DNA of 64,000 bases from Kitasatospora sp. NBC_00374 (lineage in GTDB: Bacteria > Actinomycetota > Actinomycetes > Streptomycetales > Streptomycetaceae), in NCBI RefSeq assembly GCF_041434935.1, contig NZ_CP107964.1:7981001-8045000 (forward strand), written 5' to 3'. Of the stretch, positions 1 through 64,000 are shown in pieces. The position numbers were made by a program, and so were the translations under genes. The notes below the pieces were generated by a model. That model had not been told where the DNA came from. It did no database searches and saw nothing but the letters and a program-made list of their open reading frames with translations. Position 1 is the stretch's first letter. Each line of letters opens with the position of its first letter.

Positions 1-90
1 CTGCTCGGCCTGCTGCTCGCCGCGGTCGGTGTGGAGCTGTTCCTCGCCGGCCTGGTGAGCCTCGGCGTCCCGATGGGGGGATCGCACTGA
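1..90 (+). CDS. C-terminal end of a MarC-like integral membrane protein (partial)
   Basis: Frame 1 is open from the window edge to the TGA at 88-90 and encodes 29 residues, beginning LLGLLLAAVGVELFLAGL, which form one hydrophobic helix followed by a short polar tail. The pattern of a leucine/alanine helix ending in a Gly-Leu pair resembles the last transmembrane helix of MarC-family proteins. The rest of the gene lies outside the window, so the family call is a guess from one helix; that the end is membrane-embedded is clear. Confidence 0.45.
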   Translation: MLGLLLAAVGVELFLAGLVSLGVPMGGSH

Positions 91-104
91 GCACGGCTCC
101 GCGG

Positions 105-461
105 TCAGGGGCGGATCCCGGAGGTCCGGGCGAGTTCCCGGACCTCCGCCTCGGCGCCGGGGCACCCGCTCCAGTCCTCGGCGGTACAGCGCAGGACGGC
201 GGCCAGCAGGTCGCCCGGGTACAGGTCGCCCTCGGCGAGCGGGTCGGCCCGCAGGACGCGCAGCGCGAGCGGGAGCAGGTGGGGCAGGTCGATCCGCTGT
301 CCGATCAGCAGCCGGAGCTGTTCCACGGTCAGCTCGCCGACCGGCCGGCGCCGTAGGGCGTGGGCGACGGTCACCAGCCGGGTCGCGCCGGGTGGCGGAT
401 CGGGCCAGTGGCTGCGGGTGAGCTGTTCCACCGAGCGGCGCGGGTCGGGGGCGGCGGTCAC
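105..461 (-). CDS. CdiI-type contact-dependent inhibition immunity-like protein
   Basis: A 118-residue cytoplasmic protein. The central block (about residues 35-95) has the order PVGELTVEQLRLLIGQRIDL, then LLPLAL, then DPLAEGDLYPGDLLAAVLR. I recognise this as the CdiI_2-type fold found in immunity proteins of contact-dependent growth inhibition systems and in many orphan Streptomyces genes. No CdiA/BamA-type toxin gene lies next to it; the left neighbour is the MarC-like fragment and the right neighbour is a short acidic ORF. It is therefore an orphan immunity gene or a domesticated member of the family. The length is normal for the family and codon usage matches the surroundings. Confidence 0.75.
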   Translation of the reverse strand: MTAAPDPRRSVEQLTRSHWPDPPPGATRLVTVAHALRRRPVGELTVEQLRLLIGQRIDLPHLLPLALRVLRADPLAEGDLYPGDLLAAVLRCTAEDWSGCPGAEAEVRELARTSGIRP

Positions 462-558
462 CCGAGGACTCTCCCACGGCTACGCCGTCGGCCCGCCCCT
501 GCCCCGGGCATGCCGCCGCCTCCGGCCGTTCCGGAGGCGGCGGTGCGGGTCGGGCGGG

Positions 559-747
559 TCAGTTCACGGATCTGGTGATGACGTCGTCGTACGCACTGTC
601 GTCGAGGAGTCCCGCGTCGGCGCCGCCGGACGCGGCGCCCGCGATGTCCTCGACCGATCCGTCCGGCCCGGAGCCGCGGTCCGAGACCTGCAGGTGCCGT
701 CCGTGTGTATACGTCTTGATCTCGCTGGGAGCGGTGTCAGGTGTCAT
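559..747 (-). CDS. small acidic protein, unknown function
   Basis: A 62-residue ORF starting at ATG 747 (MTPDTAPSEIKTYTHGRHLQ) and ending in DDVITRSVN. The same frame stays open far upstream through the phospholipase gene in antisense, so the choice of this ATG is inferred. The protein has a slightly basic N-terminal third and an acidic Gly/Ala/Asp-rich C-terminal half, with no cysteine, signal peptide or membrane segment. It sits downstream of the phospholipase D-like gene on the same strand with a 161-base gap. I do not recognise the family. The leader-like first half and small-residue C-terminus would also fit a secreted or processed peptide, but nothing nearby encodes a maturation enzyme. 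Confidence 0.45.
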   Translation of the reverse strand: MTPDTAPSEIKTYTHGRHLQVSDRGSGPDGSVEDIAGAASGGADAGLLDDSAYDDVITRSVN

Positions 748-908
748 GAACCCATGCTGCCGCCGACTGCTCGAAGAGCGCTGGTCCCGGGCCGGATACT
801 CGGCCGTACGGGTGTACGGGCCCGCGAGGGGCCCGGAATCCCGGGCGGCGGCCCCGCCCGCTTTCCGGCCGGGCCTGCCCGGGGAGGGCGGACCCGGCCG
901 GACGGGGG

Positions 909-2555
909 TCAGGACGGGCAGACGCCCGTGCTCCAGTCGACGGTCGCGGCGGCCTGCGAGTAGCGCCACTCCGGAGCCAGCAGGTCGCGGTCCAGCTGGG
1001 CGGCGGCGGCCCGGTCCTCGACGATGTAGCCGAAGTCCTGCAGCCAGGCCGGGTAGAGGTTCTTCGAGCCGATGTAGAAGGCGGAGCCGTCCACCGCGAC
1101 CAGCTTGTGGTGCAGGGCGTACGGGTGGCCGTCCGCCCAGGTGGCGCCGGCCGAGGAACGGAACGAGGCCAGCTGGAGGTTCTGGCACATGACGGCCTTG
1201 GCCTTCGACGCGTCGCCGCCGTTGAGCGCGGCGAGCCGGGCCTTCAGGGTGTCGCTGACCTCGGCGAGGGACTTGATCTGGGAGTAGCCGCCGCTGCCGA
1301 CGGTGCCCCGGTTGGCCGGGTCGCTGACCACGATGCGGACCTTGACGCCGGCCGCGAGCTTGCCGGCCAGGAGGTCGTACAGCCGCACGTCGTAGCGGGG
1401 CAGCGGCGGGCAGGTGCCGTTGACGTCCTGCTGGGAGATCTCGATGTGGCTGTCGGCGCCGGCGATCAGCGCGCGCAGCGCGTTCTCCTCCGGGTTGACC
1501 GTCTCGTAGTCCCGGTCGGCGTTGGTGTTGTCGTGCAGGTTGATCGGGCCGCACCTGGTGTCGGCGGCGGTCGCCGGGGTGGGGCGGTAGGCCGAGGACG
1601 GGTCCTTGTCCTTGATGCCGACGCCCAGGCCGCCGACCGCGATCACCGGCACGTTGCCGGTCGCCGGGACGGTCTCGGGGTTGAGCTCCCGCTCCAACGA
1701 CGGCCGGCAGGCGGCTCCGTTGGAGGAGGCGAACCAGGCGTTGGCGAACACGCCGGTGTTCTGGCAGGTCCAGCCCCAGAGGGTGTCCAGGTAGCGGCCG
1801 GCGGAGGCGGCGGCGGGGCCGTTCAGCGCCAGGTCGACGTCGGCCACCGGGTGCTTGGTGTCGAGGTAGTCGTCCTTCCAGCCGTTGATGCCACCGGTGA
1901 TGACGCTGCGCCCGTCCACCACCACGAGCTTGGAGTGGTTCCAGGAGAAGGCCGTCCGGGAGGTGGTCATGGAGGCCACGGTGAGGGTGACGCCGCCGGC
2001 GGCGCTGCCGAGCTTGGCGACCAGCTCGTCGCGGTAGCTGGAGGGGAGCACGTTGGCGTTGTAGAGCGGGGCCGCGCCGACCAGGATGCGGACCTGGACC
2101 CGGTTGCCGGCCGCCACGGAGGCCTTGAGCCCGGCCACCACGGCGTCCTCGAAGCCGCCGTTCGGGAACGGGGCGAGGGTGGAGATGTCGACCGTGCGGG
2201 TCGCCCCGGCGATGTCGGCGGTCATCCGGTCGAGCAGCTTGCGGGTGCCGGGCCGGTCGGTGCAGGCGGCGTCGCCCCAGCAGCCGGGGGTCTGCAGCAG
2301 CCAGCCGGCCGGGTCGTCCGCCGGGGTGGTGAAGCTGTTCCCCTCGGTCCGCTGCCAGACCGATCCCTCCAGGCCGGGGGAGACCTGACGCAGCGTCTGC
2401 TCGATCGCGTCCAGGTGCGGGGTCGGGCCGGTGCCGGCGGCCGGTGCGGCGAGGGCGGGCGCGGCGGGCAGCGCGGAGAGCAGCGCGGTGAGGGCGGATA
2501 CGGCCACCGCGGAGCGGGTGAGGCGGCCGGGACGGCTGGTCCGGTGACGGAGCAC
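909..2555 (-). CDS. secreted phospholipase D-family protein (two HKD motifs)
   Basis: A 548-residue protein with a signal peptide (about residues 1-37, basic N-terminus, hydrophobic Ala/Leu core, ending ALA) and two HxKxxxxD motifs, [10 protein letters not shown] near residue 206 and [10 protein letters not shown] near 482, each followed by a GG/GS turn. These pair to form the active site of the phospholipase D superfamily, which hydrolyses or transfers phosphodiester head groups. I chose the GTG at 2555 because GAAGGA lies seven bases upstream and the signal peptide begins there; an upstream ATG at 2603 would add 16 residues that spoil the signal peptide. The likely site of action is outside the cell. 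The substrate cannot be read from the sequence. The gene is monocistronic, with a 389-base gap upstream before melC1. Confidence 0.88.
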
Positions 2556-2603
2556 GTGCTGTTCCTTCAAGAGATGGTCGAGGTTCACCTGCGGGACGGC
2601 CAC

Positions 2604-2944
2604 GAGATTACCCGAAAGTAATATGACGTCGGATCAGGCCATCGCAATGCGCCAACCTGCGGCCGTGAAGCCGATCACAGGATCCGTCGATGGCAGAAGA
2701 TCCTCCGGGAATGTTGGCGATTCGGCGAAGGATCTTTAGGTAGATGGCGCATTGGGCCACAGAAACTGTGGTTCCTTGACTGGTTCAAGGCGCAACATCG
2801 AGCGCGGGGTGTCCGGAAAGTCGATCATCCCCCCGACCCCCGCCGATCGGCCGTTCCGGATGCCCTGGTGATCTTGAAAGTATGAGGCGGCGGTGTGACG
2901 ACCGCCCACTCATTCCTCACTTCTCACTCAGGGGGCACTCAGTC
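2604..2944. promoter_or_regulatory. divergent intergenic region between the phospholipase gene and melC1
   Basis: This gap should hold the promoters of the leftward phospholipase gene and the rightward melC1-melC2 operon. It contains a 9-base inverted repeat, AATGCGCCA near 2646 and TGGCGCATT near 2744, about 90 bases apart, which could be an operator. The purine tract AGGGGGCAC at about 2930-2938 serves as the melC1 ribosome site. I see no open frame with coding character and cannot assign -10/-35 boxes with confidence. Confidence 0.35.
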
Positions 2945-3346
2945 ATGTCCGAAAACAGGCCCAACGCGACCGAACTGACCCGGCGCCGGATGCTCCAGGG
3001 CGCGGGCGTCGCGCTGACCGCGGCCGTCGGCGTCGTCGTCCTCGGTGCCACCGGCCCGGCGGACAGCCCCGCCGTGGCCGCCGACCCGGGCGCCGGCGAC
3101 CGCTTCGACGAGCAGTACCGCGGCCGCCGGATCCAGGGCGGCCCGACCGCCGGGGCCGGCCACCACCACGACGTCGGCTACCAGGTCCGGATCGACGGCC
3201 AGGAGCTGCACATGATGCGCAACGCCGACGGCACCTGGATCAGCGTCATCAACCACTACCAGACCCACCAGACTCCGCGGGCGCTCGCCCGGGCGGCCGT
3301 CGACGACCTGCAGGGCGCCCAGCTCGTTCCGCTCGCGCTCGGCTGA
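2945..3346 (+). CDS. melC1: tyrosinase co-factor / copper chaperone MelC1
   Basis: A 133-residue protein that starts [20 protein letters not shown]. The twin-arginine segment [10 protein letters not shown] followed by a hydrophobic stretch is a Tat signal. The mature part contains Glu/His-rich elements ([20 protein letters not shown], then [20 protein letters not shown]) typical of the MelC1 caddie protein. MelC1 binds apo-tyrosinase, loads two copper ions and carries the enzyme out through the Tat pathway. The ATG at 2945 was preferred to an in-frame upstream ATG at 2882 because it places the purine-rich ribosome site correctly and gives a normal-length Tat signal. melC2 follows after 44 bases, so the two form the melC operon. 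Confidence 0.95.
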
Positions 3347-3390
3347 CCGGCCTCACCCCCACCACCCTGGACCGAACCGGAGGACGACCC

Positions 3391-4218
3391 ATGGCTATAC
3401 GCAAGAACCAGTCGACCCTGACCGCCACCGAGAAGCGCGACTTCGTCGACGCCGTGCTGGAGCTCAAGCGCCTCGGCCGCTACGACACCTACGTGAGCAC
3501 GCACAACCAGTTCATCGTCTCGGACACCGACCGCGGTGAGCGCACCGGCCACCGCTCGCCGTCCTTCCTGCCCTGGCACCGGCGCTTCCTGCTGCAGTTC
3601 GAGCGTGACCTGCAGAGCGTCAACCCGGCCGTCAACCTGCCCTACTGGGACTGGACCGCCGACCGCACCACCACCGCGAGCCTGTGGGGCTCCGATCTGA
3701 TGGGCGGCAACGGCCGCTCCCGCGACGGCCAGGTCACCACCGGTCCGTTCGCCGGCGGCACCGGCCGCTGGACGCTCTCGGTGCGGCCCGACAGCCGTGA
3801 CTTCCTGCGCCGTGCCCTCGGCGCCGGCGTCGCCCAGCTGCCCACCCGCAGCGAGGTCGAGTCGGTGCTCAACGTCGCCACCTACGACGCCGCCCCCTGG
3901 AACAGCTCCTCGGACGGCTTCCGCAACCAGGTGGAGGGCTGGCGCGGCGTCAACCTGCACAACCGGGTGCACGTCTGGGTCGGCGGCATGATGAGCTCCG
4001 GCATGTCGCCGAACGACCCGGTCTTCTGGCTGCACCACTGTTTCATCGACAAACTCTGGGCGGAGTGGCAGCGCCGTCACCCCACCCAGAGCTACCTGCC
4101 CACCGGCGGCACCCCGGACGTGATCGACCTCAACGACAGCATGAAGCCGTGGAACGACACCACCCCGGCCGACATGCTCGACCACACCCGGCACTACACG
4201 TACGACACCGGCTTCTAG
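3391..4218 (+). CDS. melC2: tyrosinase MelC2
   Basis: A 275-residue type-3 copper monophenol monooxygenase that makes melanin from tyrosine. The first copper site is visible as His38 (THNQ), His54 and His63 (in HRSPSFLPWHRRF), the same numbers as in characterised Streptomyces tyrosinases. The second site is given by HNRVHVWVGG (about residues 190-194) and by the WLHHCFIDKLW segment near 215. It has no signal peptide of its own and is exported with MelC1, encoded just upstream. AGGACGACCC precedes the ATG. Length is normal for the family. A strong GC hairpin lies 30 bases after the stop codon. Confidence 0.97.
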   Translation: MAIRKNQSTLTATEKRDFVDAVLELKRLGRYDTYVSTHNQFIVSDTDRGERTGHRSPSFLPWHRRFLLQFERDLQSVNPAVNLPYWDWTADRTTTASLWGSDLMGGNGRSRDGQVTTGPFAGGTGRWTLSVRPDSRDFLRRALGAGVAQLPTRSEVESVLNVATYDAAPWNSSSDGFRNQVEGWRGVNLHNRVHVWVGGMMSSGMSPNDPVFWLHHCFIDKLWAEWQRRHPTQSYLPTGGTPDVIDLNDSMKPWNDTTPADMLDHTRHYTYDTGF

Positions 4219-4248
4219 GCCGCGTTCCAGGTGGCGCCGGCCGCCAGG

Positions 4249-4287
4249 CCGCCGGGCACCCGCGGGCTCCCGCGGGTGCCCGGCGGG
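4249..4287 (+). terminator. hairpin terminator of the melC operon
   Basis: A near-perfect inverted repeat with an arm beginning CCGCCGGGCACCCGCGG and its complement ending at 4287, separated by only a few bases. It starts 30 bases after the melC2 stop. There is no T-tract, which is usual for actinobacterial terminators. Confidence 0.7.
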
Positions 4288-4455
4288 TGAACGCCCGGCC
4301 GGGTACGCTCCGGGCCGCCCGGGCGCGGCGGACGGGCGGGGCTCCCGCGGCTGTGCTTGGCTCGACCGGGTGGACGGACCAGTCGGCGGCGACCCGGCCC
4401 CGGGGTCGACGGCGGCCTCCGCCCCGTACCCCAGGTGACCGACCAGGAAGGCCTC

Positions 4456-5574
4456 ATGGAAACCGACGCTCTGACCGCCTCCGTCCTCCGCGACCTCCGG
4501 GCGCCACGGCCCTATCCGGCGGTGTCCCTCACCATGCCCACCCACCGCCGGGAACCCGACAACGCCCAGGACGCGGTGCGGCTGCGCAACGTGCTGGCCG
4601 AGGCGGTCCGCCGGATCGACGAGGACCCGCAGGTCTCCCGGCAGGACCGGATCGACCTCAAGGCCCGGCTGGAGCGCGCCGTCGGCGAGGTGGACCTGCG
4701 GCACTCGCTGGACGGACTGGTGGTCCTGGCGACGACCAAGGAGCACCAGCTCTGGTCGCTGGCCCGGCCGGTGCCCGAGCGGGTGGTGCTGAGCGACACC
4801 TTCCTCACCCGCAACCTGGTCGCGGCCAAGGCCCAGGCCCGCCCGTACTGGGTGCTGGCCGTCGCCGCCGACCGGGCCACCCTGTGGAGCGGGGTCGGCG
4901 AGGCGCTGCGGGAGGACCGCGCGCACGGCTTCCCGCTGCAGCCCGAGCCGCTGGACTTCGACCCGGAGCGGCAGGAACGGGTCGGGGACCAGCCCAGCAC
5001 CTTCAGCGACGAGGAGACCCGGCGGTTCCTGCGGACCGTCGACACCGCGCTGGCCGCCGTGCTGGCGGCCGAGCCCCGGCCGTTCCACCTGGTCGGCCTC
5101 GCCCAGGCCGTCAGCCTGCTGGAGGAGGTCGGCACCGCGGTCAACGGCGCCTCGGCCACCGTCCGCAAGGGCGGCCTGGTGGACGGACCCGCGCGGGTGC
5201 TGCTCCAGGAGCTGGCGCCGGCGGCCGAGGCACTGGCGGCGGAGCAGCGGCTGCGGGTCGGCAAGCTGTTCGACGAGGCGCGCGGCCGCAAGCTGTTCGC
5301 GGCCGGCCTGGACGAGGTGTGGGAGGCGGTCCGGGAGGGCCGGGTGGAACTCGTCGCGGTGGAGGAGCAGTTCCAGGCCACCGTCCGGCTGGCGGACGGT
5401 CACCTCGCCCCGGTGCAGGACGATCCGGGCCCGGGGGCCTGGGAGCAGGGGGTGCGCGAGGACATCGTCGACGAACTGGTCGAGGCCGCGCTGGACAGCC
5501 GGTCCGAGGTGGTCTTCCTGCCGGTCGACACCCTCGCCGAGCACGACCGGATCGCCGCGGTGCTGCGTTACTGA
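4456..5574 (+). CDS. baeRF3-type (archaeo-eukaryotic release factor-like) domain protein
   Basis: A 372-residue cytoplasmic protein. I used the ATG at 4456, preceded by AGGAAGG; the upstream extension to 4357 lacks a ribosome site and is low complexity. The N-terminus (LRDLRAPRPYPAVSLTMPTH) and the block KEHQLWSLARPVPERVVLSD followed by a Walker-like beta region match the bacterial family 3 of archaeo-eukaryotic release factor-like (baeRF) proteins, sometimes mislabelled chemotaxis proteins. The family resembles eRF1 and pelota and has been suggested to act in ribosome-associated control; the biochemical role of this branch is not established. It appears monocistronic with a hairpin 13 bases after the stop. 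Confidence 0.7.
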   Translation: METDALTASVLRDLRAPRPYPAVSLTMPTHRREPDNAQDAVRLRNVLAEAVRRIDEDPQVSRQDRIDLKARLERAVGEVDLRHSLDGLVVLATTKEHQLWSLARPVPERVVLSDTFLTRNLVAAKAQARPYWVLAVAADRATLWSGVGEALREDRAHGFPLQPEPLDFDPERQERVGDQPSTFSDEETRRFLRTVDTALAAVLAAEPRPFHLVGLAQAVSLLEEVGTAVNGASATVRKGGLVDGPARVLLQELAPAAEALAAEQRLRVGKLFDEARGRKLFAAGLDEVWEAVREGRVELVAVEEQFQATVRLADGHLAPVQDDPGPGAWEQGVREDIVDELVEAALDSRSEVVFLPVDTLAEHDRIAAVLRY

Positions 5575-5586
5575 CCCGCCGTCCGC

Positions 5587-5626
5587 CGGGCCGCCCCGCA
5601 CCGCCTCGACGGTCCGGGGCGGCCCG
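5587..5626. terminator. bidirectional hairpin between convergent genes
   Basis: CGGGCCGCCCCG at 5587-5598 pairs perfectly with CGGGGCGGCCCG at 5615-5626 across a 16-base loop. It lies between the end of the baeRF3-like gene and the end of the leftward cupin remnant, so it can serve both. Confidence 0.6.
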
Positions 5627-5629
5627 CCG

Positions 5630-5850
5630 TCACTTCTCGCCGCCCAGCGCGTACAGCCCCGGGAGGTTGACCACGACGGCCTCCTGGGTGGAGCGGGCGA
5701 TCACCACCACGGCCTCCTCGCCCGGGTCCGGGTTCTCCTCGCGGTGCGGGACGAAGGGCGGGACGAAGATGTAGTCGCCCGGCCCGGTGCGCAGCCGTAC
5801 CTCCTCGGGCCGGACCCCGATCCACCGGCTGTCACTCTCCACACCAACGC
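5630..5850 (-). pseudogene. C-terminal remnant of a cupin-fold protein
   Basis: Reading leftward from about 5850 the frame encodes a typical second half of a small cupin: RWIGVRPEEVRLRTGPGDYI, then FVPPFVPHREENPDPGEEAV and an ordered C-terminus ending LYALGGEK with a TAG at 5630. The PGDYIFVPPFVPHRE block corresponds to cupin motif 2. Upstream of about 5850 the frame continues for 150 codons but loses all cupin character and is antisense to other broken sequences, so the N-terminal half (with motif 1) is gone. I regard it as a truncated gene. The intact protein would have been a small metal-binding or sugar-sensing cupin. Confidence 0.65.
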
Positions 5851-6345
5851 CGTGCTGCGCCGCAACACCGTCTGCTGGGACGCGGCCTCGAGCAGGCTGG
5901 AGAACCGAGCTCCACCCGGCACCGGACGCCGCCACCGTGGTCGCGGGTCCGCAGTCGGGACCGGTCGACGTCGCCCAGACCCCCGGTAGCCGGGTCGCCG
6001 CCGCGAAGGCCGCCGGACTCGAAGTCCAGGCCTTCCCCTCGCTGGTGGTGGCGGTTCTCGGCATCGACACCGCCGAGGCGTTCGACAACCGACGTGGTCG
6101 AGGCGCTGAAGCGCGCGATCGACCGCGAAGCGCTGACATGGACCCGGCCGCTACGGCTGCGGCTGCGACGAGGTCAACTACCGGACCTTCCCGAAGGGTT
6201 GCGTCGGCCACGACCCCGGCTCGGAGGACATGTTCCGACGCGACCCGGACAAGACCCGTGCGCTGCTCGCCACGGCACGTGTGCGCCTTGTGGCGCGAGC
6301 CGCTGGCCGGCACGCCTGATCCGGCCCTGACAGATCTAATGACGT
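5851..6345 (+). pseudogene. patch of decayed coding scraps
   Basis: No single frame is open with coding quality here, but short stretches look like former proteins. One frame carries SRVAAAKAAGLEVQAFP near 5985-6040, which resembles the motif around the catalytic Asp of HAD phosphatases. Another frame carries DMFRRDPDKTRALLATA near 6230-6280, which resembles the helix of solute-binding proteins of ABC importers. The scraps are in different frames on the plus strand, as expected after repeated deletion and frameshift. The identifications are weak; that the segment is degraded is more certain. Confidence 0.35.
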
Positions 6346-6439
6346 GTCGTCAGCTGAGGAGGAGGATGCCCTCCGGCAGTCAGCTCAGTTGTATCGCGTG
6401 CGTACCGCAGGCCCCACCGCAACCACGGGAGATCGCTGC

Positions 6440-6678
6440 ATGACCCAGGCCCCGCCCGCCGACCTGGTGCTGGTCACCGACGGGCTGCACGACGTGCTCA
6501 AGACGCCACCCACCGGAGCGTCGCCGCGCGGATCGTCCAGTGGCCGGAGCGCCTGCGACTCGGCCCGCACCTGCCCCACCTGTTGACCGATGAGCCGACG
6601 CTGACCGATCTGCCCGCCCTCACCGATGTGTCCGCCTTCACCGATCTGCCCGCCGCCGAGGAAGGAACCCGACCGTGA
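6440..6678 (+). pseudogene. frameshifted ORF upstream of the flavin reductase
   Basis: An ATG at 6440 opens a frame reading MTQAPPADLVLVTDGLHDVL. At about 6500 the coding quality moves to another frame, which reads RSVAARIVQWPERLRLGPHL and then a repetitive TDLPALTDVSAFTDLP tail up to the TGA at 6676-6678. That TGA overlaps the GTG start of the flavin reductase (GTGA), so this was once a gene translationally coupled to it. I do not recognise the protein. One indel explains the break. Confidence 0.4.
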
Positions 6679-7187
6679 CCGCCGTCGACGACCGCCCCAC
6701 CGTCACCCGCACCGCGCCGCCGGCCGACCTGCTCCGCCGCACCCTGCGGCGGCACGCCACCGGCGTCACCGTGATCACCGTGCCGGGCCCGGCCGGTTTC
6801 ACGGCGACCTCGTTCACCTCGGTCAGCCTGGAGCCCGCCCTGGTCTCCTTCTGCCTGTCCAGCACCGCCTCCGCCGCGCCCGCCGTCCGGGCCGCCGAGG
6901 CGTTCACCGTCCACCTGCTGCACCGGGACCAGGAGGAGCTGGCCCGGCGCTTCGCCCGCAGCGGGATCGACCGGTTCGCCGGCGCGTCCTGGCGGCCGGG
7001 GGAGCACGGCGCCCCGCTGCTGGACGGCGTGGCCGCCTGGCTGACCGCCCGTCCGGTCCTGTTCCAGCCGATCGGCGACCACCTGCTGGTGGTCGGCGAG
7101 GTGGTCGCCGCCGGGGCGGACGACGGCGCGCCGCTGGTGTACCACGACGGCGGCTTCGGCGGCTTCAGCCCGGCCCGGGCGGACTGA
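6675..7187 (+). CDS. flavin reductase family protein
   Basis: A 170-residue FMN-binding split-barrel protein. The signature ATGVTVITVPGPAGFTATSF followed by SVSLEPALVSFCL and the C-terminal FQPIGDHLLVVGEV is that of the NAD(P)H:flavin oxidoreductases that feed reduced FMN to two-component monooxygenases. The GTG start at 6675 overlaps the stop of the preceding broken ORF. It is followed immediately by the ruins of an SsuD-like FMNH2-dependent monooxygenase, its natural partner, so the reductase may now serve another enzyme or be on its way to loss. The protein itself looks complete. Confidence 0.85.
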   Translation: MTAVDDRPTVTRTAPPADLLRRTLRRHATGVTVITVPGPAGFTATSFTSVSLEPALVSFCLSSTASAAPAVRAAEAFTVHLLHRDQEELARRFARSGIDRFAGASWRPGEHGAPLLDGVAAWLTARPVLFQPIGDHLLVVGEVVAAGADDGAPLVYHDGGFGGFSPARAD

Positions 7188-7690
7188 GGACGGCCCTCAC
7201 CGCGCACTGGTTCCTGCCGACCACCGGCGACAGCCGGCACGTGGTCGGCGGCGGGTACGGCTCCACCCCGGCACGGCCGGCTCGGACCGGCCGCCGACCG
7301 TCGAGTACCTGGGGCAGATCGCCCGCACCGCCGAGCAGTTGGGCTTCGTCGGCGCGCTCACCCCGACCGGGGCGTGGCACAGGAGGCGCCGGCCCGCAGC
7401 GAGTCGGAGGGCCGGCGCCGGATGCGGGAGCCGCACGGCGGCGCCACCGACCGGCTGGAGGTGTCCCCGAACCTGTGGGCCGGGATCGGGCTGGTCCGGG
7501 GCGGCGCCGGAACGGCCCTGGTGGGCAGTCACACCGAGGTGGCCGACCGGACCGAGGAGTACCACGCGCTGGGCGTCGACGAGTTCATCCCGTCCGGCGC
7601 CCCGCACCTGGAGGAGGCGTACTGGGTCGGCGGGGGCGTCCTGCCGGTGCTGGCCGCGCGCGACCTGGCGTCGTCCCGTCACGGAGCGCT
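7187..7690 (+). pseudogene. broken LLM-class alkanesulfonate monooxygenase (SsuD-like)
   Basis: Three frames carry consecutive parts of one protein: [20 protein letters not shown] just after the flavin reductase stop, [19 protein letters not shown] near 7295, and from about 7370 a C-terminal part containing [39 protein letters not shown] and [18 protein letters not shown]. The last block is the hallmark C-terminus of FMNH2-dependent alkanesulfonate monooxygenases (normally about 380 residues). Roughly the central half is deleted, and at least two frameshifts separate the rest, so the gene is dead. Together with the upstream reductase it marks a former sulfonate-sulfur utilisation locus. Confidence 0.75.
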
Positions 7691-7792
7691 AACGGGCAGT
7701 CACCGATTCGCATACAGTGCGCCCGGCCGGGTACTCCACAGGAGGGACGCGAGCGGAACCGTTCCGTCCGGTCGGAGGGTCAGGAGAGTGCC

Positions 7793-8527
7793 GTGGTGAC
7801 CTGGTGGCGTACCGCTGTGTCCTGGTGGGAGCGACGTCGACGCTCGCAGGAGCGTCCGGAACTGGCCGTCGACATCCGTCGCACGGTCTTCACCGCCGAC
7901 TTCACGTCCACCCGCCAGTGGGTGGCCGGGCGCAGCAGCGCCTATCCCGGCATGGGCCCAACCAACCGGGGCGACCACAAACTCGACTACCTGACCCCCC
8001 GACGGATCGAGGGCGGCCGGTTCACCGCCACCCGGCGAGGCGCCGGCGACCTCTGGGACTGCGACCTGCTGACCACCGAAGGCAGCCCCGACGGCTTCCA
8101 GCTGCGCACCGGGGACGCCCTGCGGGCCAGGGTCACCCTGCCGACCGGCCTGGGCGCCTGGCCCGCGATCTGGACCTGGCGGGCCGGCGGCAACGAGATC
8201 GACGTCTTCGAGTACCACCCGGACAACCCCAACACCCTGGAGCTGTCCAACCACGTCCGCGGCGGCTACCGCTACTGGCTCGGCCCGCCCTCGCAGGTCG
8301 CCCCCGGCTCGACCACCACGCTGCGCACCGAGTTCGGCTCCCGGTCCGTCGACTGGTACGTCGGCGACCGGCTGGTCTACTCCGACCGCCGAGGCGTCGG
8401 CCCGTCCTGGCACGCCTACCTGATCGTCAACCTCTCGGTCGCCGACGGGACGTACCACGCCCGCCCGGGCTCCTCCGGGCCTGACCGCCTCTCCTGGACG
8501 TGCCACAGCCTGGAGGTGCTGCGCTGA
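7793..8527 (+). CDS. GH16-like (concanavalin A-fold) putative beta-glucanase-type protein
   Basis: A 244-residue protein. The GTG at 7793 is used because AGGAG lies six bases upstream. The segment [12 protein letters not shown] at about residues 133-144 matches the family 16 glycoside hydrolase motif ExDxxE, with both acidic catalytic positions present, and AWPAIWTW before it is the usual preceding strand. The C-terminal half ([11 protein letters not shown], then [10 protein letters not shown]) fits the concave sheet of the fold. No signal peptide is evident: the N-terminus is Trp/Arg-rich ([20 protein letters not shown]), so it may be intracellular or prophage-like in export. Substrate unknown. 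Confidence 0.65.
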
Positions 8528-8655
8528 TCCACGGGGGCCGACGGGTGTGGGTGGGGGCTGGGCCAGGAATCAGCTGACCTACTATCAGAACTCGCCGTGA
8601 CCAGCTAGCGTGAATATCGGTACCGCCCGCCCGCCCTCGCCGTACGGAGGCCGCC

Positions 8656-9075
8656 GTGACCGTGCACGTCATCCCCGGGAGCAGGGCCGTCACCTGGACG
8701 TACGGGGCGATGGCCGTCGCGACCGCCGTCACGTCAGGGGCCTTCGTCCTCCGGGGCGGTCCGTTCAGCGCGTGGATCGGCGTCGCCGGGGTGGTCAGCG
8801 CGGTCCTCGCGCTGACCACCGCGCTCGGGTTCCTGTTCCGCGCGTACAGCCTGCCCGTGGGGCTCGGGGTGTTCGCCTCCGGAGTCCTGATGCTGCTGTG
8901 GGGGGTAGGGCTGCAGGGGCTGGTGCTGGTCGGTGTCGTGGTCTCGATCGTGCGCGGCGCCAGCGTGCTGGGCGGCGGCCTGCGGACCGCACTCGTCGCG
9001 GTGGCCTTCATCCTGCTCAACATCCTGCTGTGGCAGTGCTCCAGGCGGCTGGTGATCGCGACCGGCGGCGCGTGA
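8656..9075 (+). CDS. small integral membrane protein
   Basis: A 139-residue, mostly hydrophobic protein with four to five predicted membrane helices: residues about 10-30, 38-60, 62-80, 80-105 and 110-130. The last helix ends AFILLNILLWQCSRR with positive residues suggesting a cytoplasmic end. No enzymatic motif is visible and I do not recognise the family. The neighbours, a GH16-like gene before and a small HTH-like gene after on the other strand, give no functional hint. Confidence 0.65.
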   Translation: MTVHVIPGSRAVTWTYGAMAVATAVTSGAFVLRGGPFSAWIGVAGVVSAVLALTTALGFLFRAYSLPVGLGVFASGVLMLLWGVGLQGLVLVGVVVSIVRGASVLGGGLRTALVAVAFILLNILLWQCSRRLVIATGGA

Positions 9076-9090
9076 GCCGCCGGGCCGAGG

Positions 9091-9294
9091 TCAGCGTCCG
9101 GCCCGCTTGCGGCAGCCGTCCAGGACGTCCTGTCGGAGCATCGAGCCGAACCCGGCCGACTCCAGGCGCAGGCCCAACTGGTCCTCGCCGATGCCGAGCT
9201 CGGATGCGGTGTCGCCCAGGTGCCAGTCGTGGGCGGCGAGCCGGTCGAGCAGGTGGCCCCGCCGGACCTGGTTCTCGGAGAGACGGAACGTCAT
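9091..9294 (-). CDS. small helix-turn-helix-like protein
   Basis: A 67-residue protein starting at ATG 9294, chosen because GAGGGACC lies just before it. The central part RRGHLLDRLAAHDWHLGDTA followed by SELGIGEDQLGLRLESAGFG has the spacing of a Fis-type helix-turn-helix, as in the C-terminal DNA-binding domains of NtrC-type activators, but as a free-standing small protein. It is convergent with the membrane protein gene at 8656. The function is unknown; a DNA-binding accessory role is inferred. Confidence 0.6.
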   Translation of the reverse strand: MTFRLSENQVRRGHLLDRLAAHDWHLGDTASELGIGEDQLGLRLESAGFGSMLRQDVLDGCRKRAGR

Positions 9295-9447
9295 CGGTCC
9301 CTCTTCCCCCGGCACGAAAGCCGGCCGGGGAATGGGGGCGCGAGCTGCGAATCATTTGTGGTAGAGGCAGGTTCCGGAAGTCGCACCGGAGTCCCGCGGC
9401 CGGCCTGGTGACCGTAACGGACCGGGCCGCGGGAGCTCCAAGGGGTA

Positions 9448-10077
9448 TCAGTGGCCCCGGCGGATCCACTCGTCCAGGTGCGGCGCCTCGGCGCCGACGG
9501 TGGTGTCGTCGCCGTGCCCGGTGCGCACGACGGTGTCCGGCGGGAGGGTCAGCAGCCGGTCCCGGATGGACTCGACGATGGTCGGGAAGTCCGAGAAGGA
9601 CCGCCCGGTGGCGCCCGGCCCGCCCGCGAACAGGGTGTCGCCGGTGAACACGGTGCCGAGGGCCGGCGCGGACAGGCAGACGGCGCCCGGGGCGTGCCCG
9701 GGGGTGTGCAGCACCGTCAGCTCGACGCCCGCCACCGTCAGACGCTGCCCGTCGGCCAGCGGGCCGTCGGGGTCGCGGTCCGGGTGGGTCTGCTTCCACA
9801 GCGCGGTGTCGTCCGGGTGCAGCAGGATCGGCGCACCGGTGCGCGCGGCGAGCGCGGGACCGGCGCCGATGTGGTCGTTGTGGGCGTGGGTGCACACGAT
9901 CGCGGTCAGCCGGCGCGCGCCGACGGCCGCGGCGATCGCGTCGGCGTCGTGGGCGGGGTCGATCACCAGCGCCTCGTGGTCGTCACCGACCACCCAGACG
10001 TTGTTGTCCACCTCCCAGCTGCCGCCGTCCAGGTCGAAGGTCCCGGAGGTGACCACCCGCTCGATCCGCGGCGCCAT
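9448..10077 (-). CDS. MBL-fold metallo-hydrolase (glyoxalase II-like), coupled to mycothiol dehydrogenase
   Basis: A 209-residue metallo-beta-lactamase-fold hydrolase. The zinc motif THAHNDHIGAG places His64, His66, Asp68 and His69, and later GTVFTGDTLFAGG carries the bridging Asp. The start codon overlaps the stop of the upstream dehydrogenase by one base (TGATG), so the two proteins are made together. This pairing is common in actinobacteria. The hydrolase is thought to act on the thioester product or a related mycothiol conjugate formed during formaldehyde oxidation. It acts in the cytoplasm. Confidence 0.88.
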   Translation of the reverse strand: MAPRIERVVTSGTFDLDGGSWEVDNNVWVVGDDHEALVIDPAHDADAIAAAVGARRLTAIVCTHAHNDHIGAGPALAARTGAPILLHPDDTALWKQTHPDRDPDGPLADGQRLTVAGVELTVLHTPGHAPGAVCLSAPALGTVFTGDTLFAGGPGATGRSFSDFPTIVESIRDRLLTLPPDTVVRTGHGDDTTVGAEAPHLDEWIRRGH

Positions 10078-11162
10078 CAGAGCACCACCACCGAGCGCAG
10101 GACGTCACCCTCGTGCATCCGGGCGAACGCCTCCTCGACCCCGGACAGCGGGATCGTCTCGCTGACGAAGGCCTCCAGGTCGAGTCGGCCCTGCAGATAG
10201 AGGTCGATGAGAACCGGGAAGTCGCGGCTGGGCAGGCAGTCGCCGTACCAGGAGGACTTCAGCGAGCCGCCCCGGCCGAACACGTCCAGCAGCGGCAGCT
10301 CCAGCTTCATCTCCGGCGTCGGCACCCCGACCAGCACCACCGTGCCGGCCAGGTCACGGGCGTAGAAGGCCTGCCGGTACGTCTCCGGCCGGCCGACCGC
10401 CTCGATCACCACGTCCGCGCCGTTGCCGTCGGTGAGCTCCCGGATCGCCTCGACCGGATCGTCGGAGCGCGCGTTGACGGTGTCGGTGGCACCGAGCTTC
10501 GCGGCGCCCGCGAGCTTGCGGTCGTCCAGGTCGACCGCGATGATCCGCGAGGCGCCGGCCAGCCGCGCGCCGAGGACGGCGGCGCTGCCGACGCCGCCGC
10601 AGCCGATCACCGCGACCGTGTCGCCCAGCCCCACCGCGCCGGTGTGGACGGCCGCGCCCAGCCCGGCCATCACCCCGCAGCCCAGCAGGCCGGCCACCGC
10701 CGGCGCCGCCCGCGGGTCGACCTTGGTGCACTGCCCGGCCGCCACCAGGGTCTTCTCGGCGAAGGCGCCGATCCCCAGGGCCGGCGACAGCGGCGTACCG
10801 TCGGCCAGGGTCATCCGCTGCACGGCGTTGTGCGTGTTGAAGCAGTACCAGGGCCGGCCGCGCCGACAGGACCGGCACTGGCCGCAGACCGCGCGCCAGT
10901 TGAGGATCACGAAGTCCCCCGGTGTCACCTCGGTGACACCCGGGCCGACCGCCTCGACGATCCCCGCCGCCTCGTGCCCGAGCAGGAACGGGAACTCGTC
11001 GTTGATCCCGCCCTCCCGGTAGTGCAGGTCGGTGTGGCAGACCCCGCACGCCTGCACCTGGACCAGGGCCTCGCCCGGGCCCGGGTCGGGGACCTTGACG
11101 GTCTCCACCCGCACCGCCGCACCCTTCGCCAGGGCGACGACTCCCTGTACCTGCTGAACCAT
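10077..11162 (-). CDS. mscR: S-(hydroxymethyl)mycothiol dehydrogenase
   Basis: A 361-residue medium-chain zinc alcohol dehydrogenase. The catalytic zinc ligands fall at Cys42 (in CGVCHTD) and the GHE at 62-64, and the structural zinc is held by Cys93, Cys96, Cys99 and Cys107 ([15 protein letters not shown]). The Rossmann glycine motif is [10 protein letters not shown]. The start [15 protein letters not shown] and the tail [19 protein letters not shown] are typical of the mycothiol-dependent formaldehyde dehydrogenase, which oxidises S-hydroxymethyl-mycothiol with NAD+. The MBL-fold hydrolase is coupled downstream. It supports assignment to a mycothiol-using actinobacterium. Confidence 0.92.
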
Positions 11163-11412
11163 TCGTCAGACACCCTTCGTCCGCCGGGCGCGCTCGTGAC
11201 GCGGCCGGTCTGTCGTTCGGTCACCCGCTGCGGCGTTCACCGCTCCGCCGGTGAGTCCGGTCTGCTCGCCCCCCGAACCTACCGCTGTCCTGGCATGCCC
11301 GAGCGGCAGCGGCGCGAATCCGTCGGGCGCCCGTGTTTGAACCCGCGCGGCGGGGTGAGACGAGGCCCTGGCCGGACAGGGGTCCGGTCGACCTGTCGTC
11401 AGGAGGGTTCGC

Positions 11413-11997
11413 ATGGCCTGGGTGATCGTCATCATCGCCGTCCTCGCGGTCATCGCCGCTGCCGGGTTCGTCCTCGGGCTGCCGCGGCTGCGCACGAGGC
11501 GGCTGCGGGAGCGGTTCGGCGCCGAGTACGAGCGGGCGCTGCGCGGGCACGGCGACGACGTCCGCGCGGCCGAGCGGGAGCTGACCGCCCGGGTGCGGCA
11601 GGCCGAGGCCCTGCCGCTGCGCCCGCTCACCGCCGCCGAGCGGGAGGCCGCGCGCCAGCGGCTCGCCGAGGTCCAGGAGATGTTCGTGGACGACCCCGGC
11701 CGGGCCGTCGGCGAGGCCGACCGGCAGCTCACCGACCTGCTCGACCGCCTCGGCTACCCCGTGGACGGCCGGCCGGAGGCTCTGTCCGTCCACCACGCCC
11801 CCGCCCTGCCGGCGTACCGCACCGCGCTCGGCACCCTGGAGCGCGCCCAGGCGGTGCAGGTCGGCACGGAGGAGCTGCGCTGCGCGCTGGTGGCCGTGCG
11901 CGACCTGGCCCAGCGGCTGCTGGTGGCGGACGTCGCCGAACCGGCCCGTGCCGCGCGGCCCGCGCTCCAGAAGGCTCCCGCCCCGCGGACCAGCTGA
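11413..11997 (+). CDS. membrane-anchored protein of the FVDDPGRA family
   Basis: A 194-residue protein with one N-terminal membrane helix (about residues 3-25, AWVIVIIAVLAVIAAAGFVL) followed by a charged helical domain. AGGAGGG precedes the ATG. The block EMFVDDPGRAVGEADRQLTD and the later TEELRCALVAVRDLAQRLL recur in the next gene, so the two are diverged paralogues, one anchored and one soluble. I know this module only as a conserved uncharacterised streptomycete domain. The last 18 residues are low complexity. Confidence 0.7.
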   Translation: MAWVIVIIAVLAVIAAAGFVLGLPRLRTRRLRERFGAEYERALRGHGDDVRAAERELTARVRQAEALPLRPLTAAEREAARQRLAEVQEMFVDDPGRAVGEADRQLTDLLDRLGYPVDGRPEALSVHHAPALPAYRTALGTLERAQAVQVGTEELRCALVAVRDLAQRLLVADVAEPARAARPALQKAPAPRTS

Positions 11998-12063
11998 CCC
12001 GCAGGCCCGCAGGCCCGCAGACCCGTCGAGCAGCCGTTCCGCCGAGCCGAGGAGGAGACCACC

Positions 12064-12612
12064 ATGTCCGAGAACAAGCGCACCGATCCCGCGGCGACCG
12101 GGCGGAGCGAGCCGCTGCACGACGAACCGCCGAACGACGAACCGCCGAACGACGAACCGCCGAACGGCGAGCCGCTGCAGGGCCGGCCCCTGCCCGGCGA
12201 CGGACGCGAGTCCGCCCCGCGGCGTCCCGTGGCGAGCGTCCCGCGCCAGGCCGAGGCCGGCGAGCGGCGCCGCCCGGCGGCCGTCCCGCAGCAGGTGCTG
12301 CCGGGCGAGCCGCACCCCGGCCCCGGCACGTCCGCCGGGGGCGGCTGGCTCCCGACCGAGCGGGTGGAACGGCTCTCGGCCGAGTGGCACGCCGTGCAGA
12401 GCGGTTTCGTCGACGATCCCGGCCGGGCCTGCAAGGAGGCCGACGCCCTGGTCGAGAAGGCCGCCGCGCTGGTCGCCGAGGTGGTCGCCGAGCAGCGCCG
12501 GGACCTGCGCGGCGGCGGCTCCCCGGCGGACGGCGGCGCGCCGGACACCGAGGCGCTCCGTCTCGCCATGCAGGACTACCATCGGCTGCTCGACCGCCTG
12601 TTGGCGGCCTGA
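12064..12612 (+). CDS. soluble paralogue of the FVDDPGRA family with N-terminal repeats
   Basis: A 182-residue soluble protein. The N-terminus carries a tandem NDEPP repeat (three copies, then a variant) encoded by a 15-base DNA repeat at about 12121-12170. Residues about 95-182 contain SGFVDDPGRACKEADALVEK and a helical end, TEALRLAMQDYHRLLDRLL, matching the anchored protein encoded 67 bases upstream. AGGAGG is followed by the ATG. The acidic, proline-rich N-terminal half is probably disordered. Function unknown. The two genes probably share one transcript. Confidence 0.65.
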   Translation: MSENKRTDPAATGRSEPLHDEPPNDEPPNDEPPNGEPLQGRPLPGDGRESAPRRPVASVPRQAEAGERRRPAAVPQQVLPGEPHPGPGTSAGGGWLPTERVERLSAEWHAVQSGFVDDPGRACKEADALVEKAAALVAEVVAEQRRDLRGGGSPADGGAPDTEALRLAMQDYHRLLDRLLAA

Positions 12613-12675
12613 ACCCGTCCGACCCGACGGCGAGCGGACCATGGTCCCCGCGCTCCCCGTCCCGGAGACCAGACC

Positions 12676-13416
12676 GTGCACCCACCACCCACCGCAGGGC
12701 CGCCGACCACGTACGCGGCCGCGACGGACCGGCTGGCGGCCCGCATCGCCCACGCCCACGCCCTCGCGGGCGCGGGCGGCGCGGGCCGCCTCCGGGTCCT
12801 GCTTCGCGACAGCGCCGACTCCCGCATCGCGCTCGGCGCGGTCCGGCTGCTCGGCGCCGACGTGCTCGCCCCCGAGGCAATGGAGCGGACCGCCGCCGAC
12901 GCGCAGACCGCCGACCTGATCGGCCGGGCCTACGCGCTGTTCCCCGGCCGGCCCGACGACGCGCTGTGGACCGACTCGGACACCTTCGCCGTCACGGCCT
13001 GGCGCGACTGGGCCGCCGCCCGCCTGCTCGCCCGGCACGGCTGGGACCTCCTGCCCCACCCGCAACCGGCGACACTGCCCGCCGACGGGCTGTCCTGGCA
13101 GCCCTGGTCCGCCCGGATGGCGCAGCTCGCGCCGCTCGCGCTGCCGGGTCTGGACAGCCCGGTGCACCGCGCCGCCGCGGCCCGCCGTACGGACCTGGCA
13201 CGTGGCGCCACCCGGGCCGTGCTGCGCCGCGACCACGCCACCGCCGCCGCCCTCGGCCGCTGGTTGGCCGTGCTGCCGGCCGAACCGGGCCCGGACCGCC
13301 GGGAGTTCGACCCGGCGCCGCTGCTGGACCACCTGCGGCTGTTCGGTGACGTCGGCGCCCGCGCCGGCCTGGACGTGCGGATCGGCCTGCGCCTGCTCGA
13401 CCTCGTCCGCCGCTGA
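12676..13416 (+). CDS. hypothetical helical protein
   Basis: A 246-residue Ala/Leu/Arg-rich protein with a GTG start at 12676 preceded by GGAG. It lacks a signal peptide and membrane helices and looks all-helical. No catalytic motif is recognised. Segments such as AVTAWRDWAAARLLARHGWD and LDHLRLFGDVGARAGLDVRI are regular amphipathic helices. It is the last gene before the first IS element and may be the third member of the preceding operon. Function unknown. Confidence 0.6.
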   Translation: MHPPPTAGPPTTYAAATDRLAARIAHAHALAGAGGAGRLRVLLRDSADSRIALGAVRLLGADVLAPEAMERTAADAQTADLIGRAYALFPGRPDDALWTDSDTFAVTAWRDWAAARLLARHGWDLLPHPQPATLPADGLSWQPWSARMAQLAPLALPGLDSPVHRAAAARRTDLARGATRAVLRRDHATAAALGRWLAVLPAEPGPDRREFDPAPLLDHLRLFGDVGARAGLDVRIGLRLLDLVRR

Positions 13417-13651
13417 CCCGCGGACGACCGGGGCCGGGGTCGAGGCACCCGGCGAGCTCGGCGACGGTCACCGGTAGGCCGGTCCCGGCAGCCGAGGGCG
13501 GCAGCATCCGCCGCGCCGATCCCCCCGAGAAGAAGGGCCATCCGGGCCTGTTGTGCCCTCCGAAACGAATCCTCCGGCACCCAGGGAAAGAATCGCGAAG
13601 GTCGCCGGAGAAATCGGCACGATTGCATGAGTGGCTGGCGTGGGCTTCGTA
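13417..13651. other. intergenic gap before the first IS element
   Basis: No gene is seen. The sequence becomes AT-richer between 13545 and 13650 than its neighbours and ends in the TA (13650-13651) that serves as the target of the IS630 insertion. Confidence 0.4.
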
Positions 13652-14759
13652 TTGACCCGAAACGCTAATGTTCCGGCGCTTCGAGGACGTACCGGACGTG
13701 CGGGGCGCGGAAGTAGCCCCGGACGATGTGGGGTTGCTTCTGGCGTCGGCGGAAGAAGCGGCGTACCTCGCCTGCAAAGCTCTCCGGCGTTTCGGGCTCG
13801 GCAGGCTGGCAGGAGCGTCCGCTTGAGATCGGCGTTGACGAGCTCGTCCGGGTTGGTCTCCGGCGCGTAGGCCGGCAGCAGGTGCAGGACGATCCGGTCC
13901 TCGTGCTCGGTGAGCCACTCGCGGACGGCCTTGCTGCGGTGGACCGAGTGCCGGTCGACGACCAGGTGGATCTTCCGGTCGAACTGCCCGACCAGTCGCC
14001 GGAGGAAGTCGAGGAACACCGTGGTGGTCGATCCGCGGTAGACCGTGAACCACATCTTCCCGCGGGTGCTGATGGCCGACATCGCGTTCACCGAGAACCG
14101 GTTGCCCGTCCGCCTGATGGTCGGTGTGCTGCCCCGAGCGGCCCAGGTGCGGCCCGAGACCTGGTCCGAGCGGACACCGACCTGGTCGGCAAAGAGGATC
14201 TCGGCGCCCTCTTCGGCGGCTCGCGCGCGGATGGCCGGCCAGGTCTCCTCGCGCCACACGCGCACCGCTTCCGGGTCCTGCTCGATCGCCCGCTTGTTCG
14301 GGCGCTGGAAGGACAGGCCCCACCGCTTCAGGTACTTGCCCACGCCCTGCTCGGTCAGCCGCACCCGGTAGAGCATCGCGATCAGGTCACCGACCATGGC
14401 GCGCGTCCACAACTGACCGCCCAGTCCCAGGTCTTCGGGCCGGTGGTCGAGCAGCGCCTGCCGGACGCACTGCTGCTCGTCCGGGTCCAGCAATTGGTGC
14501 TCGCCCGGCCGTCGTCCGCGTCGGCCGGAGACCAGAGCCTCACGACCGCCGGCCTGCCACGCCGCCCACCAGTCGGCGACCGACTCGGCGCTCACGCCCA
14601 GGAGTTCAGCCACCTCGCGCCGCTCCCGTCCCGCTCGAACAGCCGCCACGGCCCGCATCCGCAAGGCCTCCTGCGCGTCCGGCGACAACCGCCGCGCGTC
14701 CCCAACCAGATCCGTCACGCCTGGATCAACGAGCCCGGAACCTTACCGTTTTGGGTCAA
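13652..14759 (-). mobile_element. IS630-family insertion sequence with TA target duplication
   Basis: The ends are inverted repeats: TTGACCCGAAACG at 13652 and, read from the right, TTGACCCAAAACG from 14759 (one mismatch in 13). Each end is flanked by TA (13650-13651 and 14760-14761), the duplication made by IS630 elements. The element is 1,108 bp and contains a single leftward transposase frame. Removing the element and one TA restores continuous sequence, so it is a simple insertion. Confidence 0.88.
13665..14718 (-). pseudogene. IS630-family transposase with one frameshift
   Basis: The N-terminus (MTDLVGDARRLSPDAQEALR) is followed by a helix-turn-helix region, RREVAELLGVSAESVADWW, and a DDE domain with ILFADQVGVRSD, KIHLVVDRHSVHRSK and YAPETNPDELVNADLK. 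After DLKRTLLPA the coding signal moves to another frame that continues SFAGEVRRFFRRRQKQPHIV and ends at TAG 13665 with the usual C-terminus. One indel near 13800-13820 separates them. It could be a programmed frameshift, as some IS630 members use, but no clear slippery heptamer is seen. I therefore favour an inactive gene. Confidence 0.75.
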
Positions 14760-14761
14760 TA

Positions 14762-15541
14762 GGAGAATCTGCACCATGGTTCTCCCAGGGTGTCCCGGCC
14801 GGGCCCGACCGACGCCGACGCCGACGCCGCGCGGCGTTCCGTGCCCGTGCCGGGCACGGAACGCCGGGTCTCGTCACTCCCAGAGAACGCAGCGTATGGC
14901 GTTGGAAATGCGGGGCCGCAGCCCGACGGCAATCTTCGACCCGGCCTGGGTCGGAGGCGTTGCCGTAGGGGCCTGGCGAGGGGTGGCTGGGGCACCCCGC
15001 GGTGGGTGTGGCGCGTCGGCCCGGGAGCGGCTGCTGCGCCCGGGGGCGGTTTCCGGGTGTGGATTCCCTAGGGCGGGGTGTGGTGGGGGTTCGGGCTTGT
15101 GTAGGGCCGGGGCGGGGCCGGAGGGTGGCCGTACTGGGTTGTCCCGGGGTTCGTCGGTGGGGTGCCGTCAGGGGCTGGGTGACTGCTTTGCGGGGCCGGC
15201 GGGCCTCGCTGGCGGCGGGCCCGGTGGGCGAACCGCTGGGCCGGTGCTGCCCGGCGGTGGGGTGTGCTGGTGGTGTTCGGGTGGGTGGGTGGCCTGGCGT
15301 ACTCCTGGTGCCCATGTCGCGGCCGGGCCGGCCGTCGGTCCGCCGCGTGCCGCTGCCCGGCCCAGAGGTCTGCTTTACGGTGCCAGATGCAGGTTGACTC
15401 GAAACGCCTGACCAGCCGCCGGTCGCCGAGGCCCCAGGCGTGTCGGAGCGCGCCTTGAAGCCGTTCCTCCACTCGGCAACCGCCGAGGTCCCCTTGCCTG
15501 TCCTGTCGGTTGACGATGGATCATCGAATGGGGAGCGGTTC
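14762..15541. other. 780-base gene-poor region with strong G bias on the plus strand
   Basis: No frame here has normal coding character. It holds the hairpin listed separately at 14833-14865, a long G/T-biased stretch (about 14960-15330) with repeated runs of three to five G, and at 15394-15406 the sequence TTGACTCGAAACG. That last sequence differs by one base from the end of the IS630 element at 13652, so it may be a solo IS end. Confidence 0.4.
14833..14865. terminator. perfect 15-bp hairpin
   Basis: GGCGTTCCGTGCCCG (14833-14847) and its exact complement (14851-14865) flank a three-base loop. It has no T-tract. It may terminate transcription leaving the IS or from the region to the right. 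Confidence 0.6.
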
Positions 15542-15910
15542 GTGCGGAGAACGGTGTCGGGGTTCGCGGTGGCAGTCCTGGGGTGTGAGGCGCTGTACGC
15601 GCTCTTCCTCTGCGCCGGGATCGTGGAGACGTGGGTGGTCGGAAGGTCGGAGTTCGAGGGGCTGCATTTGAGGGCGTTCGCCATCTGTATCGGCTGGACA
15701 GCCGCGTGCCTGTGGGTTGCGCGCAGCGCCGTACGGCTGCCCAGGAAGCCCTCGGCCGCACACCGGTGGAGCCTGCTCGCGATGGCGGCGCTTCATCTCC
15801 TCCTGGCGATACCCCTGCTCGACTTCCAGAACCAGCTGATCCCGTACTGGCTGATCGCGGTCGGAGTCCTGCTGGTGCTGCTCAGCGCGCAAAGGGCACC
15901 AAGCAGGTAG
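15542..15910 (+). CDS. four-helix membrane protein, unknown function
   Basis: The GTG at 15542 is preceded by GGGGAG six bases away and opens directly into a membrane helix, giving 122 residues. The frame is open from 15440, but the added 34 residues are poor. Four hydrophobic helices are visible: around VSGFAVAVLGCEALYALFLC, AFAICIGWTAACLWVA, WSLLAMAALHLLLAIPLL and LIPYWLIAVGVLLVLL. No family is recognised. Confidence 0.6.
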   Translation: MRRTVSGFAVAVLGCEALYALFLCAGIVETWVVGRSEFEGLHLRAFAICIGWTAACLWVARSAVRLPRKPSAAHRWSLLAMAALHLLLAIPLLDFQNQLIPYWLIAVGVLLVLLSAQRAPSR

Positions 15911-16069
15911 CGGGCGCCGGCCGTCCCTCCGGTTTCGCGTGATCCGGCGATTGCTCTGCACAGATGCCACCCCTGATGTGTTGGCGCCAGGGGTGCTGGC
16001 GGCTGTGCGGTAGGGTCACGCGATCGTTGTTCCGCCCGGCAAATCGGGTGACAGTTAGGAGCGCAGCGC

Positions 16070-17044
16070 GTGGCAGCACCCGGCACCTCGCCGCACCGCG
16101 GCGGAGCTTCCCCGTTGCCGTGGGAGTTCGCAGATCTGGTGCCCAGCCAGCGGCGGCGGAGCCGGTTCCTGTCGCGCAGACCGCGGGCCGGGCGGTGGGT
16201 CATGGTGATGGTGGCAGTGATCGTTGCCGGGCTGGTTGGGTGGGGTGTGTGCGCAGCCGTCTTCGCTGACCGCCCGGTGCCCCTCGCCTCGCTGGCGGTG
16301 GGCAGCTGCTACCGGTTCAGCTACAGCGACGAGCAACTCGCCGGAGCCGATGACTACCCGGCCGAGGTGGTGCCGGTGGCCTGCGGGGAGCCGCATCGCG
16401 GTGAGGTGGTCGGCCAGACGGCACTCGACCCGAACCGGATCAGCAACGCCGCAGACCTGACCGTTGCATTGACGGGGACTTGCGAAGGGGAATTCGCCGA
16501 CTACAGCCCGGACGCCTGGGCCCTCCCGGTGAACGTAGGGCTGTTCGTGATCCCCGAGGACGGCCGGTATTCCAAAGAGCATCCCGGTGTCACCTGCGTC
16601 TACGACGGTCAGGGCGTGGCGATCCGCGGTACGCTGCGCGCCGATTCGGCAGGGCTGAATCCCGATCAGCGTCGTTACCTGGACGCCGTTCGCCGGTACA
16701 ACACCTCGTCCGCCAAGGGCCTGGACACCCAGGACGGGGTTCGCTCCGCCGAACTCGGCAAGTGGGCAGAGGAGATGTGCTTGGCTGAGCGGCACACCCT
16801 GGAGGAACTGGAACGCATCGGCCCGCCGGTCGGGACCGAGAAGCCGTTCGCGGCCATGCTCGACCTCCACCGCAAGGCCTTGGCCGCCTGGGAGATGGTT
16901 GCCGCCGACCCCATGCCCTCCGAGCCGCGCCGAACGATCGACCAGGCCAGGGCTGCCGAGCAAGCTGCCCTGGACCAGGCCCGAGCCGTTCGCGGGGCCC
17001 TCGGCCTGTCGACCACGATCCGACCCCGCAGCTACTCACTCTGA
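16070..17044 (+). CDS. septum formation family (DUF4190/DUF3558-like) membrane-anchored protein
   Basis: A 324-residue protein starting at GTG 16070 (TTAGGAG upstream). The short cytoplasmic N-terminus is followed by one membrane helix (about residues 45-66, WVMVMVAVIVAGLVGWGVCA) and an extracytoplasmic domain. LAVGSCYRF, then VVPVACGEPHRGEVVGQ, GTCEGEFADYSPDAW and HPGVTCVYDG have the conserved cysteines of the actinobacterial septum formation domain; the cysteines probably form disulfides. A helical tail with a further cysteine (ELGKWAEEMCLAERHTLEEL) follows. The family name rests on limited evidence from other species, so a direct role in division should not be assumed. Confidence 0.65.
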   Translation: MAAPGTSPHRGGASPLPWEFADLVPSQRRRSRFLSRRPRAGRWVMVMVAVIVAGLVGWGVCAAVFADRPVPLASLAVGSCYRFSYSDEQLAGADDYPAEVVPVACGEPHRGEVVGQTALDPNRISNAADLTVALTGTCEGEFADYSPDAWALPVNVGLFVIPEDGRYSKEHPGVTCVYDGQGVAIRGTLRADSAGLNPDQRRYLDAVRRYNTSSAKGLDTQDGVRSAELGKWAEEMCLAERHTLEELERIGPPVGTEKPFAAMLDLHRKALAAWEMVAADPMPSEPRRTIDQARAAEQAALDQARAVRGALGLSTTIRPRSYSL

Positions 17045-17122
17045 CAACCAGCTCCCGGAGGTCTGAAGCTTCGCCAGCCGGCTCGCGGCGAAGGGAGTGG
17101 GGCCGTCTTCGGGAGCGCTCAT
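17036..17122 (-). CDS. candidate 28-residue micro-ORF
   Basis: An ATG at 17122 follows AAAGGAAC with proper spacing and opens a 28-codon frame, MSAPEDGPTPFAASRLAKLQ followed by TSGSWLSE. It overlaps the last codons of the rightward septum-formation-type gene. The ribosome site is the main support. It could be a small peptide or the start of a lost gene. Confidence 0.25.
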   Translation of the reverse strand: MSAPEDGPTPFAASRLAKLQTSGSWLSE

Positions 17123-17413
17123 CAGTGGGTTCCTTTGAGGGTGGCAGAAGGGGCTCGCACCTTGATGATCACTGCCGGCCCCTCCACCTACTGCCGCGGA
17201 ACACCTCCAGGGGAACGCATTCATCGGAAAGAGTGGATGCGAACTCATATCCTTGACGGGCGCCGGCAGTTAACGGGCAGTCCGAACCACCGGCCGCGCG
17301 AGTGGGTCGCGACAGAGGAGACCGAGCCGGCCACATGGATCCCGAGCCCGGGACCGGGCTGTCCGGGGCGGAGATGAGGTCAAACCGTCTCCATCGTCGG
17401 CGGGCGCCGTGCG
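17123..17413. other. intergenic region
   Basis: No gene with coding character is seen. The region precedes the SulP-like gene and should carry its promoter. A CCCCCG-type repeat begins within the SulP start (17430-17458). Confidence 0.3.
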
Positions 17414-18703
17414 ATGATCACCGCTGACCGCCCCGCCCCCGCCCCCGCCCCCGCCCCGGAACGCAAGCGCGCTGCACCCCGGGGATCAAACTCCGACGAG
17501 ACAACCCGCGCCCGCGCTGTCGCGCTGGTCATCGGCCCGCTGAACCGTGAGCACGGCCTCGGTTACCTGGTGGCCGCCGTCATCCTCGCCGGCGTCATCC
17601 AGATCGCCCTGGGCGCGCTCGGCGTGGCGAAGCTGATGCGCTTCGTGCCCCGCTCGGTGATGGTCGGCTTCGTCAACGCCCTCGCGATCCTGATCTTCAT
17701 GGCGCAGGTCCCCGAGATGACGCACGTCCCCTGGGCCGTCTACCCGCTGATCGCCGTGGGGCTGGCGCTGATGGTGTTCTTCCCGAAGGTCACCATGGTC
17801 ATCCCGGCGCCGCTGGTGTCGATCGTCATTCTCACCGTCATCACGCTCGCGGCCGGCATCGCGGTGCCGACGGTGGGAGACAAGGGCGACCTGCCGTCCT
17901 CCCTGCCGGTGCCCGGGCTGCCGGACGTGCCGTTCACGATGATGGAGTCGCTGATGACCGCCAAGCTGGTGGACGACATCACCGACACCCACTCCTCCAA
18001 GACCCGCGAGTCGATCGGCCAGGGCATCGCCAACATCGTCACCGGCTTCTTCGGCGGCATGGGCGGCTGCGCGATGATCGGCCAGACCATGATCAACGTG
18101 AAGGTGTCCGGCGCCCGCACCCGCCTCTCCACCTTCCTCGCCGGTGCGTTCCTGATGGTGCTGTGCATCGTCTTCGGCCCCGTCGTCTCCGACATCCCCA
18201 TGGCCGCACTGGTCGCCGTCATGGTGATGGTGTCGTTCGACTGGCACTCCATCGCGCCCAAGACGCTGAAGCGGATGCCGGCCGGGGAGATCGCCGTCAT
18301 GGTGATCACCGTCGCCGTGGTGGTCGCCACCTCCAACCTCGCCATCGGCGTCGTGGTCGGCTCGATCACCGCGATGGTCATCTTCGCCAAGCGCGTCGCC
18401 CACTTCGCCAACGTCACCGCCCACGCTGCCCCCGACGGCGGCCAGGTCGTCTACTCGGTGACCGGCGAGCTGTTCTTCGCCTCCTCCAACGACCTCGTCG
18501 GCCAGTTCAACTACGCAGGCGACCCCGACAAGGTCGTCATCGACCTCACCGACGCCCACATCTGGGACGCCTCCTCCGTCGCAGCCCTCGACGCTATCGA
18601 GACCAAGTACAAGCAACGCGGCAAGACCGTGGAGATCATCGGCCTCAACACCCCCAGCGCCGACCTTCACGACAAGCTCAGCGGCGAACTCGCCAGCCAC
18701 TGA
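17414..18703 (+). pseudogene. SulP-family anion transporter with in-frame internal deletions
   Basis: The 429-residue frame is intact, but the protein is shorter than the usual 480-570 for this family. After a Pro/Ala-rich tail the sequence jumps at residue 35 to AVALVIGPLNREHGLGYLVA, which is normally preceded by about three membrane helices. A second gap falls between GLPDVPFT and MMESLMTAKLVDD, where a helix normally precedes GLMESLMTAKLVDD. A third small gap lies in VMVMVSFDWHS. The rest, including ESIGQGIANIVTGFFGGMGG and the C-terminal STAS domain (VDLTDAHIWDASSVAALD), is well preserved. SulP proteins move sulfate, bicarbonate or other anions. With core helices missing I expect no transport; expression of a truncated protein is possible. 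Gap sizes are from memory of the family. Confidence 0.7.
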
Positions 18704-18713
18704 CACTGGCCCA

Positions 18714-18764
18714 GCGAGACGACGGAGGACCCCGGCCGACGGCCGGGGTCCTCCGTCGTCTCGC
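18714..18764 (+). terminator. 24-bp perfect hairpin terminator
   Basis: The arm 18714-18737 (starts GCGAGACGACGG) is exactly complementary to 18741-18764 across a GAC loop. It starts 11 bases after the SulP-like stop. Its perfection shows that it is either recent or under selection even though the upstream gene is decayed. Confidence 0.85.
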
Positions 18765-18834
18765 GTGCAGAGCTGGAGGCCCTGGTCCAGCTTGACCCGC
18801 CCCGGACCGCCTCCCTCTGCGCTCCGCCAGCGCG

Positions 18835-18879
18835 GTCAAACTTCGGTGAGACAGCTCAAACTTCGGTGAGACGGGACAG
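18835..18879 (-). repeat. solo IS21-like end: direct repeat of TCAAACTTCGGTGAGAC
   Basis: Two exact copies of the 17-mer TCAAACTTCGGTGAGAC occur at 18836-18852 and 18856-18872. Read from the other strand, the array begins TGTCCCGTCTC at 18879. Multiple repeats behind a TGT terminus are typical of IS21-family ends. No IS21 genes are attached. Diverged relatives occur at 38311 and 38341. Confidence 0.5.
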
Positions 18880-19334
18880 TCGCCGTCGGGCCGCCGGTCC
18901 CCGAGCCGGGCGGTGCCCGGCGGGGCCGTCCCCGGCCCCCGGCCCCGGGCCGCTGCGCCCAGTGGGGCCGTCCCCGGTGTCCTGGCCGCCGTCCCGGGTA
19001 CGGGAGGCCCCGCCCACGGCCCCCGAATTCTCCCGGCGGGGCCGTCCCCGGCTGCCGGGTCGCTGCGCCCCGGGCCGGGAGCCCCGTGTCGGCGGACGCC
19101 TCTATGTGCCCAGGGAGGTGCAGCCGAACGTGCACCGGTGCGGGTGGATGTCCCCGGGTGGAGGGCGCCGGGTAGGTTGATCGTTTGTGGTGTTCGGACA
19201 GCTCAGCCCGCCACTGCGGTTCGGAAGAAAAGCCGAAGAAGTTTTCTCATGCCGGATGTCGAGGTCCTGTGCCCGGCTCCGACTGAGGGGTGGAAGCGCG
19301 CCGAAGGGGTGCGCCGGACACACGGGGACACTTG
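18880..19334. other. intergenic region containing the left arm of the YCII/sigma cassette
   Basis: A very GC-rich stretch (18890-19080) without a convincing gene. The left cassette arm lies at 19086-19135. Between 19136 and 19334 lies the probable promoter of the YCII/sigma pair. A TTGATCG-type sequence near 19175 could be part of it, but no confident boxes are assigned. Confidence 0.35.
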
Positions 19335-19697
19335 ATGAAGTACGTCGCGATGATCTACGGCAACCAGGCCAAGTGGGACTCCTTCCCGGCCGATGCCTGG
19401 CCCGAGGCGATCGCCAAGCAGGACGCGTTCAACAAGAAGTACCGCGACAGCGGCGAACTGATCGGCGCCTACGGCCTGGCGGACGCGGCCAACGCGCAGC
19501 TGGTGCGTCGCAAGGACGGCGTCCCGGCGGTCACCGACGGGCCGTACCTGGAGACCAAGGAGTACATCGCCAGCTTCTACATGCTGGACTGCGAGTCCCT
19601 GGATCGCGCGCAGGAGATCGCCGCCGACATGCCCTTCGCGGACATCGAGCCGGTCGAGCTGTGGCCGGTGCTGCACGACGCCGCGACGGACCTGTGA
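19335..19697 (+). CDS. YCII/DGPF-domain protein partnered with an ECF42 sigma factor
   Basis: A 120-residue protein with the YCII-related fold (KYVAMIYGNQ start, then VTDGPYLETKEYIASFYML, then ADIEPVELWPV). DGPY is the DGPF motif variant that names the family. Its stop overlaps the GTG of the following sigma factor by four bases (GTGA), so the two are coupled. DGPF proteins are the conserved partners of ECF42 sigma factors and have been proposed to sense or work with them, although no anti-sigma activity is shown. It has no membrane segment. Confidence 0.85.
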   Translation: MKYVAMIYGNQAKWDSFPADAWPEAIAKQDAFNKKYRDSGELIGAYGLADAANAQLVRRKDGVPAVTDGPYLETKEYIASFYMLDCESLDRAQEIAADMPFADIEPVELWPVLHDAATDL

Positions 19698-20950
19698 CCG
19701 GGATGCCCGGCGTCGAGGACCTGCTGCGCGAACTAGCGCCGCAGGTCCTCGGCGCGCTCGTTCGCCGCTACGGCGTCTTCGACACGTGTGAGGACGCCGT
19801 CCAGGAGGCGCTGCTGGCCGCCGCCCTCCAGTGGCCCGCCGAGGGAACACCGGCCAACCCGAGGGGATGGCTGGTCACCGTCGCCTCCCGCCGCCTAGTG
19901 GACCAGGTCCGCAGCGAGCAGGCGCGCCGGCGTCGCGAGGACCGCATCGCCCTGGCGACTCCGCAGGCCGAGCTGCTGAGCCGCGCCGCCGACACTGATG
20001 CGGACGCGGACCGGGACGACTCCCTGGCGCTGCTGTTCCTGTGCTGCCACCCGGCACTGTCCGAGCCCAGCCGGATCGCCCTCACACTGCGCGCGATCGG
20101 GGGCCTGACCACCAACCAGATCGCCGCGGCCTTCCTCGTACCCGAGGCGACCATGGCCCAGCGCATCAGCCGCGCCAAACAGACCGTCAAAACCTCCGCC
20201 ACACCCTTGCGCATGCCCCAGGCTGCCGACCGGGCCGAACGGCTGGAGGCGGTGCTCCACGTGCTCTACCTGATCTTCAACGAGGGCTACACCGCCACCG
20301 ACGGCGCCGACCTGACCGTCCCAGCCCTGTCGACCGAGGCAATCCGGCTCACCCGCCTGCTGCACCACCTGCTGCCCGACCACACCGAAACGGCCGGGCT
20401 GCTCGCCCTGATGCTGCTCACCGACGCGCGCCGCCCCGCCCGCACCGGACCCGACGGCGCCCTGGTGCCGCTGGCCGAGCAGGACCGCACCCGATGGGAC
20501 CGCCGGCTCATCGCGGAGGGCGTCGGCCTGATCAGCCGCACCCTGCCCCTCGGACAGGTGGGCCCGTATCAGCTGCAGGCGGCCATCGCCGCCGTCCACG
20601 ACGAGGCCGAGCGCGTCGACGCCACCGACTGGCCGCAGATCCTCGCCCTCTACGACTTGCTGGAGCACCTCGCACCGAACCCGATGGTCACCCTCAACCG
20701 CGCGGTCGCCGTCGCCATGGTGCACGGACCGACCGCCGGGCTCGAGCTGCTGGCGACACTGGAGTCTGACAAACGGACGGCACACCACCACCGCCTGCTC
20801 GCCACCCGCGCCCACTTCCTGGAACAACTCGGCGACCACCACGCAGCAGCCCACACCTACCGCGAGGCAGCCCGCCGCACCACCAGCACACCGGAGCGGC
20901 GCCACCTCACCACCCGCGCGGCCCGCCTCACCCCCGGCCGACAGGACTGA
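19694..20950 (+). CDS. ECF42-type RNA polymerase sigma factor with TPR-like C-terminal domain
   Basis: A 418-residue protein starting at GTG 19694. Region 2 is visible in VRRYGVFDTCEDAVQEALLA and NPRGWLVTVASRRLVDQVRS. Region 4 is visible in LFLCCHPALSEPSRIALTLR followed by TTNQIAAAFLVPEATMAQRI. The 200-residue C-terminal extension (HVLYLIFNEGYTATDG through NPMVTLNRAVAVAMVHGP) is the helical repeat domain that distinguishes the ECF42 group. Such sigma factors have no classical anti-sigma factor and are found with DGPF proteins, as here. The pair is enclosed by inverted repeats, suggesting that it moves as a unit. Confidence 0.9.
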   Translation: MTGMPGVEDLLRELAPQVLGALVRRYGVFDTCEDAVQEALLAAALQWPAEGTPANPRGWLVTVASRRLVDQVRSEQARRRREDRIALATPQAELLSRAADTDADADRDDSLALLFLCCHPALSEPSRIALTLRAIGGLTTNQIAAAFLVPEATMAQRISRAKQTVKTSATPLRMPQAADRAERLEAVLHVLYLIFNEGYTATDGADLTVPALSTEAIRLTRLLHHLLPDHTETAGLLALMLLTDARRPARTGPDGALVPLAEQDRTRWDRRLIAEGVGLISRTLPLGQVGPYQLQAAIAAVHDEAERVDATDWPQILALYDLLEHLAPNPMVTLNRAVAVAMVHGPTAGLELLATLESDKRTAHHHRLLATRAHFLEQLGDHHAAAHTYREAARRTTSTPERRHLTTRAARLTPGRQD

Positions 20951-21040
20951 CCGGCAGAGCCGAAGCGCGACGGACTCGGGCACCATCGCTGTGCACGTTC
21001 GGCTGTACCCGCCTGTGCACTTTCGGGTGTACGCCGACAC

Positions 21041-21300
21041 CCCGCCGCCTCCGGTCACCGAACTCCCCTCTGACGGCCTGTCACCCAGCTTTCGTCGGGC
21101 CGCTGCGCCCGGCTTCGTCCGCCCCCCGGGTCGGTGGCCGCCGGCTCGTGCCCGGCATGCCGCGCCGTTGTTCTGCACCGCATGCTCCCGTCTGTCTGAT
21201 CGCAGCCGTGGCTCGTGCCGCGGCCGTGGCCGCCCGGCCGCGCACAGTGCCTCGTGTATCGAAACGGCTCAAGTCAACTCGAAACGGACACTCTTGTCGC
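21041..21300. other. intergenic region after the sigma cassette
   Basis: No credible gene is seen. At 21270-21290 lies TCAACTCGAAACGGACAC, whose core ACTCGAAACG is also present at 15397. Its role is unknown. Confidence 0.3.
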
Positions 21301-21937
21301 ATGGTCAGCCATCACCGGAGAGGTGAAGTCATTGCGATCGCCGGCCTCTTCCTTGCGGCAGCCGCGATCGTTGTGCCACTGGTGGTCGGCGGCGGGGACG
21401 ACAAGGGCGGCGGGGGCGGCGGTGCGAGCGGGAGCCCTACGAATGTCGCCACGCCGGAGAGCAGCCCGACGGTGACCGATGATGTTCCTGCAAGCCCGGC
21501 GGAGAACAGCCCCGCCGCGGCGTCCCCGGAAGTGGCTGAAACATACTTGAGCGACCTTGAACCGAAGTCATCTGCCTACGGTATTTGAAACTGGATCTAC
21601 CGAGGTCGATGGAAAGGTCTTAGCGCAGAGCGTATCCCTCAAGGCGGACAAGGGTTACATCCCGACAAACGACGTGGAATACATCCTTGGCAAGCACTGG
21701 AGAAATCTAAAGGCAACCGTCGGCCTACGGGACAGTTCCCCGACCGGGGCAGTCATGAAATTTGAGGTCTTCGCGGATGGAAAATCTGTCTATTCGTACA
21801 CTATTTCCCTGGGAGGCGCTGGAAGCGTGGATCTGGGCGTTGCCGGAGTCCTCACCATCAAGCTTAAAGTCACGTACCTCGGTCCTGACTCCTACGACTA
21901 TTCCTACGGTGTCTGGGGGGATGCTCTCCTGAGCTGA
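21301..21937 (+). pseudogene. membrane-anchored NPCBM-like domain protein with a frameshift
   Basis: The first frame (ATG 21301) gives one membrane helix (GEVIAIAGLFLAAAAIVVPL), a Gly/Ser/Pro-rich linker and the start of a beta domain, VAETYLSDLEPKSSAYGI, then hits TGA at 21588. The continuing domain is in another frame: ETGSTEVDGKVLAQSVSLKA, LGKHWRNLKATVGLRDSSPT and KVTYLGPDSYDYSYGVWGD, ending at 21937. Put together these look like one NPCBM/NEW2-type carbohydrate-recognition domain behind a stalk. A single indel near 21585 separates them. Composition is less GC-rich than the neighbours after 21560. Confidence 0.6.
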
Positions 21938-22262
21938 TCTCCAAGGATTTCCCGGCGCCCGCCTGCTGCGCCCCGGCTGCTGTCCCGCCGTCGCCCGTCG
22001 CTCCCCGCCCGCTCCGGCTGCTGCTGCGCCTCGCCTCTGGCCGTCGTCCCGCCCCGGCCGCTCCCGCCCGGGTGCGAATCTGCGGTTTGTTGTCACTGGG
22101 GGATCAGCCGGTGTCACCAGCCCCTGCTGATGGTGGCGTATGGGGGCCGGGGGAGCGCGGGGTGTCACCGGGATGCGGATGTGTGGTGACATCAGGAGAC
22201 TTCGCGCAGTGACATCTTGATGCAGATCCGTACCGGCTGGTACTGCTGTTCCGGTGCGGTTT
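21938..22262. other. intergenic region with GTGTCAC/GTGACAT repeats
   Basis: No gene is recognised. Several short motifs of the form GTGTCACC or GTGACATC occur between 22110 and 22215, in both orientations. They could be remnants of an element end. Confidence 0.3.
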
Positions 22263-22640
22263 CTACGGGCGTTGCCAGTTGGGGTCGTGGGTGGGGCAGC
22301 GGTCGAGGTCGCAGGTGGTTTCGGAGTTGGCTTGGCAGTGGGCGGTTGGCCAGTACCGGGATCTGCAGGGGGCGGGGTCGACGGGTGTGCCGTCGGTGGG
22401 CAGTGTGCGTTCGCAGTAGTCGCATCGGATGACGGCTTGGACGCCGGCCTGCCGCAGGTGTTTGAGTGCCGCGATGGCCTTTTCGTACGGGATCGTGGCC
22501 TGGACGGTGGCCGGCGCGTCGTCCAGGAGCTGTCTGCAGTGCCACAAGCTCAGGTTGGTGACCGCTTGGATCGCCTTGAGGGCTGCTGGCCCGCTGTAGG
22601 CGGCCCCGATCAGCAGGACAGTGAACTCGGGATCCTCCAC
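22263..22640 (-). CDS. ribosomal L7/L12 C-terminal-domain-like protein with a Cys-rich tail
   Basis: A 125-residue protein starting at GTG 22640 with GGAGAGG upstream. Residues about 5-70 (FTVLLIGAAYSGPAALKAIQ, then VTNLSLWHCRQLLDDAPATV, then KAIAALKHLRQAGVQAVI) follow the fold pattern of the L7/L12 C-terminal domain, in which a beta strand is followed by the vRelTgLgLkeAkdlV helix pair. The tail carries six cysteines (CDYCERTLP, PCRS, HCQAN, TCDLDRCPTH), which looks like a metal site. It is not the ribosomal gene. Free-standing copies are common in Streptomyces and of unknown role. Confidence 0.65.
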   Translation of the reverse strand: MEDPEFTVLLIGAAYSGPAALKAIQAVTNLSLWHCRQLLDDAPATVQATIPYEKAIAALKHLRQAGVQAVIRCDYCERTLPTDGTPVDPAPCRSRYWPTAHCQANSETTCDLDRCPTHDPNWQRP

Positions 22641-22885
22641 AGGCTTCCTCTCCGGCCGGCGTAGCGTCACGCGCTCAGTCAACCGTCTGGCGCTCCCCTC
22701 GGCCCCGAGTTCCCCGAACCTGACTGCTGCTCCAGGCGTCTTCGGTGGGGCCGGCCCCGTCCCCGGCTGCCTGGGGTGGGTGCGGGGCCGGCCGTCGGGT
22801 TGGTGGGTGGGTATGGGATTCGCGCAAGCGAGTTTTGTATGGTGTTTTCGCATGGCCATTTGGAACGCCGTCTCGTGATCGACCA
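22641..22885. other. intergenic region left of the nested IS elements
   Basis: No gene is seen. The sequence ends with the TAA that abuts the left inverted repeat of the IS5-type element. Confidence 0.3.
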
Positions 22886-23399
22886 TAAGACTGTGTCCTA
22901 CGTGGTGGTCTTGGCGAGGCGTTTGTGGCAGGTGAGGACGGCGGCGAGGTCGCAGAAGGCCAGGTGCTGGCGGTGATCGCGTTCGTAGCGTCGGGCGATC
23001 CGGCGGTAGCCGGTGAGCCACGACATGGTGCGTTCGATGACCCACCGATGGCGGCCGAGGGTCTGGCTCGACTCGACGCCCTTGCGGGCGATTCGGGGCA
23101 GGATTCCCCGCCTGCGAAGCCATGTGCGCAGCTCGGAGTTGTCGTACGCCTTGTCCGCGTGCGGCTTGCGTGGCAGGAGGTGCGGGCCTCGCTCGGGGTC
23201 GTGTTTCGCCGGGAGGGCTTCGACCAGGGGGCGTCGGGCCGTGCTGGTCGTGGGTGTTGGCGGAGGAGATGCCGATGACGAGGGGCAGCCCGTTGCGGTC
23301 GGACAGGACATGCACCTTGGAGCCGGGCTTTCCCCGGTCGACGGGGCTGGGACCTGTGTGTTCGCCCCGTTACCGTTTTCACGGCCCCGCAACGGGGTT

Positions 23400-23560
23400 C
23401 CCGGCCTCCCGGCCCGGCATGACTTGTGCCCCTTGTCGATCATGATCGAAAAAGTGGTGTCACCGGGCTCGGAGGCGTTGGCAGACCGCTGATTAGGGGC
23501 TTGAGCGCCGAACCTGTCCAGGCGAGGCAGGCTCTTCGTAACGTGGATGCCGGCACGCTG
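23400..23560 (+). ncRNA. candidate IS110 bridge RNA in the non-coding left end
   Basis: Bridge RNAs of IS110 elements are transcribed from the non-coding left end and carry two internal loops that pair with the target and with the element ends. Here a stem-loop at 23420-23462 (TGAC closed by GTCA, inner hairpin TCGATCATGATCGA) has GCCCCTT on its 5' side (23428-23434) and CGAAAAAGTG on its 3' side (23447-23456). The first resembles the left side of the insertion site. The second is the complement of the right junction with one T fewer. A second structured segment has TAGGGGC at 23494-23500, identical to the right end of the element (24817-24823), and CGTAAC at 23537-23542, the complement of GTTACG, close to the left end GTTACC. 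Exact RNA ends are unknown. Confidence 0.55.
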
Positions 23561-23601
23561 ATGCCGCAGGGCCGGGGAAGACGAGACCTGGGGAGGGGCA
23601 G

Positions 23602-24807
23602 TTGACCAGCACCGACGGCATCGACGTCTATCTCGGACTGGACGTCGGCAAGGGCGAGCACCACGCGACCGCGCTCACCCCGGCCGGCAAGAGGGTCGTC
23701 GACAAGGCACTGCCCAACAACGAGCCCAGGCTCCGTGAGCTGTTCTCGAAGCTGCAGGCCAAGCACGGGACCGTGCTCGTGGTGGTCGACCAGCCGGCCA
23801 CCGTCGGCGCCCTGCCGCTGGCCGTCGCCCGCAGCACCGGCTGCCGTGTCGCCTACCTGCCCGGCCTGACCATGCGCCGGATCGCCGACCTGTATCCCGG
23901 CGAGGCGAAGACCGACGCCCGCGACGCGCACGTCATCGCGGACGCCGCCCGCACCATGCCACACACCCTGCGTGACCTGGTGCCGAGCGACGAGATTGTC
24001 GCCGAGCTGGAGATGATCGCCGGCTTCGACGACGACCTCGCGGGTGAGTCGACCAGGATCAAGAACCGCCTGCGCGGCCTGCTCACCCAGATCCATCCCT
24101 CACTCGAACGCGTCCTGGGCCCACGCCTCGACCACCCGGCCGTCCTTGCCCTGCTCGAACGCCACGGCTCCCCGGCCCAGTTGAGGAAGGCCGGCCGGCG
24201 TCGACTGATCACACTGCTGCGGCCCAAGGCCCCGCGGATGGCCGAGCGCCTGGTCGAGGACATCCTCACCGCCCTCGACGAGCAGACCGTCGTGGTCCCC
24301 GGCACCGAGGCCGCCGCGCTCATCGTCCCCAGCCTCGCCACCTCACTGACCGCAGTCCTCGACCAGCGCAAACTCCTCGCCGCAAGGATCGAGGAACTGC
24401 TGGAGGCCCACCCTCTTTCCCCGGTCCTGATCTCGATGCCCGGCATCGGTGTCAGGACCGCCGCCCGGATCCTCGTCGACGTCGGCGACGCGAGCGCCTT
24501 CCCGACCGCCGGCCATCTCGCGGCATACGCGGGCCTCGCGCCCGTCACCCGCGCCTCCGGCTCCTCCATCCGCGGCGAGCACCCCTCACGACGCGGCAAC
24601 AAGCAGCTCAAACGCGCCTTCTACCTGGCCGCGTTCGCATCCCTGTCCCAACCCGAGTCACGGGCCTACTACGACCGGAAGCGACGCGAGGGCAAGCACC
24701 ACGTCGCTGCCCTCGTCGCACTCGCCCGACGCCGCATCGACGTCCTCTTCGCCATGCTCCGAGACGACGGCACCCTCTACCAGCCGCCGACCGCTGCTTC
24801 TGCTTGA
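23602..24807 (+). CDS. IS110-family transposase (RuvC-like DEDD recombinase)
   Basis: A 401-residue protein with a TTG start at 23602 preceded by GGGGAGGGG. The N-terminal RuvC-like domain shows Asp14 (YLGLDVGKGEHH), Asp63 (VVVDQPATVGAL; Glu in many relatives), and Asp105 and Asp108 (AKTDARDAHV). A coiled-coil region follows, then the C-terminal Tnp domain, MPGIGVRTAARILVDVGD, with the candidate nucleophilic serine near residue 320 in TRASGSS. IS110 enzymes cut through a composite DEDD/serine site directed by a bridge RNA. The gene is complete and lies inside the IS5-type element. Confidence 0.92.
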   Translation: MTSTDGIDVYLGLDVGKGEHHATALTPAGKRVVDKALPNNEPRLRELFSKLQAKHGTVLVVVDQPATVGALPLAVARSTGCRVAYLPGLTMRRIADLYPGEAKTDARDAHVIADAARTMPHTLRDLVPSDEIVAELEMIAGFDDDLAGESTRIKNRLRGLLTQIHPSLERVLGPRLDHPAVLALLERHGSPAQLRKAGRRRLITLLRPKAPRMAERLVEDILTALDEQTVVVPGTEAAALIVPSLATSLTAVLDQRKLLAARIEELLEAHPLSPVLISMPGIGVRTAARILVDVGDASAFPTAGHLAAYAGLAPVTRASGSSIRGEHPSRRGNKQLKRAFYLAAFASLSQPESRAYYDRKRREGKHHVAALVALARRRIDVLFAMLRDDGTLYQPPTAASA

Positions 24808-25144
24808 CGAAGACCATAGGGGCACTTTTTTCGCGCGGACGTGCACGGAGTCGACGACGACGCGCGACAGGTCCAGGACCTCGGCGTCGGCCAGGTACTC
24901 CAGTATCACCCTGCGGAGCCGGCCCCACAGGCCGTCCTTGGTCCAGATCGTGAAGCGGCGGTGCACCGTGGACTTCGACACCCCGAAACACGGTGGCAGA
25001 TGCCGCCACGCACACCCCGTCGTCAACACGTAGACCACTGCGGCGAACACCGCACAACGACAGCACCGCCACGTAGGACACGGTCTTAGCCCTGCCCTGG
25101 CAGTTGGGCGGGCGTGGATCTTCGAGGGGGGCCGGGCGGCCGGT

Positions 25145-25570
25145 TGAGGTTGGGAGTGCTGGCTCACGCATCCGGGCCGCTGAGGTCCCGCACCGCCGAC
25201 GGCATCCGCCAGGAGGTCTGGGCGCTCCTGGCGGTCCATCACGCCCTGCGGGTGGTGATGCACACCGTCGCGACGACCGGCCCGGTGGTCGATCCGGACC
25301 GTGTCGGCCACCGTCCGGGTGATCCGCCGCACCGTGGTCGTTCAGGCCGCGGCTACCGCCGTCGGTCTGCAGGAGGCGATGACGGAAGTCTGCGAGGAGC
25401 TCCGCCGCCGGCTGCTGCCGAAGCGGCGCCGGAGAGCCCAGCCACGCATGATCAAGAAACCGCCGAGCCGGTTCCCCCGGAAGCGGATCAGAGCTGGCAG
25501 CACCAAGGGGGAGGTCGGGGTCTGGTGGAGGCCCCAAAGAAGGAGGCTGTTGTCTGACTGCCGGCGCTGA
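25145..25570 (+). pseudogene. C-terminal remnant of an IS4-family transposase
   Basis: One frame reads PLRSRTADGIRQEVWALLAV, then HHALRVVMHTVATTGPVVDP. After a frameshift near 25300 another continues VSATVRVIRRTVVVQAAATA and a basic tail, LRRRLLPKRRRRAQPRMIKK, with a stop at 25570. The LRSRTPxxxRQEVWxLLxxxxALR pattern is the end of the IS4 DDE domain. The rest of the element is absent. Confidence 0.6.
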
Positions 25571-25587
25571 CCGACACGAGCGGGGCT

Positions 25588-26160
25588 CTACAGGTCGAGC
25601 TGGGGACGGTCGGGATCGAGGAGATCGGGGTCCTGGCGAACCAGCGCGTCTTCGAAGGCCTCCCAGCCCTTGTCGCGAATGAAGGTGGTCTCCCCCGCCG
25701 TGATGGGGATCAGCCAGACGACGGCGACATCACTGCCGTTCTCGATGGTGACCGAGAAGAAGTCGTCGTCGAAGTAGACGGGCAACCCTGCGTAGAGGGA
25801 CGTCATGGTTCCGCCGGGCAATGGTGCGGGAAGCGGCACCACGTCGCCGCGAAGGATCGCCTCGCCGCTCGCCGTCAGCTGCCCGGCGACGTATTCCAGT
25901 ACGTCGGGGAAGTGACCATAGCCCTTGGTGCGGTTGACGTTCTCGCAGGCCAGCAGTTCCAGGTGGAAGTGACGGTCCGAAGCTGGGTGCCACAACGGAG
26001 TACGAGAGAGGCCGACCGTCGCGAACGCCTGGGCGCCCGGGAGCTGGCCCTCACGGAAGCACGCCACCTGGGGAGTTCCCTGCGCAGCGCCTGCGGGTGG
26101 AGACCAGGCACCGATCATGCGCCCGAGTCGGCTCTCGAAGTGGTCTATGAGCTCCGGCAT
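25588..26160 (-). CDS. suppressor-of-fused (SUFU) domain protein, probable immunity protein
   Basis: A 190-residue cytoplasmic protein. The segments DRHFHLELLACENVNRTKGY, VLEYVAGQLTASGEAILRGD and VVWLIPITAGETTFIRDKGW follow the bacterial SUFU domain, in which the final EAFEDALVRQDPDLLDPDR helix is also typical. SUFU-domain proteins are recurrent immunity proteins of polymorphic toxin systems. It lies 332 bases from the RHS immunity gene on the same strand and could protect against the tail of another RHS allele. No toxin of its own is attached. Confidence 0.82.
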   Translation of the reverse strand: MPELIDHFESRLGRMIGAWSPPAGAAQGTPQVACFREGQLPGAQAFATVGLSRTPLWHPASDRHFHLELLACENVNRTKGYGHFPDVLEYVAGQLTASGEAILRGDVVPLPAPLPGGTMTSLYAGLPVYFDDDFFSVTIENGSDVAVVWLIPITAGETTFIRDKGWEAFEDALVRQDPDLLDPDRPQLDL

Positions 26161-26239
26161 CAGGCACTCCCGTCTGACGTCCGAGCACGTCAGGCCCGGC
26201 GGTAACCAATGATTCCCTGGACAGTAACGACCGGGACGG

Positions 26240-26390
26240 GGCAGGAGCGAGTCAGGCGCTTCGCTACGTGGGGCAGCAGACCTTCGCCCTACTTCACCGG
26301 TTCAAGGGCCTCGCCGTCCGCCGGGAACGCTGCCTCGACCTGCACGACTCACTCATCTCGCTTGCGTGTGCGCCCATCTGCCGATGAAGG
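26240..26390 (+). pseudogene. short C-terminal remnant of an IS5-family transposase
   Basis: One frame reads ALRYVGQQTFALLHRFKGLA, then VRRERCLDLHDSLISLACAP, ending at a TGA near 26385. This is the classic end of an IS5 transposase (EQTFALLHxFKRLAVRWERRxDLHxxxxSLAC). It separates the SUFU gene from the RHS operon. Confidence 0.65.
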
Positions 26391-26434
26391 CTCAACAGAC
26401 CAACGGCGTGATCTTGTTACGAGGTGGAAGAAGG

Positions 26435-26468
26435 ACCGGTGACGGCCCGGGCAGGGGCCGTCACCGGT
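26435..26468 (-). terminator. 14-bp hairpin terminator of the RHS-immunity operon
   Basis: ACCGGTGACGGCCC (26435-26448) pairs perfectly with GGGCCGTCACCGGT (26455-26468). It lies 25 bases beyond the stop of the leftward immunity gene. Confidence 0.8.
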
Positions 26469-26492
26469 CGGGCCGGTCTGTTCGTGCGACAG

Positions 26493-26897
26493 CTAGCGGT
26501 ACAGGCGTTCTGCCCTAGCCCGGTCGTTCGCGACGTTGGCGACGAAGAGGCCGAAGTCGAAGTCCTCGAGTTCGACGAACGGGGTCAGGTCCGAGCCGAG
26601 GCCGGCCCACTCCGGGGGGATCGGATAGCGCAACGTCAGTTCGCCGATCGCCAGGGCGCAGGAGGTGCCGTCGCTCCCGTGGCGGATCTCCGTTCCGTCC
26701 AGCGGCAGCAGGCGGTCACCGACCCGTACGAGCAACGCGTCTCCCTCCCGGAAGAGAACGACGAGGGTGTCGGACAGTACGTCGTAGGTGCCGGCGGTGT
26801 GTTCTCCGGGGGAGGCCGGTCGGCTTCCCGTCGGCGTTCCCGTAGCGGGATCGAAGGATGCGACCTGGCCGAATCTGCTGAACTGGCTGATGAGCAC
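26493..26897 (-). CDS. probable cognate immunity protein of the RHS toxin
   Basis: A 134-residue acidic protein with a GTG start at 26897, one base after the RHS stop (TAG C GTG). The ribosome site AGAGG lies inside the last RHS codons, so translation is coupled. No signal peptide or membrane helix is present. The sequence (RFGQVASFDPATGTPTGSRP, then TLVVLFREGDALLVRVGDRL and FVELEDFDFGLFVANVANDR) is not one I recognise. Position directly after the variable toxin tip is the standard place for an immunity gene. Confidence 0.7.
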   Translation of the reverse strand: MLISQFSRFGQVASFDPATGTPTGSRPASPGEHTAGTYDVLSDTLVVLFREGDALLVRVGDRLLPLDGTEIRHGSDGTSCALAIGELTLRYPIPPEWAGLGSDLTPFVELEDFDFGLFVANVANDRARAERLYR

Positions 26898-26898
26898 G

Positions 26899-29800
26899 CT
26901 ACCTCTTCTCCAGTCCCAGGTCCGCTCCGCCGGTGCGCGAGGCGCTCTCGATGATCTGCTCCCAAGTCTTGCCCCTGGCCCGTAGATAGTCGATGGTCGG
27001 GCCCAGCTTGTCACCGTACTTCGCCAAGTTGCGGTCGTAGATGGTCTGCCGCTGCTCCTTGGGGGTCAGGTCCTTGTACTTCTCCCCGATGTCACGCCTG
27101 GCCTGGTGCAGGGCGCGGGCGATCTCCTCGTCGGTGGCGCCTGCCGCCTTCATGTCCGCGTTCTTCTGTTTCAGGGCTTCGACCTCGGCGATATAGGCCT
27201 TCCGCAGCGGGGGCAGCTCGCCTGTCGGAGGAACTATGAGCCCGTTGTCGGCTCCGAGTTCCGTGGTCACCCGAGGGGCACGGGGGCCGAACGCCCGGCC
27301 GGCCCAGGTCGCGATGCCTGCCATACCTGCGACGGCGACCTGTTGGGCGAGTTCGTCGGCGTGTTTCTCGACCTGGTCGGCGACGTTGTTGCAGCCGAAT
27401 TCGCGGAGTTTGGCTGCGGCGGTGTACATCGCGTAGGCGGGGCGGACGGGGAAGTACTTGTCGGCGAAGGCGCCGGCTCCGCCGTTGTTGCCGGTGAAGG
27501 CGTTGTAGAGGTCGCCGACGAACTCGAAGGGCATCTTCGCGCCGGTGACGAGCCCGCTGCCGATCGCGTCGAGCGGGCTCATGTCGGACAGGTCGCCGCC
27601 CTGCGGGGTGAGTCCGCTGGGGTCGGTGTAGATGGTGGGTGCGTCGGCCGCGTAGGAGTATGCCGATCCGTACGGGGCCGAGGCGGGTGTGGCGAGCGGG
27701 TCGCGGCTGTTGAACCGGCCGGTGGCGGTGTCGTACTCGCGGGCCCGGAGGTACTGCTTGCCGGGTATGACGGGGTCGTTGTACTGGCCGGCGAACCCGA
27801 AGGGTGTGGTAGGTGCGCCGGCGGCGATGGTGGCGGTGCCGGATCGGCCGTAGGGGTCGTAGGCGGTGCGGGTCTGCTGTGTGCCGGCCTGGTTGGTGAC
27901 GTCGGTGATCGAGCCGAGCCAGTCGTGGTGGTGGTAGGAGGTGCCGGACGGGTTGTGCTGGCTCTGCGGGAGGCCGAGCGGATCGTAGGCGTAGTCGCCG
28001 ATCAGTGCGCCGGAGCCGTTGGTCTCGGTGGCGATCTGCGGCAGGGGGTTGTTGAGGTCCCAGGTGAGCGTTCGGGACAGGGTGCCGTTGGTCTTGGTGG
28101 CGACCCGGTTGCCGTCGGCGTCGTAGGTGAACGTGAACGTCCGATAGCTCACCGCGGAGCTCTGGTGGCCGGCGGCGTCGTACGTGTAGGTCGTGGTGTG
28201 GAAGGCGAGGGGTTCCCGGTAGGTGCCCGAGCTCCACAGTGCCTTTTGGGCGGTGTCGAGGACGACGAGACTGCCGGTGTCCTGGACCTTGGCGTAGGCC
28301 CCGGTGTTTCCGCCGGTGTTGGTGCTCCACAGCGTCGTGCCGTCGGCGGATGCGACGACGAGATTGCCGTCGGCCTGCATGGTCGCGTGGGCGCCGGGGT
28401 GGCCCGCGGTGCCGGAGGACCAGACGGCGAGTCCGGTGTCGATCGCGTACAGGACGAGGTTGCCATCGGCCTGCATGATCAAGCGGGTGCTGTTGGATGC
28501 CACGACGGTGCCGGACTCAAGGACGGTGCCGCCGGCGATCGTCTGGTCCTGGAACGGGGTGTTGACGGTGGTGGTGTTGCCGTCGGCGTCGTAGGTGTAG
28601 GTGGTGGTGGCCGAGCCGGTGGTGCTCCTGGTGAGCTGGTCGGCTGCGTCGTAGGTGGAGGTGGTGGTGCCGAAGGCGTCGGTCTGGGTGAGCCGGTTGC
28701 CGACCTTGTCGTAGGTGTAGGTCAGGGCTCCGGCGGCGCAGCCGACGGTGGACGGGGCGAGGGGGCAGCCGGACGTCAGACGGCCGGCCTGGTCGTAGGT
28801 GTGGTTCTGGGTGCCGGTGCCCAGTCCGGGACGGTTGACGTCGACCTTGGTGGGTTGGCCTGCCGCGTCGCGGGTGAGCCGCCAGGAGGCGAGGGTTGTG
28901 GTGCCCTTGGTGCTGGCGATGCCGCTGAGCCGGCCGGTGGTGTCGTAGGTGCGGGCTTCGGTGTAGCCGTTGGTGCCGGGCAGGACGGTGGCGGTGAGGT
29001 TGCCGGCGGGGTCGTAGGCGTAGGTGGTGCTCGCGCCGTCGGCGGTCAGCTTGGTCTGGTGGCCGTCGTCGTCGTAGGCATAGGCGAGCTTCTCGCCGTC
29101 CGGGTACTGGCGGCTGGTCAGGCTGCCGCGGGTGTCGTAGGTGTAGGTGAAGCCGGTGCCGCCGCCGGGTGCGGTGATGGACAGCAGCCGGTCGGCCTTG
29201 TCGTACGCCAGGGTGCGGGTGCCGGTCGCGTCGGTGACCGAGGCGGGCCGTCCGGCCTTGTCGTAGGCGCGGGTGACGGCGGGGGTGGTGTCGGAGTAAC
29301 TGGTGCCGGTCGGCAGGCCGCGCGGGTCGTAGCTTGTGGTGGTGGTCAGGCCGCGGGCGTTGGTGAGGGTGGTGGCGTGCCCCTCCGGGTCGTGGCCGTA
29401 GGTGACTTTGTTGCCGAGCGGGTCGGTGGCGGCGGTGAGCCGGTGGAGCGGGTCGTAGGTGTACCTGGTGACGTGGTTGTTGGCGTCGGTGCGTGAGGTA
29501 CGGTCGTTGACCGTGTTCCACGTGTTGGTGGTGACCGCGCCGGCCGGATCGGTGATGGTGGTCACCCGGCCGGCGGCGTCGTACGCCGTGGTGGTCTTGC
29601 GGTTGAGCGGGTCGGAGACGGACGTGGGGCGGTTGAGTGCGTCGTAGGCCGTGGTCGTGGTGTTGCCGAGTGGGTCCTTGACGGTGGTGCGGTTGCCGGC
29701 CGCGTCGTAGCCGAAGGTCGTGGTGTAGGTCGCGGGTGTGGCCCCGGTGGCGTTGCCGCGCGGGTCGACGACCGCGGTGAGGCGTTCGTCGGTGTCGAAG

Positions 29801-32571
29801 GACCAGGTCGTCCTGCTGCCAAGGGGCGTGGTTTGCGAAATCCGGTTTCCGGCGGCGTCGTAGCCGTAGGCGGTGGCCTTGCCCAGCGCGTCGGTGACGC
29901 TCGTCAGCCGGCCGAGCGTGTCGTACCCGTAGGTGGCCTTGGCCGTGGTCGGGTCGGTGACGGTCAGGACCTGGTTGGTCGGGCTGTAGGTCGTGGCGGT
30001 GACGTTGCCGAGCGGGTCGGTGACGGTGACGGGCCGGTTGACCTCGTCGTAGGCGGTGACAGTGACGGCGCCGGTCGGGTCGGTGACGGAGGTGCGGTTG
30101 CCGTTGGCGTCGTAGCCGTAGGTCCAGGTGTAGGCGGCCGGGGTCGCGCCGGCGGCGTTGCCGCGCGCGGTGACCAGTGCGGTGGGCCGGTTGTTCCTGT
30201 CGTAGTTGTAGGCGGTCCGGTTTCCGAGCGGGTCGGTGACGGAGGTGAGGTTTCCGGTCTGGTCGAAGGTGCTGGCGGTGGTGTTGCCGGCTGCGTCCTT
30301 GATGTTGGTGCGGTTGCCTGCGGCGTCGTAGGTGTAGGTGATGGTGCTGCCCAGCGGATCCTTCGCGGACGTGAGTTGCCCGTCGGCGTCGTAGCCGTAA
30401 CTGGTGACTCCGGCCAGTGGATCGGTGGCCTTGGTGAGCATGCCGCCGGCGTCGTAGGCGTAGCTCGTGGTGTAGGCGGCGGGCGTCGCGCCGGCGAGGT
30501 TGCCGCGCGGGTCGGTCTTTGAGGTGACCCGACCTGCCGTGTCGTAGTTGAAGGTGGTCTTCTCGCCGAGCGGTGTGATCGTCGAGGTCCGGTTGCCCGT
30601 GCTGTCGTAGCCGTAGGTGGTGGTGCCGCCGCGCGGGCCGGTGACGGTGGAGAGCAGGCCGAGCGCCCCGTAGGTGTAGCTGGTCCTGCCGCCCACCGGG
30701 TCGGTGGTCGAGGTCAGCTGGTTGCCGGCGTTGTACGCGTAGGTGGTGGTGTTGCCGCGGGCGTCCTTGTGCGAGGTCACCCGGTTCGCGCCGTCGTAGC
30801 TCCAGGTGTCGGTGGTGGACACCGGCGCCGGGGCGGTGCTCGTCAGCAGGTTGCCGTTCGGGTCGTACGTGAACGTGGCTTTCCGGCCGTTGGCGTCGGT
30901 CAGCGAGGTGCGGTTGAGCGAGCTGTCGTATCCGTACGTGGTCGTCTTCCCGTACGGGTCGGACTGCCAGCTGATCACCCCGTCGGTGTACTTCTGCGTC
31001 CAGATCCCGCCGTCGGGATGGGTCACGTAGGTGGTGCCGGGGTTCGCGGCGTCGTAGGCGAAGGTCGTCTTCGCACCCAGGGCGTCGGTCTGGCCCGTCA
31101 CCCGTCCGCTGCCGTCGTAGACGTTGGTGATCCGCGCCTTGCCCAGCGGGTCGGTGACCGTGGTGAGCAGGCCGGCGGCGTCGTAGCCGAACGTCGTGGT
31201 CTGCCCGCGCAGGTCCTTCACGCTTGTCAGCCGACCGTCGGTGTAGCCGTAGGTGACCGTTCGTGAGCCGGGAAGGGTGGCGGTGGTGAGCAGCGCGCCG
31301 GTGTAGCCGAAGGTGACGGTGTGTCCGCCTGCGTCGGTGACGGAGGTCGGCTGACCACCGGTGTACGCAAGGGTTGGCCCGACTCCGGCGGGGTCGCGCA
31401 TCGCGGTCAGCCGGCCGTTGGCGTCGAAGAGCAACTGGTGCTGGTCCGGGGTCGTCAGCTGGTATCCGTTGGCTGTCTTCTGCAGCTTGGAGTGGGCGTA
31501 GGGCCGGGTCGGCGCGAGCGAGCCGTCCGGCTGCACGGCATAGTCGCTCTGCGAGCCGTCCTCCGAGACGAAGGTGACCACCGACTGCCCGACGATCAGT
31601 GATGCGGAGTACGGGAAGGCCCAGCCCTTGCCGAACACGCCGGAAGCCGCCAGGGACGAGGAGTAGCTCCTGGTCAGCTGGACCGTCTGGCCGGGGCCGG
31701 GCACCTGGGCGTCGGTGAACACCTCACCGAAGGCCCCGGTGGAGGTGTTGACCGGGTCGCCGCAGTACTTCACCAGCTCGAGGACGATGCCCGTGCTGGA
31801 GGGGGAGCCCGGGCAGGCCAGCGACACGTTCGCGGGAACCCCGTAGATCGGAACCGGCGGTGCCGAGGCCGACCTGAGCGTGTCGGAGCTGCCGTCGCGA
31901 TAGGCGTACGTCACCACGACGTAGTAGTCGACGCCCTTCTGGATCTGCGCCATCAGCGAGCACCAACCGGTGGCCTCGTACACCGACCACTGCGCCGCGT
32001 CGATCTGCGCATTGTCCGAGGCCCGGTAGAACACGACCGACACGGCACCTCGGCCGACCCCGAGAAGATTCGATGGCGTATCAGGATTGAAATCCCAGGT
32101 CGCACACCACGACAGACCGGTGCTGCCGCTCTGTAGATTGTCCGCATAGGAGCGGAGATTGGCGATGTACGGGTGGCCGGGCGGCCAAGCGGCGGTCGCT
32201 CCCTGTGCCTCGGCTGCTGCTGGTGCCTCGGTGGACTTGGGCGGGGCGCCCTTGACCTTCGCCTGGACCTCGGCCTCTGTCAGCCGCTGATATCCAGGGG
32301 TGCCAGGCCCGGCAACACGGCCCGCCACTCCTGCGTGTCGGTCGGGCAGGGGCGAGGAGCCCAGCTTCCTGGCCTGTTCCCGCTTCTGTCCCATCGACAG
32401 GGGAGTCGGCGGCGGCGTGGCCCGGGGAGGTGCGCTGCTGCTCGTCGGAGCAGTGGCCGTGGCGGCAACCGTGCGAGCCGAGGCTGTCGGTGCACTGCCG
32501 CTCGCCACGAGGACCGTCATGAGGACAGAAACGACTAACCGGCGGATATTGACCTTCATCTCACCATCCAT
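26899..32571 (-). CDS. secreted RHS-repeat polymorphic toxin with an embedded bulb-type lectin domain
   Basis: A 1,890-residue protein with a signal peptide (about residues 5-32, VNIRRLVVSVLMTVLVASGS). The start is ATG 32571, with ATG 32559 equally possible. Residues about 270-345 form the DUF6531-like entry region (VNTSTGAFGEVFTDAQVPGP). About 380-1330 and 1460-1560 consist of YD repeats (YxxxGxLxxxTDPxG), which build the hollow RHS shell. Residues 1338-1455 are a bulb-type lectin domain with MQADGNLVLY and MQADGNLVVA sugar-binding motifs and a weaker third copy. The RHS core end, GRFNSRDPLATPASAPYGSA then YTDPSG, falls at about 1610-1650. The last 240 residues are the variable tip, ending in a helical domain (YDRNLAKYGDKLGPTIDYLR, TWEQIIESASRTGG). 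Toxic activity of the tip is inferred; the enzyme type is not identified. Confidence 0.9.
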   Translation of the reverse strand: MDGEMKVNIRRLVVSVLMTVLVASGSAPTASARTVAATATAPTSSSAPPRATPPPTPLSMGQKREQARKLGSSPLPDRHAGVAGRVAGPGTPGYQRLTEAEVQAKVKGAPPKSTEAPAAAEAQGATAAWPPGHPYIANLRSYADNLQSGSTGLSWCATWDFNPDTPSNLLGVGRGAVSVVFYRASDNAQIDAAQWSVYEATGWCSLMAQIQKGVDYYVVVTYAYRDGSSDTLRSASAPPVPIYGVPANVSLACPGSPSSTGIVLELVKYCGDPVNTSTGAFGEVFTDAQVPGPGQTVQLTRSYSSSLAASGVFGKGWAFPYSASLIVGQSVVTFVSEDGSQSDYAVQPDGSLAPTRPYAHSKLQKTANGYQLTTPDQHQLLFDANGRLTAMRDPAGVGPTLAYTGGQPTSVTDAGGHTVTFGYTGALLTTATLPGSRTVTYGYTDGRLTSVKDLRGQTTTFGYDAAGLLTTVTDPLGKARITNVYDGSGRVTGQTDALGAKTTFAYDAANPGTTYVTHPDGGIWTQKYTDGVISWQSDPYGKTTTYGYDSSLNRTSLTDANGRKATFTYDPNGNLLTSTAPAPVSTTDTWSYDGANRVTSHKDARGNTTTYAYNAGNQLTSTTDPVGGRTSYTYGALGLLSTVTGPRGGTTTYGYDSTGNRTSTITPLGEKTTFNYDTAGRVTSKTDPRGNLAGATPAAYTTSYAYDAGGMLTKATDPLAGVTSYGYDADGQLTSAKDPLGSTITYTYDAAGNRTNIKDAAGNTTASTFDQTGNLTSVTDPLGNRTAYNYDRNNRPTALVTARGNAAGATPAAYTWTYGYDANGNRTSVTDPTGAVTVTAYDEVNRPVTVTDPLGNVTATTYSPTNQVLTVTDPTTAKATYGYDTLGRLTSVTDALGKATAYGYDAAGNRISQTTPLGSRTTWSFDTDERLTAVVDPRGNATGATPATYTTTFGYDAAGNRTTVKDPLGNTTTTAYDALNRPTSVSDPLNRKTTTAYDAAGRVTTITDPAGAVTTNTWNTVNDRTSRTDANNHVTRYTYDPLHRLTAATDPLGNKVTYGHDPEGHATTLTNARGLTTTTSYDPRGLPTGTSYSDTTPAVTRAYDKAGRPASVTDATGTRTLAYDKADRLLSITAPGGGTGFTYTYDTRGSLTSRQYPDGEKLAYAYDDDGHQTKLTADGASTTYAYDPAGNLTATVLPGTNGYTEARTYDTTGRLSGIASTKGTTTLASWRLTRDAAGQPTKVDVNRPGLGTGTQNHTYDQAGRLTSGCPLAPSTVGCAAGALTYTYDKVGNRLTQTDAFGTTTSTYDAADQLTRSTTGSATTTYTYDADGNTTTVNTPFQDQTIAGGTVLESGTVVASNSTRLIMQADGNLVLYAIDTGLAVWSSGTAGHPGAHATMQADGNLVVASADGTTLWSTNTGGNTGAYAKVQDTGSLVVLDTAQKALWSSGTYREPLAFHTTTYTYDAAGHQSSAVSYRTFTFTYDADGNRVATKTNGTLSRTLTWDLNNPLPQIATETNGSGALIGDYAYDPLGLPQSQHNPSGTSYHHHDWLGSITDVTNQAGTQQTRTAYDPYGRSGTATIAAGAPTTPFGFAGQYNDPVIPGKQYLRAREYDTATGRFNSRDPLATPASAPYGSAYSYAADAPTIYTDPSGLTPQGGDLSDMSPLDAIGSGLVTGAKMPFEFVGDLYNAFTGNNGGAGAFADKYFPVRPAYAMYTAAAKLREFGCNNVADQVEKHADELAQQVAVAGMAGIATWAGRAFGPRAPRVTTELGADNGLIVPPTGELPPLRKAYIAEVEALKQKNADMKAAGATDEEIARALHQARRDIGEKYKDLTPKEQRQTIYDRNLAKYGDKLGPTIDYLRARGKTWEQIIESASRTGGADLGLEKR

Positions 32572-32888
32572 CTGCTATCGCGCAGGGACCGTGTCGACCG
32601 GATCCGATCGACACTCGGAAGATGTTCGTCGACTGACTGATTCTGCGGGATCGAAAGTTCGAGCGATGGCCGAAAGTCGTCCAAGATCGTCCTGTGGTCA
32701 TTTGCAATGCAATCTGGAGTGACAAATTCCAGAATTCCCATATGGGAAGATTCGGGTGATCTTCGGGTGGGTGATGCAACTTCCGCAGTGGCGTCACCCA
32801 TATCCCCCCTGCCGAGCCCATCCCATCCTGAGCACCAAGCGGAAAACCGGTGACCGAGGCACCCGACCACTGCCAGGGCACATAGGAG
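32572..32888. other. upstream region of the RHS gene
   Basis: It is AT-richer than the surroundings between 32590 and 32770 and should hold the RHS promoter. No gene with coding character is seen. Confidence 0.35.
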
Positions 32889-33258
<370 letters not shown>

Positions 33259-33282
33259 GACACCCCTGGCTGCGATCATGCG

Positions 33283-33567
33283 GTGGTGAACGATGGACTG
33301 CCCGACGGTTGGACGATCGAGCGGGTGCGCTCCGCGTCAGGGGATCCTGAAGCCGCCCTGCTGCCTCTCGAACGAATCGTCGTGGCTGAGGAGCACGGCC
33401 GCGCGGACTACGCCTTGCTCCGGCCCGAGGTCATCCTGTCCTTCCACGACCTGTGTCTCGTGCGAGCTGACGACGACTGGTACATGGGACAGCTCGATTC
33501 CGACGGATCGGTCATCTGCTGGGCTTCCTACGGCTCCGACTTGGGCGAAGCCATCCAGGGGTTGTGA
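33283..33567 (+). CDS. small acidic protein, possible immunity protein
   Basis: A 94-residue protein starting at GTG 33283. The second half, EVILSFHDLCLVRADDDWYM then GQLDSDGSVICWASYGSDL, is a tidy beta-rich acidic domain of the kind seen among small immunity proteins. The first half begins VNDGLPDGWTIERVRSASGD. I do not recognise the family. It lies between an IS5 remnant and the IS630 array, and may have been moved there with the RHS region. Confidence 0.5.
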   Translation: MVNDGLPDGWTIERVRSASGDPEAALLPLERIVVAEEHGRADYALLRPEVILSFHDLCLVRADDDWYMGQLDSDGSVICWASYGSDLGEAIQGL

Positions 33568-33610
33568 CGTATCAGGCGCCCGACCTAACTACTTTCGCAA
33601 CGCGCCCCTA

Positions 33611-35031
33611 GTGTCCTGCGCCGGAAATATCAGTCATAAGTCTGTAGTCTGTTTTTCGTGTCGCAACGAGGTCCGAAGGCTGTAGAGATTGTGCTCTCCT
33701 CGAAGGAGCGCATTGAGTTGTCGCACTGGGCGGCCGGCGGGGCGGGGGCCCGGCTCGCCGAGCGGGCCGGGATCGTCCTGGCCTGCGCGGACGGAGTGTC
33801 AAGTACGCGGGTGGCGGCCGATAGGGGCGTGAATGTGGCGACCGTGCGCAAGTGGCGGGCCCGTTTCGCGGCTGACCGACTGGCGGGCCTTGCGGACGAG
33901 CCACGGCCCGGCCGCCGCAAGGCGGAACTTGTACTCACCGAGTCGGAGCGGGAGGAACTGACCCGATGGGCGAGGCGGGCGAAGACGGCCCAGTCCCTCG
34001 CGTTGCGGGCCAGGATCGTGCTGCGATGCTCGGAGGGCGGCACGAACAAGCAGGTCGCGGTCGAACTCGGCACCGCCCAGGCGACGGTGAACCGTTGGCG
34101 GGCCCGGTTCGTCGAGGACCGCCTGGACGGTCTGGTCGACGAACCGCGCCCCGGCAGGCCACCCTCGATCCTGCTCGACAGGGTCGAGGATGTCGTGGCG
34201 GCGACTTTGGAGTCCACACCGAAGCACGCCACCCACTGGTCACGCGCCTCGATGGCCGAACGTACCGGCCTGTCGAAGTCCACCATCGGGCGCATCTGGC
34301 AGAAGTTTGACCTCAAGCCGCACCTGCAGGATTCGTTCAAGCTCTCCACCGACGCGCAGTTCGTGGACAAGGTCGTCGACGTCGTCGGGCTCTACCACAA
34401 CCCGCCGGAGCGGGCGGTGGTGCTCTGTGTCGACGAGAAAAGCCAGATCCAGGCGCTGGACCGATCCCAGCCGGTGCTGCCGATGATGCCCGGCATGCCC
34501 GAGCGTCGCACCCACGACTACCTGCGCCATGGCATCACGAGCCTGTTCGCCGCGTTCAACATTGCCGACGGCAGCGTCATCAGTGCTCTGCACCGACGCC
34601 ACCGCGCCATCGAGTTCAAAAAGTTCCTGATCACGATAGACAAGGCCGTGTCGACCGAGCTCGACGTGCATCTGGTATGCGACAACTACGCCACCCACAA
34701 GACCCCCGAGATCCAGAAATGGCTGGCCCGGCATCCCCGGTTCCACGTCCACTTCACCCCGACCGGCTCCTCCTGGATCAACCAGGTCGAGCGCTGGTTC
34801 GGCCTGCTGACCGACAAGCTCATCCGCCGCGGCGTCCACACCTCCATCCAGGCTCTCGAGAACGACATCCGCACCTGGATCCAGACCTGGAACGAGGACC
34901 CGAAGCCCTTCACCTGGACCAAGACCGCCGACGAGATCCTGAACTCGCTCGCCGACTACCTCACCAAAATCACCCCCAGAGCACCATAAAACCCTAGTGA
35001 ACTTAGGCTTGGCACTTGCGGCGCAGGACAC
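33611..35031 (+). mobile_element. IS630-family element, tandem copy 1
   Basis: The element of 1,421 bp begins GTGTCCTGCGCCG and ends with the complement (CGGCGCAGGACAC). It is preceded by TA at 33609-33610 and followed by TA at 35032-35033. The next copy starts directly after that TA. Confidence 0.93.
33658..34989 (+). CDS. IS630-family transposase, copy 1
   Basis: A 443-residue protein with a GTG start at 33658. The N-terminal third has two helix-turn-helix units (TRVAADRGVNVATVRKWRAR and NKQVAVELGTAQATVNRWRA). The DDE catalytic domain has Asp259 (VVLCVDEKSQ), Asp342 (LVCDNYATHKT) and Glu378 (NQVERWFGLLTDKL). No frameshift is present, so the enzyme should be active. No ribosome site is obvious, which is common for transposases. 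Confidence 0.95.
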   Translation: MSQRGPKAVEIVLSSKERIELSHWAAGGAGARLAERAGIVLACADGVSSTRVAADRGVNVATVRKWRARFAADRLAGLADEPRPGRRKAELVLTESEREELTRWARRAKTAQSLALRARIVLRCSEGGTNKQVAVELGTAQATVNRWRARFVEDRLDGLVDEPRPGRPPSILLDRVEDVVAATLESTPKHATHWSRASMAERTGLSKSTIGRIWQKFDLKPHLQDSFKLSTDAQFVDKVVDVVGLYHNPPERAVVLCVDEKSQIQALDRSQPVLPMMPGMPERRTHDYLRHGITSLFAAFNIADGSVISALHRRHRAIEFKKFLITIDKAVSTELDVHLVCDNYATHKTPEIQKWLARHPRFHVHFTPTGSSWINQVERWFGLLTDKLIRRGVHTSIQALENDIRTWIQTWNEDPKPFTWTKTADEILNSLADYLTKITPRAP

Positions 35032-35033
35032 TA

Positions 35034-36454
35034 GTGTCCTGCGCCGGAAATATCAGTCATAAGTCTGTAGTCTGTTTTTCGTGTCGCAACGAGGTCCGAA
35101 GGCTGTAGAGATTGTGCTCTCCTCGAAGGAGCGCATTGAGTTGTCGCACTGGGCGGCCGGCGGGGCGGGGGCCCGGCTCGCCGAGCGGGCCGGGATCGTC
35201 CTGGCCTGCGCGGACGGAGTGTCAAGTACGCGGGTGGCGGCCGATAGGGGCGTGAATGTGGCGACCGTGCGCAAGTGGCGGGCCCGTTTCGCGGCTGACC
35301 GACTGGCGGGCCTTGCGGACGAGCCACGGCCCGGCCGCCGCAAGGCGGAACTTGTACTCACCGAGTCGGAGCGGGAGGAACTGACCCGATGGGCGAGGCG
35401 GGCGAAGACGGCCCAGTCCCTCGCGTTGCGGGCCAGGATCGTGCTGCGATGCTCGGAGGGCGGCACGAACAAGCAGGTCGCGGTCGAACTCGGCACCGCC
35501 CAGGCGACGGTGAACCGTTGGCGGGCCCGGTTCGTCGAGGACCGCCTGGACGGTCTGGTCGACGAACCGCGCCCCGGCAGGCCACCCTCGATCCTGCTCG
35601 ACAGGGTCGAGGATGTCGTGGCGGCGACTTTGGAGTCCACACCGAAGCACGCCACCCACTGGTCACGCGCCTCGATGGCCGAACGTACCGGCCTGTCGAA
35701 GTCCACCATCGGGCGCATCTGGCAGAAGTTTGACCTCAAGCCGCACCTGCAGGATTCGTTCAAGCTCTCCACCGACGCGCAGTTCGTGGACAAGGTCGTC
35801 GACGTCGTCGGGCTCTACCACAACCCGCCGGAGCGGGCGGTGGTGCTCTGTGTCGACGAGAAAAGCCAGATCCAGGCGCTGGACCGATCCCAGCCGGTGC
35901 TGCCGATGATGCCCGGCATGCCCGAGCGTCGCACCCACGACTACCTGCGCCATGGCATCACGAGCCTGTTCGCCGCGTTCAACATTGCCGACGGCAGCGT
36001 CATCAGTGCTCTGCACCGACGCCACCGCGCCATCGAGTTCAAAAAGTTCCTGATCACGATAGACAAGGCCGTGTCGACCGAGCTCGACGTGCATCTGGTA
36101 TGCGACAACTACGCCACCCACAAGACCCCCGAGATCCAGAAATGGCTGGCCCGGCATCCCCGGTTCCACGTCCACTTCACCCCGACCGGCTCCTCCTGGA
36201 TCAACCAGGTCGAGCGCTGGTTCGGCCTGCTGACCGACAAGCTCATCCGCCGCGGCGTCCACACCTCCATCCAGGCTCTCGAGAACGACATCCGCACCTG
36301 GATCCAGACCTGGAACGAGGACCCGAAGCCCTTCACCTGGACCAAGACCGCCGACGAGATCCTGAACTCGCTCGCCGACTACCTCACCAAAATCACCCCC
36401 AGAGCACCATAAAACCCTAGTGAACTTAGGCTTGGCACTTGCGGCGCAGGACAC
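35034..36454 (+). mobile_element. IS630-family element, tandem copy 2
   Basis: It begins exactly 1,423 bases after copy 1 and shares a single TA with each neighbour (35032-35033 and 36455-36456). All open frames on both strands translate identically to those of copy 1. Confidence 0.93.
35081..36412 (+). CDS. IS630-family transposase, copy 2
   Basis: It is identical in every residue to the transposase of copy 1, including both helix-turn-helix units and the DDE triad. Confidence 0.95.
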   Translation: MSQRGPKAVEIVLSSKERIELSHWAAGGAGARLAERAGIVLACADGVSSTRVAADRGVNVATVRKWRARFAADRLAGLADEPRPGRRKAELVLTESEREELTRWARRAKTAQSLALRARIVLRCSEGGTNKQVAVELGTAQATVNRWRARFVEDRLDGLVDEPRPGRPPSILLDRVEDVVAATLESTPKHATHWSRASMAERTGLSKSTIGRIWQKFDLKPHLQDSFKLSTDAQFVDKVVDVVGLYHNPPERAVVLCVDEKSQIQALDRSQPVLPMMPGMPERRTHDYLRHGITSLFAAFNIADGSVISALHRRHRAIEFKKFLITIDKAVSTELDVHLVCDNYATHKTPEIQKWLARHPRFHVHFTPTGSSWINQVERWFGLLTDKLIRRGVHTSIQALENDIRTWIQTWNEDPKPFTWTKTADEILNSLADYLTKITPRAP

Positions 36455-36456
36455 TA

Positions 36457-37877
36457 GTGTCCTGCGCCGGAAATATCAGTCATAAGTCTGTAGTCTGTTT
36501 TTCGTGTCGCAACGAGGTCCGAAGGCTGTAGAGATTGTGCTCTCCTCGAAGGAGCGCATTGAGTTGTCGCACTGGGCGGCCGGCGGGGCGGGGGCCCGGC
36601 TCGCCGAGCGGGCCGGGATCGTCCTGGCCTGCGCGGACGGAGTGTCAAGTACGCGGGTGGCGGCCGATAGGGGCGTGAATGTGGCGACCGTGCGCAAGTG
36701 GCGGGCCCGTTTCGCGGCTGACCGACTGGCGGGCCTTGCGGACGAGCCACGGCCCGGCCGCCGCAAGGCGGAACTTGTACTCACCGAGTCGGAGCGGGAG
36801 GAACTGACCCGATGGGCGAGGCGGGCGAAGACGGCCCAGTCCCTCGCGTTGCGGGCCAGGATCGTGCTGCGATGCTCGGAGGGCGGCACGAACAAGCAGG
36901 TCGCGGTCGAACTCGGCACCGCCCAGGCGACGGTGAACCGTTGGCGGGCCCGGTTCGTCGAGGACCGCCTGGACGGTCTGGTCGACGAACCGCGCCCCGG
37001 CAGGCCACCCTCGATCCTGCTCGACAGGGTCGAGGATGTCGTGGCGGCGACTTTGGAGTCCACACCGAAGCACGCCACCCACTGGTCACGCGCCTCGATG
37101 GCCGAACGTACCGGCCTGTCGAAGTCCACCATCGGGCGCATCTGGCAGAAGTTTGACCTCAAGCCGCACCTGCAGGATTCGTTCAAGCTCTCCACCGACG
37201 CGCAGTTCGTGGACAAGGTCGTCGACGTCGTCGGGCTCTACCACAACCCGCCGGAGCGGGCGGTGGTGCTCTGTGTCGACGAGAAAAGCCAGATCCAGGC
37301 GCTGGACCGATCCCAGCCGGTGCTGCCGATGATGCCCGGCATGCCCGAGCGTCGCACCCACGACTACCTGCGCCATGGCATCACGAGCCTGTTCGCCGCG
37401 TTCAACATTGCCGACGGCAGCGTCATCAGTGCTCTGCACCGACGCCACCGCGCCATCGAGTTCAAAAAGTTCCTGATCACGATAGACAAGGCCGTGTCGA
37501 CCGAGCTCGACGTGCATCTGGTATGCGACAACTACGCCACCCACAAGACCCCCGAGATCCAGAAATGGCTGGCCCGGCATCCCCGGTTCCACGTCCACTT
37601 CACCCCGACCGGCTCCTCCTGGATCAACCAGGTCGAGCGCTGGTTCGGCCTGCTGACCGACAAGCTCATCCGCCGCGGCGTCCACACCTCCATCCAGGCT
37701 CTCGAGAACGACATCCGCACCTGGATCCAGACCTGGAACGAGGACCCGAAGCCCTTCACCTGGACCAAGACCGCCGACGAGATCCTGAACTCGCTCGCCG
37801 ACTACCTCACCAAAATCACCCCCAGAGCACCATAAAACCCTAGTGAACTTAGGCTTGGCACTTGCGGCGCAGGACAC
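36457..37877 (+). mobile_element. IS630-family element, tandem copy 3
   Basis: The third head-to-tail copy, ending CGGCGCAGGACAC at 37877 and followed by TA (37878-37879). The next base starts the end repeat of the related fragment on the other strand. Confidence 0.93.
36504..37835 (+). CDS. IS630-family transposase, copy 3
   Basis: It is identical in every residue to copies 1 and 2, with no substitution or indel found by comparing the translated frames. Confidence 0.95.
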   Translation: MSQRGPKAVEIVLSSKERIELSHWAAGGAGARLAERAGIVLACADGVSSTRVAADRGVNVATVRKWRARFAADRLAGLADEPRPGRRKAELVLTESEREELTRWARRAKTAQSLALRARIVLRCSEGGTNKQVAVELGTAQATVNRWRARFVEDRLDGLVDEPRPGRPPSILLDRVEDVVAATLESTPKHATHWSRASMAERTGLSKSTIGRIWQKFDLKPHLQDSFKLSTDAQFVDKVVDVVGLYHNPPERAVVLCVDEKSQIQALDRSQPVLPMMPGMPERRTHDYLRHGITSLFAAFNIADGSVISALHRRHRAIEFKKFLITIDKAVSTELDVHLVCDNYATHKTPEIQKWLARHPRFHVHFTPTGSSWINQVERWFGLLTDKLIRRGVHTSIQALENDIRTWIQTWNEDPKPFTWTKTADEILNSLADYLTKITPRAP

Positions 37878-38290
37878 TAGTGTCCTGCGCCAGGAATTCG
37901 TTCAAGATATGAGGCGAGTCGTTCGAGAATCTCGTCGGCGGTCTTGGTCCAGGTGAACGGGCGGGGGTCCTCGTTCCAGGTCTTGATCCAGGCCCGGATG
38001 TCCTTCTCCAGGGCCTGGACGGACTTGTGGACTCCACGTCGGAGCTGCTTGTCCGTCAGCAATGCGAACCATCGCTCGACCTGGTTGAGCCAGGACGAGC
38101 TGGTCGGGGTGAAGTGCAGGTGGAACCGGGGGTGGCCGGCCAGCCACTTCTGGATCGCCGGGGTCTTGCGGGTGGCGTAGTTGTCGCAGATCAGGTGCAC
38201 GTCCAGGTCGGCGGGCACTTCCTTGTCGAGCTTGGCGAGGAACTTCTTGAACTCGGCGGCGCGGTGGCGGCGGTGGAGGGAGCCGAAGCG
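37877..38290 (-). pseudogene. truncated related IS630 transposase (C-terminal third)
   Basis: From about 38280 leftward the frame reads HRRHRAAEFKKFLAKLDKEV, then LDVHLICDNYATRKTPAIQK and SSSWLNQVERWFALLTDKQL, ending in its own IS end at 37880-37893 (GTGTCCTGCGCC, the same end repeat as the array). It is a diverged relative (for example DKLIRRG in the array is DKQLRRG here). It retains the second Asp and the Glu of the DDE triad and lacks everything upstream of HRRHR. The break at about 38280 adjoins an IS21-like end. The tandem array appears to have inserted at the TA of this fragment. Confidence 0.85.
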
Positions 38291-38309
38291 TCCCGCACTG
38301 AACCCGGCG

Positions 38310-38380
38310 GTCAGACTTCGACGAGACAAACGTCAACCGGCCAAACTCCGCTGAGACTGATCAACGGCGAGACGGGTCAG
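38310..38380 (-). repeat. degenerate IS21-like end array
   Basis: TCAGACTTCGACGAGAC (38311) and CCAAACTCCGCTGAGAC (38341), followed by a shorter TCAACGGCGAGAC (38361), are diverged versions of the TCAAACTTCGGTGAGAC pair at 18836. Both arrays end with GAGACGGG followed by (A/T)CAG. Here it lies between the IS630 fragment and the SMI1 cassette. Confidence 0.45.
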
Positions 38381-38390
38381 CGGACACCGG

Positions 38391-39422
38391 TGTCCTCTGA
38401 CGGGTGATCGTGACCGATTGCCAAGAGATCTTGACCGGTCGAGCTGGTCTGCGGCCTTGCCCTTGCAGTGTCAGAGTGCCGCAGCCGGGTGGGGTCAAGA
38501 TTGCCGCGCTGCTGTCTCGCGCCGCTCGAGCCACTCCAGATACCAGGTGCCGAAGGTGTGGCGGCGTCCATGTCCGTCAACGTACGGCTCGAAGGGAGGA
38601 TTGACGGCACAGTCGCGGTCTCGGAGCTGCCCGCGATGCGGGCCGACCACGATGAGCCAGCCGGTCATCCCGCATCCGTTGTCGCTGATGTGGATCGCAC
38701 CCCGTCCGCGTTCCACGTGCCAGATCTCGTCGCCGACATCGCCGAAGACCTCGCGGTAATTGTCCAGGTGGCCGTGGTCATCGTCGCGGACGGTGGGCTC
38801 GTGGCCTGCGGCGCGAAGGGTCGCCATCTGCTGGCCGGCCCAGTCCTCCGTCTCGACGAACGGCCCGCTCGAATCCAGCAGCCAGGGATGGTCTTCGTCG
38901 TCGTCCCAGACCCATCCCCACCTCCCGTTCACCCGGCGCAACGACGTGAGCGATAGCGCCGGTCCGGGGCCGCCTGCCCCGACCTCCGCCAGAAACGTGC
39001 GGTACTCCTCGGGAAGCGCGACACCGCACTGCGCTTCCACCTCGGCGATCTCGGCAGCAGTCAGGACCGGTTCGAAGCTGGGGTACCGAGACGGCTCCCG
39101 GCCGCGAGCCCGGAGTTCGGCCGCCTCGACCGCAATGACGCGTTCCCGGACCTCCGACCAGTCCATTCGCATGTTCATGGCCCCTCTCGGCAGTGACCAT
39201 GGACGCTAACCCAGGCCACCGACATCCCAAGGGGCGACTACGCAGCCGAAGAGGCTCGCCAGGCTCGATGAAGTCAACCTCGGCCGTCGCAGCAGCGGCA
39301 CCACCGTACGCCGGCGCGGCAACCGCCACCGGCTCCCCCAGCACTGGTCAAGATCAAGTGGCAGAAACCTGGCATCAGTCAAGATCACTTGGCAAACGGT
39401 CAAGATCGCCTGTCAGGCGACA
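38391..39422 (-). mobile_element. passenger cassette with IS21-like ends carrying an SMI1/KNR4 gene
   Basis: The left end (38391-38437) begins TGTCCTCTGAC and contains TGCCAAGAGATCTTGACC. The right end, read inward from 39422, begins TGTCGCCTGAC and contains TTGCCAAGTGATCTTGAC. The right arm carries three repeats on the plus strand (39346, 39377 and 39398, all with GTCAAGATC). Such multiple inward repeats behind TGTC are the layout of IS21-family ends. The only gene inside is the SMI1-type gene, and no istA or istB is present. Confidence 0.55.
38495..39178 (-). CDS. SMI1/KNR4 (SUKH) family protein, probable immunity protein
   Basis: A 227-residue cytoplasmic protein. PVLTAAEIAEVEAQCGVALP followed by EEYRTFLAEVGAGGPGPALS is the defining SUKH helix and strand. 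EIWHVERGRGAIHISDNGCG and GWLIVVGPHRG follow as the second half. SUKH proteins are the most common immunity proteins of polymorphic toxins. No toxin lies adjacent; instead the gene is framed by IS21-like end arrays. The start MNMRMDWSEVRERVIAVEAA has two possible ATGs, and the first is used. Confidence 0.88.
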   Translation of the reverse strand: MNMRMDWSEVRERVIAVEAAELRARGREPSRYPSFEPVLTAAEIAEVEAQCGVALPEEYRTFLAEVGAGGPGPALSLTSLRRVNGRWGWVWDDDEDHPWLLDSSGPFVETEDWAGQQMATLRAAGHEPTVRDDDHGHLDNYREVFGDVGDEIWHVERGRGAIHISDNGCGMTGWLIVVGPHRGQLRDRDCAVNPPFEPYVDGHGRRHTFGTWYLEWLERRETAARQS

Positions 39423-39483
39423 CCTCGAACCAGAATGTTGTGACGGAGCACCGTAGTCTGCGAGTGATCGCTTACTGATCGTT

Positions 39484-39840
39484 TCAGAATGATCTCTGGA
39501 GTCGGTGGGGATAGATGATGCTTTCAGCAAGTTCCAGGAGTCTCTGATGGAGATCGGCCCGGCGCTCGTTCACGCAGGCGCGTGGCGAGTTCGCCGCAAC
39601 CACCTCCGCTCCCGCTACTGCCGCGATCTCCTGACAGCCCATCGCCTCCTTCGGAGTGAACCGTTGATGGTCTGCCAGGAGATTGACGATCCGCTGGTAA
39701 TCCGGCGCCAGCGCGGTCACGTCAAGTCCTTCCCGGTGCACCGTTCTCGCGAACAAAGCCACTTGGCCGCCACCCGAAAGCTGGCTGGACGTCAGGTCGA
39801 CCGCCAGAATTCAGATGTGCGGCGGGCGCTGAACGGCTAG
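39484..39840 (-). pseudogene. remnant of a winged-helix-like protein associated with Streptomyces transposons
   Basis: One frame reads VHREGLDVTALAPDYQRIVN, then LLADHQRFTPKEAMGCQEIA, a pattern like the small (P)DYQRIxxLLAxHxxxLTAKEx winged-helix regions found next to transposases in streptomycetes. The C-terminal half is out of register, and an upstream piece (LAVDLTSS) lies in another frame. It is probably not functional. Confidence 0.35.
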
Positions 39841-39849
39841 AACTGCCTG

Positions 39850-40332
39850 ATGGTGATCTTCCACTGCTCCGGGTGTGGTGCGGCGCTGACGCCCCCGCTG
39901 ACGCTGCTGCCCGCCGTACCGGCGCCGCCCCCCTACGAGCAGCCAAGGCCGGGTGCGCGGGGCCCCGGCGCGACGATCCCCCAAGGGCACTACGCGATCG
40001 AGACCGAGCCCTGGGGTGCCCCCTACGAGCCTTACCCGCAGGACGGGGACGGTCCTTCGCAGCGCCGGGCGGGCTGGAAATCCGATGAGCGAGGCACCCT
40101 GAAGTCCGCCGGCCCCCGGGGCAACATCGTCCTGCACCCCGACGACGCAGCGGACCTGAAGATGCTGGTGGAGGCGAGCATGGGGTGCTGCGGCGGTCCC
40201 TCTGGCGATCAGGGCCTCAACCGCGCGTGCCGGTGCGGGAAGCCGGTCGCGACGCTGGCCGCCGACTGCTCCACGGTCTATGAGCTGCACCTCGACGCGG
40301 CCAGCGTGCGCGCCGAAGAGACGCTCGACTGA
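39850..40332 (+). CDS. zinc-ribbon-like hypothetical protein
   Basis: A 160-residue protein with an N-terminal CxxC (VIFHCSGCGAALTPPLTLLP) and a C-terminal cysteine cluster (SMGCCGGPSGDQGLNRACRC, then LAADCSTVYELHL), suggesting one or two metal sites. NIVLHPDDAADLKMLVEASM is a helix in between. It is a conserved uncharacterised streptomycete family. The sequence is intact although it sits inside a relic region. Function unknown. Confidence 0.65.
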   Translation: MVIFHCSGCGAALTPPLTLLPAVPAPPPYEQPRPGARGPGATIPQGHYAIETEPWGAPYEPYPQDGDGPSQRRAGWKSDERGTLKSAGPRGNIVLHPDDAADLKMLVEASMGCCGGPSGDQGLNRACRCGKPVATLAADCSTVYELHLDAASVRAEETLD

Positions 40333-40496
40333 CAGCGGCCGTGAAGACCGGGCGGGGGCCTGGACGGTCGTCTACCACGCGGCCCACGAGCTGGTTGCCA
40401 TCGCGGCATGCGTACCCTCAGTCGAGGGCCCGACTTGTTGAATGAGTAGAGCTCCCGGTCTTGCGCTTGGGTGATCTTGGGCGGCAGGTTGTGCGG

Positions 40497-40562
40497 ATGC
40501 GTGCTGATCTTGTTCCGGACCATCTGTGGGACCGCGTGGCTCCGCTGCTGCCGCCTGCCACC
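40497..40562 (+). pseudogene. N-terminal scrap of an IS5-family transposase
   Basis: ATG 40497 opens MRADLVPDHLWDRVAPLLPP, the standard start of IS5 transposases. The frame then runs directly into the istB remnant, so only the first 22 residues remain. Confidence 0.6.
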
Positions 40563-40612
40563 AGGTCATCATGAACGGCCCCAGCTACCGGCCGAACAAG
40601 CGGCCCAGGAAT
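40557..40612 (+). pseudogene. C-terminal scrap of IstB (IS21 family)
   Basis: The frame reads HQVIMNGPSYRPNKRPRN, the invariant C-terminus of actinobacterial IstB, the ATPase helper of IS21 transposases. It shows that a complete IS21 element was once present here. Confidence 0.65.
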
Positions 40613-40809
40613 CCCTCGCCGGCGGATTCGCCTCACTCCTTCGCGAAGGGCTTGCGTCAGGACCTTGCCGCCGTCACCGCCGGCCTTACCCTGGCCTGGA
40701 ACTCCGGCGCGTCGAGGGACACGTGAACCGGATCAAGATGATCAAGCGCCAGCACTACGGTCGAGCCGGATTCGACCTCCTCAAGCGACGTATCCTCCTT
40801 GCGTTTTGA
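40613..40809 (+). pseudogene. C-terminal remnant of an ISL3-family transposase
   Basis: One frame has LRQDLAAVTAGLTLAWNSG and, after an indel, another has VEGHVNRIKMIKRQHYGRAG followed by FDLLKRRILLAF and a stop. These are the last 60-70 residues of an ISL3 transposase. It abuts the istB scrap. Confidence 0.7.
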
Positions 40810-40943
40810 CTACCAGTGCCCATCGCCTTGCAGCCTCCCGAGGCGGTACACACGAACATGCTCAGCTCGGCGGCTGTTCTGCTGGGGTGCTGAGAGCGGA
40901 GATCCCTTGTCGTCGGCGACGGAGAGAACGGATGATCAGCTCA

Positions 40944-41185
40944 TGTCCATGAGCCGAGGCACCTTCGACCACGTTCCCGTGGTCGCTCTGTTCCCCTTCC
41001 TATCTGCTGTTCCCGTCGAGTCCCTCCAGCGTGCGGCTCGCACCATTGACGCGGCTCAGCCCGAGGGTGTCGCCACCAAGTGGGAATGGGAACTGGACCA
41101 TGCGGTCTTCACAGGTCCGCAGTCCCGGACGCACGTGATGCTTCTCCTGGACGCGGTCAGTTCTGCTCACGCATCATGCGCCTGA
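40944..41185 (+). pseudogene. truncated hypothetical ORF
   Basis: An 80-residue frame, MSMSRGTFDHVPVVALFPFL then AQPEGVATKWEWELDHAVFT, ending shortly after THVMLLLDAV. The coding character is good up to about 41150 and then overlaps a leftward DUF6262-like remnant, so the 3' end is probably lost. Product unknown. Confidence 0.4.
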
Positions 41186-41400
41186 GGCTGGTCCTGGCCC
41201 CGGCTAGATCGTCTTCCAGGGCTCGGACCCGGTCGGTGAGGGTTCTGTTCTCGCTCTTCGCGGGCTTCGGCGGCCAGGCGGTGGTTCTCCTGGGTGAGCT
41301 CGTCGAGGCGTTCTGGCCGAGCTGCCGGTGTCGATACGACTGGCGGCAGCGGCCGGTCGGGTTCAGCGCCAGCCACCGTGGCGAGGCTCCACGTGCTCGC
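41165..41400 (-). pseudogene. frameshifted DUF6262-like coiled-coil remnant
   Basis: Leftward, one frame reads PERLDELTQENHRLAAEARE and another continues NRTLTDRVRALEDDLAGART then SLRRMMREQN with a TGA. The coiled coil ending in SLRRMxREQN is typical of the DUF6262 protein encoded beside the twin tyrosine recombinases of Tn554-like elements. The recombinases are not present. Confidence 0.45.
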
Positions 41401-41943
41401 CGAACGGTGGGTCGAACGCCTGCCCGTCGTCGTCGGTCACGACGTAATCCGGTTCGGTCTTCGATGCGGTTGCGTGCAACCGGATGACGAGGTCAGTGAC
41501 AGGGACGATACGCAGCGACAGGGCTGCGGCCACCTGGGCAGCTTCGTTGTCGATGTCCGGGTTGTACTTGTCACGGGACCGTTCAAGGTGTTGAGCGGAG
41601 ATCTGCATGACCTCCACATCGCCACCGCCTGAGAATGAGAGGCAGTCCCGCCACTCCAGCCCGATGATGATCTCCAGCGCGTCCGCCAGGTCATCGGCGA
41701 GCAGCCCGCCTTCCCCTTCGGAACTCGCGAACACCACCGGCCGGCGACCGTTCTGCTCGGCGCACAGGAAGTACGCCCCACCAGCCGACTCCCGGCGATC
41801 ACCTCCAGCGGCGCACCCGAGGCAAGCCTGAGGCCATCGCGGTAGTGCTTCCGGTGGATGTCGAAGCCGAACGATGACCGCAGCAGCAGATCGATCTCCG
41901 GGGTGGTCTGGATCAGGTCGAGCAGATGATCACTTGAGGTCAT
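41363..41943 (-). pseudogene. SUKH-like or related hypothetical protein broken by one frameshift
   Basis: The start MTSSDHLLDLIQTTPEIDLL (ATG 41943) runs to GAPLEVIAGS. From about 41790 the coding signal is in another frame: GGAYFLCAEQNGRRPVVFAS, then ADDLADALEIIIGLEWRDCL, ending at 41363. Joined, they give about 192 residues. GGAYFL followed by a Glu-rich loop recalls SUKH-type immunity proteins, but the match is weak. A one-base loss in the GGGAG tract near 41790 explains the break. Confidence 0.5.
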
Positions 41944-42081
41944 GGCCTGGACGATAGCGAGCGCCGCTGACGTGTCAGTCCCAGGACGAACAGCGCACCC
42001 GGGTCCGGCCGTGGCGCGACCCCGTGGATGGCGCACTCCAGGCCGCGCCTGCACCCAAGCCATCACAACTCATTCTGAAAC

Positions 42082-42316
42082 CACCAGTTAAAGCCAGGCG
42101 GCCCCAGTGGGACGCCACCAACCCCGAGGGCGAGAGCGTGCGCTGCGCCTCGGTCGGTCAGCTCAGCCTCGTCCGCCTGGTCAACTCCGTGGCGGGGCCG
42201 CTGTAGTCATCGACGTCGTCTGGCTCGGCCGACGACCCGCCCTGTCGGACGGTGGGGGCCTCTGGTCCGTTCTTCCGGGTTGTCACGCCCGGCTTGGCAG
42301 GCGGTCCGGCAAGTCG
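42082..42316. other. region with a short coding scrap
   Basis: A frame ending at 42206 reads RRPQWDATNPEGESVRCASV then GQLSLVRLVNSVAGPL. It has coding quality but no start or partner, and I do not recognise it. The rest holds nothing that I can name. Confidence 0.3.
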
Positions 42317-43048
42317 TCAGGACCGGTGTTCGGCAGCGGTGCGCAGTTCCCGGGTGCGCTGGGCCAGCTCGGGGAGGGTCAGCTTGCCGGTGCCGTCGGT
42401 GAGGCCGCCGGCGGTGCTGCCGTCCGCCCAGGCGCAGGCCGCCAGGGGCCGGTCGCCGTTGTGCAGCCCGCCGTCGTGCAGCAGTGCGCAGGCGATGGCT
42501 CCGCCGAGCGGGCCGGGGTCGAAGCTCTCCAGGTCGGTGACGGGCGTGCCGTCACGGAGTGTGCCGGGGCCGACGGGGGAGTAGCCGCCGAGCATTCGGG
42601 TCGTGGCCTGCGCGGCGTCGGGTATCGAGGCGTTCACCGCGGTCACCAGCGGCTCCGCCTCGGCCAGTCCCGTCGCGCCGGGCCGCCCGTACCCGGCGAC
42701 CTCCGCGCCCCGGCCAGCGAACTGACGGCCGGTCGCACGGAGGAAGTCGGCCCGCAGGGCGCGCAGGTCCCCGTCGTCCGCCACCTGGGGCAGCCCGCCG
42801 AACTCCGCAGGCAGTGTCACGGTCCGCTGCTCTACTTCTGCGTCGACGGCGTTGATCGCGAGAACTGCGGCCCACACCGCTGCGGCGCAGGCGGTGGCGA
42901 GGGCCAGCGGCTTCGGTGACACCTTCCGGTACCACGGGCGTGGCGGCTGCGGCCGCTCGGCCGCTGCCCAGATCGCCCGCAGTCCCTCCAGCCCACCGCC
43001 TTCCGTCCGCTGCGCATCGGCCTCGATGCCGCCGTCGGTCTGTGGCAC
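42317..43048 (-). CDS. single-pass membrane protein, unknown function
   Basis: A 243-residue protein with a GTG start at 43048 preceded by GAGGGGG. Residues 1-50 are cytoplasmic, one helix (LALATACAAAVWAAVLAINA) spans the membrane, and an extracytoplasmic domain follows with two cysteines (AIACALLHD and PLAACAWADG). The cysteines probably pair. The end LTLPELAQRTRELRTAAEHR is helical. The layout resembles secreted or anchored actinobacterial proteins of unknown function. Confidence 0.65.
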   Translation of the reverse strand: MPQTDGGIEADAQRTEGGGLEGLRAIWAAAERPQPPRPWYRKVSPKPLALATACAAAVWAAVLAINAVDAEVEQRTVTLPAEFGGLPQVADDGDLRALRADFLRATGRQFAGRGAEVAGYGRPGATGLAEAEPLVTAVNASIPDAAQATTRMLGGYSPVGPGTLRDGTPVTDLESFDPGPLGGAIACALLHDGGLHNGDRPLAACAWADGSTAGGLTDGTGKLTLPELAQRTRELRTAAEHRS

Positions 43049-43381
43049 TGTTCCCCCTCGGTGAGTAGACGCCAGCGTTCGGGCTTGGCGGTTCGCGCAC
43101 TCTATAGCCCACCTGACCTGGCCGAACACGCAGGACCGCCGGGTGGCGTACGTCAACGGTCCGGGAAGGTCGGCGCCCGCGCGTGGGCGTCGCAGGCCCG
43201 GGCCGCGGCTTGACAGCATGCCGACCGTCGGATCCCGTGCCGGGCCGTGGTGCCGGAGCGCGCCCGGAGACCGATGACACCGGAGGGTTCGGTGAGGGGT
43301 CAGCCAGGTGTCAGTGCCCGGTCAGGTGCCCGGGGCATGCTGAGGGCACGTCAGGGAGCGAGAGTGTGGCTCCCGGGACTG
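43049..43381. promoter_or_regulatory. region between the membrane protein gene and the tRNA-like gene
   Basis: No gene is recognised. It should contain the promoters for the leftward membrane protein and the rightward tRNA-like gene. Confidence 0.3.
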
Positions 43382-43476
43382 GGAGAGGTGCCCGGAGCGG
43401 TTCATCGGGTGCCTGGCCAGCAATGGCCGAGCAGGGTCCCTCGGGGCCCGCGCAGGTTCGAATCCTGCCCTCTCCG
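43382..43476 (+). tRNA. class II tRNA-like gene (serine type), anticodon unclear
   Basis: A cloverleaf of 95 bases. The acceptor GGAGAGG pairs with CCTCTCC and is followed by G (the serine discriminator). The D arm is CCCGGAGCGG...CGGG. The long variable arm is GGGTCC paired with GGGCCC. A perfect T arm, GCAGG TTCGAAT CCTGC, follows. The anticodon arm is abnormal: the best fold is an extended stem with a six- or eight-base loop (AGCAAT or CAGCAATG) without a T at position 33. It may be a tRNA-Ser pseudogene or an unusual class II tRNA. A CCGCCC-ATC-GGGCGG hairpin overlaps its 3' end as a terminator. No CCA is encoded. Confidence 0.45.
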
Positions 43477-43731
43477 CCCATCGGGCGGGGCCCGTGTACG
43501 CCAATCGGGTACGTTGCGGCATCGCTGCTTGCGCAGGCGCGTGCCCGCTCGGCAGTCTTCGTACAGGTCTCAGCGGGAGATCCATCCGTCCCACCGGATC
43601 CGACCATCCGGCGAACAGCGGCGGACCAAGCGGGCCCGGCGACCCGCCGCTCCAACCCTTCGCGAACACGCGCGCACCGGACATCCAGTTGCTGTGCGCC
43701 GAGGTCGGCGGCTGCACGGGAACGGACCGAC
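43477..43731. other. gap after the tRNA-like gene
   Basis: Open frames exist but none has convincing coding character. The last 30 bases should hold the ribosome site of the next gene. Confidence 0.3.
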
Positions 43732-44067
43732 ATGAGCCTGCGCCCCGGCCCACGCACCTATCAGCTCTGCACCGGCGACTGCGCCTGGTACACCAGCAGG
43801 ACCGACTGGACGCGCACAGCTCTGGGAATCGGCACCGCCGACGACGGCCAGGCCCTCATCGAGCACCTCGTCCTCAGCCACCTGCAAGCCGGCTCCGCCT
43901 ACGCGCCCCACCCCATCGCGATCCGGACCACCCGCGTACTCACCGACCGGACCGAGGTCCACCTCGACGAGCGGGCCGTCATCGACGACGACCACCGCGA
44001 CATCGCCGAGCACGCCGTCGAGCTCCTGCCCTTCGACCCGGGCCCCGGCGAGCTCGGGGGGATCTGA
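43732..44067 (+). CDS. hypothetical protein
   Basis: A 111-residue protein, MSLRPGPRTYQLCTGDCAWY at the start, then LIEHLVLSHLQAGSAYAPHP and DHRDIAEHAVELLPFDPGP. The two close cysteines (CTGDC) may bind metal. It has no signal peptide. The gene converges with the PIMT-like gene, and the two overlap by 169 bases. Function unknown. Confidence 0.55.
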   Translation: MSLRPGPRTYQLCTGDCAWYTSRTDWTRTALGIGTADDGQALIEHLVLSHLQAGSAYAPHPIAIRTTRVLTDRTEVHLDERAVIDDDHRDIAEHAVELLPFDPGPGELGGI

Positions 44068-44975
44068 AGGTCGGGCAGGCGGGTGCCGATGGCGAGCTGG
44101 GCGAGCCAGGAGGCGCCGATGGCCTCCGGGTCCAGGTCGGTGACGGACGGCGTGGCGTCGCCGGGCCAGTCGCCGGGCAGGTAGGCGTCGACGGGTGGTG
44201 CCTGGTAGCGCTGCTGGCGCATGCGCATGAAGTCCGAGGGGCCGGTCAAGTGCCCGGCCGCTGTGCGGCCTTCGCCGTCGACGTGCAGGCGTGCGATGGC
44301 GCCGCCGCCGAACAGGGTGGCCACCGGTGCGACGAGGATCCCGCCGGGGCGGGTCGCCTCGAGCCAGGCGGTGGGCATCTCGGTGACCAGGCTGGAGCAG
44401 GTCGCGATGAGCCGGTCGGCCCGCCCGCCGCCCCCGCCGGCCCCGGCCCCGCTGGTGGTTTCGGCTCCGTCGCCGGTCACCACGCGGACCCCGCCGAGGC
44501 CGGCCGCCGCGAGGTTGGCGCGGGCGGTGTCGGCGACGGTCTTGTCGATCTCGACGCTCACCACCCGGTCGTCACCCAGCCGGTGCGCCAGGAGCGCGGC
44601 GTTGTAGCCGGGCCCGGTCCCGATCTCGTGGACCAGGTGGCCGTCCTCGACGTCGAGGTCGCGGAGCATCAGCGCGACCATCGTCGGCATGCTCAGGCTG
44701 GAGGTGAAGTCCCGCATGCCCGCGGCCTCGTCGCCGTCGTCCCACTGTGTGACGGCCGGGGTGTCGCGGTAGGCGCCGGCGAGCCACCCGCCGGGGTCGG
44801 CGGCGCGGTCGCGCTGCACGGTAGTGCCGTCGCTGAACTCCCAGTAAACCGGCGGCAGGAACAGGTGCCGGGGGACCGCCTCGAACGCCGGGCGCCATCC
44901 GGTGCCCAGCGCACCGGTGCTCACGAGGTGGTCGGCGAGTGCGTGGCGGGCGTCCGCGCCGGGGTCGGCGCTCAA
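43899..44975 (-). CDS. protein-L-isoaspartate O-methyltransferase (PIMT)-like protein
   Basis: A 358-residue frame. The PIMT core is clear: AFEAVPRHLFLPPVYWEFSD, then SSLSMPTMVALMLRDLDVED, the SAM motif VHEIGTGPGYNAALLAHRLG, VSVEIDKTVADTARANLAAA, and RPGGILVAPVATLFGG. PIMT relatives methylate Asp or isoAsp residues, and several stand-alone versions modify ribosomal peptides to give aspartimides. The TTG start at 44975 overlaps the stop of the 44-residue peptide gene (TTGA). After SWLAQLAIGTRLPDLQIPPS (about residue 305) the sequence is antisense to the convergent gene and looks random, so the true C-terminus is probably lost or shifted. Confidence 0.75.
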   Translation of the reverse strand: MSADPGADARHALADHLVSTGALGTGWRPAFEAVPRHLFLPPVYWEFSDGTTVQRDRAADPGGWLAGAYRDTPAVTQWDDGDEAAGMRDFTSSLSMPTMVALMLRDLDVEDGHLVHEIGTGPGYNAALLAHRLGDDRVVSVEIDKTVADTARANLAAAGLGGVRVVTGDGAETTSGAGAGGGGGRADRLIATCSSLVTEMPTAWLEATRPGGILVAPVATLFGGGAIARLHVDGEGRTAAGHLTGPSDFMRMRQQRYQAPPVDAYLPGDWPGDATPSVTDLDPEAIGASWLAQLAIGTRLPDLQIPPSSPGPGSKGRSSTACSAMSRWSSSMTARSSRWTSVRSVSTRVVRIAMGWGA

Positions 44976-45106
44976 TTGTGCTTGGGCTCCGGCTGGGGGC
45001 CCTGGCCGTCGGGGCTGGGTTTGGGCCCGTTGTCGGGGCCGCCCGGCTTGGCGTGGGCCCCGCCGCCGTCCGTCGCGCCGCCCTTGTTCTCGTCACCCAT
45101 CGTCAT
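44972..45106 (-). CDS. 44-residue Gly/Pro/Asp peptide coupled to the PIMT-like gene
   Basis: ATG 45106 (second in-frame ATG at 45100) follows GAGAGAGAT. The peptide is hydrophilic and rich in Gly, Pro, Asp and Lys (GGATDGGGAHAKPGGPDNGP, then KPSPDGQGPQPEPKHN), with one TDG, one PDNG and one PDG. Asp-Gly and Asn-Gly are the sites at which isoaspartate and aspartimide form. Its stop overlaps the start of the methyltransferase. I infer a substrate peptide of that enzyme. A small structural peptide with coincidental composition is the alternative. Confidence 0.55.
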   Translation of the reverse strand: MTMGDENKGGATDGGGAHAKPGGPDNGPKPSPDGQGPQPEPKHN

Positions 45107-45272
45107 ATCTCTCTCACTCAACGGAGCCACTATCCTGGTGGCGGCCCGCCGCTGACGGCAAGAGGGCCCGACCGCCGGACAGCACGGCCTGCCCCACCCA
45201 CTCATGCCCCCGGTTCAAGGCGGGTTGCCTGTTCACGGTCCGATATGCCCCGTCATGAGGCATGATTGCAGC

Positions 45273-45638
45273 GTGAGTTCGTGGTGGGTGGGGTGCAGGG
45301 ACGGTCTGCTGGCGGAAGCGGCCGCGCTGCTGGTGCTGTTCGGCGCGGACCCTGTGGAGGACCTCGGCGTGGGTGAGCTCGCCGGCATCGCGGCCGCGCC
45401 GGCGGGGAGTACCGGGCGAGCACCCGGGGCGAGTGGATCCACGAGGCGGGTGCCCTCCTCGCCGAGGCCGCCGGCGAACTGCGGGCGGCCGACTGGTTCC
45501 GCGGCACCCTGCTGCCCGTGGTGGTTCGTCATCTGCGCCGCCCGGACCGCCCTCGGGCAGGCCCGGGCGCGCCTGCACGCCCAGCCGCCCGCGGCACATC
45601 CCGCCGGGCAGCGGCCCCACACCGCAGCACCCCGGTAG
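45273..45638 (+). CDS. hypothetical protein with two compensating frame changes
   Basis: GTG 45273 starts SSWWVGCRDGLLAEAAALLV then LFGADPVEDLGVGELAGIAA. Between about 45405 and 45530 the best coding signal is in another frame: YRASTRGEWIHEAGALLAEA, then AGELRAADWFRGTLLPVVV. The first frame then resumes with ARTALGQARARLHAQPPAAH and stops at 45638. The first frame is open throughout, so a protein is made, but its middle looks like misread sequence. Product unknown. Confidence 0.45.
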   Translation: MSSWWVGCRDGLLAEAAALLVLFGADPVEDLGVGELAGIAAAPAGSTGRAPGASGSTRRVPSSPRPPANCGRPTGSAAPCCPWWFVICAARTALGQARARLHAQPPAAHPAGQRPHTAAPR

Positions 45639-45678
45639 GCCCCCGTCCGGCAGACCGCGACCCACCCGGGTGCGGCCC

Positions 45679-45876
45679 ATGTGGACGGGTCACTCGCGCA
45701 CGGGGACCTGTCCGGCACGCTTCGCCCTCCTGGACCGCGAGACCACGGCCACCGACGGCGAGGTCAGTCGGATCAGGTTCACCGGGCCGGTGAAGGCCGC
45801 CGTGGTCATCACCGCGTTGGCCCTCGACGTGACCGAACAGGCCTTCGCCCTGTACACCGCCCGCGCCCCGTTCTGA
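45679..45876 (+). CDS. small hypothetical protein
   Basis: A 65-residue protein starting MWTGHSRTGTCPARFALLDR and ending FTGPVKAAVVITALALDVTEQ plus 11 residues. It might be a single beta-helix domain. No known motif is present. The ATG has only a weak ribosome site. Confidence 0.4.
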   Translation: MWTGHSRTGTCPARFALLDRETTATDGEVSRIRFTGPVKAAVVITALALDVTEQAFALYTARAPF

Positions 45877-45902
45877 CGACCCGTCCGCCGGGTGCCCGGA
45901 GG

Positions 45903-46289
45903 TCAGGGAGTCGCGGTGGGGCCGTGGCCGGTGACGGTGTCCGGCGTGGAGGCGCTGTTGCAGCCCGCGTCGAAGCCTGCGCGGTCCAGGCTGGCCTGCT
46001 TCTGTGGCGGCAGTTCGTTCCACTGCGTGGCGCACGTCTCGCCGGACGGTCGGCCGCCTCGGAGCACGATGTTCATGACGGCGGCGGCGCCGGCGGTGGC
46101 GGACTGGGCCCAGTCGGCCACCACCGGCTGGGACGCCGCGGACGGTGACGGTGGTGCCGACGCAGGCGCCGACGCAGCGGGCCTGGTGGCGCCGGGGGTG
46201 GTCGTGGAGCCGGCGGAGGAGCATCCTGTGACCAGTGCGGACGCGCCGACGAGTGCGACGAGTCTCGCGAACTGTGTGATCTTCTGCAT
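45903..46289 (-). CDS. putative lipoprotein
   Basis: A 128-residue protein with a lipoprotein signal: MQKITQFARLVALVGASALV followed by TGCSS, placing the lipid-modified cysteine at 23. The following Thr/Pro/Ala/Ser stretch is a flexible linker. A small domain with two cysteines (GETCATQWNELPPQKQASLD, then FDAGCNSAS) follows. Homologues of this form are found in Streptomyces without a known role. It is anchored to the outer face of the membrane. Confidence 0.75.
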   Translation of the reverse strand: MQKITQFARLVALVGASALVTGCSSAGSTTTPGATRPAASAPASAPPSPSAASQPVVADWAQSATAGAAAVMNIVLRGGRPSGETCATQWNELPPQKQASLDRAGFDAGCNSASTPDTVTGHGPTATP

Positions 46290-46655
46290 GACGGCAGACA
46301 GTATCCGGGCATGAGCCTGCCCATCCGGGGCGGGCGAGCTGCCCAAGTCGGCGCCAGGCAGCCACGGCGGCGCGCCCCGCCAGCGGCTGGTGAGAACGGC
46401 TGCGGCTGGTCCGTCCGGGTGGCGGCCAGGTTCGGCGGGACAGCGGGGCTGGCAGAGCATCCGGCATGACGACACCTTCCACCAGGCGCCCTCGCCGGTG
46501 ACGCCGTCCGGCCGCGCCCGCCGTCCCCGCCGCTCCGGTCGCTTGTAGTAGCGATGAGGCGCCTCGCCCCTCTTGGCTGGCGCTTCGCAATCCGGCATGG
46601 TGGTGAGCCAGTTGAGGGAGTCTTCGGCTTGCGTACGGCCTCAGGGGGAGGGGTA
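46290..46655. other. intergenic region
   Basis: No gene is recognised. The end of the region contains GGGGGAGGGG, the ribosome site of the next gene. Confidence 0.3.
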
Positions 46656-46922
46656 GTGGCTGATACGCCACCGGAACATCCTGACAGCGAGATCAGGAAG
46701 TGGTCGTTGCGGATCGGTCTGGTGACATCAGGCCTCACGATCCTCACCTGGCTGGGGATCGCAGGCTGGAACGACCTCAAGGCCAAGATCACCGGCAGCC
46801 CGGCGGACACCACCGCCTCCCGGGGGAGTGGACCGGACCCGCCGGTCGGCCGGGTCCGGCCCCGGCCGGGACGTCAGCGGGCGGAGTCCAGGTGGGCGAA
46901 GGCCACCACGTTCGCCGTGTAG
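46656..46922 (+). CDS. small single-pass membrane protein
   Basis: A 88-residue frame from GTG 46656: a short acidic start (ADTPPEHPDSEIRKW), one membrane helix (IGLVTSGLTILTWLGIAGWN) and a polar tail. The last 15 codons overlap the 3' end of the convergent sortase gene, so the true end is uncertain. Product unknown. Confidence 0.45.
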   Translation: MADTPPEHPDSEIRKWSLRIGLVTSGLTILTWLGIAGWNDLKAKITGSPADTTASRGSGPDPPVGRVRPRPGRQRAESRWAKATTFAV

Positions 46923-47533
46923 TCCTTCTTCGTGCGGTCGTAGGAACCGCCGCAGGTGATCAGGCGCAGCTGCGGGTCGGGGGTGTCGGCGTACACGCGG
47001 TCGTCGGGGAACGCGTCCTTGGCGAAGGTCTCGACGCTGTCGACCGTGAAGGTGACGACCTTACCGTCGGCGCGGTCCACCTCGACCTTGCTGCCGGGCA
47101 GCAGCAGCCGCAGCATCAGGAACACGGCCGGGCCGGTCTTGGTGTCCACGTGGCCGGCCAGCACCGAGCTGCCTGCCTGGCCGGGTGCGGCTCCGTCGCG
47201 GTACCAGCCGACCAGGTTCTTGTCGTCGACGGGCGGGGCGTTCAGCTGGCCGGTGGCGTTCACGGTCAGCTCGGTCACCGGTGCGTCGACGCCGAGGCTG
47301 GGGATCCGGACCCGGGTGGGCGCGGAGCGCGACAGTCCGGGTGCGCTCTTCGCGGGCGGCTGGAGCGGCGCGGCCGGCGTGGGCACCGCGGCGGTGGTCA
47401 CGGCCGGTTCGGTGGTGGGCGTCCCGACCGGCGCGGCGTCGACCGAGTTGTAGAGCAGGACGGCGCCGAGCGCCGTCGCGGCCAGGCCGAAGCGGAGCAT
47501 CCGGCCGGGGCGCGCCGGGGGTGGACGGTCCAT
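46874..47533 (-). CDS. class F-type sortase
   Basis: A 219-residue protein with an N-terminal membrane helix (about residues 13-30, FGLAATALGAVLLYNSVDAA), a Pro/Ala-rich linker and a sortase barrel. The catalytic His128 is in LAGHVDTKTG, Cys194 in LRLITCGGSYD, and the basic Arg200 follows. It cleaves a sorting signal and links the substrate to the cell wall. The preceding gene on the same strand encodes a small protein with a sorting-like C-terminus and is the likely substrate. The class is assigned from the short length and the TCGGSYDRTKKDY segment. Confidence 0.88.
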   Translation of the reverse strand: MDRPPPARPGRMLRFGLAATALGAVLLYNSVDAAPVGTPTTEPAVTTAAVPTPAAPLQPPAKSAPGLSRSAPTRVRIPSLGVDAPVTELTVNATGQLNAPPVDDKNLVGWYRDGAAPGQAGSSVLAGHVDTKTGPAVFLMLRLLLPGSKVEVDRADGKVVTFTVDSVETFAKDAFPDDRVYADTPDPQLRLITCGGSYDRTKKDYTANVVAFAHLDSAR

Positions 47534-47633
47534 CGGAGGGACCCTTTCTGACGGGGACACGGGGCGGAAGCCGGACGCCCTGCCGGTCTGCCGCGGTGCG
47601 GCGGACCGGCAGGGCGTGCCGAGGCGCGCGGGA

Positions 47634-48002
47634 TCAGACCGCGGCACCCACGGAGCGGCCGGTGCGGCGGCGGCGCATGGCGAGCGCCGAGACACCGATA
47701 CCGCCGGCCAGGAGGACCGCGCCGGTGGCGGCACCGCTGCCCGACACCAGGCCGCCGCCGCCGGTGTGCACGCCGCCGTGGGGCTTCGCGTAGTCCGACT
47801 TCTCCTCCTTGTCGCCCTTGGAGTGCTCCTCCGTCGGCTTGGCCTCCTTGGAGGAGTCCTTCGCCTCCTTGTCGCTGCCGTCCCAGGCCTTCTCGTGGCT
47901 GCCGCTGTCGCTGGTGACATCGGCATGGGCGACGGCCGGGGCGCCGAGGAGAAGGGCGGCGGCGATGGCCGCGCCGGTAGCGAAGGTACGTACAGAACGC
48001 AT
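47634..48002 (-). CDS. secreted protein with a sorting-signal-like C-terminus (probable sortase substrate)
   Basis: A 122-residue protein. A signal peptide (MRSVRTFATGAAIAAALLLG, cut after AHA) is followed by a Lys/Glu/Ser-rich spacer. The C-terminus comprises a Gly-rich motif (KPHGGVHTGGGG), a hydrophobic helix (GAATGAVLLAGGIGVSALAM) and an RRRRTGR tail. The helix plus basic tail is the layout of a cell-wall sorting signal. No LPxTG is present; PHGGVHTGGGG would be the recognition sequence. It lies 101 bases upstream of the sortase gene, so the two are probably cotranscribed. Confidence 0.75.
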   Translation of the reverse strand: MRSVRTFATGAAIAAALLLGAPAVAHADVTSDSGSHEKAWDGSDKEAKDSSKEAKPTEEHSKGDKEEKSDYAKPHGGVHTGGGGLVSGSGAATGAVLLAGGIGVSALAMRRRRTGRSVGAAV

Positions 48003-48204
48003 GGGATTCGTCCTTCCGGTGCTCGCGAGGGCCGGCCCGTTGCCGGCTGTCGGTTCGCAGGAGCGCCGTTCCTCACCGTGGGCGGCCGGGCGGCCGTCCG
48101 CACTCGGGGGGCGCCGTACCGGGGTACCTTGTGGGCCTTTCGGGTGGTCTCCGGCGACTTTTCGGCGCGCCTGCCGAGATGGGGGAAGGGGCCGGGGCAG
48201 GGGT

Positions 48205-48477
48205 GTGACCGCCCGGATCGGGGGCAGCCGAACGGACAGCGGGCCCGACGGCGGGTCCGACGGCGGATCCGACGGCGGGAGCTCACGGCATGACCCAGGC
48301 GCCTGGAACCACCCGGCCGGCAACGGGCACCACCCGGGCGCCGGCCCGGTCGGGTACCGGCTGTGGATCCCCGGCCGCGAGGTGCTGCCGGCCGGCCGGA
48401 GCCTGCGTCCGCGAGGAGCACACCGGCGGGCCGGGCTCTTCGAGCGGCTCGCCGGCCACGACGGCCCGATGATCTGA
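48205..48477 (+). CDS. small hypothetical protein
   Basis: A 90-residue frame from GTG 48205 with GGCAGGGG upstream. The N-terminal half is Gly/Ser/Asp-rich (PDGGSDGGSDGGSSRHDPGA), and the C-terminal half reads GYRLWIPGREVLPAGRSLRP then LFERLAGHDGPMI. It has no known motif. Another frame in the same place is also open but less regular. Confidence 0.4.
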   Translation: MTARIGGSRTDSGPDGGSDGGSDGGSSRHDPGAWNHPAGNGHHPGAGPVGYRLWIPGREVLPAGRSLRPRGAHRRAGLFERLAGHDGPMI

Positions 48478-48528
48478 GGCCCGCCCGGCCTGGTACGGCT
48501 GCGGGCGGAACGGAAGGAGAACCAGCGG

Positions 48529-48885
48529 ATGACCGATGTGTCGCGCCTGCCCGGCGCTTTCGAGGAGTCCTGGAGCTGGCAGGTGCAGGCCGCCTGCCGG
48601 GGACTGGACGGCAACCTGTTCTTCCACCCCTCGGGTGAGCGGGGCGAGGCCCACGACGAGCGGGAGGCGGCGGCCAAACGGGTCTGCGCGGGCTGCCCGG
48701 TCCGGGCCGAGTGCCTGCGCCACGCGCTGGAGGCCCGCGAACACTACGGCGTGTGGGGCGGTCTGGCGGAGGACGAGCGGGCCGCCCTGCTCCCGCCCGC
48801 CCGTCCCCGGCCCGCCGCGGCCCCGGGCCGGCGGCGTTCCCGCTCCCGCCGGCCGGAGCCCCGGCGCACCCCGGCCACCCGGTGA
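48529..48885 (+). CDS. WhiB-family iron-sulfur transcriptional regulator
   Basis: A 118-residue protein. The four cluster cysteines are Cys23 (AACRGLDGNLFF), Cys53, Cys56 and Cys62 (CAGCPVRAEC), which bind a [4Fe-4S] cluster. GVWGG at 74-78 is the sigma-factor-facing turn, and the tail is basic and Arg/Pro-rich (DNA contact). WhiB proteins bind the principal sigma factor and adjust transcription in development or stress. Which whiB paralogue this is cannot be told. The ATG is preceded by GGAAGGAGA. Confidence 0.93.
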   Translation: MTDVSRLPGAFEESWSWQVQAACRGLDGNLFFHPSGERGEAHDEREAAAKRVCAGCPVRAECLRHALEAREHYGVWGGLAEDERAALLPPARPRPAAAPGRRRSRSRRPEPRRTPATR

Positions 48886-48912
48886 CCGCCGGACCGGGCT
48901 CGGGCAGCCGAC

Positions 48913-50142
48913 TCAGTCGCAGTGCGGCGGCCGGTCGGGCGGCGCGACCGGGTCGGCCAGGTGGGTCGCCCGTAACGCGACCTCGATGGCGAACCGGCTC
49001 TCGCCGTCGGTGAGTTGATCGCCGAAGGCGCGCTCCAGGGTGCGGATGCGATAGCGCACGGTCTGCGGGTGGACGCCGAGCAGCTCCGCCATCTCGCCCG
49101 CGGTGGCCCGGGTGGTGAGCCAGGTGTGCAGGGTGTCGAGCAGCCGGGTGCGGCGGGTCGGGGTGAGGCCGGCGAGCGGGGCGAGGTGGCGCTCCGCGAT
49201 CTGCCGGACCAGGGCCGGGTCGCCGAGCAGCCAGAGTCGGACGAGGTGGTCCTCGCAGTAGGCCGGCGGCCGGTCGGCCGCGGCGGCGGAGGGTTCGGAG
49301 GCGAGCAGGTGCCTGGCCCAGCGCAGCGAGTCCGCGGCCTCGCCGAGCGGGGTGGTCAGGCCGACGGCGGCCCGGCAGCCCGTCAGCGCGGCCGACAGGG
49401 CCCGGCGGCGCCGCTCGTCCAGGGGGCCTGGCACCAGCAGGTACGGCTCCCGGCCGGCCAGGTCGACCAGGACGTCCCGGTCGAGCAGGGCCCGGGCGGG
49501 GCGGGAACCGCCGTCCAGGGCGACCAGGGTGACCTGTGCGGGGAGCGGCCAGGCGGCGTGCTCGGCCAGCTCGGCCAGGGCGCCGCGGGCCACCGATGCG
49601 CCGCCGAGGATCCGGCGCAGCAGCCGCCGGCGCCGGTTGTCGGGCTCCTCGCCGAGCTCGGCCATCGCCTGCAGGTAGCCCTCGCGGGAGAGTTCGGCGA
49701 TCTCGCCCATGTAGGCGAAGAGCGCGTCGGCGAAGGCCATCAGTACGGTCGCCGAGAGGTTGTAGCGGCGTCCGACCGCCCGGACCCTGCGCAGCGCCAC
49801 CTGGCAGCCGATCCGGTAGGCGTCCTGCAGCATGTCCAGGCTGCGGCCCTCGTAGGCCTCGTAGCGGCCGAAGCGACGGCAGATCTCGTCGCGCAGTGAG
49901 GTGGTCGCGGTGGGGGCGGCGACCTGGTCGACGAAGGTGGCGATGTTCTGCTCGATGCCGACCCGGATCACCCGGGCGTTCGGGCCCTCCAGCAGCTCCC
50001 GGTACTCGGGGATGACGCTGACGATCTCGGCGGCCATCTCCTTCAGCAGGCTGGGAAGTTCGGGGCGCATCACGGCGGCCAGTTCGCGTGGGATCTGTTC
50101 CATCGGCCCGGTGAACCCGGCTGCCTTCGGTGGCCTGGCCAT
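48913..50142 (-). CDS. PucR-family transcriptional regulator
   Basis: A 409-residue protein. The N-terminal part (ELAAVMRPELPSLLKEMAAE through RIGCQVALRRVRAVGRRYNL) is the helical domain common in streptomycete PucR-like regulators. The C-terminal helix-turn-helix is LLDTLHTWLTTRATAGEMAE followed by LLGVHPQTVRYRIRTLERAF. No ligand is known. It is convergent with the whiB gene, and its upstream region is the long gap before the mce block. Confidence 0.85.
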   Translation of the reverse strand: MARPPKAAGFTGPMEQIPRELAAVMRPELPSLLKEMAAEIVSVIPEYRELLEGPNARVIRVGIEQNIATFVDQVAAPTATTSLRDEICRRFGRYEAYEGRSLDMLQDAYRIGCQVALRRVRAVGRRYNLSATVLMAFADALFAYMGEIAELSREGYLQAMAELGEEPDNRRRRLLRRILGGASVARGALAELAEHAAWPLPAQVTLVALDGGSRPARALLDRDVLVDLAGREPYLLVPGPLDERRRRALSAALTGCRAAVGLTTPLGEAADSLRWARHLLASEPSAAAADRPPAYCEDHLVRLWLLGDPALVRQIAERHLAPLAGLTPTRRTRLLDTLHTWLTTRATAGEMAELLGVHPQTVRYRIRTLERAFGDQLTDGESRFAIEVALRATHLADPVAPPDRPPHCD

Positions 50143-50654
50143 GCGTTCCCCCTGACGGGTCGGCCGGTCGGCGCGCGCGTCGGCGGCCCGGCCCCCGCCG
50201 GGGCCGGTCGGCGGCGGCGCGATGCCGGCGGTTCGCCGCTGTCGCGTCCTGTCGGTGCGGCTCGGTCGGGCGCGTGCGGACGAGTTGTGGTGGTTCGCTG
50301 AAGATAGAGCACGAGCGGTACCCGGCGCAGCACCACGAGCGCGGGAACCACCCTCCGAGACAGGGGAGTTGGCCGGGGAGGCCGGGCGGCGGCGGTGGGC
50401 CGGTGCTCACTTCGGCACAAAATCCGAACCGGTTCTCATCCCGGGGGAACAAGAAATTACCGGCGAGTAGGGATGTCGGTGAGATCTGCCGCCACAGCGT
50501 TGCGCGGCCTCATTACCCGTGCGTAACGTCGCACCTCAGCGGGGCGTCCCCCACATTTCGCCCCGCATCCCGAAAGCGTGCTGCCGTCGAATTCCCGTTG
50601 TCGGACGGGAGGTTCGAACGATCCCGCACGCCGAAGCCCGGAAAGGACCAGCCC
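50143..50654. promoter_or_regulatory. divergent region between the pucR-type gene and the secreted protein gene
   Basis: It holds the promoters of both divergent genes. The part from 50415 to 50530 is AT-richer. Nothing else specific is seen. Confidence 0.35.
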
Positions 50655-51278
50655 GTGCGCAAGACAGTCAAGGGCGCCCTTGTCGCCGCCGCAGCGCTCT
50701 CCGCTGCGGCCGGACTCGCACTCGCCCCCGCCACCGCCACCACCACCGCCACCTGGACGGCCAGCCCCGGCGGGGCGTGGACGGCCAAGGCCGCCTCGCC
50801 CAAGCTCACCGACACCCGGACCGGTACCAAGCTCACCTGCAGCTCCTCCGCGGCGGCCGGCGTGCTGGCGCCGACCGGCGACGGGCTGCCGATCTCGACC
50901 ATCACCTCGGTCACCTGGGCGAGCTGCACCGGTCCGCTCGGTATCACCTTCAGTGTCACCGCGCAGAACCTGCCCTGGGGCATCAACGCCCTCACCTACA
51001 ACTCCACCACCGGGGTCACCACCGGCACCCTCACCGGAGTGAAGGCCCACATCAGCGGCGCCGGCTGCACCGCCGACTTCGCCGGCCCCACCAGCACCAC
51101 GCCCGCCACCCTCACGGGCACCTACAACAACGCCGGCAACACGCTCACGGTCAGCGGCGGTGATCTGCACGCGTACAACGTCTCCGGCAGCTGCCTGGGC
51201 CTGCTGAACAACGGCGACCCGGCGACCTACAACGCCGCCTACGTGCTCAGCGCGCCGCAGGTCATCACCTCGCCGTGA
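50655..51278 (+). CDS. secreted protein, unknown function
   Basis: A 207-residue protein from GTG 50655 with AAAGGA upstream. A signal peptide (KTVKGALVAAAALSAAAGLA, cut near ATA) is followed by a beta-rich Thr/Ser/Gly domain with conserved cysteines (KLTCSSSA, WASCTGP, GAGCTADF, SGSCLGLL). The repeated strands suggest a beta-sandwich or beta-helix. Relatives are found in streptomycetes, often near mce loci. Function unknown. Confidence 0.7.
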   Translation: MRKTVKGALVAAAALSAAAGLALAPATATTTATWTASPGGAWTAKAASPKLTDTRTGTKLTCSSSAAAGVLAPTGDGLPISTITSVTWASCTGPLGITFSVTAQNLPWGINALTYNSTTGVTTGTLTGVKAHISGAGCTADFAGPTSTTPATLTGTYNNAGNTLTVSGGDLHAYNVSGSCLGLLNNGDPATYNAAYVLSAPQVITSP

Positions 51279-51616
51279 GCCGATCCGGCGCCCGCCGCCC
51301 GCGGGGCCCCGGCCCGGACTCCCTCCGGGCCGGGGCTCGGCGGGGCGTGCGCACCGTCTGACAGTCCGTCGGCCCGCGCTTGTCATCCGGTGACAGGAAA
51401 TCCGCGGCCGTCGGAGGCTCGCGTACCTGGCATGGCGCGATCACTTGTGACGGCTTGTCACCCGGACGTAGTGTCCTGCGTCCCGAGCCGTACGCGCCCG
51501 TTCCTTCCCGCGTCCCGGCTCGGCCCCGCCGCCTCGCCGCCCCGCCGCCCCGCCGCGCTGCCGCCCCGACGCTCCGTCACCCGTACGCCCGTCGCGACCG
51601 ACCGAGGAGCCCCGCC
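51279..51616. promoter_or_regulatory. upstream region of the DUF6801-like gene and mce block
   Basis: It begins with a GC-rich inverted stretch just after the secreted protein (51295-51340), which may be a terminator. TTGTGACGGCTTGTCA near 51444-51459 contains the core of a possible operator or promoter for the mce block. The assignment is uncertain. Confidence 0.35.
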
Positions 51617-53299
51617 ATGAGCGACGCAGCCCGCCGTCGCCGCCGTCCCGCGCGGCCCGCCGCCGTCGCGGCGGCCGTGCTGCTCCTCGGGCTGGTGCCC
51701 GGCGGCTCCTCGGTGGCCGTCGGCGCGGCCCCGCCCGTCCCGGTGGCGCACAGCTGCGCGACCCCGGCCGGTGCCGTGCCGGTCACCGTCACCGTGGCGC
51801 AGAAGTACCCCGCGAAGGCCGAGGTGGACCGGCCGTTCCAGCCCGGCGCCGCGACCGTGACCGTCACCGTGCCGCAGGCCTCGCTCGCCGCCCTGCTGCC
51901 TGCCGGGACGGCCTCCGTCGCAGGCCGCGCGGCCCTCGCCGTCACGGTGACGCAGGGGGAGTCGACGGCCGAGGCGCGCTGGCCGGAGCTCCGGGTGACC
52001 GCCGCACCCGTACCCGCCACCGGGGACCTCGTGCTCACGGCCGAGGGCCCCGCGACGCCGGTCACCGTGACCGCCCCCGGGCCCGTGGTCTTCACCCTCG
52101 CCACCCTCACCCTCGGCCTGCGACCGGTACCGCCCGCCGCCGCCCCCACCCCTGACCCGGTGACCCCTGAGCCGGTGACCCTTGACGCGGCCCCCGCCGT
52201 CGTCTGCACGCCCGGGCCCGGGGGCACGCCGCTCGGCACGGTCCAGGTGCCCGCGGCGGCAACCGCGGAGCCGTCCCCCTCCGCCGAGCCGTCCCGCTCC
52301 GCCGCCCCGTCCAACTCCGTTGCCCAGCCCGCCACCCCGCTGCCCGCCACCCCGTCGCCGGCCGGCCCGTCCTCGGCCCGGCCGGGCGCCGCCGAGCTCG
52401 CGCACGTCCAGCTCGGCCGCCTGCCCGGCCGACCGGTCCGGCGTGGCACCGTCCGGGTGCAGCCCGCCGAGCACTCGGGCGTCAGCACCTGCCCGCCCGC
52501 GCCGACCGGGGAGCTCGACCCGAACCGGCTGCCCCCGGTCCCCGAGGGCGCGACGGTGATCCCGTTCCCCGACATGGACCCCTTCCCGGATGTGCCCGCC
52601 TGCGCCTTCGCGGTCGGCTACGCCAACGTGCACAAGCTCGGCCAGGCCGCGGTGGTCAACGATCCCGGCCGCGGTCCGGCGCTCGCCGCGCTCAACCTCA
52701 CCCGCCGCTTCGTCACCCTCTGGGACCCGGAGCCCGGACAGCAGCCGTACCTGGAGGCCGACTCGCTCGGCTACCTCGGGCTGCCGCCCTCCGACACCAC
52801 CTTCGTCACCTACGGCTTCATCCCCACCACGGCGAAGATGGAGCTCGTCCCGCAGGGCCCGCTCACCATCGTGGCCACCGGGAACTCCGACTGGGACCAG
52901 CCGGTCGAGTTCACCATCGGCGGCTACCAGTCGCTGCGGCTGTACGACGTGAAGATCAACGGCACCCCGCTCGACGTCGGGCCGGACTGCCGGACGGTGA
53001 CCCCGGTCGACCTCAGGCTCACCGGCCGCCAGGACGACCACCTGCCGGGCGGCGGCGACGGAAAACCCGACTACACCCTGCAGACCGGCGGCCCACTCGC
53101 CCAACGCGACCTGACCATACCCCCGTTCGCGGGCTGCGGCACCGGCGGCGAGGACCTGGACGCGCTGTTCACCGCCGCCGTCTCCGGCCCGGGGAACTCG
53201 CTCAACCTCGTCCAGGGCGCGATCTGCACCCCGACGAGCGACCAGCCCAACGGGTGCGAGCCGGAGATCGAGCTCCCGGCCCTGCCGCACCGCCGCTGA
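51617..53299 (+). CDS. secreted DUF6801-like protein at the head of the mce locus
   Basis: A 560-residue protein from ATG 51617 (GAGGAG upstream). A signal peptide (VAAAVLLLGLVPGGSSVAVG) is followed by a beta domain (VPVTVTVAQKYPAKAEVDRP), a Pro/Ser-rich linker and a C-terminal domain (DVPACAFAVGYANVHKLGQA, then VTYGFIPTTAKMELVPQGPL and FTIGGYQSLRLYDVKINGTP). Proteins of this form accompany actinobacterial mce loci and have been linked with steroid uptake. It may capture lipid outside the cell. The ATPase gene starts 24 bases after its stop. Confidence 0.7.
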   Translation: MSDAARRRRRPARPAAVAAAVLLLGLVPGGSSVAVGAAPPVPVAHSCATPAGAVPVTVTVAQKYPAKAEVDRPFQPGAATVTVTVPQASLAALLPAGTASVAGRAALAVTVTQGESTAEARWPELRVTAAPVPATGDLVLTAEGPATPVTVTAPGPVVFTLATLTLGLRPVPPAAAPTPDPVTPEPVTLDAAPAVVCTPGPGGTPLGTVQVPAAATAEPSPSAEPSRSAAPSNSVAQPATPLPATPSPAGPSSARPGAAELAHVQLGRLPGRPVRRGTVRVQPAEHSGVSTCPPAPTGELDPNRLPPVPEGATVIPFPDMDPFPDVPACAFAVGYANVHKLGQAAVVNDPGRGPALAALNLTRRFVTLWDPEPGQQPYLEADSLGYLGLPPSDTTFVTYGFIPTTAKMELVPQGPLTIVATGNSDWDQPVEFTIGGYQSLRLYDVKINGTPLDVGPDCRTVTPVDLRLTGRQDDHLPGGGDGKPDYTLQTGGPLAQRDLTIPPFAGCGTGGEDLDALFTAAVSGPGNSLNLVQGAICTPTSDQPNGCEPEIELPALPHRR

Positions 53300-53323
53300 C
53301 CGCCGGACCTCCAGGGAGCCGCC

Positions 53324-54241
53324 ATGGGAATCGAAGTGACCGTCGAGGGCCTCACCAAGTCCTTCGGCCGGCAGACCGTCTGGCAGGACGTCACGCTCAC
53401 CCTGCCGCCCGGCGAGGTGACGGTGATGCTCGGCCCGTCCGGCACCGGCAAGACGGTGTTCCTGAAGTCGGTCATCGGGCTGCTCAAGCCGGAGCGGGGC
53501 CGGGTGCTGGTCAACGGCGTCGACATGGTCAGCAGCCCCGAGCGGCAGATCTACGAGGCCAGGCGGCTGTTCGGGCTGATGTTCCAGGACGGCGCGCTGT
53601 TCGGGTCGCTCAACCTGTACGACAACATCGCCTTCCCGCTGCGCGAGCACACCCGGCGCAGGGAGAGCGAGATCCGCCGGATCGTGATGGAGCGGATGGA
53701 GATGGTCGGCCTGGTCGGCTCCGAGGCCAAGCTCCCGGGCGAGATCTCCGGGGGCATGCGCAAGCGCGCCGGCCTGGCCCGGGCCCTGGTGCTCGACCCG
53801 CAGATCGTGCTCTGCGACGAACCCGACTCCGGCCTCGACCCGGTCCGCACCTCCTACCTGTCCCAGCTGCTGATCGACCTGAACGCCCAGATCGACGCGA
53901 CCATGCTGATCGTCACCCACAACCTCGACATCGCCGCCACCGTGCCCGACAACATCGGCATGCTGTTCCGCCGGGAACTGGTCGCCTTCGGCCCGCGCGA
54001 GACCCTGCTGACCAGCGACGACCCCGTGGTACGCCAGTTCCTCGGCGGCCGGCGGGCCGGCCCGATCGGGATGTCCGAGGAGAAGGACGAGGCCGTGCTC
54101 GCCCGGGAACGCGCCGACGCCCACCCCGAACCGGACGAACGCCGCCCGCCGCCCGCCCAGTTGCAGCCCTCGCCCGGCCTGCCGCCGCGCCGGGCCGTGC
54201 AGCGCCGGCAGGAACGGCTGACCGCGGGACGGACGGCATGA
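53324..54241 (+). CDS. mceG: Mce-associated ABC ATPase (MceG/MlaF-like)
   Basis: A 305-residue ATPase. Walker A is GPSGTGKT, the Q-loop lies in LMFQDGALFGSLNLYDN, the signature is ISGGMRKRAGLARAL and Walker B is IVLCDEPDSGLDPV. The signature and the GALFxSLxxYDN region are typical of the ATPase that powers Mce and Mla transport. The C-terminal 60 residues form a Pro/Arg-rich extension seen in actinobacteria. Its stop overlaps the next start (ATGA). Confidence 0.9.
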   Translation: MGIEVTVEGLTKSFGRQTVWQDVTLTLPPGEVTVMLGPSGTGKTVFLKSVIGLLKPERGRVLVNGVDMVSSPERQIYEARRLFGLMFQDGALFGSLNLYDNIAFPLREHTRRRESEIRRIVMERMEMVGLVGSEAKLPGEISGGMRKRAGLARALVLDPQIVLCDEPDSGLDPVRTSYLSQLLIDLNAQIDATMLIVTHNLDIAATVPDNIGMLFRRELVAFGPRETLLTSDDPVVRQFLGGRRAGPIGMSEEKDEAVLARERADAHPEPDERRPPPAQLQPSPGLPPRRAVQRRQERLTAGRTA

Positions 54242-55020
54242 ACGGCCCGGGCGGCGCCGCCGTCGGTGCGCTGCGCCACACCGGCCGGCTCTTCGCGCTC
54301 TGCGCGACCACCCTCCGGGACACCTTCCGCCGGCCCTTCCAACTGCGCGAGCTGATCGAGCAGTTCTGGTTCCTGGCCAGCGTCACCATCCTGCCCGCCG
54401 CACTGGTGTCGATCCCGTTCGGGGCCGTCATCTCGCTCCAGGTCGGCTCGCTCGCCCAGCAGTTGGGCGCCCAGTCGTTCACCGGCGGGGCCAGCGTGCT
54501 GGCCGTCATCCAGCAGGCCAGCCCGTTGATCGTGGCCCTGCTGATCGCCGGCGCGGGCGGCTCCGCGATCTGCGCCGATCTCGGCTCCCGCAAGATCCGC
54601 GAGGAGCTGGACGCGATGGAGGTGATGGGCGTCTCGCCGGTCCAACGCCTCGTCGTCCCCCGGGTGCTGGCCGCGATGGCGGTCGCCGTCCTGCTCAACG
54701 GCCTGGTGTCGGTGGTCGGAACGCTCGGCGGCTACTTCTTCAACGTGCTGCTCCAGCACGGCACTCCGGGCGCCTACCTGTCCAGCTTCTCCGCCCTCGC
54801 ACAGCTCCCGGACCTGTACGTCGGCGAGCTCAAGGCACTGGTCTTCGGCTTCATCGCGGGCATCGTCGCCGCCTACCGCGGCCTGGGCCCGCGCGGCGGC
54901 CCCAAGGGCGTCGGTGACGCGGTCAACCAGGCGGTGGTCATCACCTTCCTGCTGCTCTTCCTGGTCAACGTCGTGCTCACCGCGGTCTACCTGCGCGTCG
55001 TCCCGCAGAAGGGAGCCTGA
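54238..55020 (+). CDS. yrbE1A: Mce-system permease YrbEA
   Basis: A 260-residue integral membrane protein of the MlaE fold, with about five to six helices. GAGGSAICADLGSRKIREEL is the conserved cytoplasmic coupling helix, and DAMEVMGVSPVQRLVVPRVL follows. It forms the membrane channel with YrbEB. The ATG at 54238 overlaps the ATPase stop. Confidence 0.9.
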   Translation: MNGPGGAAVGALRHTGRLFALCATTLRDTFRRPFQLRELIEQFWFLASVTILPAALVSIPFGAVISLQVGSLAQQLGAQSFTGGASVLAVIQQASPLIVALLIAGAGGSAICADLGSRKIREELDAMEVMGVSPVQRLVVPRVLAAMAVAVLLNGLVSVVGTLGGYFFNVLLQHGTPGAYLSSFSALAQLPDLYVGELKALVFGFIAGIVAAYRGLGPRGGPKGVGDAVNQAVVITFLLLFLVNVVLTAVYLRVVPQKGA

Positions 55021-55023
55021 GCC

Positions 55024-55881
55024 GTGGCCCTGCCGGACCGCGCCACCCCGCCCGGCGGCCCCCCGGAGCCGCCCCGCCGCTCCCGCCTCGCCTGGCTGGA
55101 GGAGACCGGCGACCACCTGCTGTTCCACGTCGCCGCCCTGCTGTGGATCCCGCGCGCGCTGCGCCGCTACACCAGGGAGGTCCAACGGCTGCTGGCCGAA
55201 GTGGTGTTCGGCAGCGGCGGCCTCGGTGTCATCGGCGGCACGGTCGGCGTGATGATCGGCATGACGGTGGCCACCGGCACCGTGGTCGGCCTGCAGGGCT
55301 ACGCCGCGATGAACCAGCTCGGCACCACCGCCTTCACCGGCTTCATCTCCGCCTACTTCAACACCCGGGAGATCGCCCCGCTGGTCGCCGGCCTCGCCCT
55401 GTCGGCGACCGTCGGCGCCGGCTTCACCGCGCAGCTCGGCGCGATGCGGATCAACGAGGAGGTCGACGCCCTGGAGGGCATGGGCATCCGCAGCCTGCCC
55501 TACCTGGTCACTACCCGGATCATCGCCGGCGTGGCCGCCGTCCTGCCGCTCTACGGCATCGGCCTGCTCAGCTCGTACGCGGCCTCACGGGCCGTCACCG
55601 TCCTGGTGAACGGGCAGTCGGCCGGCACCTACGACCACTACTTCGGCCTCTTCCTCTCCCCGGCCGACGTGCTGCTGTCGGGGCTGAAGGTGCTGATCTT
55701 CAGCGTGATCGTCATCCTGGCGCACTGCTACCACGGCTACCACGCCAAGGGCGGCCCGGCCGGGGTGGGCATCGCGGTCGGCCGCTCGGTGCGCAACGCC
55801 ATCGTCATCATCAGCGTCACCGACTTCTTCCTGTCGCTGGCGATCTGGGGCACCACCACCACGGTCAGGGTGGCGGGATGA
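55024..55881 (+). CDS. yrbE1B: Mce-system permease YrbEB
   Basis: A 285-residue MlaE-type permease and the partner of YrbEA. It carries ALSATVGAGFTAQLGAMRIN and EEVDALEGMGIRSLPYLVTT, the coupling and conserved loops, and about six helices. The GTG start lies three bases after the stop of the preceding permease gene. The stop overlaps MceA (ATGA). Confidence 0.9.
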   Translation: MALPDRATPPGGPPEPPRRSRLAWLEETGDHLLFHVAALLWIPRALRRYTREVQRLLAEVVFGSGGLGVIGGTVGVMIGMTVATGTVVGLQGYAAMNQLGTTAFTGFISAYFNTREIAPLVAGLALSATVGAGFTAQLGAMRINEEVDALEGMGIRSLPYLVTTRIIAGVAAVLPLYGIGLLSSYAASRAVTVLVNGQSAGTYDHYFGLFLSPADVLLSGLKVLIFSVIVILAHCYHGYHAKGGPAGVGIAVGRSVRNAIVIISVTDFFLSLAIWGTTTTVRVAG

Positions 55882-57143
55882 GCGCCCCCAGCCCGCGCCG
55901 GGGCCGCCGCCGTACCGCCGGGGTGGTGTTCCTGCTGGTGCCCGCCCTGCTGGCCGGCCTGTCGATCGCCGTCTACGACAAGGCGTTCAGCGACGAGGCG
56001 ACCGTGGTCGTCGAGACCGGCACCGTCGGCAACGAGCTGCACGTCAACGCCGACGTCAAACTGCGCGGCGTGGTCGTCGGCCGGGTCCGCCGGGTCAGCG
56101 CCGACGGGGACCGGGCCCGGCTCACCCTCGCCCTCGACCCCGACCGGCTCACCCGGATCCCCGCCGGCGTACGGGCCCAGCTGCTGCCCACCACCCTGTT
56201 CGGCGAACGCTTCGTCGCCCTCGTCCCCACCGACCAGGCCCGGGCCGGGACGCTCAGGGCGGGCAGCACCATCCCCCAGGACCGCTCCGCCGACGCCATC
56301 GAACTCGAACAGGTCCTCGACCACCTGCTCCCGCTGCTCACCGCCGTCCAGCCGGAGAAGCTCGCCGCCACCCTCGGCGCCGTCGCCACCGCCCTGCGCG
56401 GACGCGGCGAAGAGCTCGGCCGGACCCTCGTCCGACTGGACGACTACCTCGGGCAGCTCAACCCCCAACTACCCGCCCTCAACCGGGACATCCGGCACCT
56501 GGTGACCGTCGGCCGGACCTACGCGGACGCCGCCCCCGACATCCTCCAGGCACTAACCGACCTCACCACCACCAGCGCCACCGTCGCCCAGCAGCAGGCC
56601 GGCCTGCGCAGCCTGTACGCCACCGGGACGGCCGGCGCCGACGACCTCACCGACTTCCTCCAGCGCAACCGCGCCACCCTGATCCGCCTGTCCACCGACA
56701 GCCGGGGCACCCTGGAACTGCTCGCCGAGTACGCCCCCGCCTTCCCCTGCACCCTGCGCACCCTCGCCGCGTTCGTCCCCGTGATGGACAAGGCGCTCGG
56801 CAAGGGCACCGGACAGCCCGGCCTGCACGTCGACGTCACCACCGTGCCCTCCCGCGGCGCCTACCTGCCCGGCAAGGACACCCCCGCCTACCGGGCCGGC
56901 GGCGGACCGCGCTGCTACGACGCCCCCTACACCGGCCGCGGCACCGCACCCGGCCCGTCGAGCCCGGCCGACGGCTTCCCGATGCCGGCCGCGCAGGGCC
57001 TCGGACTGCCCAACTCACCGCAGGAGAACGCGCTTGTCAACGAACTCCTGGCCCCCGGACGGAGCACCGCCACCCCGCTCCCGGACTGGAGCAGCCTGCT
57101 CGCCGGGCCGCTGCTGCGCGGGGCGGAGGTGACCCTGAAATGA
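55878..57143 (+). CDS. mceA: MCE-family protein MceA
   Basis: A 421-residue protein with an N-terminal membrane helix (AGVVFLLVPALLAGLSIAVY) and an MCE domain (about residues 40-125, HVNADVKLRGVVVGRVRRVS). A long helical part and a Pro-rich extracytoplasmic tail follow. MCE proteins form a hexameric ring or tube that carries lipid. The ATG overlaps the preceding stop, and the stop overlaps the next start. The absence of a lipobox places MceA among the membrane-anchored subunits. Confidence 0.88.
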   Translation: MSAPSPRRGRRRTAGVVFLLVPALLAGLSIAVYDKAFSDEATVVVETGTVGNELHVNADVKLRGVVVGRVRRVSADGDRARLTLALDPDRLTRIPAGVRAQLLPTTLFGERFVALVPTDQARAGTLRAGSTIPQDRSADAIELEQVLDHLLPLLTAVQPEKLAATLGAVATALRGRGEELGRTLVRLDDYLGQLNPQLPALNRDIRHLVTVGRTYADAAPDILQALTDLTTTSATVAQQQAGLRSLYATGTAGADDLTDFLQRNRATLIRLSTDSRGTLELLAEYAPAFPCTLRTLAAFVPVMDKALGKGTGQPGLHVDVTTVPSRGAYLPGKDTPAYRAGGGPRCYDAPYTGRGTAPGPSSPADGFPMPAAQGLGLPNSPQENALVNELLAPGRSTATPLPDWSSLLAGPLLRGAEVTLK

Positions 57144-58171
57144 GACGCCGATCCCTCGCCGGGCCGATCGTCAAGTCCCTGGTGTTCATCCTGGTCACCG
57201 CCCTCGCCACCACCGCGCTCGCGTTCGGCATCGCCGACACCGGCGTCGGCGACACCACCGGCTACCGGGCCCGCTTCACCGACGTCACCGGCCTGTCCGC
57301 CGGCGACGGCGTCCGGATCGCCGGCGTCCGGGTCGGCCGGGTCGACAGCGTCACCGTGGTCGACCACCGCCTCGCCCAGGTCCGCTTCTCGGTCCGCCGC
57401 GACCGTACGCTGCCCGGCTCGGTCACCGCCTCCGTCAAGTACCTGGACCTGGTCGGCCGACGCTACCTCGACCTGGAACAGGGCACCGGCCAGGTCGGCG
57501 AGCGGCTCGCCCCCGGCGGCACCATCCCGCCGGAACGCACCCGGCCCGCCCTCGACCTGACCCAGCTGTTCAACGGATTCCAGCCGCTCTTCCAGGGACT
57601 GTCCCCGACCGAGGTCAACCGGCTGGCCGAGGAGATCGTCCAGGTCCTGCAGGGACAGGGCGGCACCGTCGACAGCCTGCTGCGCAGCATCGGCTCGCTG
57701 ACCACCACCCTGGCCGGCAAGGACCAGGTGATCGGCCGGGTCATCGACAACCTCAACACCGTCGTCGCCACCGTCAACACCCACGAACAGGGCTTCACCG
57801 AACTGGTCACCACCCTCCAGCAACTGGTCTCCGGCTTCGACCGCGACCGGCAGCCCATCGGCCAGGCCGTCGAGGCCCTCGCCCGGCTCACCACCTCCAC
57901 CGCAGGCCTGCTGGAGGACGGCCGGCAGCCGCTCAAGGACTCGATCGGCCAGCTGGGCCGGCTCTCCGCCGGGATCGCCGACAACACCCCGCAGCTCGAA
58001 CGCTTCCTGCGACTCAGCCCGGAGAAGCTGCGCACCCTCGGACGGCTCGCCTCCTACGGCTCCTGGTTCAACCTCTACCTCTGCCAGGCCACCGTCACCG
58101 GCGTCACCACCGGCGACGGCAGCCCGCCCCCCACCGGCATCGCCGTCACCGGACCGAGGTGCCGCGCATGA
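57140..58171 (+). CDS. mceB: MCE-family protein MceB
   Basis: A 343-residue protein. The N-terminal helix is VKSLVFILVTALATTALAFG, and the MCE domain includes TDVTGLSAGDGVRIAGVRVG and ASVKYLDLVGRRYLDLEQGT. A long coiled-coil-like section ends near FNLYLCQATVTG with one cysteine. It starts in an ATGA overlap with MceA. Confidence 0.9.
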   Translation: MRRRSLAGPIVKSLVFILVTALATTALAFGIADTGVGDTTGYRARFTDVTGLSAGDGVRIAGVRVGRVDSVTVVDHRLAQVRFSVRRDRTLPGSVTASVKYLDLVGRRYLDLEQGTGQVGERLAPGGTIPPERTRPALDLTQLFNGFQPLFQGLSPTEVNRLAEEIVQVLQGQGGTVDSLLRSIGSLTTTLAGKDQVIGRVIDNLNTVVATVNTHEQGFTELVTTLQQLVSGFDRDRQPIGQAVEALARLTTSTAGLLEDGRQPLKDSIGQLGRLSAGIADNTPQLERFLRLSPEKLRTLGRLASYGSWFNLYLCQATVTGVTTGDGSPPPTGIAVTGPRCRA

Positions 58172-59217
58172 GGCTCCGCCGCGACCCCCACCGCCCGCTG
58201 CTGCGCCCCCTGCGCGACCGCAACCCGGTCGCCGTCGGCGCCGTCGGACTGCTGCTGCTCCTGCTCGCCACCGCGCTCACCTACCGGGCCGACGACCTGC
58301 CGCTGATCGGCCGGGGCACCGCCTACACCGCCGAGTTCACCGAGGCCGCCGGGCTGCGCCCCGGCAACGAGGTCCGGGTGGCCGGCGCCAGGGTCGGCAA
58401 GGTCACCGAGGTCGCGCTGAACGGCGCCCGGGTAAGAGTCGCCTTCCGGGTCGAGCACACCTGGGTCGGCGACGCCACCACCGCCGCCATCGGCATCCGC
58501 ACCCTGCTCGGCGAGAAGTACCTCGCCCTCGACCCCCTCGGCGCCGACCGGCAGGACCCTCACCGCACCATCCCCAGCAGCCGCACCACCTCGCCCTACG
58601 ACGTCACCCAGGCGCTCGACGGCCTCGGACAGACCCTCGGCGCGATCGACCCGGACCGGCTCGCCGAGAGCTTCCGCGCCATCTCCGACACCTTCAAGGA
58701 CACCCCCGCCTCGGTCCGCACCGCCGCCGACGGCCTGTCCTCGCTGTCGCGCAGCCTCGCGAGCCGCGACGCCCAGCTCGCCCGTCTGCTCAGCGGCAGC
58801 AAGGACCTCACCCGCACCCTCAGCGACCAGAACAGCCGCTTCGCCGCCCTGCTCACCGACGGGGACCAGCTGCTCGGCGAGATCGAACGCCGCCGCGACG
58901 CCGTCCACCGGCTGCTCACCGGCACCACCGACCTCGGCACCCGGCTCACCGGCCTGATCCAGGACAACGAGCGGCAGCTGCGGCCCACCCTGGAGGCGCT
59001 CGACCGGGTCACCGACGTCCTGCGGGCCAACCAGCAGAGCCTCGACCAGACCCTCGCCCTGGTCGGGCCGTACTACCGGCTGATGGGCAACACCCTCGGC
59101 AACGGCCGCTGGTTCGACGCCTACCTCTGCGGGGTGGTGCCCCGCAGCTACCTGCCCGCCGGGGCGTCGCCCGCCGACGGCTGCATGCCCACCCGGCCGG
59201 AAGGAGCCCAGCGATGA
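58168..59217 (+). CDS. mceC: MCE-family protein MceC
   Basis: A 349-residue protein. I used the ATG at 58168, whose ATGA overlaps the MceB stop, rather than GTG 58159. One helix (VAVGAVGLLLLLLATALTYR) is followed by an MCE domain with FTEAAGLRPGNEVRVAGARV and RTLLGEKYLALDPLG, and a helical part ends in AYLCGVVPRS with a conserved cysteine. Confidence 0.9.
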   Translation: MRLRRDPHRPLLRPLRDRNPVAVGAVGLLLLLLATALTYRADDLPLIGRGTAYTAEFTEAAGLRPGNEVRVAGARVGKVTEVALNGARVRVAFRVEHTWVGDATTAAIGIRTLLGEKYLALDPLGADRQDPHRTIPSSRTTSPYDVTQALDGLGQTLGAIDPDRLAESFRAISDTFKDTPASVRTAADGLSSLSRSLASRDAQLARLLSGSKDLTRTLSDQNSRFAALLTDGDQLLGEIERRRDAVHRLLTGTTDLGTRLTGLIQDNERQLRPTLEALDRVTDVLRANQQSLDQTLALVGPYYRLMGNTLGNGRWFDAYLCGVVPRSYLPAGASPADGCMPTRPEGAQR

Positions 59218-60212
59218 ACCGCCGGCGCACACCCCTCGTCGCGGCCCTCGCCGCCACCGCCGTCCTGGCCACCGCCCTGGTCGCCGCACCCGCCGTCACC
59301 GGCCCGGACGGCACCCACCTCACCGTCTGGTTCGACCACGCCGTCGGCGTCCACGCCGGCTCCGACCTCAGGATCCTCGGCGTGCGGGTCGGCGCCGTGG
59401 ACGGCGTCCACCCGCAGGGCCGCCGGGTCCGGGTCGACCTCACCGTCGACCACGGCGTCAAGGTGCCCGCCGGCGCCTCCGCCGTCGTGGTCGCCCCCAG
59501 CGTGGTCGCCGACCGCTACGTCCAGCTCACCCCCGCCTGGACGGGCGGACCCGAGCTCGGCGAGCACGGCGTCATCCCCGCCGAGCGCACCGCCGAACCC
59601 GTCGAGATCGACCAGCTCTACCAGAGCATCGGCGACCTCGCCACCGCCCTCGGCCCCGACGGCGCCAACGCCACCGGCGCACTCTCCCGGCTGCTCGACA
59701 CCGGCGCCGCCAACCTCGCGGGCAACGGACAGGCGATCGGCGACAGCATCGACCAGCTCGGACAGGCCGCCAAGACCCTCTCCGGCCACAGCGACGACCT
59801 GTTCACCACCCTCACCCAGCTCCAGTCGTTCACCACCATGCTCAAGGACAACGACGCCAAGGTCCGCTCCGCCACCGACCGGCTCGCCACCGTCACCGGC
59901 TTCCTCGCCGAGGACCGGGAGAACCTCGGCCAGGCCCTGCGCCAACTCGCCACCGCCCTCGGCCAGGTGCAGACCTTCATCGAGGACAACCGCGGCCGGC
60001 TCGCGGCCAGTGTCGACCGCCTCGTCCCGCTGACCCGGAGCCTGGTCGACCAACGCGCCTCGCTCGCCGAACTCCTCGACACCGCACCGCTGGCCGCCGA
60101 CAACCTGCTCGGCGCCTACGACCTGGCCCACGGCACCCTCGACGGCCGCGCCAACCTCACCGAACTCACCGGCGGCGCCCTGCCGCTGCCCCTCCCCGGA
60201 GCCGGCCGATGA
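59214..60212 (+). CDS. mceD: MCE-family protein MceD
   Basis: A 332-residue protein. The N-terminal hydrophobic segment is LVAALAATAVLATALVAAPA, and the MCE domain includes FDHAVGVHAGSDLRILGVRV and VAPSVVADRYVQLTPAW. It then has a long helical region and a short tail without cysteine. It overlaps both neighbours by four bases. Confidence 0.9.
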   Translation: MNRRRTPLVAALAATAVLATALVAAPAVTGPDGTHLTVWFDHAVGVHAGSDLRILGVRVGAVDGVHPQGRRVRVDLTVDHGVKVPAGASAVVVAPSVVADRYVQLTPAWTGGPELGEHGVIPAERTAEPVEIDQLYQSIGDLATALGPDGANATGALSRLLDTGAANLAGNGQAIGDSIDQLGQAAKTLSGHSDDLFTTLTQLQSFTTMLKDNDAKVRSATDRLATVTGFLAEDRENLGQALRQLATALGQVQTFIEDNRGRLAASVDRLVPLTRSLVDQRASLAELLDTAPLAADNLLGAYDLAHGTLDGRANLTELTGGALPLPLPGAGR

Positions 60213-61330
60213 GACACCGACCCGCCCTCGCCGTCGGCCTGCTCCTGCTCACCGGTTGCTCCGCCGCGGCGGGCGGCCTCCAGGACCTCCCACTGCCCGG
60301 CGGCGCCGACCTCGGCAACCATCCCTACCAGGTCCGGGCCGAGTTCGCCGACGTGCTCAGCCTCGTACCGCAGGCCGCCGTCAAGGTCAACGGCGTCGCC
60401 GTCGGCCGGGTCTCCGACATCGCCCTCGCCCCCGACGGCTGGACGGCCCTGGTCACCCTCCGGCTCAACGGCGACGTCCACCTGCCCGGCAACGCCACCG
60501 CCCACCTCGCGCAGTCCGGCCTGCTCGGCGAGAAGTACGTCCAGCTGTCCGCGCCCACCGCCGGCACCGGCGCGCTCGCGGCCGGCGCGCTCATCCCGCT
60601 CGACCGCACCAACCGCAACCCCGAGGTCGAAGAGGTCTTCGGCGCCCTCTCGATGCTCCTGAACGGCGGCGGTATCGACCAACTGCGCACCGTCAACACC
60701 GAACTCGGCAAGGCCCTCACCGGCAACGAGGCCCAGCTGCGCTCCGTGCTCGCCCGCCTCGCCACGCTCACCGGCGAACTGGACGCCCACCGCCAGGACA
60801 TCACCGACGCCCTGGACGGCATCGACCGGCTCTCCGCCACCCTGGCCACCCGCGACCGGCAGATCGGCACCGTCCTGACCGGGCTCAGCCCCGGACTCGC
60901 CGTCCTCGAACAGCAGCGTGGCGAGCTGGTCACCCTGCTGCGCTCCCTCGACCGGCTCTCCGCCGTCGCCGTCGACACCGTCGAGCGCAGCCGCGCCGAC
61001 CTGGTCGCCGACCTGACGGCCCTGGCCCCCACCCTGCAGCGGCTGGCCGACGCGGGCAAGGACCTGCCCGACTCCCTCCAGGTGCTGCTCACCTACCCGT
61101 TCACCGACGAGGTGCTGCGCGGAGTGAAGGGCGACTACCTCAACGTGTACCTGGACCTGGCGGCCGCCCCCGGCACCCGGATCATCCCCGAGCTCGACCC
61201 CGACGACACGGCCGCCCCGCCACCCGCCACCCCCGTGCCCGGCGACGGGACCGGTGACGGGACCGGTGCCGACGGCGTGCTGCCGCTCCCGCTGCCGTCC
61301 GCCACCACCCGGCAGGAAAGGGCCCGCTGA
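60209..61330 (+). CDS. mceE: MCE-family lipoprotein MceE
   Basis: A 373-residue protein with a lipobox, LLLLTGCSAAAGG (Cys at 17), so it is the lipoprotein of the set as in other mce operons. The MCE domain includes FADVLSLVPQAAVKVNGVAV and SGLLGEKYVQLSAPT. The C-terminal tail is Pro/Asp-rich. Its stop shares one base with the start of MceF (TGATG). Confidence 0.92.
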   Translation: MRHRPALAVGLLLLTGCSAAAGGLQDLPLPGGADLGNHPYQVRAEFADVLSLVPQAAVKVNGVAVGRVSDIALAPDGWTALVTLRLNGDVHLPGNATAHLAQSGLLGEKYVQLSAPTAGTGALAAGALIPLDRTNRNPEVEEVFGALSMLLNGGGIDQLRTVNTELGKALTGNEAQLRSVLARLATLTGELDAHRQDITDALDGIDRLSATLATRDRQIGTVLTGLSPGLAVLEQQRGELVTLLRSLDRLSAVAVDTVERSRADLVADLTALAPTLQRLADAGKDLPDSLQVLLTYPFTDEVLRGVKGDYLNVYLDLAAAPGTRIIPELDPDDTAAPPPATPVPGDGTGDGTGADGVLPLPLPSATTRQERAR

Positions 61331-62499
61331 TGCTCACCCTCGCCACCCGGCTGAAGAACCTCGCCTTCCTGGCCGTCGCCGTCCTGGTGCTCGGCTTCAT
61401 CGCCGTCGAGCACGCCGACCTCGGGCAGTACGTCGGGCTGCGCGACTACTACCGGGTCGACGTCGAACTCGACCGCACCGGCGGCCTGTTCGAGCACGCG
61501 GACGTCACGTACCGGGGTGTCTCGGTCGGCCGGGTCGGCCACCTCGGCCTCACCGCGGACGGCGTCCGCGCCGAACTGCGGATCTCCGGCTCCGCGCCCC
61601 GCATCCCCAGCCGCCTGAAGGCCGTGGTCGCCAACCTCTCCGCCGTCGGCGAGCAGTACCTCGACCTCCGGCCCAGCACCGACCAGCCGCCCTACCTCGC
61701 CGACGGCTCCACCATCGCCCGCGCCGACACCGCCACCCCCGCACCCGTCACCGACATGCTCACCCACGTCGACGCCCTGGTCGGCTCCGTCCCGCTGCAG
61801 TCCCTGCGGACCGTGGTCGACGAGTTCGGCCGCGCCTTCAACGGCCAGGCCGACAACCTCCAGGCGCTGCTGGACGGCGGCGGCCGCCTCGTCGACGCGG
61901 CGAGCGCCGCACTGCCCGCCACCACCCGGCTGGTGGTCGACTCCGAGACCGTCCTGCGGACCCAGAACGACGAGGCCGACGCGATCCGCGCGTTCGCCAC
62001 CGGCGCCCGCGAGCTGGCCGGCCAACTCGTCCGCTCCGACCCGGACCTGCGCCGTGTCATCGCCACCGGACCGCAGGCCGCCGCCCAGGTCGGCGCCCTG
62101 GTCAAGGATCTCGACCCCGGTCTGAGCGTGCTGCTCGCCAACCTGCTCACCACCGCCGAACTCGGCGTCACCCGGCAGCACGGCATCGAGGAGCTCCTGG
62201 TCCGCCTGCCGGCCGTGGCCGCCGCCGGCTCCACCGCCGTCGACGCCGACGGCGCCCACCTCGGCATGGCCGTGACCTTCTTCTCCCCCCTGCCCTGCAC
62301 CACCGGCTACGCCGGTACCACCTACCGCAACGGCCTGGACACCGGCCCGGCGCCCGCGTTCAACACGGCCGCCGGCTGCACCGCCCCCGCCTCCTCCGGC
62401 AGCTCGGTCCGCGGCTCCGGCAACGCCCCCAAGGGCGGCGTGCCCACCCCCGTGGCCCCCGCCACCGCCGCGCCGCACACCGGACGGACCGACCGGTGA
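61330..62499 (+). CDS. mceF: MCE-family protein MceF
   Basis: A 389-residue protein. The N-terminal helix is LKNLAFLAVAVLVLGFIAVE, the MCE domain includes YRGVSVGRVGHLGLTADGVR and SAVGEQYLDLRPS, and the tail carries two cysteines (SPLPCTTGY and TAAGCTAPA). It closes the six-MCE series and overlaps the next gene by four bases (GTGA). Confidence 0.9.
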   Translation: MLTLATRLKNLAFLAVAVLVLGFIAVEHADLGQYVGLRDYYRVDVELDRTGGLFEHADVTYRGVSVGRVGHLGLTADGVRAELRISGSAPRIPSRLKAVVANLSAVGEQYLDLRPSTDQPPYLADGSTIARADTATPAPVTDMLTHVDALVGSVPLQSLRTVVDEFGRAFNGQADNLQALLDGGGRLVDAASAALPATTRLVVDSETVLRTQNDEADAIRAFATGARELAGQLVRSDPDLRRVIATGPQAAAQVGALVKDLDPGLSVLLANLLTTAELGVTRQHGIEELLVRLPAVAAAGSTAVDADGAHLGMAVTFFSPLPCTTGYAGTTYRNGLDTGPAPAFNTAAGCTAPASSGSSVRGSGNAPKGGVPTPVAPATAAPHTGRTDR

Positions 62500-63008
62500 C
62501 CCGCGCCCGCCCCGCCCTCGGCACACGCCCCGCACGGGGCGTCCGGGCCGCCGCCTGGCTGCTCGCCACGGCCTGCTGCGCCCTCGGCGCCGTCCAGTAC
62601 GGCCGGGCGAGCACCGACAGCTCCCTCGACCTGGCCCGCGACCGGGACACCGCCCTGGCCGCCGGCCGGCAGGCGGTCGCCGAGCTCACCAGCTCCGACG
62701 CCGGGCAGGCCGACGCCACCCGGGCCCGCTGGCTGGCCGTCAGCGGGGGCGCCCTGCACGACCGGCTCGGTGCCGGGCCCGCCACCGATCCCGGCGTCAC
62801 CTCGCGCGGCGCCGTCGTCGAGGCCGCCGTCACCGCCCTGGACGCCGGCGCCGGCACCGCCCGGCTGATCGCCGTGGTCCGGGTCGAACTCACCCCGGCC
62901 GCGGGCGCGGTGACCACCGACCGCCGCCGGCTGGCGGCCACCCTCGCCCGCACCGGCGAGGGCTGGAAGGTCACGGCCCTCGCGGCCGTGCCGGTCGGGA
63001 CGGCGTGA
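62496..63008 (+). CDS. Mce-associated membrane protein 1
   Basis: A 170-residue protein with a GTG start at 62496 in a GTGA overlap. One helix (VRAAAWLLATACCALGAVQY) precedes a small domain that ends TLARTGEGWKVTALAAVPVG. This is the layout of Mce-associated (Mas) proteins, which resemble NTF2/VirB8 folds and stabilise the importer. The next gene begins directly after its stop. Confidence 0.78.
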   Translation: MTRARPALGTRPARGVRAAAWLLATACCALGAVQYGRASTDSSLDLARDRDTALAAGRQAVAELTSSDAGQADATRARWLAVSGGALHDRLGAGPATDPGVTSRGAVVEAAVTALDAGAGTARLIAVVRVELTPAAGAVTTDRRRLAATLARTGEGWKVTALAAVPVGTA

Positions 63009-63533
63009 ATGGCGGCCGAGAACGCTCCCGCCGGGCCGCGACCGCGCCACCGCCTCGCGGCGGCGGGGACCGTGCTGCTGATCCTGGTCGGCGCGGCGCT
63101 GCTGGTCGCCGCCCGGCACGAACGGTCGGGCGCCGACACCGGCAACCGGGCGCTGACCGACCGGGCGGCGACCACCCGGGTGATCGCCGAGGTCGGCGAC
63201 GCGCTCGGCCGGATCCTCTCCTACTCCGCCGCCGACACCGAGGCCACCCGCAGCGCGGCCGCCACCGCCCTGGGCGGCGAGGCGGGCGAACAGTACCGGA
63301 GCCTGACGGGTCAGCTCCGCGGCTGGGTCGACGACCAGCAACTGACGCTCACGACCAGGGTGGTGAGCGCGGGCGTGGTCCGGCTGACGGCGGACTCCGC
63401 CGAGCTGCTGGTGCTGCTCGACCAGAGTGCCCGCCGGGCCGAGGGCCCGCCCACCGTCACCGCCGCCCAGCTCGCCGTGACGGCGCGGCTCGACGACGGC
63501 CGCTGGCTGATCACCGGGCTCACGTCCCTGTAG
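63009..63533 (+). CDS. Mce-associated membrane protein 2
   Basis: A 174-residue protein of the same layout: a short cytoplasmic start, a helix (LAAAGTVLLILVGAALLVAA), then a domain with VIAEVGDALGRILSYSAADT and LAVTARLDDGRWLITGLTSL. It starts on the base after the stop of the preceding gene. Confidence 0.78.
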   Translation: MAAENAPAGPRPRHRLAAAGTVLLILVGAALLVAARHERSGADTGNRALTDRAATTRVIAEVGDALGRILSYSAADTEATRSAAATALGGEAGEQYRSLTGQLRGWVDDQQLTLTTRVVSAGVVRLTADSAELLVLLDQSARRAEGPPTVTAAQLAVTARLDDGRWLITGLTSL

Positions 63534-63544
63534 TGGAGGTTCTG

Positions 63545-64000
63545 ATGACGGTACGACGGTTACGCCCTCGCTCCGGACGGCTCGCGCTCGGCCTGGTCGC
63601 GGTCGCGGCCGTGCTCGCGGCCTGGACCGGCTGGTCGTGGTACGCGGCGGCGCACGACGCGGCGGCCGCCCGGGCAAGGGCCCGTGACCAGGTGCTGGCC
63701 GCGGGGGAGCAGGCGGTACAGAACATGAACACCCTCGACCACGGCGACCTCGGGCGCGGACTGGACCTCTGGGAGAGCTCCACCACCGGCGATCTGCACG
63801 CCCAACTCGTCCAGGGACGAGGCGACTTCGAGACACAGGTCGAGCAGGCCGGGACGGTCACCAGCGCTCGGGTCCTGTCCGGCGCGGTGACCGAACTGGA
63901 CGAGTCGGCCGGACGGGCGGCCGTCCTGGTCGCGGTCCGGATCACCGTCCGGGCCCCGAAGGCCGAGCCGGCCACCAAGGACAGCCGGATGCTCGGCGAG
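63545..64000 (+). CDS. Mce-associated membrane protein 3 (partial, runs off the window)
   Basis: From ATG 63545, GGAGG lying just before, 152 residues are seen: a helix (LALGLVAVAAVLAAWTGWSW), then AAGEQAVQNMNTLDHGDLGR and FETQVEQAGTVTSARVLSGA, typical of the Mce-associated family. The 3' end is outside the window. Confidence 0.78.
   Translation, partial: MTVRRLRPRSGRLALGLVAVAAVLAAWTGWSWYAAAHDAAAARARARDQVLAAGEQAVQNMNTLDHGDLGRGLDLWESSTTGDLHAQLVQGRGDFETQVEQAGTVTSARVLSGAVTELDESAGRAAVLVAVRITVRAPKAEPATKDSRMLGE

Follow-up and report, generated by a model that had tools for sequence, protein, structure and literature searches.

Why does a complete insertion sequence lie inside the transposase gene of another one, and what selected the exact point of entry? 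The question is raised by a locus of Kitasatospora sp. NBC_00374, within the 64,000-nucleotide stretch of DNA analysed here (the window, to which all positions refer), where an IS110-group element on the plus strand (23369-24825) interrupts an IS5-family insertion sequence. The preliminary description of this locus had recognized the nesting, and rightly so: halves of an IS5-family transposase flank the element on both sides, and the inverted repeats of the host match at 19 of 20 bases. The C-terminal half (22886-23368, minus strand; Pfam DDE_Tnp_1, 3.5e-7) includes the left inverted repeat (22886-22905) and is in the -1 frame at the junction, and the N-terminal half (24826-25088, minus strand; Pfam DUF4096, 2.8e-15) includes the right inverted repeat (25069-25088), located by eye and checked letter by letter. 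The host copy in the window is decayed: a second copy in the genome is about 125 bases longer in the N-terminal part, and the C-terminal half in the window shifts frame once more. Farther along, an open frame of 1890 aa (26899-32571, minus strand) presumably encodes an RHS/YD-repeat-like protein, judging by eye.

The exact empty-site pattern has 0 matches in 70 genomes of the genus, and uninterrupted homologues of the host sequence were therefore used for comparison. Four of these read CCCCTTTTTT at the site (L129, L131, L133, and L148), and the second host copy of the same genome, also uninterrupted (L142), reads GCGCCCTTTTT. The element begins with GTTACC and ends with TAGGGGCAC; in the comparison with uninterrupted homologues and with the ends of relatives, the best fit in length is GTTACC...GGGGCAC, with a core common to element and target and no target duplication in the best-fit alignment. 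The start proposed earlier stands, and the end moves from 24824 to 24825, with an uncertainty of 1-2 bases because run lengths differ among the homologues (e.g., L089 and L128). The two halves of the target on the plus strand, placed by homologous empty sites and checked by script, are TTCGCCCC on the left (23361-23368, as previously positioned) and TTTTTTCG on the right (24826-24833). The 9.2 Mb source genome holds one full copy of the element, the other 11 matches being short.

The layout is that of the IS110 group, with a non-coding left end of 233 bases upstream of tnp and a right end of 18 bases. The recombinase gene (23602-24807, plus strand, TTG start) encodes 401 aa that match Pfam DEDD_Tnp_IS110 (2.7e-49) and Transposase_20 (2.1e-24), NCBIfam NF033542 (2.8e-70), and the IS621 structure 8wt6 (5.5e-15); the relatives with solved structures are IS621 and ISCro4. 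The serine region of the protein, SGSS, aligns with that of IS621, the N-terminal alignment being too weak to assign the four catalytic acidic residues. Around residue 64, this weak alignment places VDQP against IEAT of IS621, that is, D against E at the second catalytic acidic position.

The left end carries four short segments, which had been likened to the insertion site and to the ends of the element: GCCCCTT (23428-23434), CGAAAAAGTG (23447-23456), TAGGGGC (23494-23500), and CGTAAC (23537-23542). All four were confirmed by script at these positions. The first forms part of the predicted left target guide (LTG, TTGTGCCCCTT, 23424-23434), and the second is the predicted right target guide (RTG), the complement of CACTTTTTCG; as had been observed, it is one T short of the right junction, with five T against six at the insertion site, and the second host copy in the genome (L142) has five. 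The third, the left donor guide (LDG), is indeed identical to the right end of the element at 24817-24823. The fourth, the right donor guide (RDG), kept its position and gained in length, its match extending to CGTAACGTG (23537-23545), the complement of the predicted circle junction CACGTTACG. The two 5' guides (LTG and LDG) have the sequence of the left top strand, and the two 3' guides (RTG and RDG) complement the right top strand. Guide order and strands thus fit the model of the IS110 bridge RNA in the parts of PMC11208160 that we consulted, in line with the layout originally suggested. RTG and RDG both end in GTG, the complement of the right-end CAC, and the core was therefore placed at the right end of the element.

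When 34 left ends are aligned and folded to a consensus, the structured part of the predicted bridge RNA spans 23383-23554 on the plus strand. Its 5' stem-loop (23383-23399, helix 1) has 96.6% of cells paired, and 5 of its 7 pairs changed on both sides. The target-binding stem-loop (23404-23476) is closed by a stem of 17 pairs (23404-23423 with 23459-23476, helix 2), 96.7% paired and changed on both sides at 6 pairs; LTG and RTG (about 23447-23458) are left unpaired and face each other across one internal loop, in agreement with the claim that the first two segments lie on opposite sides of a stem-loop. The apical palindrome TCGATCATGATCGA (23436-23449, as located before; helix 3) is 74.4% paired across copies, and the donor stems are 81.3 and 84.4% paired, less supported than the target stem. 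RNAalifold drew no donor loop in the consensus of the 34 left ends and drew as pairs some of the complements between donor guides and element ends (columns 1-201 and 6-197). Of the four segments that the preliminary description wanted to see in internal loops, the consensus fold places the two target guides there. The whole named structure is 90.1% paired, and 54 cells changed on both sides, where shuffles give 19.4 and slid versions 9 to 18. Two of the five structure measures are barely above shuffles, namely pairs with double change (13 vs 9.9; 32 of 500 shuffles as high) and pair types (47 vs 45.7; 168 of 500). The left end of the window folded as a single sequence is unremarkable (z -1.5, a value matched by 16 of 200 shuffles); in the form of minimum energy, part of LTG pairs with the RTG side. 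Rfam gives 0 matches at the gathering score in the window. Collectively, the aligned left ends make the predicted target stem and 5' stem-loop well supported, the putative apical hairpin and donor stems being weaker.

Relatives came from the best 80 loci of one search, further loci, and 13 Streptomyces plasmid loci. The 204 recombinase matches in these loci comprise 92 copies with both ends recognized by pattern and 112 without; removal of duplicates reduced the former to 79, on which the permutations were run, and a further 5 copies, from plasmids and with left ends that had escaped the pattern, later brought the set to 84. Their guides fall into two types. Type A, with 35 copies including the window element, has guides that read (C/T)TTTTCG rightward, with one variant, CCTTTCG (L021), and type B, with 49 copies, has guides that read C runs. 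The sites differ accordingly: in 31 of the 35 type A copies, the site is CCC|(C/T)TTT, with CCC in the left flank and TTT among the first bases of the right flank, and in 47 of 49 type B copies, it is poly-C with CCC on both sides. The misfits are the right flanks of L150, L097, and L098 and the left flank of L031 among type A (4/35), and L179 and one of two L035 copies among type B (2/49); we take such copies to be probable products of later rearrangement. In L097 and L098, the flanks of which are identical to those of the Kitasatospora loci L015 and L016, GTTACC, the start of a left end, directly follows the right end and precedes unrelated sequence, perhaps left over from a tandem or circle-junction copy. 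Among type B relatives, some are arranged head to tail or almost head to tail (L035, L037, L081, and G364:C1:280601-283573); where a C run follows the right end of one copy, it would offer a fresh poly-C target to the next.

Covariation, which the preliminary description had proposed as a check, is seen for each of the four guides when all copies are taken together: the target guides covary with the target and the donor guides with the circle junction. With the 79 copies grouped by outer flank into 67 clusters (threshold 0.75), LTG and left flank agree in 399 matches against 365.8 expected (permutation z 5.7; two registers permitted, in data and shuffles alike), and RTG and right flank in 355 against 259.2 (z 7.8), with 0 of 20,000 shuffles reaching either score. 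The first 51 non-duplicate two-ended copies exceed all 10,000 shuffles for both guides, and the 28 clusters represented by later-fetched copies give z 2.2 (LTG) and 3.0 (RTG). Within type A alone (18 clusters), the LTG score is reached by 40 and the RTG score by 35 of 20,000 shuffles, and no excess is seen with decoy flanks taken 20 nt away (z 0.8 and -2.2). The type B RTG gives no covariation signal (z -1.0), its guides and flanks consisting almost wholly of C. With the register fixed, LTG covariation is strong in type B, at z 4.5, and weak in type A, at z 1.5. Copies with the same guide were also sought in unrelated sequences; they differ in their surroundings and are mostly found at the motif that the guide specifies, one guide occurring in five places that all read CCCC|TTTTT (L184, L185, L186, L227, and L228).

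The donor side behaves in the same manner. Among the 79 copies that could be parsed for donor guides (5 of 84 could not), the RDG partner agrees with left-end base 1 (G or A) in 76 and with base 5 in 77, and LDG and right end are concordant on the presence or absence of AGAGG in all 79, with single LDG mismatches elsewhere, e.g., in L097. Right junctions are CAC in 81 and CCC in 3 of the 84 copies; the C ahead of the cut is in part a product of the search, the right-end pattern of which ends in [AC]C, and a junction count from a pattern that makes no demand on the last C agrees. The junctions of these 84 copies are hence (A/C)C, and the CT core of IS621 and related orthologues does not occur among them. 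By sequence, TTGACN-N18-TANNNT spans the right-left junction in 84 of 84 copies, the left-end search pattern partly fixing TANNNT, i.e., the -10 half; in the window, the possible -35 and -10 halves of a circle-junction promoter are TTGACG (24804-24809) and TACCGT (23371-23376), both on the plus strand.

Where, then, do such sites lie? Among the 35 type A copies, 23 are bordered on both sides by halves of an IS5 transposase, and 29 have IS5 transposase on one side or both; among the 49 type B copies, the corresponding numbers are 0 and 1 (Fisher tests). This census is one strict blastp round with fixed seeds; iterated blastp without composition correction was discarded, because it assigned high-GC noise to IS5 for type A and type B alike. 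In all 5 type A copies analysed with Pfam, DUF4096 lies on the right and DDE_Tnp_1 on the left. On the coding strand of IS5, insertion occurs where an A run gives way to a G run, with the encoded peptide interrupted at ...VRAK|... or ...AHQHAAGARK|...; L094 and L096 occupy other points of IS5 genes. Of the 23 split hosts, 17 have their C-terminal half in the -1 frame, 4 in +1, and 2 in zero, by a test that takes the best-scoring frame within 400 bases and can be altered by indels away from the junction. The window's own row in this census is without a right half, the locus as fetched stopping 43 bases past the element; the window itself has it. Intact homologues, all of which matched one IS5 subgroup seed, need the -1 frame in 14 of 16 distinct places, 12 of 13 of those with the A/G run; this count replaces a first one of 21 of 25, which held repeated places and truncated alignments. 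In the portions consulted, the IS427 group of IS5 is described as having two overlapping frames and a conserved frameshift motif (PMC3281130), and IS5 is counted among the families that use frameshifting (PMC5009743). Given the observed frame relation and these reports, the simplest interpretation of the type A site is that it is the -1 frameshift signal of the IS5 transposase, at which ribosomes would slip. That the site is a recurring IS5 frameshift region goes beyond what had been claimed for the locus.

We consider how the association with IS5 might have arisen otherwise. It could be a by-product: few CCCCTTTT tracts exist, IS5 genes keep them, insertions elsewhere are lost to selection, and the guides are not adapted to IS5. 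Unoccupied CCCCTTTTT tracts are indeed rare, with 2 in the 9.2 Mb source genome and 52 in seven others, and both tracts of the source genome lie in IS5 genes by the same test, in what is apparently a duplicated region. Among the 32 of 54 tracts that were returned as loci and examined, 10 already lie within IS5 genes; the IS5 share is nonetheless higher among insertions (23/35; Fisher p 0.007), a rough comparison in that many type A guides want CTTTT and not TTTTT and both lists contain relatedness. Moreover, there are cases in which the LTG bases past the C run follow the host subgroup, among them AGATCCC in L100 and CAGGTCCC in L032. We consider the by-product explanation unlikely, though with a sizeable share of the probability; it is compatible with adaptation of the guides, and the association may reflect a combination of scarce tracts, well-matched guides, and the tolerance of transposons to insertion.

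It could also be the recombinase protein that recognizes the site, with the left-end segments kept for promoter or structure and tied to the target through shared ancestry. The target classes do correspond to protein clades: in the recombinase tree, type A is one clade (100/100), and types A and B are the two sides of one branch. Because type A is one clade, the A/B contrast counts as one event and by itself could reflect the protein. Changes within type A speak otherwise. Recombinases 92-95% identical to that of the window carry differing guides that match their own flanks (L094 and L100, and the left guide of L099). Of the 35 type A copies, 32 have an RTG base +1 that agrees with flank base +1, and this guide base underwent at least 7 changes on the tree; in 5 supported pairs, the flank moved along in 4, never against, and showed no difference in 1 (p 0.125, too few pairs to reach 0.05). 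For the LTG base ahead of the C run, there are about 2 tree-corrected pairs for, 0.2 against, and 1 without difference, and for the donor guides, which follow the element's own ends, 2 pairs each. The tree-corrected pairs favour the RNA and are too few; not being significant alone, they leave the permutation tests and the published mechanism to carry the rest. On this evidence, we regard recognition by the protein as very improbable and guide control as the favoured reading.

We think it equally far-fetched that a few ancestral insertions were multiplied by movement of the host IS5 elements, so that the copies are not independent. Some copies do have common flanks (L178/L187; duplicates were removed), yet type A retains 17 to 23 flank clusters at thresholds of 0.70 to 0.85 with the signal persisting, and the host transposases fall into clearly different IS5 subgroups. 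Chance resemblance of short segments, conceded in the preliminary description for each match separately and still conceivable from the window alone, where matches are 6 to 10 bases long and the single-sequence fold is ordinary, has a negligible probability in view of the guide-flank, donor, and structural covariation across copies.

The locus is thus very probably occupied by an IS110-group element with a predicted bridge RNA, the usual target of which, in type A, is the IS5 frame junction. The element would be excised as a circle, the joined ends of which (TTGACG-N18-TACCGT) would form a promoter driving the left-end RNA. The target loop of this RNA would pair with a site of the form GCCCC|TTTTTCG, and the donor loop with the junction of the element itself, TAGGGGCAC|GTTACC. 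By analogy with IS621, the recombinase would swap top strands at the shared core, probably just after its C. At the usual type A target, the IS5 frame junction, with an A run and then a G run on the coding strand as the putative -1 frameshift signal, the element would enter opposite to the IS5 gene, at the G run or one base into it, and split the host transposase. By its anatomy and covariation, the element is a predicted case of the known bridge-RNA mechanism; the recurrent IS5 frame-junction target is apparently new, as far as the open-access literature shows. We give even chances to a broader scenario, in which the lineage is specialized on parasitizing transposons through the hard-to-change -1 frameshift signal of IS5, with a right guide that reads the A/G slippery run shared by several subgroups, a left guide retuned for each subgroup, and a single target-loop switch that separates the poly-C relatives.

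These relatives form a natural series of close bridge recombinases with self-documented target loops, from which guide rules (register, mismatch tolerance, and a non-CT core) may be derived. They suggest that an RNA-guided element can home to a functional signal of another transposon family, and they make it testable why IS110 elements pick repeated, conserved sites.

Other elements of the IS110/IS1111 type reportedly target another mobile element, as do IS1383 in IS1384 and IS4321/IS5075 in the inverted repeats of Tn21. Unlike in those cases, where accounts place the target in terminal inverted repeats, the target here is the internal frame junction of a transposase gene. The resemblance to IS621, as far as the consulted parts of PMC11208160 and PMC11208158 go, extends to the left-end RNA, the 5' stem-loop, the succession of target loop and donor loop, the LTG-RTG-LDG-RDG order with its paired strands, the recombinase family, and the promoter, which in IS621 is rebuilt at the joined ends. 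At the same time, the protein is longer (401 aa against a 328-residue PDB chain), the core is (A/C)C and not the CT of IS621 and related orthologues, and the target is a C/T run, often in IS5 genes, whereas these sources give REP elements for IS621. The RTG extends here about 7 bases past the core, and the same sources report longer RTGs for some IS621 orthologues. With the IS1111/IS110 seekRNA elements, in the material consulted from PMC11187229, the element shares a non-coding end that yields a short target-selecting RNA, lying upstream of tnp in the IS110 type, as here; the targets differ, and the word frameshift does not appear in that main text. Finally, the hosts resemble the IS427 group of IS5, to which they may belong, in kind and in having two overlapping frames with a frameshift motif; in the passages of PMC3281130 and PMC5009743 consulted, frameshifting is described as regulation of IS5 and not as a landing site, the role that the IS5 frame junction appears to play for the elements described here.
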